Assembly (NCBI GenBank): GCA_019057385.1
Contig: JAHQJS010000004.1
Location: 1,199,068 to 1,263,067 of the forward strand
Length of the DNA: 64,000 nt
Reading direction: 5' to 3'
Source of the DNA: Candidatus Borrarchaeum weybense
GTDB taxonomy: Archaea; Asgardarchaeota; Sifarchaeia; Borrarchaeales; Borrarchaeaceae
Shown here: piece after piece, positions 1 to 64,000 of the stretch
How the letters are laid out: each line of letters begins with the position of its first letter
Position numbering within the stretch: the first letter of the stretch is position 1
Made by a program: the position numbers and the translations under genes
Notes under the pieces: generated by a model
Told to the model about the DNA's origin: nothing
The model's database searches: none
Seen by the model: the letters and a program-made list of their open reading frames with translations, nothing else

Positions 1-64
1 CCCCACCAATTACTAGAACTGCTCCAGATAATTCCTCAAGATTCTGCGCCAGATTTTTAGCCTC
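1..64 (-). CDS. partial FAD/NAD(P)-binding oxidoreductase, N-terminal fragment
   Basis: Read leftwards from about position 64, the minus strand encodes a short open segment ending in AVLVIGGG, the first beta strand and glycine-rich loop of a Rossmann dinucleotide-binding fold. It then runs off the window. An AGGAGG ribosome-binding site lies at 66-61, but no ATG, GTG or TTG follows in frame. A CTG at 52-50 is spaced correctly (8 nt), and an in-frame TAG at 67-65 closes the frame upstream. Lying downstream of E1-E2 in the same direction, it could be dihydrolipoyl dehydrogenase (E3). An HdrA-type flavoprotein would look the same at this length. Only about 20 residues are visible, so the family cannot be fixed. 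Confidence 0.4.
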
Positions 65-219
65 CTACCTTATCTTACTGGCGTGCTTTCTATGATAATG
101 TCTTTGCTACTTATACAGATTTTTAATTGAGATTGTAAAAATATATCTATTTATGCAAAGCGTCCTTGTGAATTTTGCAAACGTGTTTTGCACTCTTCGC
201 TTTAAAATTTAAGATAGTG

Positions 220-1431
220 TCAGAGTATTGGAGTGAATGTTTCTAAGGTGCGCTTTATAGAGCGTAAAAATTGTGCTGCAAGTGCACCGTCAACAACTCT
301 GTGATCGAACGACAAGCTTAATTTAGTCATAGGTTTGATCACTATGCCTTCATCGACTACAATGGGTTTCTTGGCAATTCGTCCAACTCCTAAGAGAGCA
401 GTTTGTTGTGGAGTTAAAATAGGTGTGAATTCATCAACGTCAAACATACCTAAATTAGAGATAGTAAATGTACCTCCTCTCACTTCCGAGATGGAAAGTT
501 TATTTTGTCGTGCCTTCTCGACAAGATCCTCTATAATTGTATTCAACTCTTTCAATGATTTCATATCAGCATTAGGAATTACTGGAACAATGAGGCCACC
601 GTCTCCGCGCGCTATTGCCAGTCCGACGTTTATATTGGGATTTATTCGAATTTCGTTTTCTTCTATAGTAGAATTGAAAATCTTGTAGGCTTGTAACGCA
701 TCAGTTACAGCCTTGATAAGAATTGCATTATAAGACAACCTTAAGCGAGTTTTTTCTTCGAATTCTTTACGTAGTTTTACCATATTTGATGCATCTGCTT
801 CCATCATCACTGTAACATGAGGGGCAGTTCGATAACTCTGAGTCATTCGTTCAGCAATGATTTTTCGAACTCCAGTTAACTGTATCCTCTCTTCCTCAGG
901 AACAGCTGGCATAATTGTTCCCTGGTCTATTACTCTTAAAATATCTTCTTTTACAATCCGTCCCCCTGGTCCTGTCCCTTCAATCTGCGTTATATCGAGT
1001 TCGTGTTCTTTTGCAAGTCTTTTTGCAATTGGTGAGATTTTAATCCGTTCTGGCTTGACTTTTACTTCTTCTTCCTTTTTAATAACCCCTTTTTCTTCTC
1101 TTTCAGCTACTATGGGAACTTCAATCTTTAATTTTTCTTCGGCCTCTTTAACAGCTTTCTCTAATGCATCTGAAGAGTCTTCAACTTCCGAGATTATCGC
1201 TATCGTTTTTCCAATGGGAACTTCTTCGGCTTCCTTGACGAATATCTTATGGATGATCCCTGTGATTGGTGACTCGACTATAAATGAAACCTTTTCACTC
1301 ATAACTTCGACTATTTCTTCGCCTTGAGTGACAGTATCTCCCTGTGCTTTCAGCCATTCTACAACCATACCATTTTCTTGTTCTTCGTCCAAGCGAGGCA
1401 TAAAAAGAATCTTCGTAGAGATCACCCTCAT
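220..1431 (-). CDS. 2-oxoacid dehydrogenase E2, dihydrolipoyl acyltransferase (PdhC/AcoC/BkdB type)
   Basis: This is the E2 core of a 2-oxoacid dehydrogenase complex. It transfers the acyl group from E1 to CoA through a swinging lipoyl arm. The 403 residues show the full order: a lipoyl domain (about 7-82, likely lipoyl-lysine K47 in MSEKVSF), a charged Glu/Lys linker, a peripheral-subunit-binding domain (about 131-168, with GTGPGGRI), and a catalytic acyltransferase domain ending in the active-site motif DHRVVDG (H377, D381). It is the third gene of a tight minus-strand operon, 16 nt after E1 beta. The sequence does not reveal the substrate (pyruvate, acetoin or branched-chain 2-oxoacids). 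The lysine context EKV differs from the usual DKA, which does not remove the attachment site. Confidence 0.93.
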   Translation of the reverse strand: MRVISTKILFMPRLDEEQENGMVVEWLKAQGDTVTQGEEIVEVMSEKVSFIVESPITGIIHKIFVKEAEEVPIGKTIAIISEVEDSSDALEKAVKEAEEKLKIEVPIVAEREEKGVIKKEEEVKVKPERIKISPIAKRLAKEHELDITQIEGTGPGGRIVKEDILRVIDQGTIMPAVPEEERIQLTGVRKIIAERMTQSYRTAPHVTVMMEADASNMVKLRKEFEEKTRLRLSYNAILIKAVTDALQAYKIFNSTIEENEIRINPNINVGLAIARGDGGLIVPVIPNADMKSLKELNTIIEDLVEKARQNKLSISEVRGGTFTISNLGMFDVDEFTPILTPQQTALLGVGRIAKKPIVVDEGIVIKPMTKLSLSFDHRVVDGALAAQFLRSIKRTLETFTPIL

Positions 1432-1447
1432 TAGTTTATTTTTAAAT

Positions 1448-2431
1448 TTAAAATAATTTTTTGGCAGCTGCGACTATTTTGTCTTTATTTGGAAGCATGA
1501 GTTTAATCAGAGGAGGAGCTACAGGTTCAGGGATTTGAAGAGTAGCGACACGCATTATGGGACCGTCTAGATAATCGAATGCATCTTCTGCGACGATTGC
1601 AGCAATTTCAGCAGCAACTCCGCATGCTAAATGATTATTATCCACAACTACCAACTTATTTGTCTTCTTAACGGAGTTTATAATGGTTTCTTTATCAAGT
1701 GGAACTAATGTACGCGGATCTATGACTTCAACGTTGATTCCTTCCTTATCTTCTAGTTGTTCGGCTGCTTCAAGTGCCTCACGCACTAAGTTACAGATTG
1801 CCACAATAGTCAGATCAGTTCCTTCCCTCTTGACATCAGCTTCACCAAAGGGGATCAGATACTCTTCTTCTGGCACTGGACCTTTAATTAAATAGAGTTT
1901 TGCTGTCTCAAAAAACATAACGGATGCCTTGTCTCTTATAGCCGTTTTTAATAATCCCTTAGCATCGTACGGAGTTGATGGTACAACAACTTTTAGTCCT
2001 GGAGTCTGTACAAACCACGGTATAAGAGTCTGAGCATGATCAGCTCCCGAACCGCGACCTTGTATAATTGCTGTTCTAATCGTCAAAGGTACGGTTAACT
2101 GTCCTCCAGTCATATAATGTAGTTTTGCCATATGATTTGTGATTTGGTTCATGGCACAGGGTAGAAAATCAGGATACATTATCTCTACAATCGGATTTAA
2201 CCCGGTTATCGCTGCCCCAATACCTGCTCCTACAAATCCATCTTCACTAATTGGGGTATCACGGACCCTTTCTGGGCCAAATTCATCCAATAGTCCTTTT
2301 GACACGCCATAAACGCCACCAAGAAATCCTACATCTTCACCCATAAGAATTACGGTCGTATCTCTCCTCATTTCTTCACGTATGGCTTCATTAAGTGCTT
2401 CAGCCATATTAATTTCTCTTTGTGTATTCAT
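1448..2431 (-). CDS. 2-oxoacid dehydrogenase E1 component, beta subunit
   Basis: This is the beta chain of the heterotetrameric TPP-dependent E1 decarboxylase. It binds the pyrimidine half of TPP and shapes the acyl-acceptor site. The 327 residues match family length and show the N-terminal pattern INMAEALNEAIREEM and the GEDVGFLGGVYGV segment. The central SEDGFVGAGIGAAITGL region and the C-terminal transketolase-like domain (VIDPRTLVPLDKETI) follow. It lies between E1 alpha (13 nt gap upstream) and E2, so the operon order is E1a-E1b-E2, as in acetoin and pyruvate dehydrogenase operons. The start is the ATG at 2431, just after the upstream stop. Confidence 0.94.
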   Translation of the reverse strand: MNTQREINMAEALNEAIREEMRRDTTVILMGEDVGFLGGVYGVSKGLLDEFGPERVRDTPISEDGFVGAGIGAAITGLNPIVEIMYPDFLPCAMNQITNHMAKLHYMTGGQLTVPLTIRTAIIQGRGSGADHAQTLIPWFVQTPGLKVVVPSTPYDAKGLLKTAIRDKASVMFFETAKLYLIKGPVPEEEYLIPFGEADVKREGTDLTIVAICNLVREALEAAEQLEDKEGINVEVIDPRTLVPLDKETIINSVKKTNKLVVVDNNHLACGVAAEIAAIVAEDAFDYLDGPIMRVATLQIPEPVAPPLIKLMLPNKDKIVAAAKKLF

Positions 2432-2444
2432 TTCCTTTCCCTCC

Positions 2445-3419
2445 CTAGAAAACGAATCTCTCTAATTCTTCTGGACCTGGAAATTCGCTGTCAATAGCAA
2501 ATTTTTCCGCCTCAGCAACTTCCGCCTCAACGTCTTTCTCAATGTTAGTAAGTTGCTCTTCGCTCGCGATAGTACATTCAAGAAGATACTTTCTATGCCG
2601 TGCTATTGGATCTCTTTTCTTCCATTCTTCAACTTCTTCTTTCGTTCTATATGCGGTTCCTGGATCACCATAATAATGACCGTGATGCCTGTAAGTTTTA
2701 GCTTCTATTAATGTGGGTCCCTCACCCTTTCGTGCCCGCTCAACTGCAGTACGTGCAGTTTTGTATACTTCTATTACATCGTTTCCGTCTATAGCAAAGC
2801 CTGGTATATTATAAGCTTTTGCTCGAACAGCTATGTCTTTTACAGATGTCGATCGATTAACGCTTACAGAAATCGCGTATAGATTATTTTCACAAACGAA
2901 AACTACTGGAAGTTTCCATATTGACGCAAGATTGAGACTTTCGTGAAAGCCGCCTGTATTAGCTGCCCCATCTCCAAAGAAACTTGCAATAACTTGATTT
3001 GTTTTTCTCAATGTAGCTGATAGCCCAGCACCAACTGCTAATGGCGCACCAGCACCAACTATGGATGATGAATATAACATTCCTTCAGAGGGCCACGATA
3101 AATGCATTGTCCCTCCTCTACCTCTACAGCATCCTGTTACCTTGCCTAAGATTTCAGCAGCTGTCACATTCATTGGTGCGCCTTTCGCAATAGTATGTGC
3201 ATGTGCCCGATGAGTGCTTGTTACTAAATCTTCTTTTATTAGATTTGCGCACACACCAACTGCTACAGCTTCTTGACCAGTAGAAAGGTGTAGTGTTCCA
3301 GGACATAACCCTCTAGCATAGAATTCGCCCATCTTATCATCAAAAAGTCTCACTCTTACCATTTCTCGATATAATTCAACCAATTTTTCATTGCTTATGG
3401 CTTCTTCTAATTCTATCAC
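2445..3419 (-). CDS. 2-oxoacid dehydrogenase E1 component, alpha subunit
   Basis: This is the alpha chain of E1. It carries the TPP diphosphate-binding motif GDGAANTG...ENN (about residues 149-179) and performs the decarboxylation step with the beta chain. The 324-residue length, the RGRGGTMHLS segment and the C-terminal RHHGHYYGDP phosphorylation-loop-like motif are typical. It is the first gene of the minus-strand operon, and a roughly 100-nt AT-rich spacer separates it from the divergent DUF296 gene, so the promoter should lie in 3420-3540. An aerobic-type E1-E2 complex in an archaeon may work catabolically or may be a relic. Activity in archaea has been shown only in a few cases. Confidence 0.94.
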   Translation of the reverse strand: MIELEEAISNEKLVELYREMVRVRLFDDKMGEFYARGLCPGTLHLSTGQEAVAVGVCANLIKEDLVTSTHRAHAHTIAKGAPMNVTAAEILGKVTGCCRGRGGTMHLSWPSEGMLYSSSIVGAGAPLAVGAGLSATLRKTNQVIASFFGDGAANTGGFHESLNLASIWKLPVVFVCENNLYAISVSVNRSTSVKDIAVRAKAYNIPGFAIDGNDVIEVYKTARTAVERARKGEGPTLIEAKTYRHHGHYYGDPGTAYRTKEEVEEWKKRDPIARHRKYLLECTIASEEQLTNIEKDVEAEVAEAEKFAIDSEFPGPEELERFVF

Positions 3420-3543
3420 CCTCCGACAGAAGTTTAATATACACTAAAAAATGTAATGATATAATAGTATGTAAATGGTTTATAAGAATTGATATTTTGG
3501 ATAAAAAAATGTAACTTACATGAATCTCCGGGAGGGAATCTGC

Positions 3544-4074
3544 ATGAGCGTGAAAGAAGTTCCTTTTAAAGAGGCTTCTGGCGAACTCAGCAGTACAATC
3601 CGTTACCAAGCCGCCGCTGGTAAACTCGGTAAAGTAATTATTGGTCGACTATTACCAGGCACTGATGTTATTGAAGGAATAGAGAAAATATGCAAAGATT
3701 ATAGTATTAAATCAGCCTTTGTAAGCCTATCAATAGGAAGTTTGCAAAAAGCAACATTTATGTTGGCAATGGCGAAAGAGGGTACCAAGTTAGGAATCGT
3801 TTATACAGAACCTATTGAAGTACCAGGACCTATTGAGTTTCTCAGTGGTCTTGGAGTAGTTTGTGAAGGAGGAACAGAAGGAGAATTGGAAACTCATTTT
3901 CATGCGACATTTAGTAACGAGAAAAAAGAAGTCTACGGCGGTCACCTTGTAAAAGGTAAAAACCCAACTCTAGCTACAATTGATCTTTCAATAATTGAAG
4001 TCCTGGGTGTTAGATTAGGTAGAAAATTTGATGAGGAAACTGGGTTCGTCCTTATTTCTCCAGAATCAATATAA
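3544..4074 (+). CDS. PPC/DUF296 domain protein
   Basis: This is a single-domain protein of the PPC/PCC (DUF296) family, small trimeric alpha/beta proteins that in plants are fused to AT-hooks. The prokaryotic role is not settled. The visible core includes GRLLPGTDVIEGIEKI, a central strand set and the His cluster ETHFHATF...GGHLVKG, which forms the metal site of the family. I place the start at the ATG at 3544 rather than 3520 because a GGAGGG ribosome-binding site (3531-3536) sits 7 nt before it, giving about 176 residues. It is divergent from E1 alpha and convergent with the helicase gene, so it looks monocistronic. Confidence 0.85.
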   Translation: MSVKEVPFKEASGELSSTIRYQAAAGKLGKVIIGRLLPGTDVIEGIEKICKDYSIKSAFVSLSIGSLQKATFMLAMAKEGTKLGIVYTEPIEVPGPIEFLSGLGVVCEGGTEGELETHFHATFSNEKKEVYGGHLVKGKNPTLATIDLSIIEVLGVRLGRKFDEETGFVLISPESI

Positions 4075-4105
4075 TGAAAATTATATCCGCTAGGTTGAAA
4101 AAGAA

Positions 4106-6400
4106 TTACAATAACCGAAGAAGTTCTTCCAGTATTAATAATGCGCCTTTTTTATCAAGAGGTTCATTGTTATTGCCACACTTAGGAGACATAATACATG
4201 CAGGACACCCATCCTCACATTCACAATCACTTATCATTTCATATGTAGTCTGCAAGAATCCTGTATCTAATAACTTATAGATTTTTTCAGCAATGCCAAT
4301 CCCAAATTCGTAACCGTCGTAAATGAAAATAGCAGCTTTCTTTTCATCTTCGTGATATGGACTAGAGACACCACCTATGTCCCATCTGTCGCATAACGCG
4401 TACATGGGTGCCATTGCAATCATGGCATGCTCACAAGCATGAATAGCCCCCTCAAAATCATACCCACTCTCGGCTACTTTCTGTTGAATCCATTCTGGAA
4501 GTGTGAAATAAACGGCAACTGTCTGAAACTTCAATGGAGGTAGATCAATAGGTCGCCTCCCGATTATGACATCATAACGCTTTATCACATAAGAATGATA
4601 GAATTCAGTGACTTCTACATCAGCAACTTTCAATTCGAAGCCTAAACTAATTTCCTTTTCTTCTGTGATTTTCAGTATTTGAATATCTGTTTCTTCTAAC
4701 GGATTTGTATGAAGTTCAACATCTTCTTTTCTAACCGACGCAATCATTTTTTCGAGATCAAGGTTCTCTACGACATAGGTTTCTCCCTGATGAAGTAAGA
4801 CTGCACCTTTATAGGCCTCTCTATAAGCCTTTGGTAAATCCATTGTTTCAAGCAATTTACCATTATAATGAACGTAAACCATCTTATTTGAGATATTGTT
4901 TATGTTAACTACCTCAGTAGCACGCATCTTACCTGAATAGACATATCCCCTCGGAGTCTGCGTGATCAATTTGTGACGTTGCAAAGCATCTAATGATTCT
5001 TCAAATTTCAAACCGAAATACTTGTCATCTTCTAATTTGGCAATTGGAAGTTCAGCGGAAGCGCACATTAAATGACCAAGCACAACATATGGATTTTTTA
5101 AATCAATTACAGCATGTTCTGGTGAACTTCCAAAAAATTTTTCTGGATGTTTCATAAAGTATTGATCAAGAGGGTTTGAAAACGGTACTAAAATTGCCAA
5201 TGAATCATCCATTCCTCTTCCTGACCGTCCGGCTTGTTGCCATGTTGAAATTATAGTTCCTGGATACCCAGAGATAATAACGGCATCAAGCGAACCAACG
5301 TCGATTCCAACTTCGAGAGCAGTTGTTGAAGTCACACCTAGTAATTCCTTATTTTTCAAGCGTTGCTCAATATCTCTTCTTTCCTCTGGAAGGTATCCTG
5401 CCCGATAAGGACTTATTCGATCTGCTAAGAACTCACTAGCTAGATCTTCAGATAGAGCCTCTCTTGTCCACCTTGCAATTAATTCAGCCATTTGACGGGA
5501 AATTGTAAAGCACAGAGTCTGGATACTGCTTTTAACACTTTCAGTAAGTAAAAACATAGTTTCTTGGTGAGTTGAGCGTCTTATGCATTTAGCCTCATCG
5601 CTATAGGGAGGATTCCAAAAAACAAAGAACTTTCTTCCTCGGGATGATCCGTCTTCTGAAATAACTACACATTTTTTCCCGGTAAGATTAAAAGCTTGTT
5701 CTTCAGGATTCGCTATAGTAGCGCTAGAGAGAATAAACTGTGGAGATGAGCCATAATAATCACATATCCGAAGAAGTCTTCGAAATAGGAAGGCGCAATT
5801 AGCACCGAAAACACCTCGATAAGTATGAGCCTCATCAATCACGATAAATTTCAATCCCTGAAAGAATTTCTTCCATTTTGAATGCCAAGGAAGATATTGA
5901 TGTATCGCATATGGATTGCTTAAGATCATCCTTGATTTTTGTCTAATATTGGGACGTGCATGGGATGGTGTATCACCATCGTAAACACTTGCTTTTGTTT
6001 CTATGCTAGTTTCACTTTCAAATTGTGATAAGATCATTAGTTGATCATTAGAAAGAGCTTTTGTTGGATACAAAAATAATGCTGTAGAATTGGCATTTTT
6101 CCAAAGTTCTTCAAAGATTGATAGAGTATATGCTAAGGTTTTTCCGCTAGCTGTTGGTGTCGTAATTATTATATTATTTCCTCTTCGAATTTCATTTATC
6201 GCTTCTGCTTGGTGAATGTAAAGTTGCATGCTTCTTTTGTTGAGAAAACTTTGAAGAGGCAAGCCGAGTGGAAAATCGAGTGATCCATACTTTGGTTCTT
6301 TTTTTGGAAGTGTTTCTGTATGTACAATTTGTCCTTCATAATCTGAGGTTTCCTTTAATCCTCTAAGAAATATCTCAATTGAACTCATCATAAATTTCAC
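4106..6400 (-). CDS. DEAD/DEAH-box helicase with C-terminal DUF1998 (Hrq1/MrfA type)
   Basis: This is a superfamily-2 DNA helicase of the Hrq1/MrfA (YprA) group, which acts in DNA repair in bacteria and yeast. Seen in order: a Q-like segment (YIHQAEAI), the Walker A motif TPTASGKT (K87), motif II IDEAH, motif III SSATIANP, and a second RecA domain with TTALEVGID and QQAGRSGR. The C-terminal DUF1998 part holds a four-cysteine metal cluster (CECEDGCPAC...KCG), a hallmark of this subgroup. The 764 residues are near full length. The start is uncertain because ATG codons at 6400, 6391 and 6388 are all possible and none has a good ribosome-binding site. No MrfB-like exonuclease gene is adjacent. 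Confidence 0.9.
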   Translation of the reverse strand: MKFMMSSIEIFLRGLKETSDYEGQIVHTETLPKKEPKYGSLDFPLGLPLQSFLNKRSMQLYIHQAEAINEIRRGNNIIITTPTASGKTLAYTLSIFEELWKNANSTALFLYPTKALSNDQLMILSQFESETSIETKASVYDGDTPSHARPNIRQKSRMILSNPYAIHQYLPWHSKWKKFFQGLKFIVIDEAHTYRGVFGANCAFLFRRLLRICDYYGSSPQFILSSATIANPEEQAFNLTGKKCVVISEDGSSRGRKFFVFWNPPYSDEAKCIRRSTHQETMFLLTESVKSSIQTLCFTISRQMAELIARWTREALSEDLASEFLADRISPYRAGYLPEERRDIEQRLKNKELLGVTSTTALEVGIDVGSLDAVIISGYPGTIISTWQQAGRSGRGMDDSLAILVPFSNPLDQYFMKHPEKFFGSSPEHAVIDLKNPYVVLGHLMCASAELPIAKLEDDKYFGLKFEESLDALQRHKLITQTPRGYVYSGKMRATEVVNINNISNKMVYVHYNGKLLETMDLPKAYREAYKGAVLLHQGETYVVENLDLEKMIASVRKEDVELHTNPLEETDIQILKITEEKEISLGFELKVADVEVTEFYHSYVIKRYDVIIGRRPIDLPPLKFQTVAVYFTLPEWIQQKVAESGYDFEGAIHACEHAMIAMAPMYALCDRWDIGGVSSPYHEDEKKAAIFIYDGYEFGIGIAEKIYKLLDTGFLQTTYEMISDCECEDGCPACIMSPKCGNNNEPLDKKGALLILEELLRLL

Positions 6401-6746
6401 AATAAATTGTTTGAAGAATAATTCTTGATTTCATAAAAAAGTCTATTGATTTAAGGAACTATTTTTTTCCACAATTGTTTTCTATTTACTGTTTATTGTT
6501 ATTAAATTAACCATGGCTATAATATAGGCGCATTAAGAATGTCTCAAATCATATAAGGACAAAATCGCTTAATTTTCTCATCTTTCCTTTTTTTCTTATC
6601 ATTTTTTACTTATTTTTGATATTAGGGTCGTTCTTAAGATACATTCTGTCCGCTAGTTCTGCGAAATACTGTCTGCATAAAATGTAAAAATGAGTATTAC
6701 GTGTTTCTCTTAAAGATTTGCAGCCCTTGACAAAATTTAAAAATTA
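6401..6746. other. AT-rich divergent intergenic region
   Basis: This 346-nt spacer separates the helicase gene (leftward) from the sensor kinase gene (rightward), so it should hold both promoters. I see no coding potential and no convincing repeat, only A/T tracts. Confidence 0.5.
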
Positions 6747-9700
6747 TTGCCTAATTGGGTGAAAAACAAGTTGAACGATCACGATAAAACAAAAGAGCAA
6801 CTTATCGAAGAATTAATAGAAATGCGTCAAATTGCTGCTAATTTGAAGACACTTGAAAATATGTATAAACAAACTGAAGAAAAACTTCGAGATTCGGAAG
6901 AGAAATATCATATAATGGTCGAGAATGCCAATGAACCTATCTTTGTAGCACAGGATGGGATAATTAAATTCGCAAATCAGAAGGCTATTGAAGTATTTGG
7001 GTATCAATTAGATGAATTGACTTCAAGACCTTTTGTGGATTTTATTCATCCAGATGATCGAGAGATTGTTATTGAACGTCATATAAAAAGACTCAAAGGT
7101 GCTGAAATTCCCCATGTCTACCCTTTCAGAATTATAAACAAAAACGGAAATGAAATATGGGCCGAAATCAACGTAGTTCTTATCAAATGGGAGGAAAGAC
7201 CTGCTACTTTATTTTCAATAAGAGACATAACCGAACGTAAACATACAGAGGAATTATTGAAAAAATCGGAAGAAAAATACGCAACTATCGTAGAACAGGG
7301 AAACGACGGGATCGCTATTGCTCAGTATGGGATGGTAAAATTTGTAAACAAAAAGTTGCTTGAGCTTTTTGGCTATTCGTTAGAAGAAACACTTGAAAAA
7401 CCATTTCTTGATTTTATTGCTCCAGAATATCGAAAAATAGTTATGGAACAATATAAAAATAGGCTCGCTGGAGAGAATTTTCAAACTAGATACGAATTAG
7501 CAATCAATACAAAAGATGGTAGGAAGATACCCGTTGAAATAAATGCCAGTTTGATTGAATATGAGGGGAGAACCGCAGATTTAGCGATAATACGAGACAT
7601 TAGCGAGCGTAAGCGGTCAGAAAAATCACTAAGAGAATCTGAAGAGAAATGCCGTAAGTTGATCGAGCATTCCCTATATGGAGTATTAATTATACAAGAC
7701 CAGGGTATCGTATTCGCTAATCCAGCATTCGCTAAGATTCTTGGCTATACAATGGAGGAATTGTTAGCTTTTTCGCCAGAAGAAATGAGGATGCTTGTAC
7801 ATTCAGAGGATCGAGCACTCGTTGAAGTGAGGATACGAGATCGCTTTATGGGGGAATCGGTGCCTCAACGCTACTCTTTTCGTATGATCAGGAAGGATGG
7901 CTCAACAAGGTGGCTAGAATCATCTACAAATCTTATCAATTATCTTGGAAGACCTGCTGTACAGGGTATTTTGGTAGATATTACCGAACGCAAACAGGCA
8001 GAAGAATTACTTAGAGACTCCGAGGAAAAATTCAGGCAGCTTGCAGAGCAGTCACCAAACATGATTTTCATTAATAAGAAGAGTAGGATAGTATACGCCA
8101 ATAAGAAATGTGAAGAAGTTTTGGGCTATACACGGGAGGAATTCTATTCACCTGGTTTTGATTTCCTTTGTTTGATTGCCCCAGACTATAGAAACTTGAT
8201 ACTTTCAAGGTTACATACACATATGGATGGCGATGAGATCGCGCCCTATGACTATGCTCTTGTCACCAAAGATGGTAAGAGAATTGAGGCAATAATCACT
8301 AGCAAATTAATAGAATATGATGGAGAGAGGGCGATCCTTGGGATAGTAACTGACATCACTGATCGAAAACGGACTGAGAAAGCGCTGGAGCAGCGGGTGC
8401 GAGAACTGGATCTGCTGGATAAGGCGCGCTCATCCCTAGCTAAAGGTCTAGATCTACCGAAGGTCATCCGTACCGTTGTTGAGGGCATTGTCGAGACGTT
8501 CGGCTATACTCTGGTCAGCCTCTACTTGCGTAAAGGTGATATATTGATACTTCAACATCAGATGGGTTACCACAAAGAAATCTCCGAAATTCCGATAACA
8601 AAGGGGGTCTCTGGCCGCGTTGTTCGTACCGCAGAACCTGTGTTACTCGAAGATGTTCGCACCGATCCCGAGTTCCTAGGGGCTATTGAAAATATCGCCT
8701 CTGAGATCTGCGTTCCGTTGTTCGACCAAAATGAGGTAGTGGGCACTTTAAACGTTGAGAGCAAAGCGGGTAAACACCTCACGGAAGCTGACTTGCGCCT
8801 TATGACAGCTCTGGGCGAATACGTTAGTGTTGCCATCGGAAAAGCCAGACTTTACGATGCAGCGCAACGGGAAATCGCCGAGCGCAAGAAAATAGAGAGT
8901 CAGTTAATTGAATCAGAAAAAAAATATCGTATGTTAATTGATCAGTCGCTCCAAGGTATTACAATTTTACAGGACGGCTTTATTAAGTTCGCTAATCCAG
9001 CATTCGCAGAGATCAGCGGATATACGATTGAGGAACTACTGAATTTTTCACCCGAAGACGCGAGGGCACTTGTGCACTCAGAGGATCGGGAAATTGTGCA
9101 AGAATGGATAAGAGATCGATTTATGGGCAAGCCAAGTTCTTTGCGTTACGATTTTCGAATAACCAGAAAAGATGGGTCGGTGAGCTGGCTGGACGCATCT
9201 GTTACTCTTATTGAATATCAAGGAAAACTCGCTAATCAGGTCACCTTTTTAGATATTACAAAGCGTAAACATGCTGAAGAAGAAATGAGGAAATATACTG
9301 AAAACTTGGAAAAACTCGTTGAAGAGAGGACATCGGAACTCATGGAGTCAGAGGCCCGTTATCGGGGGTTATATGAGTCCTCCATAGATGGCATCGCCTT
9401 CACAAATATGGAGCAAAAGATAGTGGACTGTAATCAGGCCTTCGCGGATATGCTCGGATACACTAAGGAGAAACTGTATCAATTAAGCCTATGGGACATC
9501 ACGCCCAGTAAGTGGATTGATATGAACAAAAAAATCTTTTCTAAAGAAGTGTTTGCGAAGGGTTATTCCGATGAGTACGTAAAAGAATACATCAAGAAGA
9601 ACGGAACAATCGTCCTAATCTCTGCAAGGTCATGGGTCATCAAGGATAAGGAGGGCACACCCACCGGATCATGGGGCATCGTTCGTGATATCACAGAACG

Positions 9701-10427
9701 GAAGAAAGTTGAACAAATGCAGTCACAATTCATCAATGTAGCTGCACACGAACTTCGAACTCCATTAAGCGCATTAAAAGCCCACGTAGATCTCCTTAAG
9801 ATAAAAATTAGTCGAGGTTTTTGGTCACTCCCTGGAGAAGTAAATGAGAAGATAGACATTATAGCACGGAATGCAGGCAGACTTGCTCTTCTTATCAATA
9901 ATCTTCTTGATTTTACTCGCCTTGAAGCCGGCACGATAAGAATGAATATTGAATTAAGCTCACTTGAAAATTTGGCAATTGAAATTGTAAAAGAAGTCAA
10001 TCCATTAGCTAAAAAGCATAAGCATGAGATTAAAATCATAACTCTAAAGTCATTGCCGTTGATTTATTTAGATAAAGACAAGATAAATGTGGTTTTTAAT
10101 AACTTGCTTTCTAACGCGATCAAATATACGCCTAAAGGTGGTAAAATTAACGTCTTGCTAACGGAACTAGATAACAATATCCATATCATGGTGAAAGATA
10201 ACGGTATAGGTATCGCGGAAGAAGATCTTGAAAGTATCTTTCTACCTTTTCACGTAGCTGATGTGAATACTACTAACAGACTTCAAATACAACCTGAGTT
10301 CGAACGAACAGGATTAGGACTGGCTATAACGAAAGAATACGTTAAAATGCATGGCGGCTCAATATGGGTGGAAAGTCAAGTCGGAGAGGGAAGTACTTTC
10401 CATGTGATCCTTCCCAAGAGAAGATAG
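6747..10427 (+). CDS. multi-PAS/GAF sensor histidine kinase
   Basis: This very large (1226 aa) kinase lacks membrane segments, so it is probably cytoplasmic. Approximate order: coiled coil 10-50, PAS1 50-165, PAS2 170-290, PAS3 295-415, PAS4 420-545, GAF 555-705, PAS5 715-840, coiled coil, PAS6 865-985, HisKA with the H-box HELRTPLSALKAH (H1001), and HATPase (N-box NNLLSNAIKYT, G1 DNGIGI, G2 GLGLAI). PAS3 and PAS5 are closely similar in sequence, indicating internal duplication. The GAF segment (about 8380-8890) is clearly richer in G+C than the flanking PAS modules. The start is TTG at 6747, or the in-frame GTG at 6759 or TTG at 6771. No response-regulator gene is adjacent, so the partner is unknown. 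Confidence 0.92.
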   Translation: MPNWVKNKLNDHDKTKEQLIEELIEMRQIAANLKTLENMYKQTEEKLRDSEEKYHIMVENANEPIFVAQDGIIKFANQKAIEVFGYQLDELTSRPFVDFIHPDDREIVIERHIKRLKGAEIPHVYPFRIINKNGNEIWAEINVVLIKWEERPATLFSIRDITERKHTEELLKKSEEKYATIVEQGNDGIAIAQYGMVKFVNKKLLELFGYSLEETLEKPFLDFIAPEYRKIVMEQYKNRLAGENFQTRYELAINTKDGRKIPVEINASLIEYEGRTADLAIIRDISERKRSEKSLRESEEKCRKLIEHSLYGVLIIQDQGIVFANPAFAKILGYTMEELLAFSPEEMRMLVHSEDRALVEVRIRDRFMGESVPQRYSFRMIRKDGSTRWLESSTNLINYLGRPAVQGILVDITERKQAEELLRDSEEKFRQLAEQSPNMIFINKKSRIVYANKKCEEVLGYTREEFYSPGFDFLCLIAPDYRNLILSRLHTHMDGDEIAPYDYALVTKDGKRIEAIITSKLIEYDGERAILGIVTDITDRKRTEKALEQRVRELDLLDKARSSLAKGLDLPKVIRTVVEGIVETFGYTLVSLYLRKGDILILQHQMGYHKEISEIPITKGVSGRVVRTAEPVLLEDVRTDPEFLGAIENIASEICVPLFDQNEVVGTLNVESKAGKHLTEADLRLMTALGEYVSVAIGKARLYDAAQREIAERKKIESQLIESEKKYRMLIDQSLQGITILQDGFIKFANPAFAEISGYTIEELLNFSPEDARALVHSEDREIVQEWIRDRFMGKPSSLRYDFRITRKDGSVSWLDASVTLIEYQGKLANQVTFLDITKRKHAEEEMRKYTENLEKLVEERTSELMESEARYRGLYESSIDGIAFTNMEQKIVDCNQAFADMLGYTKEKLYQLSLWDITPSKWIDMNKKIFSKEVFAKGYSDEYVKEYIKKNGTIVLISARSWVIKDKEGTPTGSWGIVRDITERKKVEQMQSQFINVAAHELRTPLSALKAHVDLLKIKISRGFWSLPGEVNEKIDIIARNAGRLALLINNLLDFTRLEAGTIRMNIELSSLENLAIEIVKEVNPLAKKHKHEIKIITLKSLPLIYLDKDKINVVFNNLLSNAIKYTPKGGKINVLLTELDNNIHIMVKDNGIGIAEEDLESIFLPFHVADVNTTNRLQIQPEFERTGLGLAITKEYVKMHGGSIWVESQVGEGSTFHVILPKRR

Positions 10428-10560
10428 AATTAGGATGAAGTATTAAATTTATAATAAACATTGAATTGCGTGAAAGTGTCCTTTCATGCAATTATATCCA
10501 CATTAGTTTTTTTAACTGTTCAAACATCACTAAAATAGCGAGTCGTATGAGGCTTCTGAA

Positions 10561-11052
10561 GTGAACACATTAGTCATAGCAACATGCGTTAAAGAGAAAC
10601 GAAAGGGAAGTCATAAAGCTAAAGATCTCTATATTTCGGATCTATTCAAAAAGATGAGAAAATATGTTGAAACGTATAATTATGACTGGAGAATTATTTC
10701 TGCAAAACATGGATTGATTAATCCAGAAAAAGTGATTGATTCCTATGAGGATGAATCACTAGATCAATTTAAATTACTTCAAGGAAAACAAACTGAAAAC
10801 TTAAGGGCAAAAAAAGAAACATTGAGAAATATAATTGACGAACAGTTGAGACCAGTTCTAACAAACTATGAGCGAATAATTTTAATGTGCGGAAAGCAGT
10901 ACAGAGACGTTATATTACCATTACTTGAGGAAAAAGAGGTTATAAACTATTTTAAGGGAACAAAAGGAATAGGTGAAATTAAGCAAAAACTCAGTAGTGA
11001 TATCGCCAAGAAAAAACAGCTCCCTCTCGATGAATATCTCACCGCCGCATAA
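10561..11052 (+). CDS. DUF6884 family protein
   Basis: The 163-residue protein begins MNTLVIATCVKEKRKGSHKA and has the DUF6884 signature: an N-terminal cysteine strand, a KAxDLYxSxLFxK helix and WRIISAKHGLINPEKVIDSY. Its biochemical role is unknown to me. Members are often found in phages and in genomes with 7-deazaguanine transglycosylases. It starts at GTG with a GAGG about 8 nt upstream. It lies 73 nt before the DpdA-like gene on the same strand, so the two are probably co-transcribed. The ISAKHGL motif is reminiscent of YaaA-like folds, which is a weak resemblance only. Confidence 0.75.
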   Translation: MNTLVIATCVKEKRKGSHKAKDLYISDLFKKMRKYVETYNYDWRIISAKHGLINPEKVIDSYEDESLDQFKLLQGKQTENLRAKKETLRNIIDEQLRPVLTNYERIILMCGKQYRDVILPLLEEKEVINYFKGTKGIGEIKQKLSSDIAKKKQLPLDEYLTAA

Positions 11053-11125
11053 GTTAAAAAGTTAAGAGGATAACAGTACACCATATTTTTCGTTTTTAAA
11101 AAATCTATGCGGAGTGGTGTTGTAA

Positions 11126-12343
11126 ATGAAATTCTATTTACCATTCTGGTGGCCTGATGGGATCAATACGCATTTTGACCCCTTCTTAGAAACCGTTCCG
11201 CATAAAGAAAAAGTTCGAATTTGGAATATCTATAATCCTCCACCCTTAGATGGTATCCTTGTTTCGAGAGTAAATGTAGAATCAAAACCTCCCGAAAATG
11301 ATGACATTCATACAGCTTTAGACTTCAAAGGATCCATAATGGGCGATTGTGGGGCGTTTTCCTATATCGACGAAGCAGAACCGCCCTACGATCCTATAGA
11401 CACTCTAGAATTTTATGAAAAATACGGATTTGATATTGGGGTGACCGTTGATCACCTCATTGTTCCTAAATACGATAATGAGAAAGAATATCGACAAGAA
11501 CTGACCATCAAAAACGCAAAAAAGATGTTTGATGTGTGGAAAAACAAAGAAACTAAATTAAAACTACTTGGTGTTGTCCAGGGATGGAATGCTAACTCTT
11601 ATGCAACTGCAGCTCTTGAACTCGCTGAATATGGTTTTGATTACATTGCACTAGGAGGTTTGGTACGCGAACCGACAGAAAACATAAAGAAAATCCTAGA
11701 GATGGTTCATGCCATACTTCAAACAAACTCTCAAGAAAAAGGCGTACAAACAAAAATTCATTTGTTTGGCATTGCACGAGAGTCACTTTTCGCTACGATG
11801 AAACATACAGGAATACACTCTTTCGATAGTGCAGGAAGTCTTCGAAATGCTTGGTTGAGCGCCAAAAAAAATTATTATTTGGATAATGTGCCCTATTGTG
11901 CCATTCGCATCCCCAGGCCAAAAGATCTACGAGGTAAAAAAAAGAAATTTGTAGAAGAGCACGAAATTTCGAAAGACCTTTTGGTTAAATTGGAAAAAAA
12001 AGCGTTGGCAAACATCCGAGCGTTTCAAAAGCAAGAAATTACTCTTGATGAAGTACTGACAGCATTAAAAGAATATACCTCTGTTTTCACCCCTCCTAAG
12101 CAAACAGATCAAATCATCAACGAGTATCAACGGACACTCAATGCTAGACCATGGGAGTTGTGTGACTGCTCACTTTGTAAAAAGATAGGGATTGACATAA
12201 TTTTCTTCAGAATGCACGAAAGGAATATGCGACGCGGGTTTCATAATGTCTACGACTTTTATAATCACTTCAAAAAGTGGGAACAAAACTATTTACCATC
12301 TAAGAAAAACGAAAAGGAAAACCAACAATTGAAGTTAGTTTAG
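11126..12343 (+). CDS. dpdA: DpdA-like 7-deazaguanine transglycosylase (TGT superfamily)
   Basis: This is a TIM-barrel base-exchange enzyme related to tRNA-guanine transglycosylase. DpdA proteins swap guanine in DNA for a 7-deazaguanine such as preQ0. The base-recognition loop is GDCGAFSYI, followed by GVVQGWN, IALGGLV and the SFDSAGSLRNAW segment, whose Asp is the likely nucleophile. The C-terminal zinc site and tail CDCSLCKKIGI...RNMRRGFHN are characteristic of DpdA rather than of tRNA TGT. The PUA domain of archaeal ArcTGT is absent. At 405 residues the length fits DpdA. It starts at ATG with GGAGTGGTG upstream. The substrate (DNA or a tRNA) is inferred from family similarity only. Confidence 0.8.
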   Translation: MKFYLPFWWPDGINTHFDPFLETVPHKEKVRIWNIYNPPPLDGILVSRVNVESKPPENDDIHTALDFKGSIMGDCGAFSYIDEAEPPYDPIDTLEFYEKYGFDIGVTVDHLIVPKYDNEKEYRQELTIKNAKKMFDVWKNKETKLKLLGVVQGWNANSYATAALELAEYGFDYIALGGLVREPTENIKKILEMVHAILQTNSQEKGVQTKIHLFGIARESLFATMKHTGIHSFDSAGSLRNAWLSAKKNYYLDNVPYCAIRIPRPKDLRGKKKKFVEEHEISKDLLVKLEKKALANIRAFQKQEITLDEVLTALKEYTSVFTPPKQTDQIINEYQRTLNARPWELCDCSLCKKIGIDIIFFRMHERNMRRGFHNVYDFYNHFKKWEQNYLPSKKNEKENQQLKLV

Positions 12344-12370
12344 ACTATTTGTAACAAGCACTAAATTCAA

Positions 12371-13579
12371 TCATATCGCTAAAGAGTCACTCATTAAGTG
12401 CGGAATATTCCCACAGGGACATTGTTTTGTATCCTTTAGTTCTATCCACTTCTTTGTATCACTAGCGTAACGAGGTTTTAGTTTAAAAATCAATACTAAT
12501 TCTTGCCCGGTTGATAAAAGTTGTTTTCCTTCTATCTTAACTACTACCTTGTTCTTTTTTACATCAACTGTCCATTCGAATGGCTCAGCAATCTCGCTAT
12601 ATGATTTGGTTAGATTAATCTCGCCTATTTTTCGCTTATGATCCATTAGAATTTCGCATGATACTGCGCCATTGAATTTGGAAAATTCATAACTAAGTTT
12701 AAGCGCGTCTAAACGCCTAAGTTTTAGCCAATAGTGAAAACATGCTGAAAACTTGTTTTTATTCAGTTTACAAACGTACATTCTCTTTTTATCTTGAATA
12801 TTGATCGTATATGACTCACCTAGTCGTAAGTTGTTATAGTAACTCTTAATAATTTCCGGTGAGACGGTAGCATTTGCGATCGTTAAATCCTTCAATTTAT
12901 GGGTGAAGACATTTGGCTCGTAGGGAAGAGACTCATCAAATTCATTTGTAATCTCAACTTCATAAGGGTCATTAGAAGAAAACAAAGTAACATAAGTGAT
13001 GAAAGGAGCCCTATTTGATAATTTTAAATATTTTCTTCGCTCAAAATAGTCCATTAACCCATCACGTCGAATTTTCCATGTAATATCCTTTGTAAGTAGC
13101 CAATGTATTTGCGTATGATTTGTAAAGAATTCAAAGAGGTCGGAATAACGAGATATCTCATTTTCAGATGCTACTTTACTCTGAAAATCGACAGGAATAT
13201 CCTTTGTAAAATATGAGGAGGGTAGGCTTCGTCCAAAGTACAAAATTCGTTTCTTTATCGTCCAAAAATCAGCAAGAGCCTTTTTTCTCTTCTTCTTTTC
13301 CTTATTGATAAGTTCTAATTGTTCCAGTGCATTTAATGCCCTTCTTACATTAGCTAATGGTTCTTGTAGCTGATCTGCCAAATCATGTGTAAAGAACCCT
13401 TTTTTGTTTTCGAGAAGTCGAGCATATGCTTTGAGGGCAGTATCATTTTTCCAGCCCATTACCTTTCCGAATGCTTCAATTTTATCTTTATTATTCATCA
13501 TATCCTCTGAAAGGATAAATTCGCTTGCAGTAGATTTCGATTCTGAGTTTTTGAGTTTCTTTTTAGGCAATAGACTCAC
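12371..13579 (-). CDS. winged-helix protein of unknown function
   Basis: I do not recognise this 402-residue protein as a named family. Residues 35-120 look like a winged helix (FTHDLADQLQEPLANVRRAL followed by LEQLELINKEKKKRKKAL). The remainder is a mixed alpha/beta region with many aromatic and basic residues. The C-terminus has a small Cys/His cluster, CPCGNIPH, that may bind zinc. There are no membrane segments. The likely start is GTG at 13579, with no clear ribosome-binding site. The gene converges on the DpdA-like gene with only 27 nt between stops, and is divergent from queT. The context suggests a regulator or effector of the modification island, which is inference. Confidence 0.6.
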   Translation of the reverse strand: MSLLPKKKLKNSESKSTASEFILSEDMMNNKDKIEAFGKVMGWKNDTALKAYARLLENKKGFFTHDLADQLQEPLANVRRALNALEQLELINKEKKKRKKALADFWTIKKRILYFGRSLPSSYFTKDIPVDFQSKVASENEISRYSDLFEFFTNHTQIHWLLTKDITWKIRRDGLMDYFERRKYLKLSNRAPFITYVTLFSSNDPYEVEITNEFDESLPYEPNVFTHKLKDLTIANATVSPEIIKSYYNNLRLGESYTINIQDKKRMYVCKLNKNKFSACFHYWLKLRRLDALKLSYEFSKFNGAVSCEILMDHKRKIGEINLTKSYSEIAEPFEWTVDVKKNKVVVKIEGKQLLSTGQELVLIFKLKPRYASDTKKWIELKDTKQCPCGNIPHLMSDSLAI

Positions 13580-13935
13580 AGTTCAGTTTTTTTACAATTA
13601 TCTCATTCGTCCTATAAAATTTTTTGTAACAGCTTTTTTATTTCATCAAAACTTCAAACCTTAATCAATACACACAAGAAATAAGCATCCAATATCAAAA
13701 TAAAACACTTAAACAAGTTTTATCCTGGTTATTTTTGCTCCTCAGCGGATTTTTAGTCTTTATATCGATTTAACATTCAAGTACAACTGTGAACCTGTTA
13801 CAATTTCTGTCATTGGAAATCCCTAAATTCGCTGATTGATAAAAAGAGTATAGAGCATTAAATTCCTGTTTTGAGTACATTTCCGACAAAAACTAGTATA
13901 TTTGAAAATAAGAGGCATATCTAAGGAGGAATTCC
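13580..13935. other. divergent intergenic region upstream of queT
   Basis: This 356-nt AT-rich spacer must hold promoters for both the winged-helix gene and queT. A strong AAGGAGG ribosome-binding site precedes the queT ATG. I looked for a preQ1-type pseudoknot riboswitch and saw none. Confidence 0.5.
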
Positions 13936-14493
13936 ATGGAAGAAATGGATGCAAAGCACATGAACGAACAAGATAGTAAGATGAAGATCTTCGCGGATAG
14001 TAAGGAAGCTGCGTTAACCGCGATAATGGCAGCGTTATATGCTGTTCTTACATGGGTTGTAGCCCCGATTGCTTATGGTCCAATACAATTTCGAGTGAGT
14101 GAAGGATTAAAGGGATCTGTAATTAAAAAGAAGGTTCTTATTATTAGCTTTATTATTGGGAATGCGTTATCCAATATATTTAGCCCCCAGGCAGGTATTT
14201 GGGAATTTCTCTGGATGCCCTTTTGGAACCTCATCGGTGGTGGATCATGTTATCTCATTGCCAATAAACTTACTTACAACTTTAATTACAAAGATGGAGA
14301 ATACAACCTATTCTATTTTGTTGGTGCTTTCGTGTATGCGTTCTGCATAGCATTCGCTGTAGCATTCATGCTCGCAATTCTCTTTGCCCTTCCCTTTTGG
14401 ATCCTACTTCCAGTACTTCTTCTACCAGAAGCCATACTGATCGTCGGTCTTACACCTGTAATGACTCGTATTATGAATGAAATAGAGTGGTAA
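13936..14493 (+). CDS. queT: QueT family queuosine-precursor transporter (ECF S component)
   Basis: The 185-residue membrane protein has a soluble, charged N-terminus of about 28 residues. The QueT signature follows: ALTAIMAALYAVLTWVVAP, then YGPIQFRVSEGLK, and IGNALSNIFSPQAG with a conserved W-F-L-W segment. QueT proteins are substrate-binding S components of energy-coupling-factor transporters, thought to import preQ0, preQ1 or queuine. No energizing ECF A/T genes are present in this window. The start is ATG with AAGGAGG upstream. Its position next to a DpdA-like transglycosylase fits a role in supplying a 7-deazaguanine base. It could equally supply tRNA modification. Confidence 0.85.
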   Translation: MEEMDAKHMNEQDSKMKIFADSKEAALTAIMAALYAVLTWVVAPIAYGPIQFRVSEGLKGSVIKKKVLIISFIIGNALSNIFSPQAGIWEFLWMPFWNLIGGGSCYLIANKLTYNFNYKDGEYNLFYFVGAFVYAFCIAFAVAFMLAILFALPFWILLPVLLLPEAILIVGLTPVMTRIMNEIEW

Positions 14494-14543
14494 GACCATA
14501 ACCACTTTTTCCTTACTGTTTTTCTATACTTATGGGATTAGGT

Positions 14544-14792
14544 TTACTTGAAAAGCCAATCTTCTCTTTTCTTTTTCATATGAGTCTCCAAGACAGTCTT
14601 TGTATGAATGTCTCCTACTGTTTCAAAAACCATGTGTGACTGAAGGGGTTTTTTTCTAGCTGGTTCAAATCCCTGAACTGGGCACAGTTCTATTGGTGTT
14701 TTAGCTAGAACTTTATGTTCAAAACAATCGCCTTTGACTTCATCTACTGGTTTGTAGTATTTACAATCCCTACAAATGAACTCTTCACGCAT
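14544..14792 (-). CDS. small four-cysteine protein
   Basis: The 82-residue protein has four cysteines spaced C-x2-C-x12-C-x13-C (C7, C10, C23, C37) and a charged C-terminus. The pattern resembles small metal- or Fe-S-binding subunits such as those of some glycyl-radical enzymes. I do not assign a function. Its ATG (14792-14790) lies inside the left copy of a 13-bp direct repeat that borders a structured element. Only AAGGGAA remains just upstream, while the fuller ribosome-binding sequence (GGAGAGGAAGGGAA on the minus strand) now lies beyond the element at about 15129-15143. Expression may therefore be altered. Confidence 0.65.
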   Translation of the reverse strand: MREEFICRDCKYYKPVDEVKGDCFEHKVLAKTPIELCPVQGFEPARKKPLQSHMVFETVGDIHTKTVLETHMKKKREDWLFK

Positions 14793-15134
14793 TTCCCTTA
14801 GGGAAGCGCCTGCCCTTTAGGGTGGGGAAGAATTGAGGGTGTTTTTCACTTTTATTAGGGCCTCTCCACTTTTAAATACGTGTTCTGAGATAGAGGTACG
14901 TGGTCTAAAGGCACACCTCTCATAGAAGTGGAAATGGTTAATGACCTCAAGGATGAGGAGCAGTAAACTGGTATAGCCCGACTCTATATGAGGATTACTG
15001 GGCTGGGCTGCGGTAAACACGCCCATGTGTTAGCGTGCGATGAGGTTGAAACTCTTTTGCAAAGAAGAGGACTGAGACCAAGCACAGCTAAAAGCCTCAC
15101 TGCTTTAGCGTGAGGTAGTTTACGCATTTCCCTT
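14787..15134. mobile_element. non-autonomous palindromic element A (IS200/IS605-like ends)
   Basis: A non-coding, structured insert of about 320 bp is bounded by exact 13-bp direct repeats ACGCATTTCCCTT (14787-14799 and 15122-15134). Terminal hairpins lie at 14809-14826 (CCTGCCC/GGGTGGG) and 15095-15115 (CCTCAC..GC/GC..GTGAGG, followed by TAGTTTAC). The second closely resembles right ends of tnpB-carrying IS605-family elements. Between them are several short stems (GAGGT/ACCTC, AGCCC/GGGCT, AACAC/GTGTT, CTCTT/AAGAG), as expected for an omega-RNA-like transcript. IS605 elements do not normally duplicate their target, so the 13-bp repeats are unusual. Confidence 0.6.
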
Positions 15135-15322
15135 CCTCTCCTTTTATCAAATGAAATCGGAATCTTTCACAACGTCATTATATCGATTTATTCATGCAAG
15201 ATTAGTTGTTATTGTATCACTATAATATATTTTCATGATATAAAATATTTTGTATGAGTTTTTTGACGAAAACTATTAATCCTTAAAACAATTAAGATAA
15301 TGTTCTAAAATGGTCTTAGGAG

Positions 15323-16369
15323 GTGAATCTATTAGTAGGATCTTACAGGCTGACTAAAGCAGTAAGGGTTCATGGTTGATCCTGTAAGTTGCCCCAAGCA
15401 GACCTAGAAAAGTTACTAGAGAGCATAGAAGTCTATCTACCCGAAGGTTCAGTTAAAGAGAAAATGTTAGCAGGAGCAGGAGATGACGCCGCAGTAATAC
15501 AGATTAGAGATGATCTAGCACTTATTGAAACTGTAGATTTTTTCACACCAAATATTGACGAGCCAATGATTCAAGGAGAAATCTCTGCATGTAATACAAC
15601 TAATGACATTTATGCGATGGGCGCTGTAGACATTCTTAGTGTACTAGTTGTTATGGGTGCACCAACAAATATGCCTTTTGAAATCTCTCGAGATCTTTTA
15701 AAGGGATTTAAAAATTTCTGTGAACGTCTAGGAACACACATTGTCGGCGGACATACTATAATAAATCCATGGCCTTTCATTGGTGGTTGCGCACTAGGTT
15801 TGGCGCACCCAAATAGCGTTGTCTATAATCGCGGTGCAAAAGTTGGAGACATTCTTCTCTTAACAAAACCTTTAGGAACGCAACCTGCGATGGCAGCATA
15901 TCGTTTACTCAAAGAAGAACAACAATTAATTGATTTATCTGAATATTTACCCACTAAAGTAATTGATCGTGCAATACAAAAAGCAATTGAGATAATGACA
16001 ACAACAAACAGGCCAATAGCAAAAATTATGCAGGAAATCAAGGTTAATGCCGCAACGGATGTAACCGGCTTTGGATTGACTGGGCATGCACGTGAAGTAG
16101 CAACACAAAGCAAGGTAAATATTGTGATTGATACTATGCCGATCATAAAAGGAACTAATATCCTTTCTGATCAACTAGGCTATTCATTAATGGAGGGTAC
16201 ATCTGCAGAGACTGCTGGAGGAATGTTACTCTCGTTATCACGTGATAATGTTGATCTATTCAAAGAAAAACTAATAGAAAGAGGAATAAAATCCTTTGAA
16301 ATAGGGCATGTTAAGGAGGGCAGCGGACAGGTGAATATTGTGCCTGATATAAGAATTATTGAAGTTTAG
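15323..16369 (+). CDS. selD: selenophosphate synthetase SelD, selenocysteine-containing (UGA at codon 19)
   Basis: This enzyme makes selenophosphate from selenide and ATP, the selenium donor for Sec-tRNA. A standard caller starts at TTG 15389, but the same frame continues upstream through TGA (15377-15379) and reads YRLTKAVRVHG-U-SCKLPQ. That aligns with the GUGCK / GCGCK active-site motif of SelD, so the TGA sits exactly at the catalytic Cys/Sec position. An in-frame GTG at 15323 overlaps an AGGAGG motif; upstream the frame closes at TAG 15317-15319. Other conserved parts are GAGDDAAVI, ETVDFFTP, ACNTTNDIYAMGA and GGHTI. A SECIS-like hairpin follows the stop. The protein is selenocysteine-dependent unless reading starts after the TGA, which would delete the active site. 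Confidence 0.92.
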
Positions 16370-16443
16370 ACGGCGCGTAATGAAAAAGACAGAAACCGCA
16401 AGGAGGGTCTTTAGAGCTTTCCACCAATGCAGGTGGCACCGTC
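16369..16443 (+). promoter_or_regulatory. SECIS-like element in the selD 3' UTR
   Basis: A lower stem GACGGCGC (16369-16376) pairs with GCACCGTC (16436-16443) with one mismatch, and a side hairpin CCACC/GGTGG lies within. Inside is TGAA (16381-16384) opposite AGAG (16413-16416), a possible kink-turn with tandem G-A pairs. Above it is the perfect stem AAAGAC/GTCTTT, then a 5' bulge GAAA opposite a single A, and CC-GCAA-GG at the tip. The GAAA/A bulge under a GC cap is the archaeal SECIS pattern, and the TGAN/NGAN quartet is the eukaryotic one. Position directly after a UGA-containing selD supports the call. Confidence 0.75.
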
Positions 16444-16463
16444 AATATCCTCATATCTAAATT

Positions 16464-17372
16464 CTATTTCTCTCCATAGTCAACATTGCCAAATGCTTTG
16501 TTGTATTCATTGCTGAGTAACTCGTCGACCACATGCGTATACTTCTGCGTCGTAGATAGATTTGAATGCCCCAGCTGTTGTTGAATAACCCTTACATCCA
16601 TACCTCTGGATAAAGCAGTCGTAGCAAAGAAATGTCGTAGTTTATGACAACTGATAGCGGGATTTATACCTGCCAGATCTCGATATTTTGCAACTATATG
16701 TTGAATGGTACGAATGGCAATTCTTTTCCCATTCCTACTTATAAATAATGCATCATTTTCTTCGATCTTAGGTCGGATTTTTAAGTAATCGTTGATTAGA
16801 TCAAGCGCTGTAGTGCTAATTTTAACGTATCTGTGTTTTCCTCCCTTTGAAACAAGCCTTAGCGTTTCCTTTTCAAAATTGATATCTTTTAAACTCAAGT
16901 TATGGATGCCTTTTACACGAGCTCCAGTATAGATAAAAACAGCTAAAATCGCTAAATCACGAGTCTTATAATTTGAATTTCCTTCTTTGACAGTCTCAAT
17001 AAGTTTATGTATTTCTTTTTCCGTGGGAAAAATTGGCAATGTATGATCTAGTTTTGGTGTTTTGATTTCACCCATTGGACTTGTCTTAAGGTATTTCTCT
17101 CTTAACAAAATGTCATAGAATGTTCTGAGAGTCGAAACCTTTCGAGCTAAAGTGGTTTTTTTGTATCCTTTATCGCGTTTTAAATGAACTAAGAAGGCTC
17201 TAATATCTCTTGTTGTGGCATTTATAAGGGGTTTTTTAGTGAACTTGGAGAACAACGTCAGATCGTGAAGATACTGATTAAGGGAGGAACTTGCAAGCCC
17301 TTCTTCAACTTCTTTGATCACACGGAATTGATCGATTAATTCTTCATCAGATAAAACTTTTGTTTCCGACAT
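16464..17372 (-). CDS. tyrosine recombinase (XerC/XerD/XerA-like integrase)
   Basis: The 302-residue protein has an N-terminal SAM-like core-binding domain (about 20-105) and a catalytic domain with all six active-site positions. These are Arg in TGARVKGIHNL, Lys in GGKHRYV, His and Arg in CHKLRHFFAT, His in LGHSNLSTT and the Tyr nucleophile in QKYTHV. Size and motifs match chromosomal Xer recombinases such as archaeal XerA, which resolve chromosome dimers. No attachment sites or phage genes lie nearby, so an integrase of a lost element is the less likely alternative. It is convergent with selD, and the SECIS lies between their stops. Confidence 0.88.
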   Translation of the reverse strand: MSETKVLSDEELIDQFRVIKEVEEGLASSSLNQYLHDLTLFSKFTKKPLINATTRDIRAFLVHLKRDKGYKKTTLARKVSTLRTFYDILLREKYLKTSPMGEIKTPKLDHTLPIFPTEKEIHKLIETVKEGNSNYKTRDLAILAVFIYTGARVKGIHNLSLKDINFEKETLRLVSKGGKHRYVKISTTALDLINDYLKIRPKIEENDALFISRNGKRIAIRTIQHIVAKYRDLAGINPAISCHKLRHFFATTALSRGMDVRVIQQQLGHSNLSTTQKYTHVVDELLSNEYNKAFGNVDYGEK

Positions 17373-17545
17373 ATTCGAAACTTCCGCAAGAACGGTATTT
17401 AGTTATTCTAATTTTGATTCATAGATTTAAAGCTTTATATTTTTAAGATTTCTGAGATTTTTATCCGCTTTTGTAGAGGATAAACATTAATATCGGGATG
17501 TTTTATTTCAAATGATCTAAAAGGTTTAGTAACATCTTGATAAGA

Positions 17546-17875
17546 TCATTTTAGAATCCTTTTCCATTTTGGTAAGTCTCTTTGTCTGTATTTTTCAATT
17601 ACCTTTATTAAGACCGCTTCGAGATCAATATTTCTCTTATTTGCCAAAGATATCAGTACAAATAGTAGATCACCAATTTCTAATTCTAATTCCGCTTCAA
17701 AATTGATGTGCGAATCTTCTTTTGCTATAGGACGAAATCCTTTTAGGCGCTGCAAAACGTGTGCAATTTCACCTAATTCTTCTATCATTCGAGCTAAGAT
17801 AATGGGATCTTCCCAGTATCCTCCTATTTCATTGATAAATTCATCAACGATTTTTTGAAGTTCTCGTAATTCCAA
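17546..17875 (-). CDS. MazG-like nucleotide pyrophosphohydrolase
   Basis: This 109-residue all-alpha NTP pyrophosphatase is of the MazG superfamily, which removes aberrant or excess NTPs. The metal-binding signature is visible as MIEELGEIAHVL (EExxE) and ELEIGDLLFVLISLANK (ExxD). The start is TTG at 17875 with GAGGG a short distance upstream. It stands alone between the recombinase gene (same strand, 173 nt away) and the divergent ferredoxin-TerB gene. The nucleotide substrate cannot be deduced from sequence. Confidence 0.85.
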   Translation of the reverse strand: MELRELQKIVDEFINEIGGYWEDPIILARMIEELGEIAHVLQRLKGFRPIAKEDSHINFEAELELEIGDLLFVLISLANKRNIDLEAVLIKVIEKYRQRDLPKWKRILK

Positions 17876-18091
17876 TGGTCTTCCCTCATCAGTGATATAT
17901 TGAAAAAATGTAATTTTTTAATCTTATTTTGTAAGAATTTATCTAGTAACAAAACTCCTTTTCTGAGTTCCTCTATCAGATCTCAAGGGATGGATATGAA
18001 CGCAATCAGATCTCTTACTGAAGTAATTCTCACAAAATATAAAAATAATGATTGTGGTGCTTTTACTAAGTAACGAAGCGAAGTGATATCC

Positions 18092-18580
18092 ATGAGGATT
18101 GAGTTACCAGGTAAAAACTGCGAAAACTGCGGTAAATGCGTTATTCTATGCCCAGATAATCTTTATGTCGTTGACCTGACCACAGAAAAAGCGGTAATAG
18201 CTGATGATACCGTTTTTAATGAATTAGAAGATCGTATAAGTGGCGCCTTACTTACATTAATTAAGGAGCAAATACATAGTGATGGAAAAGTTACCGATGA
18301 TGAAAAAGCGCTCCTAGGTGTTATCACACGTAGTTTCTCAACGTTTAGTAATATGAGAAAAGTCGCGGAGCCAATTCTATTTTCAGCAAAAAAATATCTC
18401 TTCAAAAAAATCTGGGAAGAAGCAATAAAGGACGATGTCATTAGCGAAGATGAGCAAGCAATACTTGACATCATGGTTGATAAATTAAAAATCGCCCCAA
18501 ATGAAAAAGAACAATTCATTTCGGAAGTTGAAGCCGAAGCGGCAGCTATTAAGAAGTTAAAGCAAAAATTGGCAAAGTAG
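18092..18580 (+). CDS. ferredoxin-motif / TerB-like fusion protein
   Basis: The protein starts with a single ferredoxin-type cluster motif, CENCGKCVILCP, enough for one [4Fe-4S] cluster. It then continues into an all-helical TerB-like (tellurite-resistance B, DUF533-related) module. That module has two similar halves, each with an acidic D/E cluster (SDGKVTDDEKALL and VISEDEQAIL) where TerB binds metal. I chose ATG 18092 over GTG 18083 because the AAGTGAT before it can act as a ribosome-binding site and the shorter form begins MRIELPGK. The function is unknown. The combination suggests a redox- or metal-responsive sensor or partner, which is inference. Confidence 0.7.
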   Translation: MRIELPGKNCENCGKCVILCPDNLYVVDLTTEKAVIADDTVFNELEDRISGALLTLIKEQIHSDGKVTDDEKALLGVITRSFSTFSNMRKVAEPILFSAKKYLFKKIWEEAIKDDVISEDEQAILDIMVDKLKIAPNEKEQFISEVEAEAAAIKKLKQKLAK

Positions 18581-18757
18581 GTTTTCACCATAATTATTTA
18601 TAACAAGCCTTCCTTTTTGATTTTAAAACTTACCTTTTTACTGAGATTACTGTTCTAGTGGATTTTTTTAGTTTTTACGCGTCTTTTAATTTTATAGGGG
18701 TCATGTTTGTTCACTTTCTTCACAGATCCAAAATTCTCGATAGGAATATCTAAATCA

Positions 18758-18985
18758 GTTAGGTGTGAACTACCACCTAACGAGTGAGGTGGCTTCTGTC
18801 CTCCTAGACTGTTCTGCTTAGCCAACACGGTTGGACACATGCAGCCTAGTCATCGACAGTTCGGGCTGGTCAACGGCAGCCCCCGTCCCTCAAGGGACAC
18901 TTGAGGTCCGACAGTACCCTCATCGGTACTGTGTCTTGTGTACGCCCTTCACGCTAAGCCAGACACCTTGGATACCGCATATTTT
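18758..18985 (-). mobile_element. structured element C (orphan IS605 right end / omega-RNA-like)
   Basis: This GC-rich island of about 225 bp sits in AT-rich surroundings and has a run of perfect stems. Minus-strand order: CAGTACC/GGTACTG, GTCCCT/AGGGAC, GGGCTG/CAGCCC, CCAAC/GTTGG, then CCACCT/AGGTGG (18773-18792) and GGTAGTTCAC. That final hairpin plus tail is the classic right-end form of tnpB-type IS605 elements and parallels element A. An overlapping palindrome GTTAGGTG/CACCTAAC lies at 18758-18781. No tnpB coding remains, so it is either a decayed element or a free-standing guide-RNA-like gene. Confidence 0.6.
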
Positions 18986-19208
18986 TATTGTAATTAACTG
19001 CTATTTAAGTTGAAGGAGACCTGTGTGAAAGTGAAACAAGTAAAAGACGCAATTCATCCCCCCAACAAGTTAGGAGGTCTTCTTGCGGTAGATCTATAAA
19101 TTGTAGAAAGACCTTTCGTCAACGGTGATGCCTCCTTTTATGAAGGAAGATTTATCCACAGTTAGGTATAAAATATAGAAAGACCTCACATAAGTAGTGG
19201 TGAAAAAT
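18986..19208. other. intergenic leader before the zinc-ribbon gene
   Basis: The region is non-coding. It contains two related stretches, TAGAAAGACCTTTC near 19100 and TAGAAAGACCTCAC near 19175, and a complementary AGGTCTT near 19075 that could pair with either. This could be a small leader structure or an element remnant. I see no open frame. Confidence 0.35.
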
Positions 19209-19844
19209 ATGCCTTTACAACCATTCACAAGGAATTTTAAAGATGAAAGTACACATACAGGATTTCAGTTTACATTTTATTGCGACAATTGTGGCGACGG
19301 CTACAAAACAAAATTCATAGAGTCAAAATCCTACAAGAAGAAAGGCCTTCTAAGAAAACTTTCAAAGGCAGTCTCAACTGCAGGCCGTTTTACTGGAACT
19401 GGGTCATTTAGTCTTGGATATGGATATGAAAGTTATCCGCCTGCATGGCATAAAGAGCACGAAAAAGCTTTTGAAAAAGGCTGGAACGAAGCCATAGAAC
19501 ATTTCCATAAATGTCCGAACTGTGGTAAACATGTCGATGACAACTGCTGGAATGGCCAGACGGATCTTTGCACAAAATGTTCCCCAAGAGAAGCAATAGA
19601 AGTAGCTGTAGCAAGATCGGATAAAATGAGGACAGATATAAGGGCAAAGGCTGCCCAGACTGAAGTATTTACTGGAGAAGTCGATAAAAGAACGACATTA
19701 TGTCCAGAGTGCGGTCAACCTGCTGGCGAAGGCAAATTCTGTAGCGAATGTGGTGCCCCTCTCGCACAAATCCAATGTCCCAATTGTGGAACACCGCTTA
19801 AACCTGGCACAAAGTTCTGCAACGAATGTGGAAAGAAACTCTGA
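19209..19844 (+). CDS. multi-zinc-ribbon protein
   Basis: The protein of about 211 residues has an N-terminal CDNCGD half-ribbon and a Gly/Ser/Tyr-rich middle. CPNCGK...CTKC follows, and at the C-terminus a pair of rubredoxin-like ribbons (CPECGQ...FCSECG and CPNCGT...FCNECG), the double zinc ribbon common in archaea. It has no catalytic domain or membrane segment. Such proteins usually act as protein- or nucleic-acid-binding adaptors. I prefer ATG 19209 over GTG 19197 because GGTGA sits 5 nt upstream. The gene is not in an obvious operon. Confidence 0.75.
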   Translation: MPLQPFTRNFKDESTHTGFQFTFYCDNCGDGYKTKFIESKSYKKKGLLRKLSKAVSTAGRFTGTGSFSLGYGYESYPPAWHKEHEKAFEKGWNEAIEHFHKCPNCGKHVDDNCWNGQTDLCTKCSPREAIEVAVARSDKMRTDIRAKAAQTEVFTGEVDKRTTLCPECGQPAGEGKFCSECGAPLAQIQCPNCGTPLKPGTKFCNECGKKL

Positions 19845-19926
19845 AAAAAACGTCTTAGCATCGTTTAAAAGAATAGTACAAAATTTGTACTGTTATCACC
19901 CCCTAATTTTTTCTTTCTTAAAATAA

Positions 19927-20913
19927 TTATTCTCCTTTTTCCAATATGACAGACGTCTTTGGGTACGGAATTTCTATGTCTTTATCTGTTAATGCGTTTT
20001 TAATGTTTGCCAGCATTCTGCTCTCGGTTTCGAAAAGTCCTCCTGCCTTAGTTGTATCCACAAAAACCTTTGCTTCCATATTAACAGAAGATTCGCCAAA
20101 TTTTGTTATGACTACCTCTATCGGAGTAAAATAGCCCTGACCATCTATTCCTTCTTTTGCTGTAGCAGGGTCATTTCTCAGAACTTCTTGTATAATTTTT
20201 ATGGCTTTCGATACGTCTGACTCGTAAGATATATTAATCTTATGAAAAAGTCTTCTTAACCGGTGCTCTGAATAATTAACTATTGCTTCCTTATCAACCA
20301 TCGAATTAGGCAGGTTAATTGGAGTATTGTCAGGCGCAACTATAGTTATTGAACGCAAACTCATAGTCCTAACTGTGCCTACTATGTTTTTCCCTTTAAG
20401 GTGAATCCAATCTCCGATCTTGAACGGCTTGTCAAGTATGAGGGATACCCCAGAGATGAAGTTAGAAAATGTCTGCTGCGCAGCAAGCCCCAAAACGATA
20501 CCTGCAAAACCTGCACCGACTAATAAGCCCTGAATAATTCCAACAAGTTCAAATACTCCTAAAGTCCATATAACAGCTACGACTAAAATACTGATTTTAA
20601 TCAGGTTTTTGATTAACATACTTACTCTGAGAGGTATGTCCTTAACCCGTTCTATCACTTTGATATAAACTTCTATACTTAGTCTTACAACGTACACTGC
20701 GCCAATCCATATAATTGCTATCAGTACCAATTGAGCCATGAAAGGATTGTTTGTACTGAACAGCACCCAATAAGAATTGAGGTTGTATCGCAACACAAGA
20801 AAGATCAAAATCGCTAAGATAACGATTATTGGAATCAACTTACGGCTTAATATGCCGCCTACAGTCTCTCGTACGTTATAGTTCTTTATTTTCTTAATTT
20901 CTATCTCCTCCAA
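19927..20913 (-). CDS. mscS: MscS-family mechanosensitive ion channel
   Basis: The 328-residue protein has an N-terminal cytoplasmic stretch and then about four hydrophobic segments. It includes the MscS pore helix and beta-domain signature: GAGFAGIVLGLAAQQTFSN, then ILDKPFKIGDWI and the LPNSMV strand. The soluble C-terminal alpha/beta domain follows. MscS channels open under membrane tension and release osmolytes during hypo-osmotic shock. This fits a genome that also invests in trehalose as an osmolyte (31-46 kb), although the genes are not linked transcriptionally. The gene converges on the zinc-ribbon gene. Confidence 0.92.
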   Translation of the reverse strand: MEEIEIKKIKNYNVRETVGGILSRKLIPIIVILAILIFLVLRYNLNSYWVLFSTNNPFMAQLVLIAIIWIGAVYVVRLSIEVYIKVIERVKDIPLRVSMLIKNLIKISILVVAVIWTLGVFELVGIIQGLLVGAGFAGIVLGLAAQQTFSNFISGVSLILDKPFKIGDWIHLKGKNIVGTVRTMSLRSITIVAPDNTPINLPNSMVDKEAIVNYSEHRLRRLFHKINISYESDVSKAIKIIQEVLRNDPATAKEGIDGQGYFTPIEVVITKFGESSVNMEAKVFVDTTKAGGLFETESRMLANIKNALTDKDIEIPYPKTSVILEKGE

Positions 20914-21386
20914 ACTGCTTAATAATTTTATAAGTTTAAAATGTACATAAAGCCATTTATCTTAATTTGAAATAATCAAACCCTAAAATTCGAATAGAAA
21001 ATACTTTTTAACGCAAGGAAAACGTTAGAAACTCACTAAAAATTCTAATCTTACTTTATATCCCTGCAGGTATCAAATTCTATCCTTTCCTCGTTGATTA
21101 AAATGGGTTCAACATAGAAGGAATATTCGATCAAACGGAAACTGTCAAAGTTCTCCTCTTTTGTTCCTTCTCTGAATTAGTGAACTAACTCACTATTAAA
21201 TCCCTCACACCAATATTTGAAATGAATTTTATAAATATAACGGGTTGGAAAATATTAGACTAAATAGTATTTTTTCATTTCATTCTTTTATTGTTACTTA
21301 CCATCGCACTCTGATGCTTTTTATGAAAAGTGATGTTCTTGCCGATTTTTAACTTTGTCATTTTTTCCTACCAGTTTAATATAACT
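20914..21386. other. AT-rich gene-free region
   Basis: I see no open reading frame or strong repeat in this stretch. It presumably contains the mscS promoter at its left end. The TFB relic starts at its right end. Confidence 0.4.
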
Positions 21387-21528
21387 GATATAAAGAAAAT
21401 ATTGAAATACTAGAGCGTGGAGAAGAATTGATATTAATATAGGGAAAATTTTGACTGGAATGCCAGGTACAGCGCTTTACGTTGCCGGAATATTTAGGAT
21501 GAACAATGAATCAATAAGAGATCTTTAA
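21387..21528 (+). pseudogene. TFB (TFIIB) C-terminal relic
   Basis: One frame at 21454-21528 reads IGKILTGMPGTALYVAGIF then RMNNESIRDL and a stop. This aligns with AGKDPTGMAAAALYVAGII then ENERRTQREI in the second cyclin repeat of the intact TFB at 28.1 kb. An upstream piece, DIKKILKY in another frame, matches RAKEILDE of that gene, so there is at least one frameshift and one stop. Nothing is left of the zinc ribbon or first cyclin repeat. It is best read as the decayed tail of a third TFB copy. Confidence 0.7.
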
Positions 21529-21811
21529 ATATTGAAGGGAGGTTTTAAGAATATCTTTTTTTAGTAAGCCTATATTAATCACTTTTGAAAAAACATCGTT
21601 ACATTTATATGTATCAAATTAAAAATAATAGTCAATAATATATGCAAGATAATTTGTAGTTCTATTGAATACTAAATGAAGTAATTGAAGAAATTCTTTT
21701 TGAATTACTCGTTAAACAATTTCCTATCTTGTTCTTCACTTAGAAGATAGTAAAGGTCTTTTAGAAGTTGCCAGTTCTACACGTTTGTTTGCAATATGGA
21801 TGAAAGTAAGT

Positions 21812-22993
21812 ATGAGTTCAAATACCGTAGAAGACGTTTTTTCAAAGGGTTTTGTAAGCGTCAATGAAAATGAAACACTCTCTAATTGCTTCTCGCTCTT
21901 TAAAGAAGAATTAACACCAGTCTTAATTGTTTTAAACAGTAAAGGCCGATATAAGGGTATATTGACACTCCGATCGATAATCAGGTCGAGGTTCGATCCA
22001 TCCACAACTAAAGTAAACACCTTAATGCGTTCTGCGCCTGCTATTACAGTGCAGGATTCTCTTAGTAAAGTTGCTCGATTGATGATAGAGAGTGAAGTTA
22101 AAGAACTTCCAGTTTACAGTAGTGAAAAACTCGTAGGAGTAATTAAAGACGAAGATATCATTCATGAAGCTGTCATCAATGAATGGGGAGACACAAAAGT
22201 TAAGGAAATAATGAGCAAAAAACCATTTGTTGTTGAAGAGGATGATTCAGTAGCAGAAATAATAAGTCTCTTTAAAGATCAAGGCATTTCTCACGCACCT
22301 GTTGTGTATAAGGGTAAACCAACTGGAATGATAAGCATTCAAGATATTATTGACAGCGTTTACATCCCAAAAGAAAGTGAAACATCTACTGAAAGACGGG
22401 GGGCAGGAGAAAATATCAAAGTTATGAGTGCAAAAGTGAGTGGTATAATGTCAAAGCCACTCATTACGGTTTCGCCTGAAACTAATTTGCGAGAGACCGC
22501 AGAGAAAATGCATGAATTTGATATTTCCTCATTGGCGGTTGTCAGTGATGAAAGGATTGTAGGCATTGTGACAAAAAGAGATTTTCTTGAACCAATTGCA
22601 CAAATAGAGCCGAAAGGTAGGTTTCTCATACAATTTACCATTAAAGATGTGAACATAGACGATACCCAAGAAAAAATGATTATGGATGATTTCGAATCGT
22701 TCGAAAATAGATTTGAAGAAACACTAGAAGCCGGTACACTTTTCGTCTACCTGAAAAGTCATGGCGCAAACATCAAGGGAGATCAACTTGTTCATTGCCG
22801 TCTTCATATGCGATCAAGAAAAGGCTACTTCTTCAGTTCTAGTGAAGGGTGGGGGGTAGAAGAAACCTTCCGCCTGGCGTTGGATAGACTTGAAAGAAAA
22901 ATTTTGAAAAGCAAAACATTTCAAGCCGATCCAGAATTTGCTAAAACATATTTACGACGATTCCCTATAGTTGAAGACAAGAGGAAGTTCTAA
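21812..22993 (+). CDS. four-CBS-domain protein with C-terminal HPF/RaiA-like domain
   Basis: Four CBS motifs form two Bateman modules (about residues 1-130 and 130-270, counted from the ATG at 21812), which normally bind adenine nucleotides such as AMP or ATP. A C-terminal domain of about 110 residues (from KGRFLIQFTIKDVNI to the basic LDRLERKILKSK helix) resembles ribosome hibernation factor HPF/RaiA. The likely job is energy-dependent binding to the ribosome, an inference from domain content. The in-frame TTG 21785 and ATG 21800 are alternative starts; 21812 has GGATGA upstream. The last 60 nt of the gene are repeated just past its stop. Confidence 0.8.
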   Translation: MSSNTVEDVFSKGFVSVNENETLSNCFSLFKEELTPVLIVLNSKGRYKGILTLRSIIRSRFDPSTTKVNTLMRSAPAITVQDSLSKVARLMIESEVKELPVYSSEKLVGVIKDEDIIHEAVINEWGDTKVKEIMSKKPFVVEEDDSVAEIISLFKDQGISHAPVVYKGKPTGMISIQDIIDSVYIPKESETSTERRGAGENIKVMSAKVSGIMSKPLITVSPETNLRETAEKMHEFDISSLAVVSDERIVGIVTKRDFLEPIAQIEPKGRFLIQFTIKDVNIDDTQEKMIMDDFESFENRFEETLEAGTLFVYLKSHGANIKGDQLVHCRLHMRSRKGYFFSSSEGWGVEETFRLALDRLERKILKSKTFQADPEFAKTYLRRFPIVEDKRKF

Positions 22994-22996
22994 AAG

Positions 22997-23065
22997 CAAA
23001 GCATTTCAATACGATCCAGAATTTGCTAGGACGTATTTAAGACGATTTTACATGACGTATCTCTA
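22997..23065 (+). repeat. duplicated 3' end of the CBS-HPF gene
   Basis: Downstream of the stop, this stretch reads KSKAFQYDPEFARTYLRRF. It matches the gene's own C-terminal KSKTFQADPEFAKTYLRRF (nucleotides about 22908-22966) with several substitutions, and it ends at a TAA. It has no start codon, so it is a tandem remnant rather than a gene. Confidence 0.8.
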
Positions 23066-23159
23066 AGAAAAACCAAAATTAAAACAAACAAATCAAATCT
23101 ATGGTTTAGTTTGCTTTCTGTAATATACTAGGCGTAAAATAATTCAAAATTGAGTTGAA

Positions 23160-24092
23160 ATGATGTCCAACTATATCCAAAAAATTATCGATAACGTAGC
23201 TGAAAATTTACGTATTAGTTATCTCATTAGTTTCATAACCAGTTCTTCCCTCTTTTTAGTCCTGATGTTACTTTATAATTGGGATATAAGCAGTTTTACT
23301 GAATTAACATTCCTTTTAATCCTGACTGCGATTTCAGGAGTTACAATGCGATTTTTGAGTGGCTGGGGGTTAATTCTCACATATGCTATGGTTTGCTCCT
23401 ACGTATTAAAGATATTTTCAGGTTTTATAAAGGGTAGAAAAACTAGTGGAAAGATATTCAAGGCACTCCTCTTGGGCGTAACAGGTATAATATGGGGGTA
23501 TGGGGGTTACGTATTTATAACAGCTGTTTTTTACATGCGCACCCTTTCATTCATTGAGGAGTGGATCAGCCTTCTTTTTGGTATATGGTCTTTAATAGTC
23601 TTGGTTTATCTTGTTCCTGTAATCTGGGGTAAATACCAACCTCTTGCCGAAGAGAGACTCAGAGATAGGATAAAGGGAAAACTTGGAGGACTCAAATATT
23701 CTATCTGGAGCGGATACAAGTCAAAGATTCGTAAAGATTACGGAAAAGTATATGCTGCAGAATATGAACGCTATAAAACAGAAATAGAAGATATTCGAGA
23801 CCAATTAAGTGGAATCTTATTGCTCCCATTCACGTTCATGTTGATTGCCTTTCTTCCTCTTATGGGAGTTACCATCATCTTGTGGATTAGATTATTCTCG
23901 CATCATAAAAAACCATTTACAATTGGAGAAAGAATCTTACTATCACTTGTTCTTGCTGGAATCTTAACAATAAGCACGTTAATACTTTTATTTGTCGATA
24001 TAACAGCATTAATGACCTTTTTTAACATATCCTATGCTATGGGTATTTTTTCAGGAGTTGTTTTATTGATATATGTCATCATCAAATCTTAG
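23160..24092 (+). CDS. polytopic membrane protein of unknown function
   Basis: The 310-residue protein has about seven hydrophobic segments in two groups: four or five in the first 165 residues and three near the C-terminus. A basic cytoplasmic loop of about 60 residues separates them (RLRDRIKGKLGGLKYSIWSG through the KTEIEDIRDQ helix). I recognise no family motif and no transporter or enzyme signature. It lies 167 nt after the CBS-HPF gene and before a UspA gene, all on the plus strand. A role in stress or energy sensing would be speculation. Confidence 0.6.
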   Translation: MMSNYIQKIIDNVAENLRISYLISFITSSSLFLVLMLLYNWDISSFTELTFLLILTAISGVTMRFLSGWGLILTYAMVCSYVLKIFSGFIKGRKTSGKIFKALLLGVTGIIWGYGGYVFITAVFYMRTLSFIEEWISLLFGIWSLIVLVYLVPVIWGKYQPLAEERLRDRIKGKLGGLKYSIWSGYKSKIRKDYGKVYAAEYERYKTEIEDIRDQLSGILLLPFTFMLIAFLPLMGVTIILWIRLFSHHKKPFTIGERILLSLVLAGILTISTLILLFVDITALMTFFNISYAMGIFSGVVLLIYVIIKS

Positions 24093-24177
24093 CGTGGTGA
24101 CATTCTTCGAGTTTATCGCTTTTTCGTTAAGAAGGTTAAAAAACAGAATTTCATATAAAAAAATAGGAGGCGACTGT

Positions 24178-24261
24178 AATTATGGGTAGCAGTGATCATA
24201 CTGATCGTCATTTTCGGGGCAAAAAGACTTTCCAGTAAACCAAGAAATAAGAGGTGATTAA
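24178..24261 (+). pseudogene. possible short TatA-like membrane peptide, frame-disrupted
   Basis: After an AGGAGG (24166-24171), one frame (24180-24260) encodes WVAVIILIVIFGAKRL followed by a basic tail and stop. That is a single hydrophobic helix with the FGAKRL hinge of TatA-type proteins. The ATG that the ribosome-binding site points to (24181) is in another frame and gives an 18-residue peptide instead. Either a base was lost or this is a chance hydrophobic stretch. Confidence 0.25.
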
Positions 24262-24263
24262 AA

Positions 24264-24722
24264 ATGTATACAAAAATTTTACTTGCAACTGATGGATCGG
24301 ACAACGCTAATCGTGCGGCCGAACGGGTAATTGAATTTCAGAAAAAATGGAATAGCAAAGTGGTCTTATTTCATTCTATAAGGCAAAAAATGATTCCAAA
24401 ATTGATAATTACTTTGCCTGGTCAGGCATATGCCATTCCAAGGGCTGTTTATGACGAAACTAGAAAAAAACACGAGAATGCGGGAGAGAAGATATTGGCC
24501 GAAACTAAGAAAATGTTTGATGATGCAGGTATGCCTGTTGAAACTCGATTAATCAAATACGAAAAGCCAGAGGATTATATCTTAAATATTCTTGAAAAAG
24601 AATACTTTGACCTAATAGTATTAGGAAGTAAAGGCCATTCCACACTAGAACGTATTTTTTCAGGATCGGTTACTCAAGAAGTTTTAAACAACGCGTACTG
24701 CGATTTACTCGTTGTTCGCTAA
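24264..24722 (+). CDS. universal stress protein UspA family
   Basis: The 152-residue alpha/beta protein starts KILLATDGSDNANRAAERV and ends with the ATP-binding signature LGSKGHSTLERIFSGSVTQEVL (G-x2-G-x9-G-S form). It belongs to the nucleotide-binding UspA class, dimeric cytoplasmic proteins induced under stress. A GAGGTGAT ribosome-binding site precedes the ATG. A second, more divergent member is at 30.6 kb. Confidence 0.92.
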   Translation: MYTKILLATDGSDNANRAAERVIEFQKKWNSKVVLFHSIRQKMIPKLIITLPGQAYAIPRAVYDETRKKHENAGEKILAETKKMFDDAGMPVETRLIKYEKPEDYILNILEKEYFDLIVLGSKGHSTLERIFSGSVTQEVLNNAYCDLLVVR

Positions 24723-24879
24723 TTTTTTTAATTCAATTTTAATTGAATTTTCAGAAAATTGAATTCAATAGGAGTAATATTATTTGACTAATTCGACCCT
24801 TTATGGAAAAAAGACTTCTCAAAAAGGAACCTCTTTTACAGAAATAATCCATATACTTATCGGAACTATTCTTGTGGCC

Positions 24880-25239
24880 TCAATTTTTCTTAACTTTTTT
24901 ATCTTTTGATTCTTCCGATACGTCTATTTCTTCTAATACGTCTTCTAACTCTTCCATCAGAGCTCCATGATGTTGACCATAACTTTTGCCAATGACTTGG
25001 TTATCTTTGTGTGCTAGTTTACTAGGAACTTCTGGCAATACTGGTTCTTTCGCATACTTTATCCCATCCTCTTTCAAAGAATGTACTTCTTCTGTTAAAT
25101 CTTCGATTGAGTCTCTTAACGCAATAATTTCTTTCTTTATTCCTTTGGGAGGTGCTCTTTTCTTTTTATGCATGTGTCCCTTATGAATTTTCAATCCGTG
25201 TAGGTTCTTGCAAACCTTGCCACAGATTTCGCATTGCAT
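24880..25239 (-). CDS. C2H2 zinc-finger protein
   Basis: The short protein has one C2H2 finger at its N-terminus (CEIC, then 12 residues, then H and H in LKIHKGHMH). A basic stretch (HKKKRAPPKG), a coiled-coil-like helix and an acidic and lysine-rich tail follow. I place the start at the ATG encoding MQCEICGK (25239). The open frame extends 30 codons further upstream to 25329, but that extension looks non-conserved and hydrophobic. Single C2H2 fingers of this type are found in Asgard and some other archaea and may bind DNA or protein. No neighbour is on the same strand. Confidence 0.6.
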   Translation of the reverse strand: MQCEICGKVCKNLHGLKIHKGHMHKKKRAPPKGIKKEIIALRDSIEDLTEEVHSLKEDGIKYAKEPVLPEVPSKLAHKDNQVIGKSYGQHHGALMEELEDVLEEIDVSEESKDKKVKKN

Positions 25240-25613
25240 TTTTTTAACTTTGATGATTGCGTGAATTATCATATTGATAATTGATTTACATAAGCAGTTT
25301 TCTGTCCTAAAAACTTGTACATGAACCATTTCAAGAATAAAAAAGATAATCTTATTCTACTTTCCATTTCTTGCGATTCATTGGACTTTTTAATTCAAAA
25401 AGCTACGTAATCTTTTTGGGACAATAATAGTTTTAAAATAGCCGAGATATAAGAACATAGCGTTCGTAATAAATACGCGATAATTCTTTAATCACAAAAT
25501 ATCATTCAATTGTCGAGAATAGCCAACTTTATGATAAAATAATTCATAGAATGCCTAGCAAAAGCATCTTAATCGTTCTCCTTTTCGATATCGTAAAATA
25601 AGGGTATTAAAAA

Positions 25614-25922
25614 ATGGAATGGATCGAAAATAAACAAGAAATGAAAATGCGTGGCTCTCTTTCAGTTTTAGAACGAGAAGACAGTCTATACAAGATTGTT
25701 GTTGATAAACCTTCTATATACTGGATAGAGACAGGTAATGGTTACTATATTGAGTACTGTTTGAGCGATAGTTACTATACTGATTACAGTATTTCTGTCC
25801 TAAAATACGATGAAAATACTAATGAATGGACTATTCCCGTTATAAATCGTTTTGAGAGTACGTACGAAGAAATGGAAGACGTAGTTGAATTTTTTAAAAA
25901 GAAGTATGACGCACTTGGATAA
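25614..25922 (+). CDS. hypothetical protein
   Basis: The 102-residue acidic, aromatic-rich protein begins MEWIENKQEMKM and is unfamiliar to me. It has alternating strand-like segments (GNGYYIEYCLSDSYYTDYSI) and a C-terminal acidic helix (EEMEDVVEFFKKKYD). It has no cysteine pairs, signal peptide or membrane segment. Codon use matches the neighbours, which supports a real gene. It lies alone between the C2H2 gene and the convergent transporter. Confidence 0.5.
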   Translation: MEWIENKQEMKMRGSLSVLEREDSLYKIVVDKPSIYWIETGNGYYIEYCLSDSYYTDYSISVLKYDENTNEWTIPVINRFESTYEEMEDVVEFFKKKYDALG

Positions 25923-26036
25923 CTGTGAATATTATTATTAAAGAACGACTAGAAATCTAAAGAAATGGCTTTTCGAGAGCCAGAAGTGGAGGTTTGAATT
26001 CTATAGTTCTTTTAGACAAACCCCCCATAAATTTAT

Positions 26037-27407
26037 TTACCAGCCTAATAAGGCTGAAATCAGGAAAATATAACCAGTTGCAACAACGAGATTTACAATT
26101 GTAATGAGCGTGCCTAATTTCATAAATTCAAGCCATGAAATCCCATTTCCTTCCTTTTTTAAGAGTCCAATCGCCACTATGTTCGCGACACCACCTATTG
26201 GAGTTAAATTTGCCCCTAGATTCGCACCTAGGATTGTGGACCAGATAATGGCTGTTTCGCTAAAACCGCCCGTTGTAGCAATAGTTGGGATGACAAAGAT
26301 CAATACTGCTGTAACACTAATGTTGTCCATAAATCCGGAAAGAATGGCACTCAACCATATTATAATAAACCAGAGGAGATATTTATTATCACCGGCCACG
26401 ATACTTATAGATTCCGCAAATATATCTAAGAGCCCTACTTTATGAGCACCACCTACAAGAATAAAAATGGCTACAAAAAATATCGCCATCTCCCAATCTA
26501 TTTGTCTCAGAATGATCTCTATCCTCGTATCTGAAAAGAGAATAAAAAGAATGGCACTAGTCAATGCGACGACATAGAATGGCATATTTATGAAACTGGC
26601 AATTATAAATGCTGCGATTGTTCCTATCAACAAAATTGCGGCAATATAGAACACCCTACGACTCCTGACGACTTGCCACTCATCCAAACCTAGAAAAGTC
26701 CTTTTAAGATCTACAGATATATTCGCGGTTTCTTCTTGCATTTTTTTGCCGTAAAGTAACTTAAATAAGAATAAATTAGTTATGACAAGAAGTACGCCGA
26801 TTGGAAGACCAAGGACAATAAATCCTTCATAGGAAAGAAAATATTTATGAGCAAGATCATAATTAGATGCTACAAGGATGTTTACGAATGAACTAATAAC
26901 AGTAGAGACACCAGCAGAGTTAGCAGTCATAATCTCACTAACAATGAAGGGTACAGGATCCAAATGCATGTTTCTGGTAACGACAAGTGTAAGTGCTCCA
27001 ACGATGATAAACGCTGGAGCGGCACCTAAAAGGGCAGAAAGACCAAAAGTAAGCAGATTCATGTAGAGAAAAATCTTGATAGGTTCTCCTTCTGTTAGCT
27101 TTATTATCTTAATTGTGATAAAGTCGAACAACCCAGATTCGCGTGACGCCTCAACAATCACTAAAACGGATACTACTATCGTTATTGTTCGCCAATGAAT
27201 TAATTCACCGAATAACTCTGCATCAGTAAAGATTTTAATACCTGAAGTCAGGAAGATAACTTTTACAAATAATATAACACCGATTCCCCCAAGCAAAGCT
27301 GCTAACGTTTTGTTCATTTTTTCTGTTGAAATAAGGACATATGTAGCGATTAGTATAATGGCAATCCCAATCATTGCGACGGTACTATTAACGGACATTG
27401 TTATCAA
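26037..27407 (-). CDS. SLC13/ArsB/NhaD-type permease
   Basis: The 456-residue integral membrane protein has about 11-12 hydrophobic segments in two homologous halves. Each half contains a re-entrant motif: SALLGAAPAFIIVGALTLV and ETAIIWSTILGANLGANLTPIGG. The ANLTPIG motif is typical of the ion-transporter superfamily members ArsB, NhaD and CitMHS. Substrate could be arsenite, Na+/H+ or a carboxylate, and it cannot be settled by eye. It is not near the arsenic genes at 57.8 kb. The downstream gap before tfb1 is long. Confidence 0.82.
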   Translation of the reverse strand: MITMSVNSTVAMIGIAIILIATYVLISTEKMNKTLAALLGGIGVILFVKVIFLTSGIKIFTDAELFGELIHWRTITIVVSVLVIVEASRESGLFDFITIKIIKLTEGEPIKIFLYMNLLTFGLSALLGAAPAFIIVGALTLVVTRNMHLDPVPFIVSEIMTANSAGVSTVISSFVNILVASNYDLAHKYFLSYEGFIVLGLPIGVLLVITNLFLFKLLYGKKMQEETANISVDLKRTFLGLDEWQVVRSRRVFYIAAILLIGTIAAFIIASFINMPFYVVALTSAILFILFSDTRIEIILRQIDWEMAIFFVAIFILVGGAHKVGLLDIFAESISIVAGDNKYLLWFIIIWLSAILSGFMDNISVTAVLIFVIPTIATTGGFSETAIIWSTILGANLGANLTPIGGVANIVAIGLLKKEGNGISWLEFMKLGTLITIVNLVVATGYIFLISALLGW

Positions 27408-28140
27408 CTAAATAATGTTTTATTCTATATATTTAAACACTCAGAGAGAACCACGTAATTAGATGGCATATCTGAGTTAAAAGTTCTCCAACTTTCTAGA
27501 AAGTTAGCGAGAAATTCCCCAGAATTGGAGGGACAGTTAACAGAATAAAATACAGTTTTATTGGCTAACTAGCGAGAAGACCTACCAATTTATTGGGATT
27601 CTAAATAGAAATGAAGTCTCTGTTAGAGAGACAAATAATTAGATAATTTATATCCTTTTTAAAGCTTCTGGAAAAAAACAAAATCTTATATCGATAATTT
27701 TAAGGTCTCCTACATAAGGCATCGATATTTTATTGCTAAAAAAACGCTTTAAATTCAATTAGATATCAAATTAAACACTTTTACAAATTGATCATAAATC
27801 AAGGTTTAAGAAAAGCATTTAAAACAGATTTTATAAACTTTAAATCGTTAGAAGAAAATATTTTTTTGAAAATATGTTTCAAAATAAATGATTTTGTATT
27901 TTAAAAAGCAAGATCGCCTATTTCTTGATTATACCTTCTCTTTTTGATTTGCCGTAATAAAAACATTTATAAGGTTATCGAAACATAACTATATATAGAT
28001 ATAGAAGATGCGGTTTTACAGATATCTAATTATTGAATTCATACTTGATGAACTTTTTTTAAAGAGAAATACGCATTAATTAGATATGGTGCCCCATTCT
28101 GAAAACTGATCCATCTTGAAAAGAGAATAGGGGTGATATA
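27408..28140. other. long intergenic region upstream of tfb1
   Basis: This 733-nt AT-rich, non-coding stretch holds the tfb1 promoter near its right end. TAGCGAGAA occurs twice (near 27504 and 27567), a possible protein-binding pair. I see nothing else that stands out. Confidence 0.45.
27979..28020 (+). promoter_or_regulatory. archaeal promoter of tfb1 (BRE/TATA)
   Basis: CGAAACATAACTATATATAG (27979-27998) has a purine-rich BRE-like stretch followed by a strong TATA box. Transcription should start about 25 nt downstream, near 28020, giving a leader of about 120 nt before the TTG start, with AGGGGTGAT as ribosome-binding site. Confidence 0.5.
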
Positions 28141-29106
28141 TTGAGTGAAGCATTAGAAACTAAGGGCAAAAACCAAATGAATTATAGTAAGAGCTTATTT
28201 AAAGGGGTGCATTGCATTGAGTGCGGTTCAACTGATATCATTTGGGATGAAACTCGCGGTGAAATTATTTGCAACAATTGTGGATTAGTTATCAAAGAAC
28301 ATATGATGGATATGGGACCTGAATGGAGGAGTTATACGGCGGAAGAACGAAAGAAAAGAAGCCGTGTAGGAAGCCCCATTAATTATTCTATTCATGACAA
28401 AGGCTTATCAACTATGATTGGTCGTGAAAATAGAGATACTTATGGCAAAAAACTTGGCCCCAGCCGACGTGCTGAAATTTATAGATTAAGAAAATGGCAA
28501 CGACGAATACGAATCCATAGTTCACGTGAACGAAATCTTATTCGAGCGTTAAGCGAACTAGATCGTTTAGCGAGTCAAATGGGCATTCCACGATCTATAA
28601 AAGAAGAAGTGGCAATGATTTATCGCAAGGCGTTAGAAAGTGGAATTAGTAGAAGTACTTCAATCGAAGAACTAGTTGCTGCCGCGCTATATGCTGTCTG
28701 TCGAATCAGAAAAATACCTCGGACCTTAGATGAAGTTGCAGAAAAATCGCACATCAGAAAAATTAAACTTGGAAAAGCATTTCGACAACTTGTCAGAAAG
28801 GTTAATGTAACAATCCCAATTAGTTCTCCAATTGATTTTATTCCACGATTTTCCAACGAACTAGAACTCTCTGGAAAGGTTGCAAACAGAGCAAAAGAAA
28901 TCCTCGACGAAGCAAAAGAAGAAGGCATCACAGCTGGAAAAGACCCAACAGGAATGGCTGCTGCTGCACTTTATGTAGCAGGAATAATCGAGAATGAACG
29001 ACGAACACAACGAGAAATCGCACGGGTTGCCCGAGTCACCGAGGTAACAGTTCGAAATCGATACAAAGAAATAGTACGAGAACTTGGGATTTCAGCAACT
29101 CCTTAA
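28141..29106 (+). CDS. tfb: transcription initiation factor TFB (TFIIB homologue), copy 1
   Basis: The 321-residue TFB recruits RNA polymerase to TATA/TBP complexes and reads the BRE. Seen in order: a zinc ribbon (CIECGS...CNNCGLVI, residues about 23-48), a B-reader/linker (PEWRSYTAEERKKRSRVGSP, then SIHDKGLSTMI), and two cyclin repeats. The second repeat ends with an HTH (TQREIARVARVTEVTVRNRY). Start TTG 28141 has AGGGGTGAT upstream. It is followed by a closely similar second TFB, and a relic of a third lies 6.6 kb upstream. Multiple TFBs often direct alternative regulons in archaea. Confidence 0.97.
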   Translation: MSEALETKGKNQMNYSKSLFKGVHCIECGSTDIIWDETRGEIICNNCGLVIKEHMMDMGPEWRSYTAEERKKRSRVGSPINYSIHDKGLSTMIGRENRDTYGKKLGPSRRAEIYRLRKWQRRIRIHSSRERNLIRALSELDRLASQMGIPRSIKEEVAMIYRKALESGISRSTSIEELVAAALYAVCRIRKIPRTLDEVAEKSHIRKIKLGKAFRQLVRKVNVTIPISSPIDFIPRFSNELELSGKVANRAKEILDEAKEEGITAGKDPTGMAAAALYVAGIIENERRTQREIARVARVTEVTVRNRYKEIVRELGISATP

Positions 29107-29410
29107 GTACCCCCACTAGATACTACTCTTTTTTAATTTGATTTTTTTTGACTGTTTTGGAACTATTCAACGTTTAAGTTCAATTTTTTTGAGATCAGTT
29201 CTATCTCAAACTAATCTCTAATTGGATTATCTTTAAATATGTTGTAAACTAATATGGGGTATAAGAGATGCGTTTACGGGATTTTTGATATAATGAAGTT
29301 GCAAATGAAAATCTTCTTTTATTTGTATTCTGCACTTCAAGATTTTTGCTATTCTAATCCGTAAACCAATCTATATACTTGATAGATTCAAGGCGAGGCG
29401 GTTTAAAACA

Positions 29411-30357
29411 ATGGAAAATTAGTAACTAATAAAAAACGAAGACCAGATTGCCATACAATCATTTGTACTGAATGTAGCTCAACCGATGTCGTGTGTGATG
29501 AAACTCGTGGTGAGATTACCTGCAATAGATGCGGCTTAGTTATTATAGAACACATAATTGATTTGGGACCAGAGTGGCGAAGCTATACAACTGAAGACCG
29601 AATGAAAAAAAGCCGTGTAGGAAGTCCCATTAATTACTCCATTCATGATAAAGGCCTATCTACTATGATTTGTTGGAGAAATCGAGATGCTAAAGGTCGA
29701 AAATTCTCACCTAGGCGACGTATAGAAGCATATAAATTGAGAAAGTGGCAAAAACGCACAAGAATTCGTAATGTTCGAGAAAGAAACCTTGTTCGGGCAT
29801 TAAGAGAGTTAAATCGTTTAGCAAGCCAGTTAAGTATTCCGCGATCTACAAAAGAAGAGGCTGTAATTATCTATCGCAAGGCAGTGGATAAAGGGTTGAG
29901 TAGAGGCATAAATATGGAAACATTAGTTGCAGCCGCACTGTATACTGCCTGTCGAGCCCGAAGAATTCCACGTACCTTAGATGAAATCGCAGAAAAGTCA
30001 CAAACTAGCAAAAAACACATTGGATCATGGTTTCGACGACTTGTTAGAAAGATGAAGATTTCTATCCCTATAAGTAAACCGGTGGACTTTATCTCTAGAT
30101 TTTCTAATGAATTAGAGCTTTCGGGAAGAGTAATAAGTAGAGCTATAGAACTCCTTGAAGAAGCAAAAGAAGAGGGAATTACAAATGGGAAAGTCCCGAC
30201 TGGAATAGCCGCTACTGCACTCTATATTGCTGGAATCCTTGAAGATGAACGAAGAACAAAGCGAGAAATCTCACGAGTTGGACAAGTCACAGAAGTTACT
30301 GTTCGAAACAGATATAATGAATTCGTGGAGAATCTTGAGATAGAGATTATGGCATAA
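29411..30357 (+). CDS. tfb: transcription initiation factor TFB, copy 2, with apparent frameshift at the start
   Basis: This is a second TFB, clearly a tandem duplicate of copy 1. Conservation runs through the whole zinc ribbon (CTECSS...CNRCGLV), but ordinary start codons in that frame begin only at GTG 29491, which would cut off the first cysteine pair. The frame is open back to 29419 and lacks a start. ATG 29411 (ATGGAAAATTAG) is one base out of frame, and an extra A in the A-run would restore MEKLVTNKKR. Either the assembly dropped a base or the gene is freshly damaged. The linker differs (TMICWRNRDAKGRK) and the HTH is intact. Confidence 0.85.
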
Positions 30358-30625
30358 GTGATTTGCTGAACTCAATTCTTTTTTATTATTTTTTGTTGAT
30401 CGTTAATGATTAATTTCTTGAAGTTCTCATCAATTGAAACTATATAATGATTTGTTTCCTATTTCTTTTAGTAGACTTCAACAACTTTCTCCTGAGACAA
30501 TATCTGTGAAGGATTTTCTTATCAAGAATGATTAACGGTTTTTCAGATTTATGCGGTTGATTGGAAATATTTCTGAATTGGTATGAGTCCCGTACAACCG
30601 AAAGTCCTATAAGGTCGAGCAGAAT

Positions 30626-31075
30626 ATGTTAAGATACAAATATCGTAGTGCAGAGTTTCTAATCCTGCTGCGAAAAAGAAAGGTGGTATCTCTGAATTTA
30701 GTTTTAATCCCTGTAGATGGATCTATTCGCTCAGAAAAATCAATCGAATTTGCTTCAAGTATTCTAGACCATTCCATAAAAGTAATTGTATTCCATGTTA
30801 TGAAACCTGGCGGTAATTTAAATGAAGCAAATACCTTTGTTAATCGAGCTAAAGACACCTTAGAGAAATCTGGATTCGAAAATATTAAAACAGAAATAGC
30901 TGAATCACTAAGCGATCCTAGTGAAGAAATACTGAACAAGATTTCCCGAGAAAACATAGATTTTGTAATTATAAGCGCTTATGGTTATGGAAAAAGTGAA
31001 GAGAGCAAGGAAATTGGATCAGTTACCCTGAGTGTTGTTAATCGAGCAAAGTGCTCCATAATCGTGGTTAAGTGA
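30626..31075 (+). CDS. universal stress protein UspA family, divergent member
   Basis: The Usp fold is shown by VLIPVDGSIRSEKSIEFA at the start and VIISAYGYGKSEESKEIGSVTLSVVNRA near the end. The nucleotide-binding G-x2-G-x9-G-S is altered, so ATP binding may be lost. ATG 30626 gives 149 residues, but the first 19 are basic and unlike the family. GTG 30683 would give a more typical N-terminus. It converges on the GH15 gene with only 8 nt between stops. Confidence 0.8.
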   Translation: MLRYKYRSAEFLILLRKRKVVSLNLVLIPVDGSIRSEKSIEFASSILDHSIKVIVFHVMKPGGNLNEANTFVNRAKDTLEKSGFENIKTEIAESLSDPSEEILNKISRENIDFVIISAYGYGKSEESKEIGSVTLSVVNRAKCSIIVVK

Positions 31076-31083
31076 TTTACCCG

Positions 31084-33087
31084 CTAGATAGTGATAACTA
31101 GATTCTCGGTAGCGGGAACTATTTTGAAATATGGCTCTTCAAGTTGATATCTGCCCCCCTCAACGCTAATTTCCTCTCCAGCAGCACAGGGTATCAAGAA
31201 GGTGATTTCTTCTGGAGTTTTCAAATAAACCTTCGTAAGATGTTCATCTATATGACTTTTCAAAGAAATATCTTTACCAAGGAATTTAAAATTGTGTATC
31301 TCAGAGGATTTAAAGATATCAATTGGAACGACTACCTGAAAATCCGCGCAGCGGATATCAAAGAATCCTTCTAAGATCGTTTTTATGTACTCTTCGTGAC
31401 TAAAACTTTGCGGAAAGTTACCTCTCTGCTCTAAGGAGCTAGGGTAAAAATGCTCAGCCATCAGTCCTAGACTATTTGAGCAAAAAATTGCAGAAGAAAG
31501 CAAATCGTAGTATCTATCGAACTTTCCTGCTCTGGTAAAATGTCTAGCAAGCCAGAATGTAGAAAGAAAGAATGGATGCTCCTCATCTGGATATCGGGCA
31601 AATCCTCCGTCTCTATCTAAGATCTTTACAATTTTATCTACTGTCTTCATCATCTTTGGATCGTCAATAGGAATTAATTCATAAAGACTAAGCGCTAATA
31701 CGGAAGAATCTAATATATGTTTCTCAAAACTTTGAACAAAGGATCCTTGAGACTCAGACCAGCCTTTAGTATCAATTTTCTTCATTATTGCTTCGAACGT
31801 TTCCTTATAGGGATCTAATATAACCGGTGAAGATAAAACCTTGCAGATAGTTATAAAATCTCTCAACCCTACCGCACATATAGCCTTGCCATAGACATAA
31901 TTGTACCTTTCTCCTCTAAATTCCCAAATTCCATTCTCTTTGAGATCCCAGATGTCTAAAATTACATCTGCAGCCAACTTCAATCGAGGGAAAGTTTCTT
32001 TCAAATAGTTGATATCTCCACTGTGTTGATAGTATTTGAGAACTGAATTAATTACTAGGCCTTCACTATCAATTTGAAATTGATCTGATGCCGCATTTCC
32101 AATCCGAATTTTACCTCCATACTCTTCAGGTATATCAAGCACGGATTCATTCCCCAATTTTTTACCATTGATAGTATAAAGAGGGTGTTCCCAGTGACCA
32201 TCATCGCCCTGAATACTGAAGAGAAAATCTAGAACTCTCCTAGAGGACGTAAAACAACTACTCATAGAAAGTGCTTCAGAGGTGAAGCATGCGTCCCTTA
32301 CCCAACAGTATCGATAATCCCAATTCCCGTCTTTACCAAGTGTATCAGGTATGCTGGTGGTGGGTGCTGCTAAAACAGCCCCTGTTGGATGATAGATCAA
32401 ATTGTGAAGAACCTGTAAGCTAATTTTATATATCTCAGAGATTTCCCTGAGACCGACATTGATCTGAACAGTATTTTCAAAAAACCTCTTCCAGAAGTCT
32501 AACTGCTGATTGAAAGGATGTGCTATTCCACACGGACCTCCGAATGAAAAATGCAGTTCGGTGAAAAAATCTCTGTCTAGATCTATTAGAATAATATTAT
32601 CTTTTTCAATATTCAAGTTGTGTTTTGAGCTAAGATAAATTTCAGAATTGCCTCCTGTAAGTTTGACAATATTTCCAATTTTTTCCAGTTTTACTTCTGC
32701 ATCATCGAAGAATTTAAGAGTCAACCCTAATTTTTCAGGAGGATTATCGTAAAAAGTGAGCCGCCTTAAATAACAATTTGTAGCATGTGGCATATAGTCA
32801 ATGAGATGAACAGTTAAGTTTGAATCCATCAGGATATTCACTAAAATGGGATAGTAATTTAAATAATGCAGATGAACACTCTCAAAGTTTTCTAGAAACG
32901 TATCTTCACCCGAATCTCTTGTAAACAATTTTATATAACCGCCCTTAGACTTATTTAAGATAGAAGCAATTAATAGATCAGAATCAAACTGAGGGAGAGA
33001 GAGCCATTCTATATTAGAATTTTCATTTATTAGCATTCCAGTGATACCATTTCCTAAGTAACCATAATTTGGGAACAACGACTTCAA
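31084..33087 (-). CDS. glycoside hydrolase family 15 (trehalase/glucoamylase type)
   Basis: The 667-residue protein has an N-terminal beta-sandwich (GYLGNGITGMLINENSNIEWLSLPQFDSD) and an (alpha/alpha)6 barrel with WDYRYCWVRDACF, GNAASDQFQIDSEG and NFPQSFSHEEY. These are marks of archaeal GH15 enzymes, some of which are trehalases. It lies next to the trehalose-6-phosphate synthase/phosphatase gene on the same strand, so trehalose breakdown is the favoured role, with glucoamylase as alternative. The general acid/base glutamates lie in the usual regions but I cannot fix them by eye. Start is TTG 33087. No signal peptide is seen, so it is likely cytoplasmic. Confidence 0.88.
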   Translation of the reverse strand: MKSLFPNYGYLGNGITGMLINENSNIEWLSLPQFDSDLLIASILNKSKGGYIKLFTRDSGEDTFLENFESVHLHYLNYYPILVNILMDSNLTVHLIDYMPHATNCYLRRLTFYDNPPEKLGLTLKFFDDAEVKLEKIGNIVKLTGGNSEIYLSSKHNLNIEKDNIILIDLDRDFFTELHFSFGGPCGIAHPFNQQLDFWKRFFENTVQINVGLREISEIYKISLQVLHNLIYHPTGAVLAAPTTSIPDTLGKDGNWDYRYCWVRDACFTSEALSMSSCFTSSRRVLDFLFSIQGDDGHWEHPLYTINGKKLGNESVLDIPEEYGGKIRIGNAASDQFQIDSEGLVINSVLKYYQHSGDINYLKETFPRLKLAADVILDIWDLKENGIWEFRGERYNYVYGKAICAVGLRDFITICKVLSSPVILDPYKETFEAIMKKIDTKGWSESQGSFVQSFEKHILDSSVLALSLYELIPIDDPKMMKTVDKIVKILDRDGGFARYPDEEHPFFLSTFWLARHFTRAGKFDRYYDLLSSAIFCSNSLGLMAEHFYPSSLEQRGNFPQSFSHEEYIKTILEGFFDIRCADFQVVVPIDIFKSSEIHNFKFLGKDISLKSHIDEHLTKVYLKTPEEITFLIPCAAGEEISVEGGRYQLEEPYFKIVPATENLVITI

Positions 33088-33266
33088 CCCCTTTTCTTAA
33101 TCCACTCTCTAGTAATTTATGTGTTTAAAATGATCAAATTTGCGAACTAAAAAGCCCCATTAACCCCCTTAAATCTAATTTATGCCTTCAAGAGGTTCAG
33201 AGCCTATCTGTTCTCTCCATTTTGCTCTGTCAAGATAAAAACCACCGTTGAAAAGTCCAGTGTGAC

Positions 33267-35462
33267 TCACTTCTTGTCGCTTTCAATTTCTTCTAATTCT
33301 GTTAATAGTGATCTCACTTCTCTAAAAGACTTCACACTGAATTTAGCATGAGAGGGCCCCAATCCCACCTTAATAGAATATCCTGATTCAGGAATGACTG
33401 CAAAAATATCTTCGTCGGTCACATCATCTCCTATTGCCAGAATAAAGTCCCAAGTATCTTTGGAAATCCAGTTTAACGCTGCCTTTCCCTTGTTTATACC
33501 AACGTTCTTGATCTCAATCACTTTGTTCCCTTCCAAAACTGCAACATTAAGATTGGCAAATAAATCTAAAAGCTGCGCTTTTAACTCACCTGCCCTTATT
33601 AAAGCCAATTCTGGATCTACTTGCCGATAGTGCCAGGCGAGGGAAAAATCTTTTTCTTCGATGAGGGCACCTGGAGTTCTATCTACATAGCGTTCAAGCA
33701 GTGGTCTTATTTCTTCTTTCCAATCGTTTCTTAAAGGCTCGATCATCTGCCACATACTTTCTTTTTCCTTAAGCCACACGCCATGCTCAGCAATCATTTC
33801 AAGCTTTAGACCACGCAACCATTTTTCCAATATTTCTTTGTCTCGTCCGCTTATTATGACAATTGTATTATTTGTATTCTGAGTAAGACATTTAAGCATT
33901 TCTAAGAGCTCCGCATCTGGTTTCGCTTTTGTGGGTTTTTTTACAAATGGAGTAAGAGTTCCATCGTAATCTAATAAAAGCAATCGTTTTTTGCTTTTAA
34001 GATATTTCTCAATTAACCTCGTCTTCCTTTCATATGTAAGTTTCGTCCCATAGAGTTCTTGCTGAATTCCTTTGATAGTACTCAATCCTTCCATAAAATC
34101 CTCAGCCCAGCGGACAACATTATAACGGCGTAGCCTCTCTTGCATCATTTTATTATTTTCTATTTGAACTTCTTCTGGCATCGTTAGTGCTTCCTTTAAG
34201 GCGTTTGCAACTTCCTCTTTATCGTTTGGATTTATTATGATGGCTTCTCCCATTTCTCTTGCAGCTCCCGCCATTTCACTAAGAATTAACACGCCCTTGC
34301 CGTCGAGTTTACTAGCAACGAACTCTTTTGCTATTAAGTTCATTCCGTCTCTTAGAGGAGTTATCAGGGCGATATCGGCAATATTATATAGTGCAACGAG
34401 GATTCGAAATGGTAAGAATTGATACAGATACCAAACAGGCACCCACCCAATCTTTCCATGTTGTCCGTTAATTCTGCCGACCAACTCATCCAATTGTTTT
34501 TTCAGTAGCTCATATTGTTCCACTCCTGTTCGTGAAGGGACTGCGACTAAAATTAAAGTTACTTTTTCGTCATATTCTGGATTATTATCTAAAAATAGGT
34601 CAAACGATTCCAGTCGTTTTAATATGCCTTTTGTGTAATCCAATCTGTCAATTGAAAAAATTATCTTACGTTCGCCTACTTCATTTCGAATTTCTTTGAT
34701 TTCTTCTTGCACTTCTGGAGTAGATACCGCGCTTGTAAATCGATCGTAGTCTATTCCCATAGGAAAAGTATCTACTTTAGTTACACGGTTATCAACTGTG
34801 ATTTGACCAAAAGTGGATTCATAACCTAATATTCTACTAACACTAGAGTTAAAATGTCGGACATAATCGAACGAGTGAAATCCTATGAGATCTGCCCCTA
34901 GAAGCCCATTGAGTATTTCTTTACGCCAAGGAAGCAGTCGGAATACTTCAAAAGAGGGGAATGGTATGTGAAGGAAGAAACCGATAGTCGCATCGGGAAT
35001 CTCTTCTCTTATAAGTTTTGGCAACAGCATTAGGTGATAATCATGCACCCAAATAGTATCGCCTGGCTTAAAAACTTTCATAATAACTTCAAAAAAAGCC
35101 TCGTTCACTCGCTCATAACTTCTCCATGTAAAGTCGTCATATTTGGTGTATTGAGTAAAGTAGTGAAAAAGAGGCCAAACTGTTTTATTGCAGAATCCTT
35201 CATAATAATTTTCAATATCTTGCTGGGGTATATAGACTGGATAAAAGTTCTCGGATTTCAATCTGGCATTGACTTCATTTTCCCTTCCTTCTATATCTTC
35301 TAGCGTTATACCTGGCCATCCGATCCATAAACTCTCATATGATTTATAAAATGAACTAAGACCTGTGGCCAGACCCCCTACACTGCGTTTAAAGTCTAAC
35401 TTATTTTCTGTCTTTTCTATACTAATGGGCAATCTATTTGAAACAATTAGTAATCTATTCAT
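33267..35462 (-). CDS. bifunctional trehalose-6-phosphate synthase/phosphatase (OtsA-OtsB fusion)
   Basis: The 731-residue fusion makes trehalose in two steps. The N-terminal GT20 synthase (residues 1 to about 475) begins LLIVSNRLPI and contains VHDYHLMLLP, FFLHIPFPS and SIDRLDYTKGI. A C-terminal HAD phosphatase follows, with the nucleophile motif DYDGTLTPF, the ISGRD segment and the motif GDDVTDEDIF. Both active sites look intact. It is upstream of the GH15 gene on the same strand (179 nt apart), so synthesis and breakdown may be co-regulated. It starts at ATG with a GGGGG ribosome-binding site. Confidence 0.95.
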   Translation of the reverse strand: MNRLLIVSNRLPISIEKTENKLDFKRSVGGLATGLSSFYKSYESLWIGWPGITLEDIEGRENEVNARLKSENFYPVYIPQQDIENYYEGFCNKTVWPLFHYFTQYTKYDDFTWRSYERVNEAFFEVIMKVFKPGDTIWVHDYHLMLLPKLIREEIPDATIGFFLHIPFPSFEVFRLLPWRKEILNGLLGADLIGFHSFDYVRHFNSSVSRILGYESTFGQITVDNRVTKVDTFPMGIDYDRFTSAVSTPEVQEEIKEIRNEVGERKIIFSIDRLDYTKGILKRLESFDLFLDNNPEYDEKVTLILVAVPSRTGVEQYELLKKQLDELVGRINGQHGKIGWVPVWYLYQFLPFRILVALYNIADIALITPLRDGMNLIAKEFVASKLDGKGVLILSEMAGAAREMGEAIIINPNDKEEVANALKEALTMPEEVQIENNKMMQERLRRYNVVRWAEDFMEGLSTIKGIQQELYGTKLTYERKTRLIEKYLKSKKRLLLLDYDGTLTPFVKKPTKAKPDAELLEMLKCLTQNTNNTIVIISGRDKEILEKWLRGLKLEMIAEHGVWLKEKESMWQMIEPLRNDWKEEIRPLLERYVDRTPGALIEEKDFSLAWHYRQVDPELALIRAGELKAQLLDLFANLNVAVLEGNKVIEIKNVGINKGKAALNWISKDTWDFILAIGDDVTDEDIFAVIPESGYSIKVGLGPSHAKFSVKSFREVRSLLTELEEIESDKK

Positions 35463-35928
35463 TTGTCCCCCTCAAAATTCTTAATTTTATTGATTATTAA
35501 AAAAGTACGATCTCTATGCTGTTTTATGCATATATCACAAGATGCAAGGACCTTTGTTATTAGATGAAACCAAATACGGCATGTTCCTTTTATTTTCATG
35601 TTTTATACATATTCTCCTTAAGTCTAATTATTGAATATAATATATTATTCTCGTAAGAGTGAAATTGGTATGGTTTGCGAGAGTCTACAAGATTTTGATA
35701 TATATTGTAGACCCATTATTTTTGATATATGTGAATATTTTAGTATTAGCGATATTAAAACTCGAAAACCACTACTAGTAAACACAAGAATCCACATATC
35801 CACAGGAAACTACTATTATTCTCTCAAATTAATAATCTTACGCATCTCACATTCAAACAGATGAGGCTGACTGCTACTTATTTTCGTAAAATAAGTATAC
35901 GAGGGATGCAGAGGTTGTGGAAGAACCT
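35463..35928. other. intergenic region with two inverted repeats
   Basis: This 466-nt region between the TreT-1 and TPS-TPP genes (both leftward) contains GTCTACAA/TTGTAGAC (35683-35712) and the perfect palindromic hairpin ACTTATTTT-CGT-AAAATAAGT (35876-35896). The first could be an operator for the trehalose genes, and the second lies just past the TreT-1 stop and may end its transcript. An open frame at 35631-35864 looks random. Confidence 0.45.
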
Positions 35929-37137
35929 TTAATCTAAGTAATTCTCAAATATATTAAGCCAATCAATCATTAGTCTTGTAATCAAGAAATTATTTTTTAC
36001 ATGTTCTTTTCCATTTTTACCCATTTCATCTCGTAGTTTTTCATCTTTCAGAAGTTTTATTATGCTCTCAGAAAATCCTTTGATATCCTTTGGTTCATGC
36101 AAAAATCCGTTCACGCCATTAATTACTTGTAATGGGATTCCTCCAACATTGGAAGCTACAACAGGTGTTTCCTTCCAAAGGGCTTCAGAAACAACCAATC
36201 CAAAGCCTTCTCTTAAGGATTTTTGAATAACAACCGAAGAAGCGGTCTGTAAACAATTAACCATCAGATCTGTTCCATTTAAAAGTAGCTTGATGTCCTT
36301 CTTATATTTACTCTTATTAACCTTTTTTCTAACCTTTTCATATATTTGCTGTCCCTCAGGGTCGTCTGTGGCAAATGCGCCGAGTAAAACTAGCTGACAA
36401 TCCAATTTTTGCCTTACCATTTCAAAAACTCTTATAACTCCAAGCGGGTCTTTCCACTTATCAAATCTTGATACTTGCGAAATGATTGGTCTTTCTATAT
36501 TTATTCCATGTTTAGTCAATGTGCTATCAATCATTTTATCAGAGATTTTTTTATTCTTTTGGTATAAAGGGTCTATTGCAGGATAAATAACACTTTGTGG
36601 AATATTTAACTCCTTTTTATATTTCTCCATTGAGATGACCAAATGATCATATTGCTCGATGAAGTTTTTTAAATAAGTCCAGTGTATTGTGTTGGGATGA
36701 GTTATATCAATGTGGGCCCTAAAAATCCACGGCTGTTTTTTTTCGTAGAAGTCAACTAATGCCAAAGGTTGCGGATCATGCACTATTACAAGGTCGTGAT
36801 TGTTTATGTGTGTGAATTTTGAAAAGCGTTTATTTGTTTCGTAATAGATTTTTTTCCTTCGTTCTGACAAATTTATTTTATCGCCTTGGAGTCCATTATG
36901 AAAACTTTTTGTAACTTTAAAGAAGTCAGGATTTCCATGCAGAATTCTCCAACCGAAATCAATCCCAAAGTCGTGAAACATCGGAATCATACTATTAAGC
37001 ATCTCTGCAACACCGCCCCCTTGATAAGTCGAGTTAATACAAAGGATGTGATATTTAGAAAATTTTTCCGACTTCATCTGAAGTTGTTCAAAGTGTTCTA
37101 TTCCAACGATGCTTCGATAGTTTTTCAGAGATGCCAT
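35929..37137 (-). CDS. trehalose glycosyltransferring synthase TreT, copy 1 (GT4)
   Basis: TreT couples NDP-glucose and glucose to trehalose in archaea. This 402-residue GT4 protein shows NSTYQGGGVAEML, GWRILHGNPDFF, VIVHDPQPLALV, SQVSRFDKWKDP, and the donor-binding EGFGLVVSEALWKETPVV followed by GGIPLQV. It is closely related to copy 2 at 44.5 kb. It sits upstream of TPS-TPP on the same strand and is divergent from a glycogen-synthase-like gene. The organism thus carries two independent trehalose routes. Distinguishing TreT from other GT4 enzymes by eye carries some risk. Confidence 0.85.
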   Translation of the reverse strand: MASLKNYRSIVGIEHFEQLQMKSEKFSKYHILCINSTYQGGGVAEMLNSMIPMFHDFGIDFGWRILHGNPDFFKVTKSFHNGLQGDKINLSERRKKIYYETNKRFSKFTHINNHDLVIVHDPQPLALVDFYEKKQPWIFRAHIDITHPNTIHWTYLKNFIEQYDHLVISMEKYKKELNIPQSVIYPAIDPLYQKNKKISDKMIDSTLTKHGINIERPIISQVSRFDKWKDPLGVIRVFEMVRQKLDCQLVLLGAFATDDPEGQQIYEKVRKKVNKSKYKKDIKLLLNGTDLMVNCLQTASSVVIQKSLREGFGLVVSEALWKETPVVASNVGGIPLQVINGVNGFLHEPKDIKGFSESIIKLLKDEKLRDEMGKNGKEHVKNNFLITRLMIDWLNIFENYLD

Positions 37138-37380
37138 TTCGGTTTACCTCACAGTGGGTTCATCGGGAAAATATACAGGGAAAACCGTATATCTCATTTA
37201 TAAATTTTTAGAATTGCTGAGAAATAGGTCGAGTGAAATACGAAGTATTTTTTCAATATTCATAAAAGATTTTTGAAAATACTGTTTTACAAAAACTTTA
37301 AGAACTTGTTATTAGTGTATTGGTTGTTCTCTAGGCAAACCGTTATGTCTGCGTATTATGGAGAATATCGAGGACAAAAT

Positions 37381-38628
37381 ATGAAAATAGCCTTTTTTGT
37401 CTGGGAATTTCCACCCAAGATTGTTGGTGGATTAGGAACATATGCTCTGGAGATAACACAACAGTTTATTAAAAGAGGACATGAAGTCACGGTCTTTACC
37501 CTTAATGATCCTTCTGGGAAACTCCTCACAAGAGATATTTGGCGTGGTGTTGAGGTCTACAGACCGACACCTATCGATTTTAGCGGTCTATTTCCAACTT
37601 TTGTTGATACCGAACTCAGAGAATGGGGATTAGGACTTCGTTTCTTTTCAGATGTTATAACCTATAATGTATTTTCAGCTGCAAAACTTTGCAATCACCT
37701 CGTAAAAAAAGAGCGTAGAGAATTCGATATATTATCTGCTCACGATTGGCTATCAGTTCTTGGAGGAATTTCATCAAAAAGACATCTAGATCTGCCTCTG
37801 ATATTCCATGTCCATTCTACTGAACGAGGGAGGGCACTCGGAGGAGGCTCATGCACTGTAGAAAACTTTGAAGCAAAGGGTGCTGAAGTTTCTGATGGAA
37901 TAATTACAGTATCAAAGGTTATGCGCGAAGAACTCATCTCTGTAGGCTTTCCTGTCCATAAGATAAATGTCATTTGGAATGGAGTTGACCCAGAAAACAA
38001 ATATAATCCAAAAAATATCCCTGAAGAAAGTATTTTGACAATTAGAGAAAGATATGGAATTCAAGATGATGAATTCATGATTTTTTACGTTGGACGCTTA
38101 ATTGCTGTTAAAGGAGTTGATTGTTTAATCAGAGCCATGCCTCAAGTTTTGGCTGATGTGCCAAACGCAAAGTTAGTCATTGTGGGTATGGGAAATTTGT
38201 ACCAATACTTAGAAGATACTGTAAGCCAGTTAAATCTCCAAGATAAAGTAATTTTTCGTAATGAATTTATCTCGGAAGAGGAACGTATTCTAAGCATTGC
38301 AGCTTCAGATGTGTGTGTCTTTCCGTCTCATTACGAACCTTTCGGAATTGTTAGTCTAGAGGCGATGGCGATGAAAAAACCTGTGGTAGTAGGAGCAATG
38401 GGAACTTCTGGATTCAAAGAACAAGTAATAGAAGCAGGAACAGACCAATGTGGTTATCTTATTGATCCAAATGATCCAAATGATATCGCTAACGCAGTAA
38501 CAACAATACTCCAAGATCCCGACCGTGCAAAAAAAATGGGAGAAAACGCAAGAAAAAGAGTATTAGCAGAATTTACATGGGATCATGTAGCTGAGAATAC
38601 AATATCTGTGTATGAAAGATTTCTTTAA
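37381..38628 (+). CDS. glycogen synthase-like glycosyltransferase (GT4/GT5)
   Basis: The protein of about 415 residues begins MKIAFFVWEFPPKIVGGLGTYA, with the KxGGLG-like donor-phosphate loop of starch/glycogen synthases. It contains SAHDWLSVLGG, FHVHSTERGR, FYVGRLIAVKGVD and the EPFGIVSLEAMAMKKPVV retaining-transferase motif. It probably elongates an alpha-glucan or makes a glucoside from NDP-glucose. I chose ATG 37381, with GAGGA upstream, over the ATG at 37273 because the family consensus starts here. It is divergent from TreT-1 and may draw on the same sugar nucleotide. Confidence 0.88.
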   Translation: MKIAFFVWEFPPKIVGGLGTYALEITQQFIKRGHEVTVFTLNDPSGKLLTRDIWRGVEVYRPTPIDFSGLFPTFVDTELREWGLGLRFFSDVITYNVFSAAKLCNHLVKKERREFDILSAHDWLSVLGGISSKRHLDLPLIFHVHSTERGRALGGGSCTVENFEAKGAEVSDGIITVSKVMREELISVGFPVHKINVIWNGVDPENKYNPKNIPEESILTIRERYGIQDDEFMIFYVGRLIAVKGVDCLIRAMPQVLADVPNAKLVIVGMGNLYQYLEDTVSQLNLQDKVIFRNEFISEEERILSIAASDVCVFPSHYEPFGIVSLEAMAMKKPVVVGAMGTSGFKEQVIEAGTDQCGYLIDPNDPNDIANAVTTILQDPDRAKKMGENARKRVLAEFTWDHVAENTISVYERFL

Positions 38629-38678
38629 AATTTATACGCGATTACAAGAGCTTTTCTCTCAATATTTTTGAAGATGGC

Positions 38679-38837
38679 ATGAAAACACACATGAAAAGAT
38701 ATATAAGAAACTTAAATATGGATGTAAAGCTATATTATGCAGCTTTAGTGAAGCTTAAATTATCAATGGAGATTAGAATTGATACTTATGACGCTGGCAC
38801 TGGTCGTGTAGATGAACTGGCTACCTTTGAAAATTAA
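38679..38837 (+). CDS. possible small protein
   Basis: A 52-codon frame begins MKTHMKRYIRNLNMDVKLYY and ends TGRVDELATFEN. It lies between the glycogen-synthase-like and MFS genes on the same strand. Composition is protein-like (amphipathic, mixed charge), but there is no clear ribosome-binding site and I recognise no family. Confidence 0.3.
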   Translation: MKTHMKRYIRNLNMDVKLYYAALVKLKLSMEIRIDTYDAGTGRVDELATFEN

Positions 38838-38928
38838 GTTAAAGATGTAGACTATTTTGTATTGTGTGGGTTAATTATGTGAACAAAAACATTTTAAAAT
38901 TCTTTAATTTTAAAAAGGATGTGAATTC

Positions 38929-40149
38929 TTGAATTCTGCAAATAATGATAAATCAAATAATTGGATGTTGCCAATTAATATTGTAAATTTGCTCTTTAAT
39001 ACAGTAACAATAATACCCTTCGTTATAATTCCTCTTTATGCAACAACTGTATTAGGTGCCTCCCTTTTTCAAGCAAGCTTGATCGCCGGAACGTTCTTTG
39101 GAGTTAATGCAGTGACGGCCATAATTATGGGGTCACTGTCTGATATTATGGGGAAGCGAAAACCATTTCTGATTTTTAGTCTGTTCGGATCTGCAGTCAT
39201 CTTTCTCATAATCTCTTTTATTGCACTCCCAGTAACATTGATTTTATTAATGGGGCTCTTTGGATTCATAGCCGCAGGATTCTCACCCTGCGCGATGGGC
39301 ATGGTCTCTGAATACTCAGAACCGGGAGAAAAAGGTAAAAACTTAGGATATTTAAATTCTGGAACCTCATTGGGGTGGGCAGTAGGCTCTTTTTCGAGCG
39401 GGACAATTACTGAACTTTTCAGTTTTGCGATGACCTTCTATTTTGGATGCATGCTTGCAGTTCTTGCTGCTGTCCTAACGATTATCTTCTTGAGAGAGAC
39501 AAAAACCGACATTGTTAAAGAAAGAAACTTCAGCAAGATTATACTCGCTTTGAAAAATCGATTCATACCGAAAAGTGGCGAAAGCACATATTTAAAAGAA
39601 AAGGGCTTAAGTTGGTTTTATATCTCTTTATTCTTTAGATATAGTGCTTATTGGGGGTCATTTGCTTTATTATCCATTTTCTTTGCGACAATAGTGTCGA
39701 CAACATGGGTTGGTATCCTTATAGCTATCAACTTAGGGATTTCAGCTTTAATTATGTCCCCTGTGGGTAAATTTTCCGATATGAAAGGCAGAAAAATAAT
39801 CATTATGTTTGGATTAATTGGGACTAGTATTGTTTTAGTAATGTATGCGACATCCTACAGCCTTATTTTACTCATTATCGCCCAAGTCCTTAATGCTTTT
39901 GTTTTTGCAAGCATTTATACTGGAGGAAGTGCCTTTGTATCAGATGTCGCGCCTTCTGCCAGCCACAACGAAGCTATGGGTTACCTCAATTCTGCTATAA
40001 CCTTTGGAGCTGTGACTGGAACCCTAATAGCAGGTATAATGGCTGAAATATTTGGTTTAAGAATTATGTTTCTCATCTTGGCTATATTGCCTATTATTGG
40101 TGCTGTAATTGTTTTATCAAAAGTAAGCGAAACCATCTCATCATCATAA
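38929..40149 (+). CDS. MFS transporter, copy 1
   Basis: The 406-residue major facilitator has about 12 membrane segments. It shows the MFS loop motif GSLSDIMGKRKP (between TM2 and TM3), the repeated signature KFSDMKGRKI after TM8, and GTSLGWAVGSFSSG. The start is TTG with GGATGTGA upstream. It is closely paralogous to the MFS gene at 43.1 kb. Lying among trehalose and glucan genes, it may move a sugar or a glycoside, but drug/H+ antiporters look the same by eye. Confidence 0.9.
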   Translation: MNSANNDKSNNWMLPINIVNLLFNTVTIIPFVIIPLYATTVLGASLFQASLIAGTFFGVNAVTAIIMGSLSDIMGKRKPFLIFSLFGSAVIFLIISFIALPVTLILLMGLFGFIAAGFSPCAMGMVSEYSEPGEKGKNLGYLNSGTSLGWAVGSFSSGTITELFSFAMTFYFGCMLAVLAAVLTIIFLRETKTDIVKERNFSKIILALKNRFIPKSGESTYLKEKGLSWFYISLFFRYSAYWGSFALLSIFFATIVSTTWVGILIAINLGISALIMSPVGKFSDMKGRKIIIMFGLIGTSIVLVMYATSYSLILLIIAQVLNAFVFASIYTGGSAFVSDVAPSASHNEAMGYLNSAITFGAVTGTLIAGIMAEIFGLRIMFLILAILPIIGAVIVLSKVSETISSS

Positions 40150-40230
40150 TTGTTGAGGATTAGGAGGTTTGGATGATGAGAGGGCATATAACAATAACAT
40201 AATAGCCTAATTTAATGAGGGGTACAAAAA

Positions 40231-41796
40231 ATGAAGGTGAGTAGGGTACAAGAGATGAGGAATCTTGATAAATGTGCTATTGAGGACTATGGTATCGTTG
40301 GGGATATCCTCATGGAGAATGCAGGTCAGGCAGCTTACTTCGTGATACTCGATCAGATAGGCATAAAGGGGAAGGATTTTATCATCCTTTGTGGTTCAGG
40401 CAATAACGGCGGTGATGGGCTTGTGGCAGCCAGGAAGATACATTCCCAGGGCGGCACTGCTCGGGTCTTCCTAATGAGCGATGAGGGTAAGTTTAAAGGA
40501 TCCGCTAGAAAGAACTTCGAGATTGTTTCCAAATTGCCCATCGAGGTCCGGAAGGTAGAGGACCGAGAAACGCTCAGATCTTATATCATGAATTGTGACG
40601 TTATTGTGGATGCCATCTTAGGGACTGGTATTACACGGGAGGTAAAGGGCAAATATAGAGATATAATCAATCTAATAAACAAGAGTAAAAAATTGACTGT
40701 CAGCATAGACATCCCTTCGGGGATAAACGGTGACACCGGAAAGATTATGGGTGTAGCCGTGAGAGCCGATTATACTATAACCTACGGTCTACCGAAGATT
40801 GGCAACGTCATCTATCCTGGCTTTGAATATTGTGGAAAACTCTACGTTACTCATATATCATTCCCTCCAGAACTTTATAACAAACCCGAGTTAAAGATAG
40901 AGATAGGAATTCCTTCTCCGCTACCAAAGAACGGGCATAAGGGAGATATTGGAAAGGTCTTATTCATAGCAGGGGCCAAGGGATATCACGAGTCCCCATA
41001 CTACTTGGTATCATCGTTCCTAAAAGCAGGAGGCGATTACTCACGCTTTGCTGCCCCTCGCTCGGTTATACCTTTCATAGCCAACGAGGACAAAAAGATA
41101 GCTTTCGTTCACCTAACAGAAACGAAGAGCGGGAGCATCGCGATGCAAAACAAAGATCAACTTTTAGAGATAGCAGAGCAAATGGATCTTGTGGTAATAG
41201 GTTCTGGCGTTTCACTAAACAAGGAAACTCAGGAACTGGTGAGGATCCTAGCTGAGGAGATTGAGCGCCCTCTTCTTTTTTATAATGATAGTATTACCGT
41301 CATATCAAAGAATATAGAAGTAATAAGGTCAAGAGCAGAACCCACAGTTCTTATTGCTAATCTAGGTGAGATGTCCTCGATTGTATCTAAGGATACAGCA
41401 GAAATTGAAGAAACTATTATTGATATCTTACAAGAGATGGCAAAAACCCTTGATTCGATCATTGTACTAAAGGCTGCCCATTCTCTGATAAGCTACCCTG
41501 ACAAAACTGTTCGCATCAATATGAGTGGCAATCCTGATATGATAACTGAAGGGTCTGGAGATGTACTTGTGGGCTGCATTGCTGCGATGTTTGGTCTTGG
41601 TCTTTCTATAGAGGAAGCGGTTGTGACTGGCGTCTTCATTCATGGTTTATCGGCAGATATAACTGCAGAAAACAAGGAAACGGACGAAATCACGGCCCAG
41701 AATATCATCGACTACCTTCCTATAGCTCTCAAAAGATATAGAGAAAGGGGCAATGAGATACTTAACCACTTCTATCACAGCATATACTATGTATAG
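40231..41796 (+). CDS. nnr: bifunctional NAD(P)HX epimerase/dehydratase (YjeF-like)
   Basis: The 521-residue fusion repairs hydrated NAD(P)H. The N-terminal YjeF_N epimerase (1 to about 225) has LMENAG, CGSGNNGGDGLVAARK and SIDIPSGINGDTG. The C-terminal ribokinase-like dehydratase has KGDIGKVLFIAGAKGYHESP and ends with GSGDVLVGCIAAMFGLG. The usual TGGTGD is TEGSGDVL here. Codon use is more G/C-rich than in the flanking MFS genes. It overlaps no gene and is followed 10 nt later by the alcohol dehydrogenase, so the two form an operon that looks inserted between two MFS paralogues. Confidence 0.93.
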   Translation: MKVSRVQEMRNLDKCAIEDYGIVGDILMENAGQAAYFVILDQIGIKGKDFIILCGSGNNGGDGLVAARKIHSQGGTARVFLMSDEGKFKGSARKNFEIVSKLPIEVRKVEDRETLRSYIMNCDVIVDAILGTGITREVKGKYRDIINLINKSKKLTVSIDIPSGINGDTGKIMGVAVRADYTITYGLPKIGNVIYPGFEYCGKLYVTHISFPPELYNKPELKIEIGIPSPLPKNGHKGDIGKVLFIAGAKGYHESPYYLVSSFLKAGGDYSRFAAPRSVIPFIANEDKKIAFVHLTETKSGSIAMQNKDQLLEIAEQMDLVVIGSGVSLNKETQELVRILAEEIERPLLFYNDSITVISKNIEVIRSRAEPTVLIANLGEMSSIVSKDTAEIEETIIDILQEMAKTLDSIIVLKAAHSLISYPDKTVRINMSGNPDMITEGSGDVLVGCIAAMFGLGLSIEEAVVTGVFIHGLSADITAENKETDEITAQNIIDYLPIALKRYRERGNEILNHFYHSIYYV

Positions 41797-41806
41797 GTGG
41801 ATAATT

Positions 41807-42826
41807 ATGAAAGCATGGATAGCAAGGAAACAGGCTAGTATCGAAGAAAAACCAATGGAGTTCACAAATCTCCCAACACCAATTCCAAAAGGAGATGAAA
41901 TAAGGATAAAAATATCAGCCTGCGGTATTTGCAGGACGGACCTACATATTGTTGAGGGCGACCTTCCTTTGAAGAAATCTCCAATTGTTCCAGGACATGA
42001 GGTCGTCGGTGTGGTGGATGAAGTAGGGGATAAGGTTAAGAGGTTTAAAAGCGGAGACAAAGTGGGCGTATCCTGGTTGCATAGCACCTGCAGAAGATGT
42101 AAGTACTGCCTCTCAGGAAGGGAGAATTACTGTCCTGAGTACAAATGCACGGGCTGGCATGTTAACGGCGGTTTCGCGGAATATATGACCATTAGGGAAG
42201 ACTTTGCTCTTTCACTTCAGGGCGTAGATATGGATCCCGAGGACATAGCACCACTCTTATGCCCAGGGGTCGCTGGATATCTTTCCTTTAAACTTGCCTC
42301 CGTCAAGGAGGGTGATAAACTTGGTCTGTACGGGTTTGGGCCAACAGCTTACTATGTCTTAAAGGTTGCTAATTACCTTGGAATAGAATGCTATGTGAGT
42401 ACAAGATCAAAACATAATATAGAATCTGCAAGAAGGGAGGGCGCAGTATGGGCCAACGATACGATGAATGCCAAGATGCCTGAACGGCTAGATGCTGCGA
42501 TACTCTTCCCGCCAGCGGGCAAGTTAGTTGAACCCACGCTTTCTCAGGTCAATCAGGGAGGAAGAGTGATCTTGGCCGCAGTGGACATGTCCCTGATAGA
42601 GATAAATGATTATTCCAATAATCTCTGGGGCAGAGACATCTTCACTCTTTATAATGTGAAGCATTCCGAATCAGAGGAATTCTTAAGACTTGCCACAAAA
42701 ATTGGTATAACTATAGATATCAAGGTATTTCCCTTCGAGAAGTTACAAGACGCCATGATCCAATTGAAGCAAAGGAAGATAAAGGAACCCAATGTAGTCA
42801 TAAAGATGCCGACACCCGAGGGATAA
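41807..42826 (+). CDS. zinc-dependent alcohol dehydrogenase, copy 1
   Basis: This medium-chain dehydrogenase begins MKAWIARKQASIEEKP. It has the catalytic zinc site CGICRTDLHIVEGDLP and PGHEVVG, the structural zinc cysteines CRRCKYCLSGRENYC and the NAD(P) loop GLYGFGPTAY. It is about 339 residues long. The start is ATG 41807 with AGGTGG 6 nt upstream, not the earlier ATG 41753, which overlaps the preceding gene. Operon with the NAD(P)HX repair gene suggests a shared tie to NAD(P)H metabolism. The substrate is unknown. A paralogue with similar motifs lies at 50.2 kb. Confidence 0.92.
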   Translation: MKAWIARKQASIEEKPMEFTNLPTPIPKGDEIRIKISACGICRTDLHIVEGDLPLKKSPIVPGHEVVGVVDEVGDKVKRFKSGDKVGVSWLHSTCRRCKYCLSGRENYCPEYKCTGWHVNGGFAEYMTIREDFALSLQGVDMDPEDIAPLLCPGVAGYLSFKLASVKEGDKLGLYGFGPTAYYVLKVANYLGIECYVSTRSKHNIESARREGAVWANDTMNAKMPERLDAAILFPPAGKLVEPTLSQVNQGGRVILAAVDMSLIEINDYSNNLWGRDIFTLYNVKHSESEEFLRLATKIGITIDIKVFPFEKLQDAMIQLKQRKIKEPNVVIKMPTPEG

Positions 42827-43141
42827 CATTTTTTTGACTATTGTTCAAAATGGTACTAATCCCGAATTTAATCATCCCTTATCTTTAGGAGGCAAATTAG
42901 CGACCAGAAGGCATTAATTGAGTGATGTTTAATCTGTTTTGGATCTGATTTTTAAGTTTTGAAAAGTGATATCGTGCAGCAACTTAATCCAATGTATTTT
43001 TAAATGGAATTACGTGATGAAGGGTACAAAGGTTTGAATTAAATCAACAAAAATCATTGGAGACTCAAACCAGTTTGCATAAGATCTCTTTGTTATTAGG
43101 TCAAGACAAATAGGATTATTAGTACATAAAAAAGGAAATGC
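42827..43141. other. intergenic region
   Basis: This 315-nt AT-rich spacer before the second MFS gene has no open frame or repeat that I can see. Confidence 0.4.
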
Positions 43142-44389
43142 GTGATTTCTTTGAACTCTACAACAAGTGATGGCGCTCCCTCATTAATATCAATTAATAT
43201 TACAAATTGGCTTTCTTCTTTTGCAGCAATCGTTCCATTTGTTATTATTCCTCTTTATGCGAGGGCTTATCTGGGGGCAACGCTGTTTCAGGCTAGCATA
43301 ATTATAGGAACTTTATTTGGTGTAACTTCAGTGAGTTCGGTAATTATGGGTTCGTTATCAGACGAACTGGGGCGAAGAAAACCCTTTCTTATCGTGAGCA
43401 TGCTCGGATCTGCCATCATTTTTCTTGTGATCCCTCTTTTGGGCAGTTCACTGCACTTGATTTTACTCATGGCTGTTTTTGGCTTTATTTCCGCTGGATT
43501 TGTCCCCTGTATAATGGGGATGGTCTCTGAAATCTCCTCAAAAACTGAAAAAGGGAGAAATTTGGGACTTTTAAACTCGACAACCTCGCTAGGATGGGCC
43601 ATAGGATCCTTTTTGAGCGGTTTAATTGCGGATTTATTTAATTTTACAATGTCTTTTTATTTAGGGAGTTTCCTTGCAGTGCTTACAGTTGTATTAACAA
43701 TATTTTTCTTGAAGGAGACTAAAGCCGATGTTGGTAAAGACCGAGACTTCAAAAAGGCTTTAATCGCGTTAAAAAAACGCTTTAGTTTTTCAACTAGTGG
43801 AGAAGGTGCATATCTCAAAGAAAATGGCTTAAACTGGTTTTATGTCTCTGCATTTTTACGATATAGTGCTTATTGGGGCTCATTTGCACTACTCACAATT
43901 TTCTTTGCGTCATTGGTCTCAACGACGTGGGTGGGTATACTACTGCTGATTAATATGGGTCTCCAGGGTTTATTGATGACTCCTGTAGGAAAGTTGTCGG
44001 ATGAAAGGCTAGGTAGAAAGCCTATTATTCTATTCGGTCTATTTGGCACGACTGTCGTACTTTCCCTTTATGCGTTATCTTACAGTCTCTATTTGCTAAT
44101 TATAGCCCAAACTCTTAATGCATTTGTGTTTGCATGTATTTATACTGGAGGTAGTGCTTTTGTATCAGATATCTCACCGAAGGGTAAGCATAATGAGGCT
44201 ATGGGTTATTTAAATTCTAGCATTACTCTCGGAGCAGTAACTGGGACAATTATAGCGGGCTTTATTGCTGAAATGTTCGGTTTAAGGAACATGTTCTTTA
44301 TCTTAGCAGTTTTGCCTGTTATTGGTGCTATAGTCGTTCTTTTGAAAGTTAACGAAACTATTTTGATAACTGAAACTTTGAAAGACTAA
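43142..44389 (+). CDS. MFS transporter, copy 2
   Basis: The 415-residue major facilitator is strongly similar along its length to copy 1 at 38.9 kb (shared GSLSDELGRRKPFLI, LNSTTSLGWAIGSFLSGL, and YTGGSAFVSDISPKGKHNEAMGY split across TM9-10). The start is GTG at 43142. It is directly upstream of TreT copy 2, mirroring the nearby TreT copy 1 plus MFS copy 1. This suggests a duplicated transport and trehalose module. Substrate unknown. Confidence 0.9.
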   Translation: MISLNSTTSDGAPSLISINITNWLSSFAAIVPFVIIPLYARAYLGATLFQASIIIGTLFGVTSVSSVIMGSLSDELGRRKPFLIVSMLGSAIIFLVIPLLGSSLHLILLMAVFGFISAGFVPCIMGMVSEISSKTEKGRNLGLLNSTTSLGWAIGSFLSGLIADLFNFTMSFYLGSFLAVLTVVLTIFFLKETKADVGKDRDFKKALIALKKRFSFSTSGEGAYLKENGLNWFYVSAFLRYSAYWGSFALLTIFFASLVSTTWVGILLLINMGLQGLLMTPVGKLSDERLGRKPIILFGLFGTTVVLSLYALSYSLYLLIIAQTLNAFVFACIYTGGSAFVSDISPKGKHNEAMGYLNSSITLGAVTGTIIAGFIAEMFGLRNMFFILAVLPVIGAIVVLLKVNETILITETLKD

Positions 44390-44490
44390 TCCTTTTGATT
44401 TTAACTTTTTCACTTGTAAGAAAGGCATTTCTTCACCGAATTAGTTAAATGTAGGAAGAATCTAAGGACTATCAAAAAGGTGGCGGAATT

Positions 44491-45699
44491 ATGATTACTT
44501 TAGAAAATTATCGAGAAATTGTCGGCGACACAGTAATCTCCGAGATTTATAAAAAAGCTAGAAGACTTTATGGGAAGCACGTCGTACATATCAACTCGAC
44601 ATACGCAGGCGGGGGAGTAGCAGAAATGCTTGACTCCTTGGTACCTTTAATGAATGATGTTGGTTTAGAGGTAGGCTGGAGAATATTACATGGAAATCCT
44701 GATTTTTTTATAACCACAAAGAAATTTCATAACGCGCTTCAGGGAGAGGATATTAATTTTACTGAAATGAAACAACATGTGTACACTAAAGCTAATGAGG
44801 ATTTCTCTGTATTTACACACATAGATCATGATTGTGTAATTATACATGATCCACAGCCTCTGTCTCTTATAAAATATTATAAGAAAAGGCAGCCATGGGT
44901 TTGGAGATGTCATGTTGATCTGTCGAATCCTAATCAAGAGGTCTGGAATTATCTTAAGAACTTCATTCTAAGGTATGATTTGGTTATTGTTTCAAATAAG
45001 AAATACACAAAAGACGATTTACCAGTAGAACAGAAGATTGTACATCCCACCATTGATCCACTTTCTTCAAAAAATAAAGAACTCGATGATGAAACCATCG
45101 AGAAGTACATCACAAAATTCGACATACCCACTGATAAACCGCTCATAACACAGGTATCCAGATTCGATAAATGGAAAAACCCGGAAGGGGCAATAGATGT
45201 CCTCCGGCGTGTCTGGGATAAAATAGATTGTAGATTAGTCTTATGCGGAAGTATGGCAGCAGATGACCCAGAAGGTTATCAAATTTATGAGAACGTAAAA
45301 CAAAAGGCAGAAGATTTGGTTGAAAATAGGGATGTTATTCTCATAACTAGCGAAAATAATATTCTAGTAAATGCATTACAGCGACGTTCCGATGTTGTAC
45401 TACAAACCTCGATAAAAGAAGGCTTTGGACTTTCAGTAACTGAAGCTCTATGGAAGGAAACACCTGTTGTGGCTTCTAACGTTGGAGGAATCCCATTACA
45501 AGTAATTGATGGGGAAACTGGTTTTTTGGTAGATCCCCATGATACAGGAAGCTTTGCAGAAAAAGTTATAAGACTATTACAAGAGCCCGATTTAGCAGAA
45601 AAAATGGGTAAAAAAGGTAAAGAGCATATTAGAAGAAACTTTCTCATAACACGGCTTTTATCGGATTACTTGAGCGTTTTGAACGATATCATACATTGA
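44491..45699 (+). CDS. trehalose glycosyltransferring synthase TreT, copy 2 (GT4)
   Basis: The protein is a second TreT-type GT4 enzyme of the same length (402 aa) as copy 1. It shows NSTYAGGGVAEMLDSL, GWRILHGNPDFF, IIHDPQPLSLI, TQVSRFDKWKNPEG and EGFGLSVTEALWKETPVVA followed by GGIPLQVIDG. Start ATG 44491 has AAGGTGG 10 nt upstream. Downstream lies a non-coding stretch before the M28 genes. The product is likely trehalose or a related glucoside. Confidence 0.86.
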   Translation: MITLENYREIVGDTVISEIYKKARRLYGKHVVHINSTYAGGGVAEMLDSLVPLMNDVGLEVGWRILHGNPDFFITTKKFHNALQGEDINFTEMKQHVYTKANEDFSVFTHIDHDCVIIHDPQPLSLIKYYKKRQPWVWRCHVDLSNPNQEVWNYLKNFILRYDLVIVSNKKYTKDDLPVEQKIVHPTIDPLSSKNKELDDETIEKYITKFDIPTDKPLITQVSRFDKWKNPEGAIDVLRRVWDKIDCRLVLCGSMAADDPEGYQIYENVKQKAEDLVENRDVILITSENNILVNALQRRSDVVLQTSIKEGFGLSVTEALWKETPVVASNVGGIPLQVIDGETGFLVDPHDTGSFAEKVIRLLQEPDLAEKMGKKGKEHIRRNFLITRLLSDYLSVLNDIIH

Positions 45700-45912
45700 G
45701 TAGCTCACTACTCTACAGTTCAGAGATTCAAGAGACAGTCTCTCATCATTATCTTCAAGGAATTAGTGATAAATTCATTCTATTTTCTATAACTTTATTT
45801 TTCTCAATGTGTGACGTCCTTATTGACTTTCTACCCATTTTCGCAACATTTATAAACTTCGCCGAAGAAATTGCGCTTTCAATTAACTTTTATCGCGAAA
45901 GGTGAACTCGAA

Positions 45913-47055
45913 ATGGAAAGTGAAATAACAAAATACCTATCTGAAACAATTGGTGAGCGACTTGCAGGATCTGAAGCTGATCGAAAAGCAGCAGAGTATA
46001 TCGCAGGGAAAATGAAAGAACTTGGGTTAGAGGTCGAATACCAAAAATTCAAGTTTGTTGGCTGGGAAATAACTCGGAAAGCAAGATTAGAACTATTACA
46101 ACCTGAGCAGAAGGAAATCCTCACAGGGAGTTTAATGTTTAGTGAGAGTACTCCTGAGGGAGGCATTATAGGAAAGATTAAGTACGTCGGAATCCAGTAT
46201 GTAATCCCCAAGCTCTTCGAATGGCCCAAGTATGCCATAGTCGATGACAAGGGAAATCATCTTGGTTACATTTTGGCTCATATAGATGGGCCTGCTATGA
46301 ATTTCGTATTGACTGATATGGGAAAAGATTATGGATGTGCCCCTTACGTTATAGTTGGGCAAGAGATACATACTTATTTTCAAGAAAAATTAGCAGCTGG
46401 CGAAGAAATAAGTGTAAGAATGGATACCGCTGGAAAACATGCGCCAAGTCTTGAAACGCAGAACGTAATCGGTACGCTACGAGGTTCTGCTTTACCAGAT
46501 GAAGAAATAATTGTATGTGGACACTATGATTGTGGTTTTGAATCTCATGGTGCTGATGATAATGCAAGCGGTATAGATGCTATGTTAAGAGCAGCTAAAG
46601 CGCTAGTTGAGAAGGGCGGAACTAAGAAAACAGTGAAATTTGTCGCATTCGGGGCTGAAGAATATCTCCTTTATGGGTCTTATTATTATGCTAAAACATT
46701 AAAAGAACAAGGACAGCTTGCTAGAGTAAAAAATGTTATCAATCTTGATATGGTGGGCTCAGGGGAATTCTTGTGGGTCTGGGTAGCTCCTGAAAGTTTT
46801 AAACAACAAGTTGCCGATGCCTTGGATCAATCTATTAAAGGTGAGTTTGATATCCAATGGAATCTAGAACTCCTCCCCGCAAGTGATCACTGGCCCTTCT
46901 TTGAAGAAGGGGTTCCGTCGGTACACCTCATTTTCTGGCCTTATGAATATCTGCATCAAGAACATGATAGTTACGATAAAATTGAAGTAGATAAAATCGA
47001 AAAGGCAGCAAAAGCGACAACAGCCATAGCTGAACGCCTAGCTGGTGTGAGCTAA
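45913..47055 (+). CDS. M28 family metallopeptidase, copy 1
   Basis: This di-zinc aminopeptidase-like enzyme has about 380 residues. The metal ligands are visible: His and Asp in GHYDCGFES with ADDNASG, the catalytic Glu pair in GAEEYLLYG, Asp in NLDMVGSG and the last His in HQEHDSYDKI. Between residues 95 and 190 there is an inserted PA-like domain. No signal peptide or membrane anchor is seen. I chose ATG 45913 (GGTGA upstream) over ATG 45871. It is paired with a close paralogue 106 nt downstream. Confidence 0.9.
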   Translation: MESEITKYLSETIGERLAGSEADRKAAEYIAGKMKELGLEVEYQKFKFVGWEITRKARLELLQPEQKEILTGSLMFSESTPEGGIIGKIKYVGIQYVIPKLFEWPKYAIVDDKGNHLGYILAHIDGPAMNFVLTDMGKDYGCAPYVIVGQEIHTYFQEKLAAGEEISVRMDTAGKHAPSLETQNVIGTLRGSALPDEEIIVCGHYDCGFESHGADDNASGIDAMLRAAKALVEKGGTKKTVKFVAFGAEEYLLYGSYYYAKTLKEQGQLARVKNVINLDMVGSGEFLWVWVAPESFKQQVADALDQSIKGEFDIQWNLELLPASDHWPFFEEGVPSVHLIFWPYEYLHQEHDSYDKIEVDKIEKAAKATTAIAERLAGVS

Positions 47056-47160
47056 GTCGTTTTTTTACTTTTTTTTCCATTTGTAACAAGACTATATTTA
47101 TAATACGTCTTATATGAAAAGAAGATATCACTCTGATATTATTGAGAAGGTGAATTTAAA

Positions 47161-48309
47161 ATGGTAAGTGAAGTAACGAAATACTTATCTGAAACAATTG
47201 GTGAGCGACGGGCAGGAACTGAAGCTGATAAAAAAGCGACAGAATATATTGCTAGGAAAATGAAAGAGATTGGATTAGAAGTAGAGATCCAAAAATTCAA
47301 GTTTCTTGGTTGGGAAATGACTCGAAGACCGATGTTAGAATTAGTAGAACCTCAGCAAAAGGAATTACCCTCAGGCGTTTTTATGTTCAGTGAAAGTACT
47401 CCAGAAGGAGGCATCACGGGGAAATTAGAGTACATCGGGATCATGCCCTTCATACCTAAGCTTTTTGAATGGCCAAAATACGCTGTTGTTGATGACGCTG
47501 GAAATCATCTTGGCTATATCATAGGACATATTGATGGACCAGCTATCAATTTCACACTTATGGAAATCGGGAAGACATATGGATGTGCACCCTATATCAT
47601 GACAGATCAGGAAACCCATGAATATTTTCAGGAGAAACTAGCTGCTGGTGAAGAAATCCGCGTGCGCATAGATACCGCTGGAAAACTTGTACCTGGTCTT
47701 GAGACACAAAACGTAATCGGTACGCTACGAGGTTCTGCTTTACCAGATGAAGAAATAATTGTATGCGCTCATCACGACAGTACTTATGAATCACATGGAG
47801 CTAATGATAACGCAAGCGGTGTAGATGCTGTATTAAGAGTCGCAAAAAATTTAATCGAGAAAGGGGGAACTAAGAAAACAGTGAAATTTATCACCTTTGC
47901 AGCCGAAGAATATCTCTTTTTTGGATCTTACTATTATGTAAAAACACTAAAAGAAAAAGACCCCTCCAGTATTGCTAGAATAAAAAACGTCGTAAACCTG
48001 GATATGGTCGGCGTAGGAGAATATCTATGGGTATGGGTGGCTCCTGACAGTTTTAGACATCAAGTTGACGAGGCTTTGAAAGAGTCCATCAAAGATGAGT
48101 TTGATATTCAATGGAATCCCGAACTCCTTCCTGCGAGTGATCATTGGCCTTTCTTTGAACAAGGTATTCCCTCTGTAATGTTAATTTTCTGGCCTCACGA
48201 ACAATATCATCTCTCGACCGATATGATCACTGAAATTGACGATGATAAAATCGAGAAGACAGCAAAAGCAGCGACAGCTATAGCCGAACGTCTAGCAGGT
48301 GTTAATTAG
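47161..48309 (+). CDS. M28 family metallopeptidase, copy 2
   Basis: The 382-residue tandem paralogue of the preceding gene keeps all metal ligands (AHHDSTYES, ANDNASG, AAEEYLFFG, NLDMVGVG, QYHLSTD). An identical 56-nt block is shared with copy 1 (46462-46517 and 47710-47765) although flanking codons have diverged, which suggests recent gene conversion. The start is ATG with AAGGTGAAT upstream. It converges on uvrC. Confidence 0.9.
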   Translation: MVSEVTKYLSETIGERRAGTEADKKATEYIARKMKEIGLEVEIQKFKFLGWEMTRRPMLELVEPQQKELPSGVFMFSESTPEGGITGKLEYIGIMPFIPKLFEWPKYAVVDDAGNHLGYIIGHIDGPAINFTLMEIGKTYGCAPYIMTDQETHEYFQEKLAAGEEIRVRIDTAGKLVPGLETQNVIGTLRGSALPDEEIIVCAHHDSTYESHGANDNASGVDAVLRVAKNLIEKGGTKKTVKFITFAAEEYLFFGSYYYVKTLKEKDPSSIARIKNVVNLDMVGVGEYLWVWVAPDSFRHQVDEALKESIKDEFDIQWNPELLPASDHWPFFEQGIPSVMLIFWPHEQYHLSTDMITEIDDDKIEKTAKAATAIAERLAGVN

Positions 48310-48362
48310 TCTTATTTTAACTTCCTTCTTTTCTATAGTTTAGTCTTATTCTTCTTTTACAC

Positions 48363-50177
48363 TTAGGGATGAAATTTCTTGAAAATGTATGTTGCCACTG
48401 TATCAGAAATTGAGGGAATGCTTTCTAACTCTTCGATAGAAGCAGTCTTTATCTTTTCAAGCGATCCAAAATAAGAAAGTAAATCTTGTTTTCGTTTTTT
48501 TCCAACTCCTGGAATTTCATCGAGTACAGAATGTGTAACTCTTTTTCTTTTGAGTTTTCGATGATAATTTATAGCAAATCTGTGAGCTTCATCTCTGACA
48601 TTCCTTAATAATAGTAATGCTATATTTTCTTCTGGGAGACTTATTGGTTCATCCTTTTCACGAATATAGATTTCTTCATTTTCCTTAGCTAATGCTATGA
48701 TATCAATTTTCTTCAGATCTAAATCATGGATTACCTCAACAGCTGTATGCAAGTGACCTTTTCCACCGTCAATTAGAATTAAGTTTGGCAGGGTTTTTCC
48801 TTCTTTGATAACCCTCTTATATCGACGGTGCACTATTTCTTGCATCATGGCATAATCATCTTGCTGATATACACTCTTGATTTTAAAATGACGATATTCT
48901 GATGGTTTAGGTTTGCCATTGATGAAAACTGCCATTGCGCCTACCGACGCTTCCCCCCTAATATTTGAAATATCAAAAGCCTCTATTCTGTAAGGTAATA
49001 CTTGAAGTCCTAATACGTTCTTTGTTTCTTCAAGTATGCGTTTTGACGTTTCTGACGACTCTTCGATTTTTCCCTGAATCAATTGAATCTGGGCATTTTT
49101 GTTGACCAATTTAACGAGATTTAGTTCATTTTCCTGTTCTGCAACTCGAATGCTTACTGGTCGCTCCTTGTATTTTTGCAACCATTGTTGAATTACTTGA
49201 ACCTCGTCTTTGTCTATATTTTGCGGAAGGATTATTTCGTTGGGGACAGTCTTTCGCATGGCATAGTATTGTTTGATAAACCCGGTCAGTAATTCATTGT
49301 CATCATCTTTGAAAAATCGTAACAAGAAATGTTCATTCCCCATAATTCTTCCTTCTCTAATAAAAAACACCTGTACACCTGCACGTTTTCCTTTTTTCGC
49401 CAATCCGATTATATCTTGATCTACGGTCACGAGATCTGTTGAGACGACTCGTTGTCTTATTTGAATCTTTTTCAAGGCATTTATTTGATTCCGAATATGT
49501 GCGGCAGTTTCAAATTCTAACTTGTCTGAATGAACCTTCATCTTTCTTTCTAATTGAGCAAGAATTTCTTCGAAACGTCCCTCCAAAAAAAGAATCGCTT
49601 GACGAATCATTTCTTGATATTTTTCTTTTGTTACAGACCCATTACACGGAGCAGAACACAACTTTATACTATAATCTAGACAAGGTTTGTATACCTTCTT
49701 TCCCAACTCTAGCGAACAGTTCGCAATCTGGAACAGTTTACGCATAGTTCTAAAGATTTTATTCAGATCCCATAAGCTAGTAAATGGACCAAAATACTGT
49801 GTTCCATCACCTTCATCAACGTCTTTGGCTCGAACAAACAAGATTCTTGGCCATTCTTCATTGACTGTGATTTTAATATAGAGATAACTCTTATCGTCAA
49901 CAAAACGAATATTATAACGCGGTCGATAAATTTTAATGAAATTATTTTCCAAAATAAGTGCTTCTACGTCATTATTTGCTACTACAAAGTCAAAATCCTC
50001 AATTTTTTCGGCAAGCAATCGAATTCTGGGTGATTGAATACTCTTACTGTGGACGTAGTATGCCAGTCTTTTTCTTAGTGAATTAGCCTTCCCCACATAA
50101 AGAACTTTGCCTTTTTTTCCCTTCAGTAAATAAGTTCCAGGAACATCTGGTACCGTTTGAAGTTTGTCTTTTAGCAA
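48363..50177 (-). CDS. uvrC: excinuclease ABC subunit C (UvrC)
   Basis: UvrC makes both incisions in nucleotide excision repair. The 604 residues show, in order, a GIY-YIG nuclease (GTYLLKGKKGKVLYVGKA, about 13-90), a Cys-containing linker, a UVR motif (about 195-235), an RNase-H-like nuclease and C-terminal helix-hairpin-helix motifs (LDEIPGVGKKRKQDLL). The start is TTG 50177. uvrA and uvrB are not in this window. In archaea the UvrABC set is generally considered of bacterial origin. Confidence 0.96.
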   Translation of the reverse strand: MLKDKLQTVPDVPGTYLLKGKKGKVLYVGKANSLRKRLAYYVHSKSIQSPRIRLLAEKIEDFDFVVANNDVEALILENNFIKIYRPRYNIRFVDDKSYLYIKITVNEEWPRILFVRAKDVDEGDGTQYFGPFTSLWDLNKIFRTMRKLFQIANCSLELGKKVYKPCLDYSIKLCSAPCNGSVTKEKYQEMIRQAILFLEGRFEEILAQLERKMKVHSDKLEFETAAHIRNQINALKKIQIRQRVVSTDLVTVDQDIIGLAKKGKRAGVQVFFIREGRIMGNEHFLLRFFKDDDNELLTGFIKQYYAMRKTVPNEIILPQNIDKDEVQVIQQWLQKYKERPVSIRVAEQENELNLVKLVNKNAQIQLIQGKIEESSETSKRILEETKNVLGLQVLPYRIEAFDISNIRGEASVGAMAVFINGKPKPSEYRHFKIKSVYQQDDYAMMQEIVHRRYKRVIKEGKTLPNLILIDGGKGHLHTAVEVIHDLDLKKIDIIALAKENEEIYIREKDEPISLPEENIALLLLRNVRDEAHRFAINYHRKLKRKRVTHSVLDEIPGVGKKRKQDLLSYFGSLEKIKTASIEELESIPSISDTVATYIFKKFHP

Positions 50178-50210
50178 CGGCTTTCAGCCTCGATAATAAA
50201 TCTTCAATAT

Positions 50211-51215
50211 TCAACTAATTTTTAACACGGCTGCTCCATTAAATCGACTATATTTAAGGTCACTCAGAGCTTGATTTGCATTTTCCAATGAATAAGGGAC
50301 AGTTTCCGTTTTTATTTCGATTTCCTGGGCTATTTTCAAGAATTCGATGGCATCTTGACGTGTAACATTTGCAACGCTCACAATCTTACGCTCATGCCAT
50401 AAAAGATCCCAGGATATCGGCGGAATATCTGATAAATAGATCGCATTTATAGCTAAAGTGCCACCACGATCGAGTTGTTGAAGTATATCCAACACTAAAG
50501 GTCCGGATGGCGCAAATGAGATCGCTCTATCTATTTTTTTAGGAGGTATATCTTTAGAAGTTCCAACCCAAGCAGCATCAAGTTCTTTCGCGTGTTCTTG
50601 ATGTTCTTTTGAGCGAGTGAAGACAAAAACCTCACAATCCCAATGGTTAGCAATCTGAATTACTATATGTGCAGAAGCTCCAAACCCAAACAACCCCAGT
50701 GTTTCGCCAGGTTTTACTTCTGACAGTCTAAGGGACCTATAACCAATGACTCCCGCACACATTAAAGGAGCGGCTTTAATATCATCAAAAGATTCTGGTA
50801 GAAGATAAATATAATCGCTGGGAGCGGTTACAAATTCTGCAAAACCGCCATTCTCACTAAATCCGGTGAATTTGGCATGTGGACATAAGTTTTCTTGGCC
50901 TCGAACGCAATATTTACAAGTTTGGTCAGTAGAATAGAGCCATGCAACACCCACACGGTCTCCTTTCTTAAAATTCTTTACGTTTTCCCCTAATTCATCA
51001 ACGACAGCCACAATTTCATGTCCAGGTACGATAGGTAATTTGGGTAGGGGATCTAATTCACCCTCAACGATGTGTAAATCTGTGTGACACACGCCACAGG
51101 TTTTTAATTTAAGTAATACTTCATCCTCAGATAGTGGTCTTTTAATGGGAATGTCCTCCAATTCGAGTGGCGAGTTTTCGATACTATCAGGCTTTCTAAG
51201 AACCATAGCTTTCAT
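50211..51215 (-). CDS. zinc-dependent alcohol dehydrogenase, copy 2
   Basis: This medium-chain dehydrogenase (about 334 residues) begins MKAMVLRKPDSIENSPLELE. It has the catalytic zinc site CGVCHTDLHIVEGELDP and PGHEIVA, structural cysteines CKYCVRGQENLCP and the cofactor loop GLFGFGASAH. Start ATG 51215 has AAGTGG upstream, and the frame extends 4 codons further. It resembles copy 1 at 41.8 kb. The gene lies 33 nt from the uvrC start on the same strand. Substrate unknown. Confidence 0.92.
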   Translation of the reverse strand: MKAMVLRKPDSIENSPLELEDIPIKRPLSEDEVLLKLKTCGVCHTDLHIVEGELDPLPKLPIVPGHEIVAVVDELGENVKNFKKGDRVGVAWLYSTDQTCKYCVRGQENLCPHAKFTGFSENGGFAEFVTAPSDYIYLLPESFDDIKAAPLMCAGVIGYRSLRLSEVKPGETLGLFGFGASAHIVIQIANHWDCEVFVFTRSKEHQEHAKELDAAWVGTSKDIPPKKIDRAISFAPSGPLVLDILQQLDRGGTLAINAIYLSDIPPISWDLLWHERKIVSVANVTRQDAIEFLKIAQEIEIKTETVPYSLENANQALSDLKYSRFNGAAVLKIS

Positions 51216-51434
51216 AATCAAAACCACTTGCTTTTCTCTTCAATTATCTTGTTTATCATACTTTCACAGGAATGCTCAATCAGTGTTTGGGATCAATTTA
51301 CTTATAATGATATTCAAGTGAGCAGTAGTCATTTTGTCCCCTCTTCTTGTAGAGATCATAATTTTAAGAAGGGATATGAGCGAAAAAATGGTCACCGAAA
51401 AAATAGGAGAAAAATATATTCAATTTAACCATTA

Positions 51435-51854
51435 TTAAATAGAAAAACTCCATTCACAGCCTTCCATATACGCTGGCGGAAGCCTTATTGGTCTTACTCT
51501 AATATTTGGATTTATTTCCTTCGCAAATGCTATAAAATAAGCTCCACTGACTGGTTCGCAAACGAATCTAGTTCTATCAGCCTTTTTCATTGCTTCAAGA
51601 GTTCGGCAATATTCAATATGAAGAATAGCCTCGCTATCAGTGAGCATCTCATAATGGCATTCTACTTGAAGCATGAATGGTGCACGAATCAATATTTCTA
51701 GAGCCGTTTCAAGTGAACTGTCCTGTACATTGAATAACGATCTCAATCGTTTTGCTTCTTTTCTTCCATATTTTTTCCATACATCAACGTCTATTTTTAA
51801 AGCGCTTTCATAATCAGTCATTTTCTCTGTTGTCAGAAACCATAACGCATCCAT
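51435..51854 (-). pseudogene. DUF6125/ATC-hydrolase-like protein, 5'-truncated
   Basis: The 139 residues match the family pattern: DALWFL near the start, EAKRLRSLFNV, and the cysteine-rich C-terminus CRTLEAMKKADRTRFVCE, ending PPAYMEGCEWSFS. Family members normally have some 30 residues before DALWFL. The same frame stays open upstream as LFFV and NYSD-like codons and then runs into tnpB, whose stop is 44 nt before this ATG. The N-terminus was probably removed when the tnpB element arrived. The remaining piece may still be translated. Confidence 0.5.
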
Positions 51855-51898
51855 AACAAAGAATAAATCACTATAGTTACTACTTTCGTAGAAAAATA

Positions 51899-52999
51899 TT
51901 AAACTTCTTCCATACTAACCACAGGAACAAGTGGAAAGTAGTTAGAGGACTGGGGACCATATACTCCCAGGGATAGCCCGCGATCTCGTATGTTGCATGC
52001 GGCGTTATAGTCGGCGTCACCCTTATAACCGCAAGCTGGACATACGAATTTTTCATCTCGACGGATACCCCTGCTTCCACACTTGTGACAGACTTGACTC
52101 GACCAGTATGGGTACACCTCTATCAGGAAAACACGGTTTTCCTCGCAGAGCAACTCCAATTTGGTACAAGCATGACGATAAGCCCAGTGTGAGAGCAGTC
52201 GGTTAGTGTAACGATTTCTTCGCTTCTTTTTATATTTTCGCGCTTTCTTACTTCGTCCTTTCTTCACATCTCGTAAGCGTTCGATCACTAGCACTCTTAT
52301 TCTCGTGAAATCTATCTTCTTCAACTCACTATTGATGTGTTCTTTAATTATTAGGTGGCTTTTTTTCCTTCTGTAAAACCGCTCTATTTCCTGTTTCAAT
52401 GTTCCTCCAACGATTTGACCATCAGATATCACTGCTAGTTTGCGAAAGCCCAGGTCCAGACCTACCATCTCTCCCAATTTTCTTATTGGGGGCAGTTGCT
52501 TCTCGAAGAAGACATCAAGGAAAAAGCCTTGTTTGGTTCTTCGTAGCCTACAGGACTTCAATAACTCCCAACCCTTATTATAAAAAGAGTTAAAGTGATG
52601 ATGTCGTTTGGTTGGCAGATAAATGGGTCTGCCACCTAAAATAGAGATTTTGATCCAGAGGTCAAAGGTGTTGTTGCCTTTTTTAATTTGCGCAAAGCGT
52701 TGGTCCAGTTCAAGTGTGGCTTTACAAATGACTGGTTTGGTTTTTTTGGTACGTTTACGCTGAGACTTGACATTCTGGAGTGCCTGTTTGGCGGCACATT
52801 GCTTGTATCGTTCTGTCAGTGATGTCCTTATGTGCAGGTAATATTTTTTAGGGACAAATGAGCCTTCGAATATATTATGATTCCAGAGGGTGTTGATGCA
52901 TTTCTGCATAAAACTGAGATATTCATCAATTAAGTTATTCAGTATACTTTGTTTAAGTTTAGTCACATAGTTTAAGCTAAGGGTGGCCCGCCTAATCAC
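51899..52999 (-). CDS. tnpB: TnpB (IS605/IS1341-type RNA-guided nuclease)
   Basis: The 366-residue TnpB, the transposon relative of Cas12, has an N-terminal helical and basic region and a RuvC core: Asp in GLDLGFRKLAV, Glu in VLVIERLRDVKKG, and final Asp in GDADYNAACNI. A zinc ribbon CHKCGS...CPACG lies before that Asp. Start is GTG (MIRRATLSLNYV) with AAAGGA upstream. No tnpA transposase is adjacent. Just past the stop a small hairpin (CTAC/GTAG, about 51879-51890) marks a possible right end, where the guide part of its omega-RNA would lie. All catalytic residues look intact. Confidence 0.93.
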   Translation of the reverse strand: MIRRATLSLNYVTKLKQSILNNLIDEYLSFMQKCINTLWNHNIFEGSFVPKKYYLHIRTSLTERYKQCAAKQALQNVKSQRKRTKKTKPVICKATLELDQRFAQIKKGNNTFDLWIKISILGGRPIYLPTKRHHHFNSFYNKGWELLKSCRLRRTKQGFFLDVFFEKQLPPIRKLGEMVGLDLGFRKLAVISDGQIVGGTLKQEIERFYRRKKSHLIIKEHINSELKKIDFTRIRVLVIERLRDVKKGRSKKARKYKKKRRNRYTNRLLSHWAYRHACTKLELLCEENRVFLIEVYPYWSSQVCHKCGSRGIRRDEKFVCPACGYKGDADYNAACNIRDRGLSLGVYGPQSSNYFPLVPVVSMEEV

Positions 53000-53264
53000 G
53001 ATATTCTCAAATCCTTTCGTATCTCGATATTAAACTATTAGTTACTAAGACACGTACTTAAGAAGAGTATTAGTCTTTATGATGCGGCTTTACAGAGTTA
53101 GTATATACAATCACCTTTTTTTAAGAACAGACTCCCCTTTGTATAAGTAAAATATCAAAAAAGAAAACCGCTTTCAGCGTTATGAAGTTAGGCAAATTGA
53201 GAGGAAACCTGATTGTATGATTACTTCTGATATAACCTCATTAAAACAAATTATGGCGATGTGT
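53000..53264. other. intergenic region upstream of tnpB
   Basis: This AT-rich stretch precedes tnpB on the minus strand. It should contain the left end of the tnpB element, but I cannot place a clear terminal hairpin. GATGCGGCTTTACAGAG near 53080 resembles a sequence near the tfb1 start site (28009). Confidence 0.3.
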
Positions 53265-53375
53265 TTACGCGTTTTCTATGATTTCTATATTTTTACCTAA
53301 ATCTCTTTCACTATACATTTTAATTAGTTCAATTAAGTCGTGTTTCGAAAAATCCTTGAAGTCTGCTATTTTCAT
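53265..53375 (-). CDS. possible small protein downstream of HEPN
   Basis: The 36-codon frame begins MKIADFKDFSKHDLIELIKM with an excellent AGGTGAG ribosome-binding site 4 nt upstream. It ends 78 nt after its ATG-proximal neighbour HEPN on the same strand. It encodes a charged helix and has no known match to me. Location suggests a third member of the MNT-HEPN operon or a truncated gene. Confidence 0.4.
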   Translation of the reverse strand: MKIADFKDFSKHDLIELIKMYSERDLGKNIEIIENA

Positions 53376-53453
53376 AAGCTCACCTAATTTCGCCTCTTAC
53401 TTGTTTCAGAACTTCAGATAGTACCAAAAAACGTAGATGAAGAGTAAAATAAT

Positions 53454-53861
53454 TCAAAAATTAAATCTGACGGATAATATGTCTTTTATTTTAGTGATAA
53501 AAACTTCAGCATCATTTATAGCGCTTCTTGCGTCATCTTCTGATATAAAAGAGACTATTCCGTAATCCGCGCTTTCTCTAAATGAAAGTAATTTATTTAG
53601 AATTCTACCAAACTTTTCTTCTAAGAGGCCTTCTTTAATAACCCGGATTCCAAAAACAACTTGGAGACCTTTGTGTGTTCTTGTATCTTCTCCTAAAAGA
53701 TATAAAAGTGCTTTTGAAGCATGAAAAACACTATAGTAGGCTCGACTGATCGCATCCTCGTAAAATTTATTTTTAAAGAGAAGCTGAGCTGCAGAAATTG
53801 CTTTATCTGATCGCTCTATATACTCTTTGGCAATCTTGAACGTGTTTTCTTTTTCACTCAT
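53454..53861 (-). CDS. HEPN domain protein (toxin of an MNT-HEPN pair)
   Basis: The 135-residue all-helical HEPN protein has KIAKEYIERSDKAISAAQLL, DAISRAYYSVFHASKALL and the closing VFITKIKDILSVRF. The RX4-6H ribonuclease motif appears as RAYYSVFH. In MNT-HEPN systems this is the RNase toxin and MNT neutralises it by AMPylation. I chose ATG 53861 with GAGGTGG just upstream. Earlier in-frame codons belong to the inserted element. Its MNT partner lies 361 nt upstream, across that element. Confidence 0.85.
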   Translation of the reverse strand: MSEKENTFKIAKEYIERSDKAISAAQLLFKNKFYEDAISRAYYSVFHASKALLYLLGEDTRTHKGLQVVFGIRVIKEGLLEEKFGRILNKLLSFRESADYGIVSFISEDDARSAINDAEVFITKIKDILSVRFNF

Positions 53862-53876
53862 AATTACCACCTCAAG

Positions 53877-54235
53877 GAGACCCCCCAACATGTTGGGGGG
53901 AGGAATTGAGGTTGGGCGTTGCTCACACTACCCTTTCTGCGGAGACAGGGTTTGGTGTACCCAACCTCAGGTGGTGTGTTAATGACGGGTACTCGCAAGT
54001 CCCGCCGCTCCCCACACCAAGGGAGTAGGTTCTCTTCGCCAAAGTTATCAGTCAGTACTATACGATGATCACTGAGAGTTTCCTCTCTGTTTAAACCACC
54101 GTTTACAGAGCAAAGGACTAGAGAAGCATCCTTTGGTGTGTTCTTGAACTCTCCTGATAACGTAGATACCGCCATAGACTATATGACCTCTCTTAGGCTA
54201 ATCAACCAATTACTCTTGCTCCTCACGGAACAAGC
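53877..54235. mobile_element. structured palindromic element B splitting MNT and HEPN
   Basis: This non-coding, GC-rich insert of about 360 bp is bordered by the hairpins CCCCCCAACA/TGTTGGGGGG (53881-53900) and CTTGCTCC/GGAACAAG (54215-54234). A long compound stem, TGAGGTTGGG with CCCAACCTCA (about 53907-53970), lies inside, with further stems such as CTCTGT/ACAGAG and GACGGG/CCCGCC. The left hairpin is followed by AGGAATTGAGG, similar to AAGAATTGAGG in element A. The last residues of MNT, including its stop, overlap the right hairpin, showing that the element entered the operon. Confidence 0.6.
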
Positions 54236-54567
54236 CCTCTATTTTTTTGGAGGGTGATTGACAATCGAATGCCTTCCTTTAGAATGTTCTTAATTATAGG
54301 ATCTCCTTTCTTATGACGATATTCTTCTTTGGAGAGAAAAACTAAAGAGACAGGCACAGAGTACTTAAGATATATTTCCGAAAGTTCATTTTGAAGAGCG
54401 TCCCTTTTATTGTTATCTCCTACAATTAGCAAATCAAGATCACTGTCTGGACGGTAATTACCAGTTGCAAATGAACCATAAATAATTGCCAAGTCAATTG
54501 ATTCTTCATTGTTCTTCAGGATTTTTTTCAGAAGATCAATTATTTCTTTTTCGTATAAATATAACAC
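54223..54567 (-). CDS. MNT-type minimal nucleotidyltransferase (antitoxin)
   Basis: The protein has about 114 residues and the polymerase-beta-fold motif GSFATGNYRPDSDLDLLIV (GS-x10-DxD), plus a third acidic site further on. MNT antitoxins AMPylate HEPN toxins. Start GTG 54567 (MLYLYEKEIIDLL) has GAGGTC 7 nt upstream. ATG 54588 is an alternative. The C-terminal tail after RLSITL (about eight residues) seems to come from the border of element B, so the original end is altered. Confidence 0.85.
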   Translation of the reverse strand: MLYLYEKEIIDLLKKILKNNEESIDLAIIYGSFATGNYRPDSDLDLLIVGDNNKRDALQNELSEIYLKYSVPVSLVFLSKEEYRHKKGDPIIKNILKEGIRLSITLQKNRGLVP

Positions 54568-54653
54568 TCTGTTGACCTCATAAATCACAATGTTTTAATA
54601 AACAAAATAAAAAAAGTGAGATGACTTATTAATATTTTTCAGTTCCAGTGATC

Positions 54654-55676
54654 TTATCTATACAGATCGTCAAGGTCATCTCGGTTACTTTGAAATCTTT
54701 GTTCATCAAGATCTATTTCAACATTTCTAAATTCTTGAACTTGCATTGTGCTTCTATCTGTCTCGGGAAGCGCTGATTTTGCAACAATGTAAAACTGACA
54801 TAACTTTTCTTTGTGCATGAGAGTTATCCCACTCCACTTTCCATCCTCTGTTCCGAATCGTATCACAGATCCAAGCCCTGCACCTTGTTTTTCCTCTTCA
54901 AAGGACATCTTTGCTTCTGCGAGAGCATCTGATACTTTTTTCCAGTAGTCTTCATTGCTTTTCAAAACGTCTTTAGATTCTTCTTTATCCATCCTTAAAA
55001 TTGCTTCCATTATAAAGCCGTTCAAGGTCTCATTTCTGACTTCTTTCCAAGCTTTTTTATTCCCATAGAACTCTAGCGCATTTAATTGCCCGTTAATGAA
55101 TACGGCAACACCGCACTGTTTTTCTACATCTTCAAAATGAAGAGTATATTTTTCAACACGCTCTTTTTGGTCACTGGCTAATTTATTATAGGAACGTGAT
55201 ACGTTTTGATCTGTCGTTTGTCCAAATACTGCCATTTGTGCTTCAATTCCGCCCCAGATTGAACCTTGTGAATCTACTTCCTCCTTCATGGCGTTAGACA
55301 TGATAGACGGGTTCAGGCGGATCTTTGCTGATTTGAATTTACGGTGTTCTGTTCCTTTTGGTGCAATTTCAGTAGAATTTTCAAGTTCAAATGACCATCT
55401 TCCTGCTTCCACGCATCTTGAAGGAATTGGAATTGGTTTGCCTGTCTGAGTTGGCGGAACAAGCAATGGTTGGTAAATAACTCGATCCTGCTTGCCACCC
55501 GAGATTGTGTGCCCGAAGGGTATCAAAATCGGAATTTTCGATGAATTAACGACTTCCAACTCGCTCACGCTTGCCGATTCTTGTTCACTAATATGGCTTG
55601 CGTTTTGTAATTCGGCTTCCTTTATAGTCATGAACTCTGCTTCATCGCCTTCTAAAATAAGCGGGATTATAGTCAT
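54654..55676 (-). CDS. ARPP-1 / DUF6569 family protein
   Basis: The first 170 residues match the ARPP-1 domain: PLILEGDEAEFMTIKEAE, the SVSELEVVNSSKIPILIP strand, GGKQDRVIYQPLLVPP and CVEAGRW. The middle has VEKQCGVAVFINGQLNALEFYG, a conserved late motif, and the C-terminal 100 residues are a charged helix-rich extension. The molecular function of ARPP-1 is not known to me. It lies 94 nt after a wHTH gene on the same strand, so they likely form an operon with the operator described below. Confidence 0.8.
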   Translation of the reverse strand: MTIIPLILEGDEAEFMTIKEAELQNASHISEQESASVSELEVVNSSKIPILIPFGHTISGGKQDRVIYQPLLVPPTQTGKPIPIPSRCVEAGRWSFELENSTEIAPKGTEHRKFKSAKIRLNPSIMSNAMKEEVDSQGSIWGGIEAQMAVFGQTTDQNVSRSYNKLASDQKERVEKYTLHFEDVEKQCGVAVFINGQLNALEFYGNKKAWKEVRNETLNGFIMEAILRMDKEESKDVLKSNEDYWKKVSDALAEAKMSFEEEKQGAGLGSVIRFGTEDGKWSGITLMHKEKLCQFYIVAKSALPETDRSTMQVQEFRNVEIDLDEQRFQSNRDDLDDLYR

Positions 55677-55769
55677 GTTCTTGTAGCTTTGTAAATTTCC
55701 AAATCTTATTATTTTGTTTATATCTCCTTCAAAGATATTTTTTAAATAATCTAAATGCTTCAGTCCTAT

Positions 55770-56198
55770 TCAATCCTCCTTTTTGGGTTTTTTGAGTTTA
55801 GTTTCCTCAAGGGGTTCAATGTTATCGTTCAAGATTTCTAATGCACGATTACCGTTAGTGGTTAGTGCAAAACCAAATTCAAGGTCTTTACTTCCATTTT
55901 TATATTCCTTAATATTTCGCCAACCTCTATATTTCGGACTAGCTAATTCTTCAAATTCTACGTGCTCTCTATGTTGTGTTATCAATTTCTGGGTTTTTAA
56001 TCTCTTCAACTTATTTGAAATGGTTGATTTTGGAACAGGCGTAGGAGGCGTGTCATCATCACTCTCTGATAGTAAATATTGTAGCTCATTTATTCCTTTA
56101 GGCTCAGAAAGAGATGTGATGATTTTTTGCTCACGAAGTGCTTCAAGCAATTGTTTTGGTGATAGTTTCTTCTTTTCTTTCTCATTTTCTTTACCCAT
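55770..56198 (-). CDS. winged-helix DNA-binding protein
   Basis: The 142-residue, highly charged protein has a winged-helix core (KGINELQYLLSE, then VPKSTISNKLKRLKTQKLI, then QHREHVEFEEL). A two-strand C-terminal part follows (FGFALTTNGNRALEIL). PKSTISNKLKRL is the likely recognition helix. Lysine-rich tails flank it. It is the upstream gene of the ARPP-1 operon and sits beside a perfect inverted repeat, which suggests autoregulation. Family unknown beyond ArsR/MarR-like winged helices. Confidence 0.65.
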   Translation of the reverse strand: MGKENEKEKKKLSPKQLLEALREQKIITSLSEPKGINELQYLLSESDDDTPPTPVPKSTISNKLKRLKTQKLITQHREHVEFEELASPKYRGWRNIKEYKNGSKDLEFGFALTTNGNRALEILNDNIEPLEETKLKKPKKED

Positions 56199-56219
56199 TA
56201 AATCACCCTTTTGGGACTA

Positions 56220-56242
56220 ATAGTTCTATTTTTTCGAACTAT
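56220..56242 (-). promoter_or_regulatory. inverted-repeat operator near the wHTH promoter
   Basis: ATAGTTC, a 9-nt spacer, then GAACTAT form a perfect 7-bp inverted repeat 22 nt before the wHTH ATG. On the minus strand a TATA-like TTTATAAAC (about 56266-56274) lies upstream, placing the repeat near the expected transcription start, where a repressor could block initiation. Confidence 0.45.
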
Positions 56243-56624
56243 CTATCCCATATAGTGAAATAATAGTTTATAAACCTTTGTACGGATTCGATTAACTTCG
56301 AGTTAATTTCTTGTAGTTAATGCTCCATTCATTAGAAAAGCATTGAAAAAGAGTTCCCGCTTATAAAAAGCATACAAAAGAAGCCAATTAAAGAATATCG
56401 TAAAGAAATACTGACGGTTAATTAAGAAACACTTTTTTAACCATAGTTGTTATCAAAGAGAGAACGATAAATGCATTTTTGCTTTTGTGGACATTTTTCC
56501 ATTTAGATATACCATAATGAACGATTATTAAGCCACAATATTTATATTATAAATCTATCTATGAAATAGTGTAAATATTTCCGTTTACGGATATTGTTCA
56601 ATATGATTTGAGAAGGAGATGAAC
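56243..56624. other. divergent intergenic region
   Basis: This AT-rich region separates the wHTH operon (leftward) from a hypothetical gene (rightward). CCGTTTACGGAT (56580-56591) lies close before the rightward gene and echoes GTTTACGG near 29270. Otherwise nothing is evident. Confidence 0.35.
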
Positions 56625-57395
56625 ATGAAATTCTCCGAAACTTTAACGGATAAGGATGCCAGAATAGTTATCGGAGAGCTTACACTAAGAGAACTAGAGC
56701 AACTTTATTCCCAAAGGGAATGGAAACAGACCCTAAGCCCTAAAATCGTGACCACAATTCTTAAAGAAATTCTCAAAGAGGCGACTCTTGAAGATATTGA
56801 AATAAGAGAAGAAACTGAAAATAATGAACGGTATGCAAAACTGCTGCAATTTTTTGGAGATATTTTAAAGGACTATGTATGTATCAACGGTAGCAGTATT
56901 TCTCCGATGTTAACAAAGGAAGAATGTGATGCTGAGGTAGAACACCTAAATCAAGTTGCTAGAGCACATCATCTGTCTTTTCAACTCGCTTACGGGATGA
57001 AACATAAAATAGGAGAATGTATAAACAAAGAACTTGGTGTAATTGACGAAACCTACAGTAAATCGTGCAAAGCAAGGGAACAGGTAGAATGTATAGATTT
57101 TGACATTATTGTGAAAGAAATTAAGCCAAAATTACATGAAAACGTCCTAAAATTAGTAGAAAGATATCATCCGATTCTCCTTGAAGAAAAACAGAGTTTA
57201 ATCGAAAATACTACTGATGAACAGCTTGACAGAATTTTAGAACTTTATGTTAAAAATGCAAAAAATTCTATCGAATATGGATATCTCAAGCATGATCCTC
57301 AGAAGATCAAAGACTACATTTATAATGCTGTCTTAGAAAGTATAGAATGGTGGTTAAAAAACGTTTTTGAAGACCAACTTATAGATTTCATTTAG
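56625..57395 (+). CDS. hypothetical protein
   Basis: I do not recognise this protein of about 256 residues. It is helical and acidic throughout, with two cysteine-containing spots (DYVCINGS and EECDAEVEHL) and a His-rich AHHLSFQLAYGMKHK segment. It has no signal peptide and no membrane segment. Start ATG 56625 has AAGGAG 6 nt upstream, better than ATG 56619. It stands alone between two intergenic gaps. The YARAHH-like region might bind metal, which is a guess. Confidence 0.55.
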   Translation: MKFSETLTDKDARIVIGELTLRELEQLYSQREWKQTLSPKIVTTILKEILKEATLEDIEIREETENNERYAKLLQFFGDILKDYVCINGSSISPMLTKEECDAEVEHLNQVARAHHLSFQLAYGMKHKIGECINKELGVIDETYSKSCKAREQVECIDFDIIVKEIKPKLHENVLKLVERYHPILLEEKQSLIENTTDEQLDRILELYVKNAKNSIEYGYLKHDPQKIKDYIYNAVLESIEWWLKNVFEDQLIDFI

Positions 57396-57823
57396 ATAAT
57401 CCCCTTTTTCATTGATAAGGGACGAGTTTAATCCACGGAATTTCCTGTAATAGAAAACCTCCTCTTTTTAGGTATTTAATTGTATATTAGGGAAGTAATA
57501 GGGAAGTAATAAAACCATCCAGTAGAAGTTCCACCAATTTTTGGCGCCATAAATATTTCTCTTAGAGTGAAAGCATATACTCCACGGTTTTGTGGTATAC
57601 GTCAGTTTTGAAGCAGAAGTTTAGGTAACTCTTACATTTGTATCGATCAGCTTAGATACATATCGAAAATTTTAAATATGACATTGTCATTATCATACCC
57701 AAGTTCATCAATAGTTTTCCTGAATCGAATTGATGAACAAATCTTTAACGGGGGCGTGTGATCCTCTTATGATATGAAATTAACAGAAAATTACATAGAG
57801 GTATTAAAGCAGGTGTAAACGAA
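57396..57823. other. intergenic region upstream of acr3
   Basis: This 428-nt non-coding region contains an 11-bp tandem repeat AGGGAAGTAAT (57489-57499 and 57500-57510). A BRE/TATA-like CGAAAATTTTAAATATG near 57664-57680 is a plausible acr3 promoter. No open frame is seen. Confidence 0.4.
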
Positions 57824-58933
57824 ATGAATACACAACAAATACAAGGTCAAGTTGAAGTAAAGGAAGAAATGGGTCGATCAATTAATTATTTTGAAAGATA
57901 TCTTACCGTCTGGGTAGGTCTTTGCATTGTTGCTGGCATTGTGCTTTCTCAAATAATTCCAGCGATAAGTACAACCATTGATTCGTGGCAATTTGCTAGT
58001 ATTAATATTCCGATTGGCATTTGCCTGTTCTTAATGATGTATCCTGCAATGCTCAATCTCCAAACTTCAGAGATTAAAAAACTAGGTAAAAATCCCAAAC
58101 CGATAATTCTAACTCTGATTTCAAATTGGATTATTGCCCCTTTCGTTGGATTTCTAATGGCAAGGATATTTCTCGCTGGATTTGAGCAATTAATAGTAGC
58201 TGTAATCTTACTAGCGAGTTCACCTTGTACTGCTATGGTCTTAGTTTGGGGCTGGATGTGTGAGGGAAACCAAGAACAAAACGTGGTCAATACTAGCCTA
58301 AATACGGTCACTATAATGATCCTATTTGTTCCAATAGTTGCGCTTCTCACAGGAATCCAAAACATCCCAATTAATTACTTGCTACTTATTCTGTCAGTGG
58401 TCTTGTTTATTGGATTACCTATGAGTCTGGGAATCATTAGCAAAAGAGCAATTGTTTCCTTAAAGGGATTAGAGTGGTTCGATAATATTTACCGCCCTTT
58501 TGTTGGAAAAGTATCTATTGTTGCACTATTAACTACTTTGGTGGTGCTGTTTTCTTTAAATGGAAATGTATTGCTGCTTAATCCTGACCTTCTGGTCTTA
58601 GTGTCAATACCTTTGCTGCTAGGCTTTGCTATAGTCGTTGGTTTCAATACTTTGATTACGAAAATATTCAGTCTTAATTACAGGGAAGCAATTATCACGG
58701 TAATTATTGGATCTTCAAGTCACTTTGAAATTGCGATTGCTACGGCTGTTACAATGTATGGTGTCGGTTCACTTGCCGCCTTAGGAACTACAATGGGATT
58801 ATTCTGGGAAGTTCCCATTATGCTCGGTTTAGTTTATTTAGGAAAATATCTTGGCAAAAGAGGGTTCTGGAAATGGCCGGAATCAGCATTAGATGCATGT
58901 GAAATTGTTGATGATCCCTCTGTTACATTATAG
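57824..58933 (+). CDS. acr3: arsenite efflux permease Acr3
   Basis: The 369-residue membrane protein has about 10 segments. It carries the Acr3 signatures MMYPAMLNLQ, SNWIIAPFVGFLMA, LASSPCTAMVLVWG with the conserved transport cysteine, and SSSHFEIAIATAV. Acr3 expels As(III) and sometimes Sb(III). It is 118 nt before an ArsR-type regulator on the same strand, a classical ars arrangement in which ArsR could control both. It has about 36 extra residues at its N-terminus, up to ERYLTVWVGLCI. Confidence 0.94.
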   Translation: MNTQQIQGQVEVKEEMGRSINYFERYLTVWVGLCIVAGIVLSQIIPAISTTIDSWQFASINIPIGICLFLMMYPAMLNLQTSEIKKLGKNPKPIILTLISNWIIAPFVGFLMARIFLAGFEQLIVAVILLASSPCTAMVLVWGWMCEGNQEQNVVNTSLNTVTIMILFVPIVALLTGIQNIPINYLLLILSVVLFIGLPMSLGIISKRAIVSLKGLEWFDNIYRPFVGKVSIVALLTTLVVLFSLNGNVLLLNPDLLVLVSIPLLLGFAIVVGFNTLITKIFSLNYREAIITVIIGSSSHFEIAIATAVTMYGVGSLAALGTTMGLFWEVPIMLGLVYLGKYLGKRGFWKWPESALDACEIVDDPSVTL

Positions 58934-59051
58934 GTTCGACAATTCCCTAACTTCATCCCTTTTTTATTTTATCTACTTTAATAGAAAAATGAACGATTAT
59001 ATCTTGAAGCAAATAAAGTTTATACATCTCAAATGAAAGAAGTGAGTTAAC

Positions 59052-59465
59052 ATGCCGATAGAAAGTGAAAGATTAGAAAGACTTATTGACTCGGGAGAAT
59101 GCCCTTCAAAAAGTTCCGAAGTTTATGCAAAAGAGCTGAAAGCGTTAAATGATCAATTAGATAAAGAGGTTCCCGAAAAACTACTCCAATTGTTTAATGC
59201 ATTATCGGATCATAAAAGATGGAAAATTGTTAAACTGTTACTCAATCGCAAATTGTGCGTCTGTGAGTTTACTGAGGTGCTAGAGGTGACACAATCGACT
59301 GTGAGCCATCATCTGAGTATTTTAGAGAGCGCAGGACTAATAAGAGGCTTTAAGAAAGGAAAATGGACGTTTTATGAGGTAAAAAAACCAGATCACGTTG
59401 CCAAACTTTTTAAATTTGCTGAAGAATTAGTTAATTCCAAGGTTAGTGTTCTACCAGCCATTTAG
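59052..59465 (+). CDS. arsR: ArsR-family transcriptional regulator
   Basis: The 137-residue winged-helix repressor has a core of LFNALSDHKRWKIVKLLLNR. The metal-site motif is LCVCEF (the CxC of ArsR), with the recognition helix VTQSTVSHHLSILESAGLI and the wing FKKGKWTFYEV. Cys residues fit As(III) sensing. Linked with acr3. The gene converges on the Imm-5-like gene with only 5 nt between stops. A second cysteine (GECPSKSSEV) near the N-terminus may complete the site. Confidence 0.92.
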   Translation: MPIESERLERLIDSGECPSKSSEVYAKELKALNDQLDKEVPEKLLQLFNALSDHKRWKIVKLLLNRKLCVCEFTEVLEVTQSTVSHHLSILESAGLIRGFKKGKWTFYEVKKPDHVAKLFKFAEELVNSKVSVLPAI

Positions 59466-59470
59466 GAAAT

Positions 59471-60055
59471 TTATCTTTGATGATTGACTTTTTGTAACTC
59501 CTGTTCTTTCTTTTGTCTTAAAAGTGCCTCCTTGTTTGGAACATCATCTTTTAATAGAAAGGATGCCCACGTTGTATCTACTTTGTCAATATTTGCTTCC
59601 CAGTATAGTAAACGGTCATACAACCAATTACATTCTTTAGCAATCACATCATCAGCGTCTTTTTGTTCAGCAGCATATACAAATGCAGTAATCGTGTACA
59701 TAACAAAACCCATGGCGTGCGTTTCAATATGGACAGTTCCAACAACGTGTCCCATAGCGCGAGCAGCAGCACAAGCAGCGGGATCTTCTTCGGCGACTGC
59801 GGTTGCGGCATTGTGTGTAGCATGGGCAGCCTTTTTGGCCACTGGCATTTTTATCTTTCCACGCGCCCATGCTTTTGCTGCTTCAACAGCTTCTCGTGGT
59901 CGCTCATCTTGGGGATACTTCTCTTCAAAAATCGGAAGTATGCGCTCGGCACATTCAATACTCCATACTACCAACGTCCTATGCTTTTGCTTTTCAATCA
60001 GTTCCCTAATTGGCCGTAAGCAGGCGCTTTCTCTTGTAACCAAAAGTTTTTTCAT
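59471..60055 (-). CDS. Imm-5-like putative immunity protein
   Basis: The 194-residue alpha-helical protein resembles the Imm-5 family: HRTLVVWSIECAERILPIFEE, then DERPREAVEAAKAWARGKI, alanine-rich KKAAHATHNAATAVAE and ARAMGHVVGTVHIETHAMG. The conserved cysteine and histidines are in place. Imm-5 was predicted as a polymorphic-toxin immunity protein, but homologues are widespread without a toxin and the true role is unclear. Here no toxin gene is adjacent. The large opposite-strand frame over the same region is a shadow. Confidence 0.75.
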   Translation of the reverse strand: MKKLLVTRESACLRPIRELIEKQKHRTLVVWSIECAERILPIFEEKYPQDERPREAVEAAKAWARGKIKMPVAKKAAHATHNAATAVAEEDPAACAAARAMGHVVGTVHIETHAMGFVMYTITAFVYAAEQKDADDVIAKECNWLYDRLLYWEANIDKVDTTWASFLLKDDVPNKEALLRQKKEQELQKVNHQR

Positions 60056-60162
60056 AATTTTTCTCCTTAATTTTTAATTTTCTTTGCTGGGGAATTAGTT
60101 TAACCACTATTTCAATTAGAATTGTAGTAAAAAAAACTGAAGCGAAGAACTTCCAGTTTGAA

Positions 60163-60966
60163 TTAAAAGAAATAATTCTCTTCTGTTCCCAGCATATATT
60201 CGAGGGTTGAATGGTAGACGTCAACAAACTGATCAAAAGCATCTATATTCGGATCCAGAACTGGATTGAGTTCAACTATGACATAATGAGATAAATTGTT
60301 CTTTTCAAATGTTATTAACTTCTTTTGTGCAACATCCAAAATTAGGCGTCCTTCAGGAACTCTAAGTTCTCCTGACTTAATTGCGTCCACGAAAAGGCGA
60401 TATTTGTCACTGTGGAGACCTCCCAGACAAACTTTAGCGTTCTTAACTCCTGAAGTCGTCTTCACGGTAAACGTTTTTTTCACCAAATTCCCCAATAATC
60501 TCTTAGGGATTAAGTGATTGTTTTGTACCTTTGTTAAGACTTCGTCTGCCATTTTTTGGCCTCTTGCTAATTCTATGACTCGAATTTCCTTTGTGATCTT
60601 CTCCTCATCAGCTTTTGCAGTAGGATCAATAACATCAGGGCTTATAATATCAACAAGCGGGGTTGGTTTGTCTGGCCTAAGTTCAGTGCTATCAAAAATC
60701 ACTCCGGAAATTGTCTTAACCTCTGGAATTGGTCGACCACCTACGGACATATTTCCATACATTACTGCAGGTCCTATAAGACAAGACCGAACTAATGTTT
60801 CTCCAGTCTCTTCATTGGTAGATATAAGGTTCCATACTTGTTTCGATGTAGCTAGGATATATCCTTCAAGTTGAAAGGATCCCATTTGACTCTCATAATC
60901 TGGAATATAAAGTTCAAGTATCCAGAAAAGAGTTGGAAATTCGAGGACATCTTGAATTTCAAACAC
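60163..60966 (-). CDS. hypothetical protein
   Basis: The 267-residue protein is unfamiliar to me. It is mixed alpha/beta, with GGRPIPEVKTISGVIFDSTE and the basic centre RLLGNLVKKTFTVKTTSGVK. No cysteine cluster, membrane segment or catalytic motif is evident. It is 107 nt upstream of the Imm-5-like gene on the same strand, so the two may be co-expressed. Length and codon use argue that it is real. Confidence 0.6.
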   Translation of the reverse strand: MFEIQDVLEFPTLFWILELYIPDYESQMGSFQLEGYILATSKQVWNLISTNEETGETLVRSCLIGPAVMYGNMSVGGRPIPEVKTISGVIFDSTELRPDKPTPLVDIISPDVIDPTAKADEEKITKEIRVIELARGQKMADEVLTKVQNNHLIPKRLLGNLVKKTFTVKTTSGVKNAKVCLGGLHSDKYRLFVDAIKSGELRVPEGRLILDVAQKKLITFEKNNLSHYVIVELNPVLDPNIDAFDQFVDVYHSTLEYMLGTEENYFF

Positions 60967-61288
60967 ACCCCAGTAGCGCTCTAAATTGACGATAATTTCA
61001 GAAACTTTCTTTAAAATACATATAATTTGCTATCTGTATAACAATATTATACATTTGGAAAGTTTATCTCTCATATTTTTTTTATGAAATCATGAATTTA
61101 AAGTTTCTCAGAGATTTATACACAATTCTATTTCTATATGATATTGAGGTCTTCTATCTTTATTTTGTACATGGATACAGAAACGAAAAAATTAAAGGAC
61201 ATTAGATCAATATATGAACAATGCGCAAAGATATCTTCCTCTAATAAGGGGAAATAAAAAATAGGGGTAAGTAGTTAAAGATAGTCTT
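60967..61288. other. intergenic region
   Basis: This 322-nt AT-rich region lies between two leftward genes. It should hold the promoter of the hypothetical gene at its left. I see no further feature. Confidence 0.4.
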
Positions 61289-62605
61289 CTATTTTTGTCT
61301 TTTCTTACGCAGAATCATCGTTACTAGCGTAATAAGGGGGATAAGTCCAAGAAGCAAAGTTCCAAAACAGAATCCTGTACCGCCATCTCCAGCATCTCCA
61401 GTACCACCGCCTTCACCAGGGGACGTATCAATTGAAGATTCACCGCTTACTATTTCAGCATTTGACCAGTCGTACGCAAAAACATCGACGAAAAATCCTG
61501 CTACGCTTGTGTCAAAAATAATGACGCCTGCCTCTCTATTTTCATTCGCCGCTTCGTAGGACCAATTGATGCTTGAGATCAAAACAATTGAGTTATCTAC
61601 GATAACGCCTTTGTTGTGACAATATTCAAAAACACTGCTAGAATATGCCACTTCGATTCCTTCAGATGCCATATAACTTGCCGAATCTGCCGCACCAGAT
61701 GGTTGTTTATCAATGATTACTTTAACGGTGACGCCACGATCCACAGCAGCTTCGAGTTCATCCAAAAACTCATCTGAGCTGCCATCCCATTCAGTTTTAA
61801 TATAAGCTTGTTGGACATAAATAGTGTCTGTGGCGGACTGCAAAAGCGATTTTATCGCAGAGACATCGTTATCTGGTGAAACGATAGTTTGAATGGTCAT
61901 GCTTCCTGTATATTTCTTTGAACTGAAAGACTTTGAATAACTGCCAGAAGACACACTTTCTGAAAAGGTTTTTTCATGATCAGCATCTTCAAAGTATGGT
62001 GTAGCTATACCCATATCGTTGTTAAAAACTTGTAGAAAGTAGTTGACGACATCACTGTTTTTGATCATCACTCCCCATTCGCGATTACCGTAACTGGGAT
62101 CTTTTGGAACGCTCGTCTTCGCCCAATTCGCACTCTGGACTAGTACAACTTCTTGATCTATGATAATGTACTTCGCATGAGTGAAGTCATACGTATTTGA
62201 AGACTCAAACAAATTTACGTTTGTAGCACCTGCGTCATCTGCCGCTTGTGATAGATAATAGAGTGCGCCTCTTGTATTTGAGGTTTCAAATCCTGATGCA
62301 TGACGGTATGAAACGATCACGTTAATTATAATGGAGGGATTTTCGTTCATTTTATCGACTAGAGCGTTTAGGAGGAATGTATTAGAAATGGCATAAATGC
62401 ATAGGTCAATTTCTTCGTCTGCGCTATCCAACGCATCTATCGTTACGCCGTAAATTGAATCCGGGGATGTATAGCATGTTACCTCCATATTACCAGAATG
62501 CTTTGTGGCAGAAAAGTTAGAAGCTGTAGCTAATTGTGTGAAAATAACTCCAGTGAATAGTAGCGTTAGTGTTAGTGTTGTTACAAATAGATATTTCCTT
62601 CGCAT
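61289..62605 (-). CDS. secreted, membrane-anchored phospholipase D-like protein
   Basis: The 438-residue protein has an N-terminal signal peptide (basic MRRK, then a hydrophobic stretch to about residue 28). Two PLD domains each carry HxKx4D: HAKYIIIDQEVV...SANW and HNKGVIVDNSIV...SINWS. The C-terminus has a Gly-rich spacer (EGGGTGDAGDGGTG), a hydrophobic helix and the basic end RKKRQK, an archaeal sorting-type anchor. The active sites would face outside the cell. It may act on lipid or DNA phosphodiesters. The substrate is unknown. Confidence 0.88.
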   Translation of the reverse strand: MRRKYLFVTTLTLTLLFTGVIFTQLATASNFSATKHSGNMEVTCYTSPDSIYGVTIDALDSADEEIDLCIYAISNTFLLNALVDKMNENPSIIINVIVSYRHASGFETSNTRGALYYLSQAADDAGATNVNLFESSNTYDFTHAKYIIIDQEVVLVQSANWAKTSVPKDPSYGNREWGVMIKNSDVVNYFLQVFNNDMGIATPYFEDADHEKTFSESVSSGSYSKSFSSKKYTGSMTIQTIVSPDNDVSAIKSLLQSATDTIYVQQAYIKTEWDGSSDEFLDELEAAVDRGVTVKVIIDKQPSGAADSASYMASEGIEVAYSSSVFEYCHNKGVIVDNSIVLISSINWSYEAANENREAGVIIFDTSVAGFFVDVFAYDWSNAEIVSGESSIDTSPGEGGGTGDAGDGGTGFCFGTLLLGLIPLITLVTMILRKKRQK

Positions 62606-62895
62606 TAATTTTCACCTTTTTTAAGACTTAAATATTATGTATGAGCTGTGAATATTTAAGTCTGTATCAATTGTTCTGAACGAATTTGCTATAAAAGACT
62701 GATGGAGGCAGAAATGTTAAGGCTAGAATGATAAATGGGTTAGCTAATAATTATCTGATCTTTCAAACGACGCACCTTAAATCAGATAAACGACTGGATT
62801 ATCATTTTCAATTAATTAAAGAAGATAAAGTATTGATCTATTGTTATTGTAATCTAATGCGTGCCTCAAAGGGTTCGCAGTTTTGAAAATGACTC

Positions 62896-63735
62896 TTATG
62901 CAAAATACCGTAGCACAAGAAGGCCTGCCAAAAGAATATACAAACCTGCAATAAAATATCGCAAGTTCGTAGCAGAGACTCTGTGAGAGAATCGTGCGCC
63001 CATTTGTGCACCTATCACTAAACTCGGTGCGATAAACACAAGATATACATAATTTACATGCCCCAGTGACGCATGAGTAAGAAACGCCGCGAAGGCGGTT
63101 ATAGTAACCATAAGGCTTGAGGTTCCCGTGGCTAAATTCACAGGAAGTCCACCAGCAATTAATACAGGGACTTTCAAAACACCGCCTGAAATGCCGAAAA
63201 ACCCAGCAGCGAAACCGGCTAAAAAACTTGCGGGGAGTACGAGAGCTAAATTTACAATATATTCAACATTCTTATCATCGCTATTTATTAGAGTTCTTCT
63301 GACGTAAAAAAAACGGTGGTGTCCAGCCGTAATATGTTGTCCCGCGTCACTATTGATTTCGATTTCACAAGAGCTGTTGGCTTTCAAAACAATGACTGAA
63401 TTGATAAGCAGGAGGAGTGCGAAAAGAATTTCCAAAAAGACCGTCGATATAAGAGTTGTTGTATACGCACCAAGAATTGCGCCTGGAACAGTTACTGATT
63501 CTAAAAGCAGCCCAAGTTTCCAGTCGACCCTCCTCTGTCTAAAATATTCAATAAAAGATGAAATTCCTGTGAACATTACTGCGCTGATACTAATTCCTAC
63601 GGCTTGACGTGCATCAAAACCAAGAAATAGCAGAGTAGGCACCAATAAGATACCTCCACCAATACCAAGCATAGCTGAAATGAAGCCGATTATTAGAGTG
63701 GTTATAACTAATAGCACATAGATAAGTAATCCCAT
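62896..63735 (-). CDS. TauE/SafE family sulfite exporter-like permease
   Basis: The 279-residue membrane protein has about eight segments in two inverted halves. Each half carries the family motif: SAMLGIGGGILLVPTLLFLGF near the N-terminus and GFFGISGGVLKVPVLIAGG in the middle. The family exports sulfite, sulfoacetate or other organosulfonates, or moves unknown anions. A hydrophilic loop of about 25 residues separates the halves. Start ATG 63735. It is divergent from the partial gene at the right edge. Confidence 0.9.
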   Translation of the reverse strand: MGLLIYVLLVITTLIIGFISAMLGIGGGILLVPTLLFLGFDARQAVGISISAVMFTGISSFIEYFRQRRVDWKLGLLLESVTVPGAILGAYTTTLISTVFLEILFALLLLINSVIVLKANSSCEIEINSDAGQHITAGHHRFFYVRRTLINSDDKNVEYIVNLALVLPASFLAGFAAGFFGISGGVLKVPVLIAGGLPVNLATGTSSLMVTITAFAAFLTHASLGHVNYVYLVFIAPSLVIGAQMGARFSHRVSATNLRYFIAGLYILLAGLLVLRYFA

Positions 63736-63812
63736 AATTTATCCCAGATTTTAATCAATACGCTGTAAGTCATAATAATAGTTTTTATAGTTGTGGTATC
63801 TATATGGATTAC

Positions 63813-63905
63813 AATGCGAGGAATACCTCGCATTATGCGGAGAACACGTTCTTGTGCATGAGACCGAACCTGGGAGGTCCCACGCTTTCGACGATGGGGA
63901 CGGAT
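63813..63905. other. structured palindromic segment D
   Basis: This short GC-richer stretch contains the perfect hairpin AATGCGAGG-AATA-CCTCGCATT (63813-63834), AGAAC/GTTCT just after it and GTCCC/GGGAC (63877-63901). It lies between divergent genes and could be an operator, a leader RNA of the right-edge gene or the remnant of an element like A-C. Confidence 0.4.
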
Positions 63906-63935
63906 GACAGGCAAAAGGAAGAAAAAGGTGAAAAA

Positions 63936-64000
63936 ATGAAAGAATTAAAATACGAATTTTCAACGCAAGAAGAAATTAACAAGGGTTTAAATTGTCTAAA
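63936..64000 (+). CDS. partial gene at the right edge, unknown product
   Basis: An ATG at 63936 with GGTGA 5 nt upstream opens MKELKYEFSTQEEINKGL and runs off the window. About 21 residues are visible, too few to name a family. Confidence 0.4.
   Translation, partial: MKELKYEFSTQEEINKGLNCL

Follow-up and report, generated by a model that had tools for sequence, protein, structure and literature searches.

The locus and its conservation

The window (the whole stretch of 64,000 nucleotides analysed) is part of a 1.3-Mb contig in a 4.18-Mb assembly from the Candidatus Sifarchaeum/Borrarchaeum lineage of the Asgard archaea, and includes four neighbouring genes, followed by a small fifth, with the following predicted products:

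10561..11052, + strand: DUF6884 protein, 163 aa, with a YaaA/DUF328-like fold (PF21818, fold model)
11126..12343, + strand: DpdA, predicted DNA guanine transglycosylase, 405 aa (NF041059, tree, residues)
12371..13579, - strand: 402-aa protein with an N-terminal winged-helix region, putative regulator (weak wHTH matches)
13936..14493, + strand: QueT transporter of the ECF S-component type, 185 aa, putative base importer (PF06177)
14544-14792, - strand: 82-aa cysteine-containing protein without a family match (adjoins queT in both relatives too)

The four principal open reading frames were found where an earlier sequence-only reading had located them, the signature motifs that it had singled out were present in the translation of 11126-12343, and the identities that it had proposed for the DpdA-like transglycosylase, the DUF6884 protein and QueT were borne out by family matches over the respective cut-offs.

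Comparison with the nearest named relatives by DpdA identity, C. Borrarchaeum yapensis (90%) and C. Sifarchaeum marinoarchaea (78%), confirmed that the four genes are kept in the same order in both, with protein identities of 77-93%, so that the conserved neighbourhood on which the earlier proposal had been made to depend does exist. The order of genes in Borrarchaeum is identical across window positions 1448 to 18580. The four genes and the following small gene also stand in unchanged order in Sifarchaeum, where one additional gene precedes an AIR-synthase-like gene. Values of dN/dS (NG86) fell between 0.09 and 0.21 for all four genes in every pair, and no shift in GC content was apparent at the locus. 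The conserved order, low dN/dS and unshifted GC indicate a locus that is old in its lineage and under purifying selection rather than a fresh mobile island: the gene set looks stably (vertically) kept, and the term "island" first applied to it is misleading, since its order is conserved together with that of its flanks.

Assignment of the transglycosylase

The product of 11126-12343 scored 330.3 bits against the DpdA equivalog model NF041059 (cut-off 200), stayed at 60.9 and 38.8 bits on the two tRNA equivalog models (cut-offs 350 and 306.75), matched the TGT superfamily PF01702 at 6e-12, and had as its top solved relative PDB 7ui4, a DNA-guanine transglycosylase (4e-53). In a tree of 36 sequences, which included TGTs and 27 DpdAs of Asgard, bacterial, haloarchaeal and phage origin, all 27 DpdAs, the window protein among them, were separated from the TGTs by a split with support of 95/95, the one exception being a long-branch Paenibacillus TGT (TGT2) placed on the DpdA side; the grouping with tRNA-acting TGTs that would have told against the assignment was thus not observed. 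An Asgard-DpdA profile returned about 300 bits or more for DpdAs, the haloarchaeal proteins being matched in separate segments, and less than 80 for every TGT. Two catalytic aspartates (D74 and D234) and the Cys3His zinc ligands (C346, C348, C351 and H373) were invariant in 27/27 DpdAs, and many DpdA-specific positions of the alignment were missing from the TGTs. By these sequence comparisons the protein is a true DpdA, with DNA its predicted substrate by family membership.

Its nearest non-Asgard counterpart found was a cyanobacterial DpdA (39% identity), and a peptide-pattern search of IMG/VR returned no close DpdA relatives. Across a comparison set of 228 Asgard genomes, in which related genomes were counted as independent, an intact dpdA was present in 15. 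Three further short matches were rejected as intact genes, those of G004 (L068:3330-4703) and G217 (L069:9469-9897) being remnant-like and that of G088 broken by N runs.

QueT and the supply of base

The 13936-14493 protein matched PF06177 (QueT) with 74.8 bits against a cut-off of 33.7 (1e-20). QueC, found in 96/228 Asgards, was absent at E<=1e-30 from the window's own genome, apart from a viral contig, and from the Borrarchaeum relative, both assemblies being scored 100% complete; in a search that took in QueC and QueD, the own assembly yielded deazaguanine-synthesis genes on the viral contig alone. With QueC confined to that contig, import of the base is plausible, as the sequence-only reading had supposed when it preferred uptake to synthesis. 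Wider support came from the distribution of the two genes, stand-alone QueC being present in 5/50 Asgards with QueT as against 71/178 of those without it (p 3.5e-5, uncorrected for relatedness), a mutual avoidance that fits QueT as a salvage importer.

The four genes had also been expected to co-occur as a set. DUF6884 does track dpdA across the Asgards (see below), but QueT does not, and was rejected as a general Asgard partner of DpdA, being present in 3/15 genomes with DpdA and 47/213 without. QueT may therefore also, or mainly, feed tRNA archaeosine. There is an appreciable possibility that it serves tRNA archaeosine salvage only, its siting near dpdA being incidental and DpdA merely drawing on the pool: QueT is carried by 50/228 Asgards, unlinked to DpdA and anticorrelated with stand-alone QueC. 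Set against this are the retention of the QueT-dpdA neighbourhood in 3/3 own-genus genomes that have dpdA, the broken dpdA adjoining a QueT gene in G004, from another Asgard family, and the Fusobacterium phage phiFN37, in which a transglycosylase, DUF6884 and a queuosine-precursor transporter are encoded by neighbouring genes and which is an independent instance of the trio.

DUF6884 as a proposed partner of DpdA

The 10561-11052 protein matched PF21818 (DUF6884) at 7e-24, over the cut-off, and its predicted structure (pLDDT 88) had as its best PDB fold match YaaA (5caj: probability 1.00, E 3e-3, TM 0.44). Since DpdC, which hydrolyses dPreQ0 to dADG, is described as a protein of DUF328, the family of YaaA (PMC12839542), the fold match suggests a DpdC-like role for DUF6884; the one canonical DpdC examined gave a partial match to the DUF6884 domain and, as annotated, had no C-x3-K motif. 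Residues invariant in 37 DUF6884 sequences were C9, K13, A20, Y24, S47-A48-K49, Y62, G111 and Y114.

Linkage to dpdA was consistent in the Asgards, a cluster gene of the DUF6884/YaaA-like type adjoining dpdA or lying within a few kb of it at 15/15 intact loci, in a relative position that varied between upstream, downstream and convergent. As judged by the Pfam model, DUF6884 was present in 13/15 genomes with DpdA and 47/213 without (p 7e-7, uncorrected for relatedness). The two are also fused, the DUF6884 domain being N-terminal in the proteins of cyanobacteria and Paenibacillus and C-terminal in those of haloarchaeal plasmids, and comparison of free DUF6884 with the DpdA-fused domain by hhalign (98.6%, E 1e-15) confirmed that they are homologous. 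Among viruses, DUF6884 was fused to a TGT-like domain on two contigs (L108 and L111), a phage-type transglycosylase gene was present at 13/80 viral DUF6884 loci, and in the archaeal virus HRTV-29 a DUF6884 gene annotated YaaA immediately precedes the annotated dpdA. The HRTV-29 source paper names both genes and regards YaaA as a peroxide stress protein (PMC8651126), and an earlier published mention of the DpdA-DUF6884 link may exist. Many plasmids and phages bear DUF6884 with no annotated DpdA near, so its function need not be bound to DpdA.

From the fold match and this pattern of association we infer that DUF6884 acts as a YaaA/DpdC-type partner of DpdA, and the window gene is probably co-transcribed with dpdA. 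An unlikely alternative is that it yields a final base other than the amide dADG, for instance by an ArcS-like addition of lysine towards archaeosine in DNA. The C-x3-K motif is similar to the PC-x3-KPY segment of ArcS, and one Asgard family has a DUF5591 (ArcS-core) gene immediately after dpdA; however, homology between DUF6884 and the ArcS domain (DUF5591) was rejected on profile comparison (hhalign probability 1.5%, not significant), and the fold match obtained was to YaaA, of the DpdC family.

The winged-helix gene

Weak matches of the 12371-13579 protein to winged-helix models (Lrs14/Sta1) covered approximately residues 45-105 with E about 5e-5, below cut-off; a PDB sequence search gave nothing significant, a fold model built with three close sequences reached a pLDDT of 34, and no relatives were found in IMG/VR. 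Homologues were present in 4/228 Asgard genomes, confined to the own genus and G086, whose copy is 41% identical. The window gene and queT are divergently oriented, as are the G086 gene and a DUF5591 (ArcS-core) gene in a genome in which no dpdA was found. An upstream word, TTACAAAAAAT, common to the window gene and its G086 homologue was discarded as not significant, 151/2000 shuffles having reached it.

The sequence-only reading had left open whether this protein was a restriction or a regulatory partner. The former suggestion was not supported, as no nuclease match was obtained, the gene is present in so few genomes, and its sole distant homologue adjoins a DUF5591 gene without dpdA; a regulator of deazaguanine genes is the likely and simplest reading of its position and weak wHTH matches.

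Comparison with known systems

The locus shares a DpdA homologue with the bacterial Dpd system (dpdA-K, Salmonella Montevideo type), and resembles it further in that the YaaA-type (putatively DpdC-like) gene stands directly 5' of dpdA on the same strand, a place equivalent to that occupied by a DUF6884/YaaA-like gene upstream of dpdA on an Enterobacter plasmid. Unlike the bacterial system, the window locus is archaeal and chromosomal, has conserved flanks, is linked to QueT, and has no adjacent DpdB, preQ0-synthesis genes or DpdD-K. DpdB (DndB/DGQHR, PF14072) was absent from the own genome and from every Asgard genome with dpdA, and no restriction genes DpdD-K were present among the neighbouring ORFs searched at the window. 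On its gene content, the locus is not a canonical Dpd system.

The phiFN37 cassette and HRTV-29 are like the window in the adjacency of transglycosylase and DUF6884, and phiFN37 also in its transporter, known by annotation as a queuosine precursor transporter where the window gene has the identity of QueT; they differ in being viral, with phage-type transglycosylases distantly related to the window DpdA. The cyanobacterial, Paenibacillus and haloarchaeal fusions combine the same two functions as the window pair, but in one protein, and in the plasmid clusters genes for preQ0 synthesis, helicases or a second TGT lie alongside. TGT-containing BRC (BREX-related capture) systems provide an archaeal/bacterial HerA defence setting comparable to that of the G123 locus described below, and are without DpdC-type genes (PMC12839542). 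In the window, by contrast, the genes tested matched neither HerA nor PglZ.

That the locus might belong, as one half, to a restriction-modification or defence system, with the 12371-13579 protein or another neighbour as its effector, is improbable. Bacterial Dpd systems do restrict unmodified DNA, DUF6884 is present in PADLOC as a candidate defence family, and G123 groups DUF6884 and DpdA with NurA-like, HerA and N6-methylase-type genes. At the window, however, no nuclease or DpdD-K-type gene adjoins dpdA among the neighbouring ORFs searched, no Asgard genome with dpdA has DndB/DpdB, and the winged-helix protein is devoid of an enzymatic match and missing from dpdA loci outside its own genus. 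Because no DpdB or restriction genes are adjacent, a standing host mark, or a shield against incoming restriction, appears likelier than a part in a local restriction system. The weakest explanation, that the 11126-12343 enzyme acts on tRNA in the archaeosine/queuosine manner and the locus belongs to tRNA metabolism, is very unlikely: it appeals to the superfamily shared with TGT (PF01702), to the service of tRNA pathways by bacterial QueT (PMC11130926) and to the wide spread of archaeosine genes across archaea, but the genome already encodes a distinct TgtA, which includes a DUF5591 domain, and the window protein is below the tRNA equivalog cut-offs, clusters with DpdAs and bears DpdA-specific residues.

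Proposed function of the locus

On balance, then, the locus is probably a minimal chromosomal import-insert-convert module for 7-deazaguanine modification of DNA in an Asgard archaeon. QueT would bring in a 7-deazaguanine base, most likely preQ0, since the host does not appear to make it. DpdA would then exchange chosen guanines in DNA for the imported base by a TGT-type covalent mechanism, with D234 as the putative nucleophile and D74 as the putative general acid. The DUF6884 protein, either before or after insertion, would convert the preQ0 nitrile most likely into the amide (dADG), a step proposed from its family and from the repeated fusion to DpdA. The winged-helix protein, to judge from its position and faint family matches, would most likely control uptake or use of the base.

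A broader proposal is advanced tentatively: that some Asgards keep in their own DNA a vertically inherited chromosomal 7-deazaguanine mark, made from salvaged base and without a local restriction partner, and that DUF6884 is a general partner of DpdA across archaea, bacteria and viruses. Such a standing mark in an Asgard would be protective or epigenetic.

Phages and bacterial defence islands are the main settings in which 7-deazaguanine marking of DNA is known to date, and the papers found on Asgards with 7-deazaguanine appeared, by title and abstract, not to be about host genes. On the best reading, this DpdA module, fed by import, without DpdB and sited on an Asgard chromosome, represents a new form of Dpd-type system. 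If this is correct, 7-deazaguanine marking would reach the chromosomes of relatives of the eukaryotes, with DpdA working in a cellular chromosome without DpdB; the Pfam family DUF6884 would gain a biochemical hypothesis spanning viruses, plasmids, bacteria and archaea; and the three-gene import-insert-convert unit would be small enough for transfer to E. coli and analysis by LC-MS.

Other loci encoding transglycosylases and DUF6884

In G123, a distant Asgard, genes for DUF6884, NurA-like, HerA, DpdA and N6-methylase/mad2-like proteins are clustered (L067:4953-14114) in what has the look of a defence locus, a grouping which indicates that the DpdA-DUF6884 pair can be drawn into such loci. In five genomes of one Asgard family (L056-L060), dpdA is accompanied by two YaaA-like genes and has a DUF5591 gene directly 3', next to ATP-synthase-type genes; a route to archaeosine in DNA is possible there. 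The window's own genome has a second locus (L014:9159-12820; G000 C4, about 734-738 kb) encoding three proteins, of which one is short and TGT-like (297 aa), one has 428 aa and the third, of 487 aa, carries a DUF6884-like domain at its C-terminus. Three haloarchaeal plasmids (L084, L187 and L191) encode DpdAs of ~965 aa with two insertions; the C-terminal DUF6884 was matched in that of L084, the one scanned, and preQ0-synthesis genes are annotated alongside dpdA in 2/3.

The T4-like proteins encoded on the viral contig of the own assembly (C1 of G000, 179,096 bp, L203-L212) include the portal, tail sheath, baseplate wedge, prohead protease and DNA polymerase. Near the polymerase gene stand one for a phage-type transglycosylase and another that is QueC-like (L204:6547-8581), with a PTPS (QueD-type) gene ~15 kb from that region. 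By gene content it is a T4-like tailed-virus contig with 7-deazaguanine genes of its own, tied to the archaeon by binning only, and it also carries 11 tRNA genes and a gene for a Tad3-like domain protein.

What the first reader, a model, noticed from the sequence alone, without database searches (positions are those of the whole stretch)
15323..16443. SelD is a selenoprotein: in-frame UGA at the active site plus a SECIS in the 3' UTR
TGA at 15377-15379 lies in HG-U-SCK, exactly the active-site position of GUGCK in known SelD. The hairpin at 16369-16443 combines an archaeal GAAA/A bulge and GC cap with a eukaryote-like TGAA/AGAG quartet. Such mixed features were reported for Lokiarchaeota as a link between archaeal and eukaryotic Sec decoding. 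A standard gene caller truncates this gene.
Basis: partly seen in the sequence, partly recalled or inferred. Interest (0 to 1): 0.75.

Follow-up and report, generated by a model that had tools for sequence, protein, structure and literature searches.

The report
Asgard SelD selenoprotein with three-helix SECIS
This Asgard archaeon (Borrarchaeum) makes a selenium-containing enzyme by reading one stop codon as selenocysteine, as many of its relatives do, but the RNA signal that permits it carries a conserved extra hairpin that the published descriptions I could read do not mention.

Summary
Window 15323-16369 encodes selenophosphate synthetase (SelD, 348 aa) with one in-frame UGA (15377-15379) at the catalytic position (HG-U-SCK), and a SECIS-like RNA lies at 16369-16443. 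The organism is a Candidatus Borrarchaeum (Sifarchaeia); B. yapensis has a 97%-identical copy. The genome holds the whole selenocysteine kit: SecS, adjacent PSTK and EFSec, and tRNA-Sec with a 31-nt T-arm intron. Of 150 SelD matches listed for Asgard genomes, 146 carry an in-frame UGA. Sec-containing SelD with type II 'AGAAA' SECIS in Borrarchaeales is already published (Huang 2024), so the gene is a new member of a known kind.

It is a three-way junction: lower stem P1, a 3-nt-loop tandem G.A core with P2, and a second 3' hairpin P3 (16421-16436) next to P1. P3 covaries independently in Thorarchaeia (35 sequences) and Lokiarchaeia (28), has a GCR loop in 85% of elements (7% in shuffles), and also appears in FrhD SECISes. 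This fits the 'k-junction' pattern; geometry and bound protein are inferred.

Side finding: selD in two other Asgard families is interrupted by 30-34 nt inserts resembling archaeal bulge-helix-bulge introns.

The parts
15323..16369 (+). selD (selenophosphate synthetase), 348 codons from GTG 15323, stop TAG 16367-16369; start codon uncertain
15377..15379 (+). in-frame TGA decoded as selenocysteine (U19, HG-U-SCK)
15318..15326 (+). AGGAGGTGA, extended Shine-Dalgarno-like sequence overlapping the only canonical in-frame start (GTG 15323)
16369..16443 (+). SECIS element, three-way junction, beginning at the last base of the stop codon
16369..16373 (+). SECIS P1 (C helix) 5' arm GACGG, pairs with 16439-16443
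16377..16378 (+). SECIS P1b 5' arm GU (2 bp with 16416-16417), followed by the 3-nt loop AAU 16379-16381
16380..16383 (+). AUGA of the SECIS core (tandem G.A with GA 16414-16415)
16385..16390 (+). SECIS P2 (NC helix) 5' arm AAAGAC, pairs with 16407-16412
16391..16395 (+). AGAAA unpaired adenines, then CC(16396-16397)-GCAA-GG(16402-16403) ministem: type II apex
16414..16415 (+). GA of the SECIS core, 3' strand
16421..16436 (+). SECIS P3 (third helix): CCACC-AAUGCA-GGUGG hairpin on the non-bulged strand
16439..16443 (+). SECIS P1 3' arm CCGUC

Best explanation
The locus is a Sec-containing selenophosphate synthetase of a Borrarchaeum archaeon. UGA 15377 is decoded as selenocysteine by the archaeal/eukaryotic-type machinery of the same genome (tRNA-Sec charged with Ser, phosphorylated by PSTK, converted by SecS using selenophosphate from SelD itself, delivered by EFSec). 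The signal is the SECIS immediately after the stop codon, about 990 nt downstream of the UGA. The SECIS is not a single hairpin: P1, a core with a 3-nt loop and tandem G.A pairs leading into P2, and a third hairpin P3 on the opposite strand next to P1. This is the layout of a k-junction and is shared by Asgard selD and FrhD SECISes. Shown: gene, UGA, machinery, conserved and covarying P1/P1b/P2/P3. Inferred: Sec incorporation itself, the kinked fold, and that P3 with its GCR loop helps recruit EFSec or a ribosomal L7Ae-family protein in place of SBP2, which Asgard archaea lack.
For: SelD identity and UGA; conservation of the UGA across Asgard SelD. Machinery: SecS 490 bits vs cut-off 225; SelB/EFSec 287 vs 242; PSTK 187 bits, the best family but under its cut-off, in the gene next to EFSec; tRNA-Sec 76 bits, UCA anticodon, 89 nt after removal of a 31-nt T-arm intron. 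SECIS conserved 75/77 amid diverged flanks; single window hit of a Loki-only model. P1/P2/P3 emerge as the leading helices from sequence-only alignments of Thorarchaeia (95.9% of cells paired, 12 of 16 pairs with double changes, slid controls at most 43%) and Lokiarchaeia (98.3%, 10 of 15; slid at most 52%); P1b 100% paired with changes on both sides in both pairs. 83 of 92 selD elements score at least 35 in the grammar vs 3.1% of shuffles; the P3 loop contains GCR in 85% vs 6.7% in shuffles, although the grammar ignores loop sequence. FrhD SECISes show P3 too.
Against: No expression, mass-spectrometry or reporter data. tRNA-Sec is below Rfam's gathering score, probably because of the intron, and ARAGORN misses it. 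The window's P3 loop (AAUGCA) departs from the commonest NGCRA pentaloop. A few selD elements and 2 of 13 FrhD UTRs are not caught by the grammar. The Loki-only model does not recover the FrhD elements at E<1, so P3 there rests on grammar and inspection. k-junction geometry cannot be tested by sequence.
Confidence: 0.9

Rival explanations
1. The UGA is a real stop or an error: SelD is a pseudogene or starts at TTG 15389.
For: Standard ORF calling gives 15389-16369.
Against: The coding sequence upstream of the UGA (RLTKAVRVHG) is conserved and the UGA sits at the catalytic residue across Asgard SelD (146 of 150 listed matches carry it); full Sec machinery is present.
Confidence: 0.02
2. Sec is inserted, but P3 is not part of the functional SECIS: it is an unrelated 3'-end hairpin (for example a stability or processing element) and the functional SECIS is only core, P2 and apex, as in the published models.
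For: Published Asgard models use core, upper stem and apex; a review states that the Loki SECIS has one apical loop (PMC9499178).
Against: P3 lies inside P1, not beyond it: P1 pairs across P3, with 0 nt between P3 and P1 in 67 of 88 parsed elements; P3 covaries in two clades and occurs with two protein families.
Confidence: 0.2
3. The element is a true mixed archaeal/eukaryotic SECIS, in which the methanogen GAA/A motif in the apex is itself functional.
For: The apex reads AGAAA-CC-GCAA-GG-A, like the methanogen kink-turn-like motif (GAA opposite A, 2-3 GC pairs; PMC9622424); Thorarchaeia have similar apices.
Against: Only 2 GC pairs against the 3-6 required by the published eaSECIS criterion; its authors judge such motifs in Asgards as probably not functional; a lokiarchaeal vhuU SECIS did not work in Methanococcus maripaludis (PMC11881835).
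Confidence: 0.15

Closest known systems
Asgard Sec-containing SelD with eSECIS-like type II element (Huang et al. 2024, PMC11227280)
   Same: UGA position, archaeal machinery, AUGA_GA core, AGAAA unpaired adenines reported for Sifarchaeia/Borrarchaeales selD, ministem apex
   Different: That paper's text describes core, upper stem, apex, internal loop and lower stem; no third helix is mentioned
Lokiarchaeota Sec system (Mariotti 2016; not held here, read through citing papers)
   Same: Same machinery; tRNA-Sec with a 31-nt T-arm intron; eukaryote-like SECIS
   Different: A review reports a single apical loop for the Loki SECIS; the loki selD elements examined here have a second hairpin
k-junction of TPP riboswitches and DUF-3268 RNA (PMC4005666, PMC10573300)
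   Same: Tandem G.A pairs after a short loop; [quoted passage not shown] bases 5' of the loop pairing with the opposite strand between the C and T helices
   Different: Different RNA and function; no extra base between the two G.A nucleotides; fold not determined
Methanogen (euryarchaeal) SECIS
   Same: 3' UTR location; kink-turn-like logic; GAA/A-like apex
   Different: Lacks the complete eSECIS-like arrangement (PMC11227280); 33 nt on the 3' side of the fruA SECIS region can be removed without loss (PMC9622424)

Membership tests
SelD / selenophosphate synthetase, Sec form | Full-length SelD homology over curated cut-off | tested here: met
   384 bits vs 291 and 257 vs 125
SelD / selenophosphate synthetase, Sec form | Sec/Cys position in the N-terminal loop encoded by in-frame UGA | tested here: met
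   HG-U-SCK; conserved
SelD / selenophosphate synthetase, Sec form | Sec physically present in the protein | not testable with these tools
   needs mass spectrometry or 75Se labelling
Sec-utilizing organism (at least three machinery genes plus one selenoprotein, criterion of PMC11227280) | SecS, PSTK, EFSec, tRNA-Sec | tested here: met
   PSTK by best-family match and adjacency to EFSec
Asgard eSECIS-like type II (criteria of PMC11227280) | GA_[G/A]A core | tested here: met
   AUGA 16380-16383 / GA 16414-16415
Asgard eSECIS-like type II (criteria of PMC11227280) | upper stem 7-15 bp with at most 2 mismatches; bulge 4-12 nt; ministem 2-8 bp; loop 2-6 nt | tested here: met
   7 positions with one A.A mismatch (7 bp perfect in B. 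yapensis); 8 nt; 2 bp; GCAA
eaSECIS (methanogen type, criteria of PMC11227280) | GAA_A bulge between a lower stem and an upper stem of 3-6 bp | tested here: not met
   GAAA present but the cap is 2 bp
k-junction | short loop followed by tandem G.A / A.G pairs | tested here: met
   sequence pattern only: AAU-GA / GA
[quoted passage not shown]
   P3 covariation
k-junction | kinked fold with coaxial C and T helices and cross-strand hydrogen bonds | not testable with these tools
   needs FRET or a crystal structure

The most novel reading that the evidence does not exclude
SECIS elements of Asgard archaea (selD and FrhD genes at least) are three-way k-junctions whose third helix, capped by a GCR-containing loop, is a distinct recognition site used for Sec decoding in the absence of SBP2; eukaryotic SECISes would then descend from a more elaborate ancestor by loss of this helix.
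Probability: 0.5. Interest if true: 0.72.

Novelty: new variant of a known kind. Interest (0 to 1): 0.5.

Why it matters
How archaea connect a SECIS to EFSec without SBP2 is an open question (PMC9499178). A conserved extra helix in the Asgard SECIS is a concrete, mutable candidate for that contact, and it changes the picture of what the ancestor of the eukaryotic SECIS looked like. It also gives a better search model for selenoproteins in Asgard genomes, which gene callers truncate.

Tried and rejected
Rfam scan of the window finds no SECIS (only a HEARO RNA). Rfam's tRNA-Sec model fails in this genome; a model from Asgard relatives was needed. A second SelD copy, seen in many lokiarchaea, was not found here. 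The idea that a UAG stop for selD is odd in an organism with PylS was dropped: UAG ends 14 of 46 window ORFs. A paper search for an SECIS three-way junction found nothing relevant by title and abstract; Mariotti 2016 is not held, so a figure there showing P3 cannot be excluded.

Full report
The gene. Window 15323-16369 (+) reads, with TGA as U, as a 348-residue protein containing HG-U-SCK. NCBIfam places it as SelD well above the curated cut-offs, and the closest solved relatives are human SEPHS1 and other selenide, water dikinases. Table-11 ORF calling starts it after the UGA, at TTG 15389, so the remark about truncated annotation is right.

The organism. The only hit in the named genome collection is Candidatus Borrarchaeum yapensis (97% identity, L023). 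The window lies in a 4.18 Mb, 8-contig genome, whose phylum search returned two relatives of the same genus with the same gene and TGA. Borrarchaeum is an Asgard archaeon, placed in the class Sifarchaeia by PMC9723677.

The UGA. In the phylum-wide search, 126 of 228 genomes have SelD at E <= 1e-30, and 146 of the 150 listed matches carry an in-frame TGA. The four exceptions are three matches that start downstream of the Sec position and one (G206) in a 750-aa frame. In all 31 sequences listed (window locus, B. yapensis and 29 others) the TGA is at HG*[SA]CK. A sequencing error is excluded.

The machinery. SecS (C6:679061), PSTK directly followed by EFSec (C7:282077-284296) and tRNA-Sec (C6:464920-465039) are in the same genome. 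PSTK scores below its NCBIfam cut-off but that family is its best match. The tRNA has a UCA anticodon and, after removal of a 31-nt T-arm insert, 89 nt that fold with 9 acceptor and 4 T-stem pairs. A 31-nt T-arm intron is what is reported for Lokiarchaeota (PMC9499178). There is one SelD only. The genome also encodes PylS.

The SECIS. Between the window and B. yapensis the 77 nt from the stop codon to 16443 are 75/77 identical, like the coding sequence (1021/1044), whereas the intergenic DNA on either side is diverged. The element meets the published criteria for the Asgard eSECIS-like type II form, and AGAAA is the motif reported for Sifarchaeia/Borrarchaeales selD (PMC11227280). One departure, an A.A mismatch at the foot of P2, is a normal A-U pair in B. 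yapensis.

The third helix. The minimum-energy fold of the window element already contains a second hairpin around CCACC-AAUGCA-GGUGG, inside the lower stem. I collected 92 selD 3' ends from Asgard genomes and aligned two clades by sequence alone. In Thorarchaeia-like genomes (35 sequences) and Lokiarchaeia-like genomes (28 sequences) the leading helices are P1, P2 and P3. With P1+P2+P3, 95.9% and 98.3% of cells pair, against at most 43% and 52% when partners are slid; 12 of 16 and 10 of 15 pairs show changes on both sides, and none of 500 shuffles reach the observed covariation. Within P3 all five pairs have double changes in each clade. Two further pairs (P1b) directly below the G.A core pair in 100% of the lokiarchaeal sequences, with double changes in both. 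RNAalifold predicts P1, P2 and most of P3 unaided.

Generality. A grammar demanding P1, core, P2, P3 and P1' in that order scores at least 35 in 83 of 92 elements and in 3.1% of dinucleotide shuffles. It ignores loop sequence, yet the P3 loop contains GCR in 85% of parses against 6.7% in shuffles, most often CGCAA or UGCGA; 67 of 88 parses have no nucleotide between P3 and P1'. For 11 of 13 FrhD (FlpD family) genes with in-frame TGA, including three of this genome, at most 1 of 100 shuffles scores as high. A model built from lokiarchaeal selD alone hits the window once, at the SECIS, aligning P3 with P3, and hits L023, L028, L040, L156 and L159, but not the FrhD elements.

Interpretation. [quoted passage not shown] in the TPP riboswitch the third helix is coaxial with the C helix and two bases at the loop pair with the opposite strand between them (PMC4005666, PMC10573300). 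Here the 3-nt loop, tandem G.A, P1b, and P3 next to P1 give the same secondary-structure layout. The three-dimensional fold is inferred. Huang et al. do not mention a third helix in the sections I read, and a review reports one apical loop for the Loki SECIS. I could not read Mariotti 2016 or figures and supplements, so priority is uncertain. A functional role of P3 in recruiting EFSec or an L7Ae-family protein is a hypothesis.

In the Thorarchaeia-like genomes the selD stop UGA is itself the UGA of the SECIS core, and the 5' arm of P1 lies in the last codons (GAG ACC G.. TGA), where changes are matched on the 3' side.

A separate lead. In all seven genomes of families f14 and f15 whose selD covers the site, the gene is interrupted between the DVY of NDVY/SDVY and the following A-x-G by an insert of 30, 31 or 34 nt, mostly ending in TAA. 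Lengths of 31 and 34 break the frame, so the protein needs removal or bypass of the insert. The insert pairs as an inner hairpin and a central helix flanked by 3-nt bulges, with compensatory changes (92.9% paired), as in bulge-helix-bulge introns. In the paper I read (2009), cbf5 is the only archaeal gene with confirmed splicing of this kind (PMC2738675). If cut in the bulges as usual, a single AAA or AGA codon would remain. I rate an intron at about 0.7; translational bypassing is the rival. The window's own selD has no such insert.

Verdict. The finding is correct; the gene belongs to a known kind already catalogued for this lineage. The new content is the third helix of the SECIS and the selD insert in relatives.

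Noticed in passing
L028, L030, L031, L032, L034, L083, L084 (selD of Asgard families f14/f15): selD interrupted by 30-34 nt inserts with a bulge-helix-bulge-like fold, mostly ending in an in-frame TAA, between DVY and AxGA; likely an archaeal mRNA intron in a selenoprotein gene.
   Followed up: partly
Thorarchaeia-like selD 3' ends, e.g. L111-L127, L035-L052: The selD stop UGA is the UGA of the SECIS core and the 5' arm of the SECIS lower stem lies inside the last codons of the gene.
   Followed up: partly
L096 (G000:C6:464920-465039, -): tRNA-Sec of this Borrarchaeum has a 31-nt T-arm intron, as reported for Lokiarchaeota; Rfam's model at its gathering score and ARAGORN both miss it.
   Followed up: partly
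L214 (G000:C7:142596-143312, -): PylS over its curated cut-off: the organism probably recodes both UGA (Sec) and UAG (Pyl); selD itself ends in UAG.
   Followed up: partly
window 15318-15335: An extended Shine-Dalgarno sequence AGGAGGTGA has no canonical in-frame start at the usual spacing; the only canonical start (GTG) overlaps it. The same holds in the other Borrarchaeum genomes.
   Followed up: partly
window 16464-17372 (-): Tyrosine recombinase (Phage_integrase) convergent with selD, ending 20 nt after the SECIS.
   Followed up: no
window 54025-54262 (-) and 51899-52999 (-): HEARO RNA (Rfam, 132 bits) and, nearby, an ORF with a Cas12f1-like/TnpB TNB domain: probably IS200/IS605-type mobile element remains.
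   Followed up: no
L201, L202, L203 (G000): Three FlpD-family (FrhD/MvhD) genes of this genome carry one or two in-frame TGAs and SECIS-like 3' ends with a P3 hairpin.
   Followed up: partly
window 14494-15309: About 800 nt without a convincing ORF upstream of selD, with several inverted-repeat-like stretches.
   Followed up: no
G206:C64:40958-41734: A SelD match without any TGA inside a 750-aa open frame, possibly a Cys-form fusion protein.
   Followed up: no
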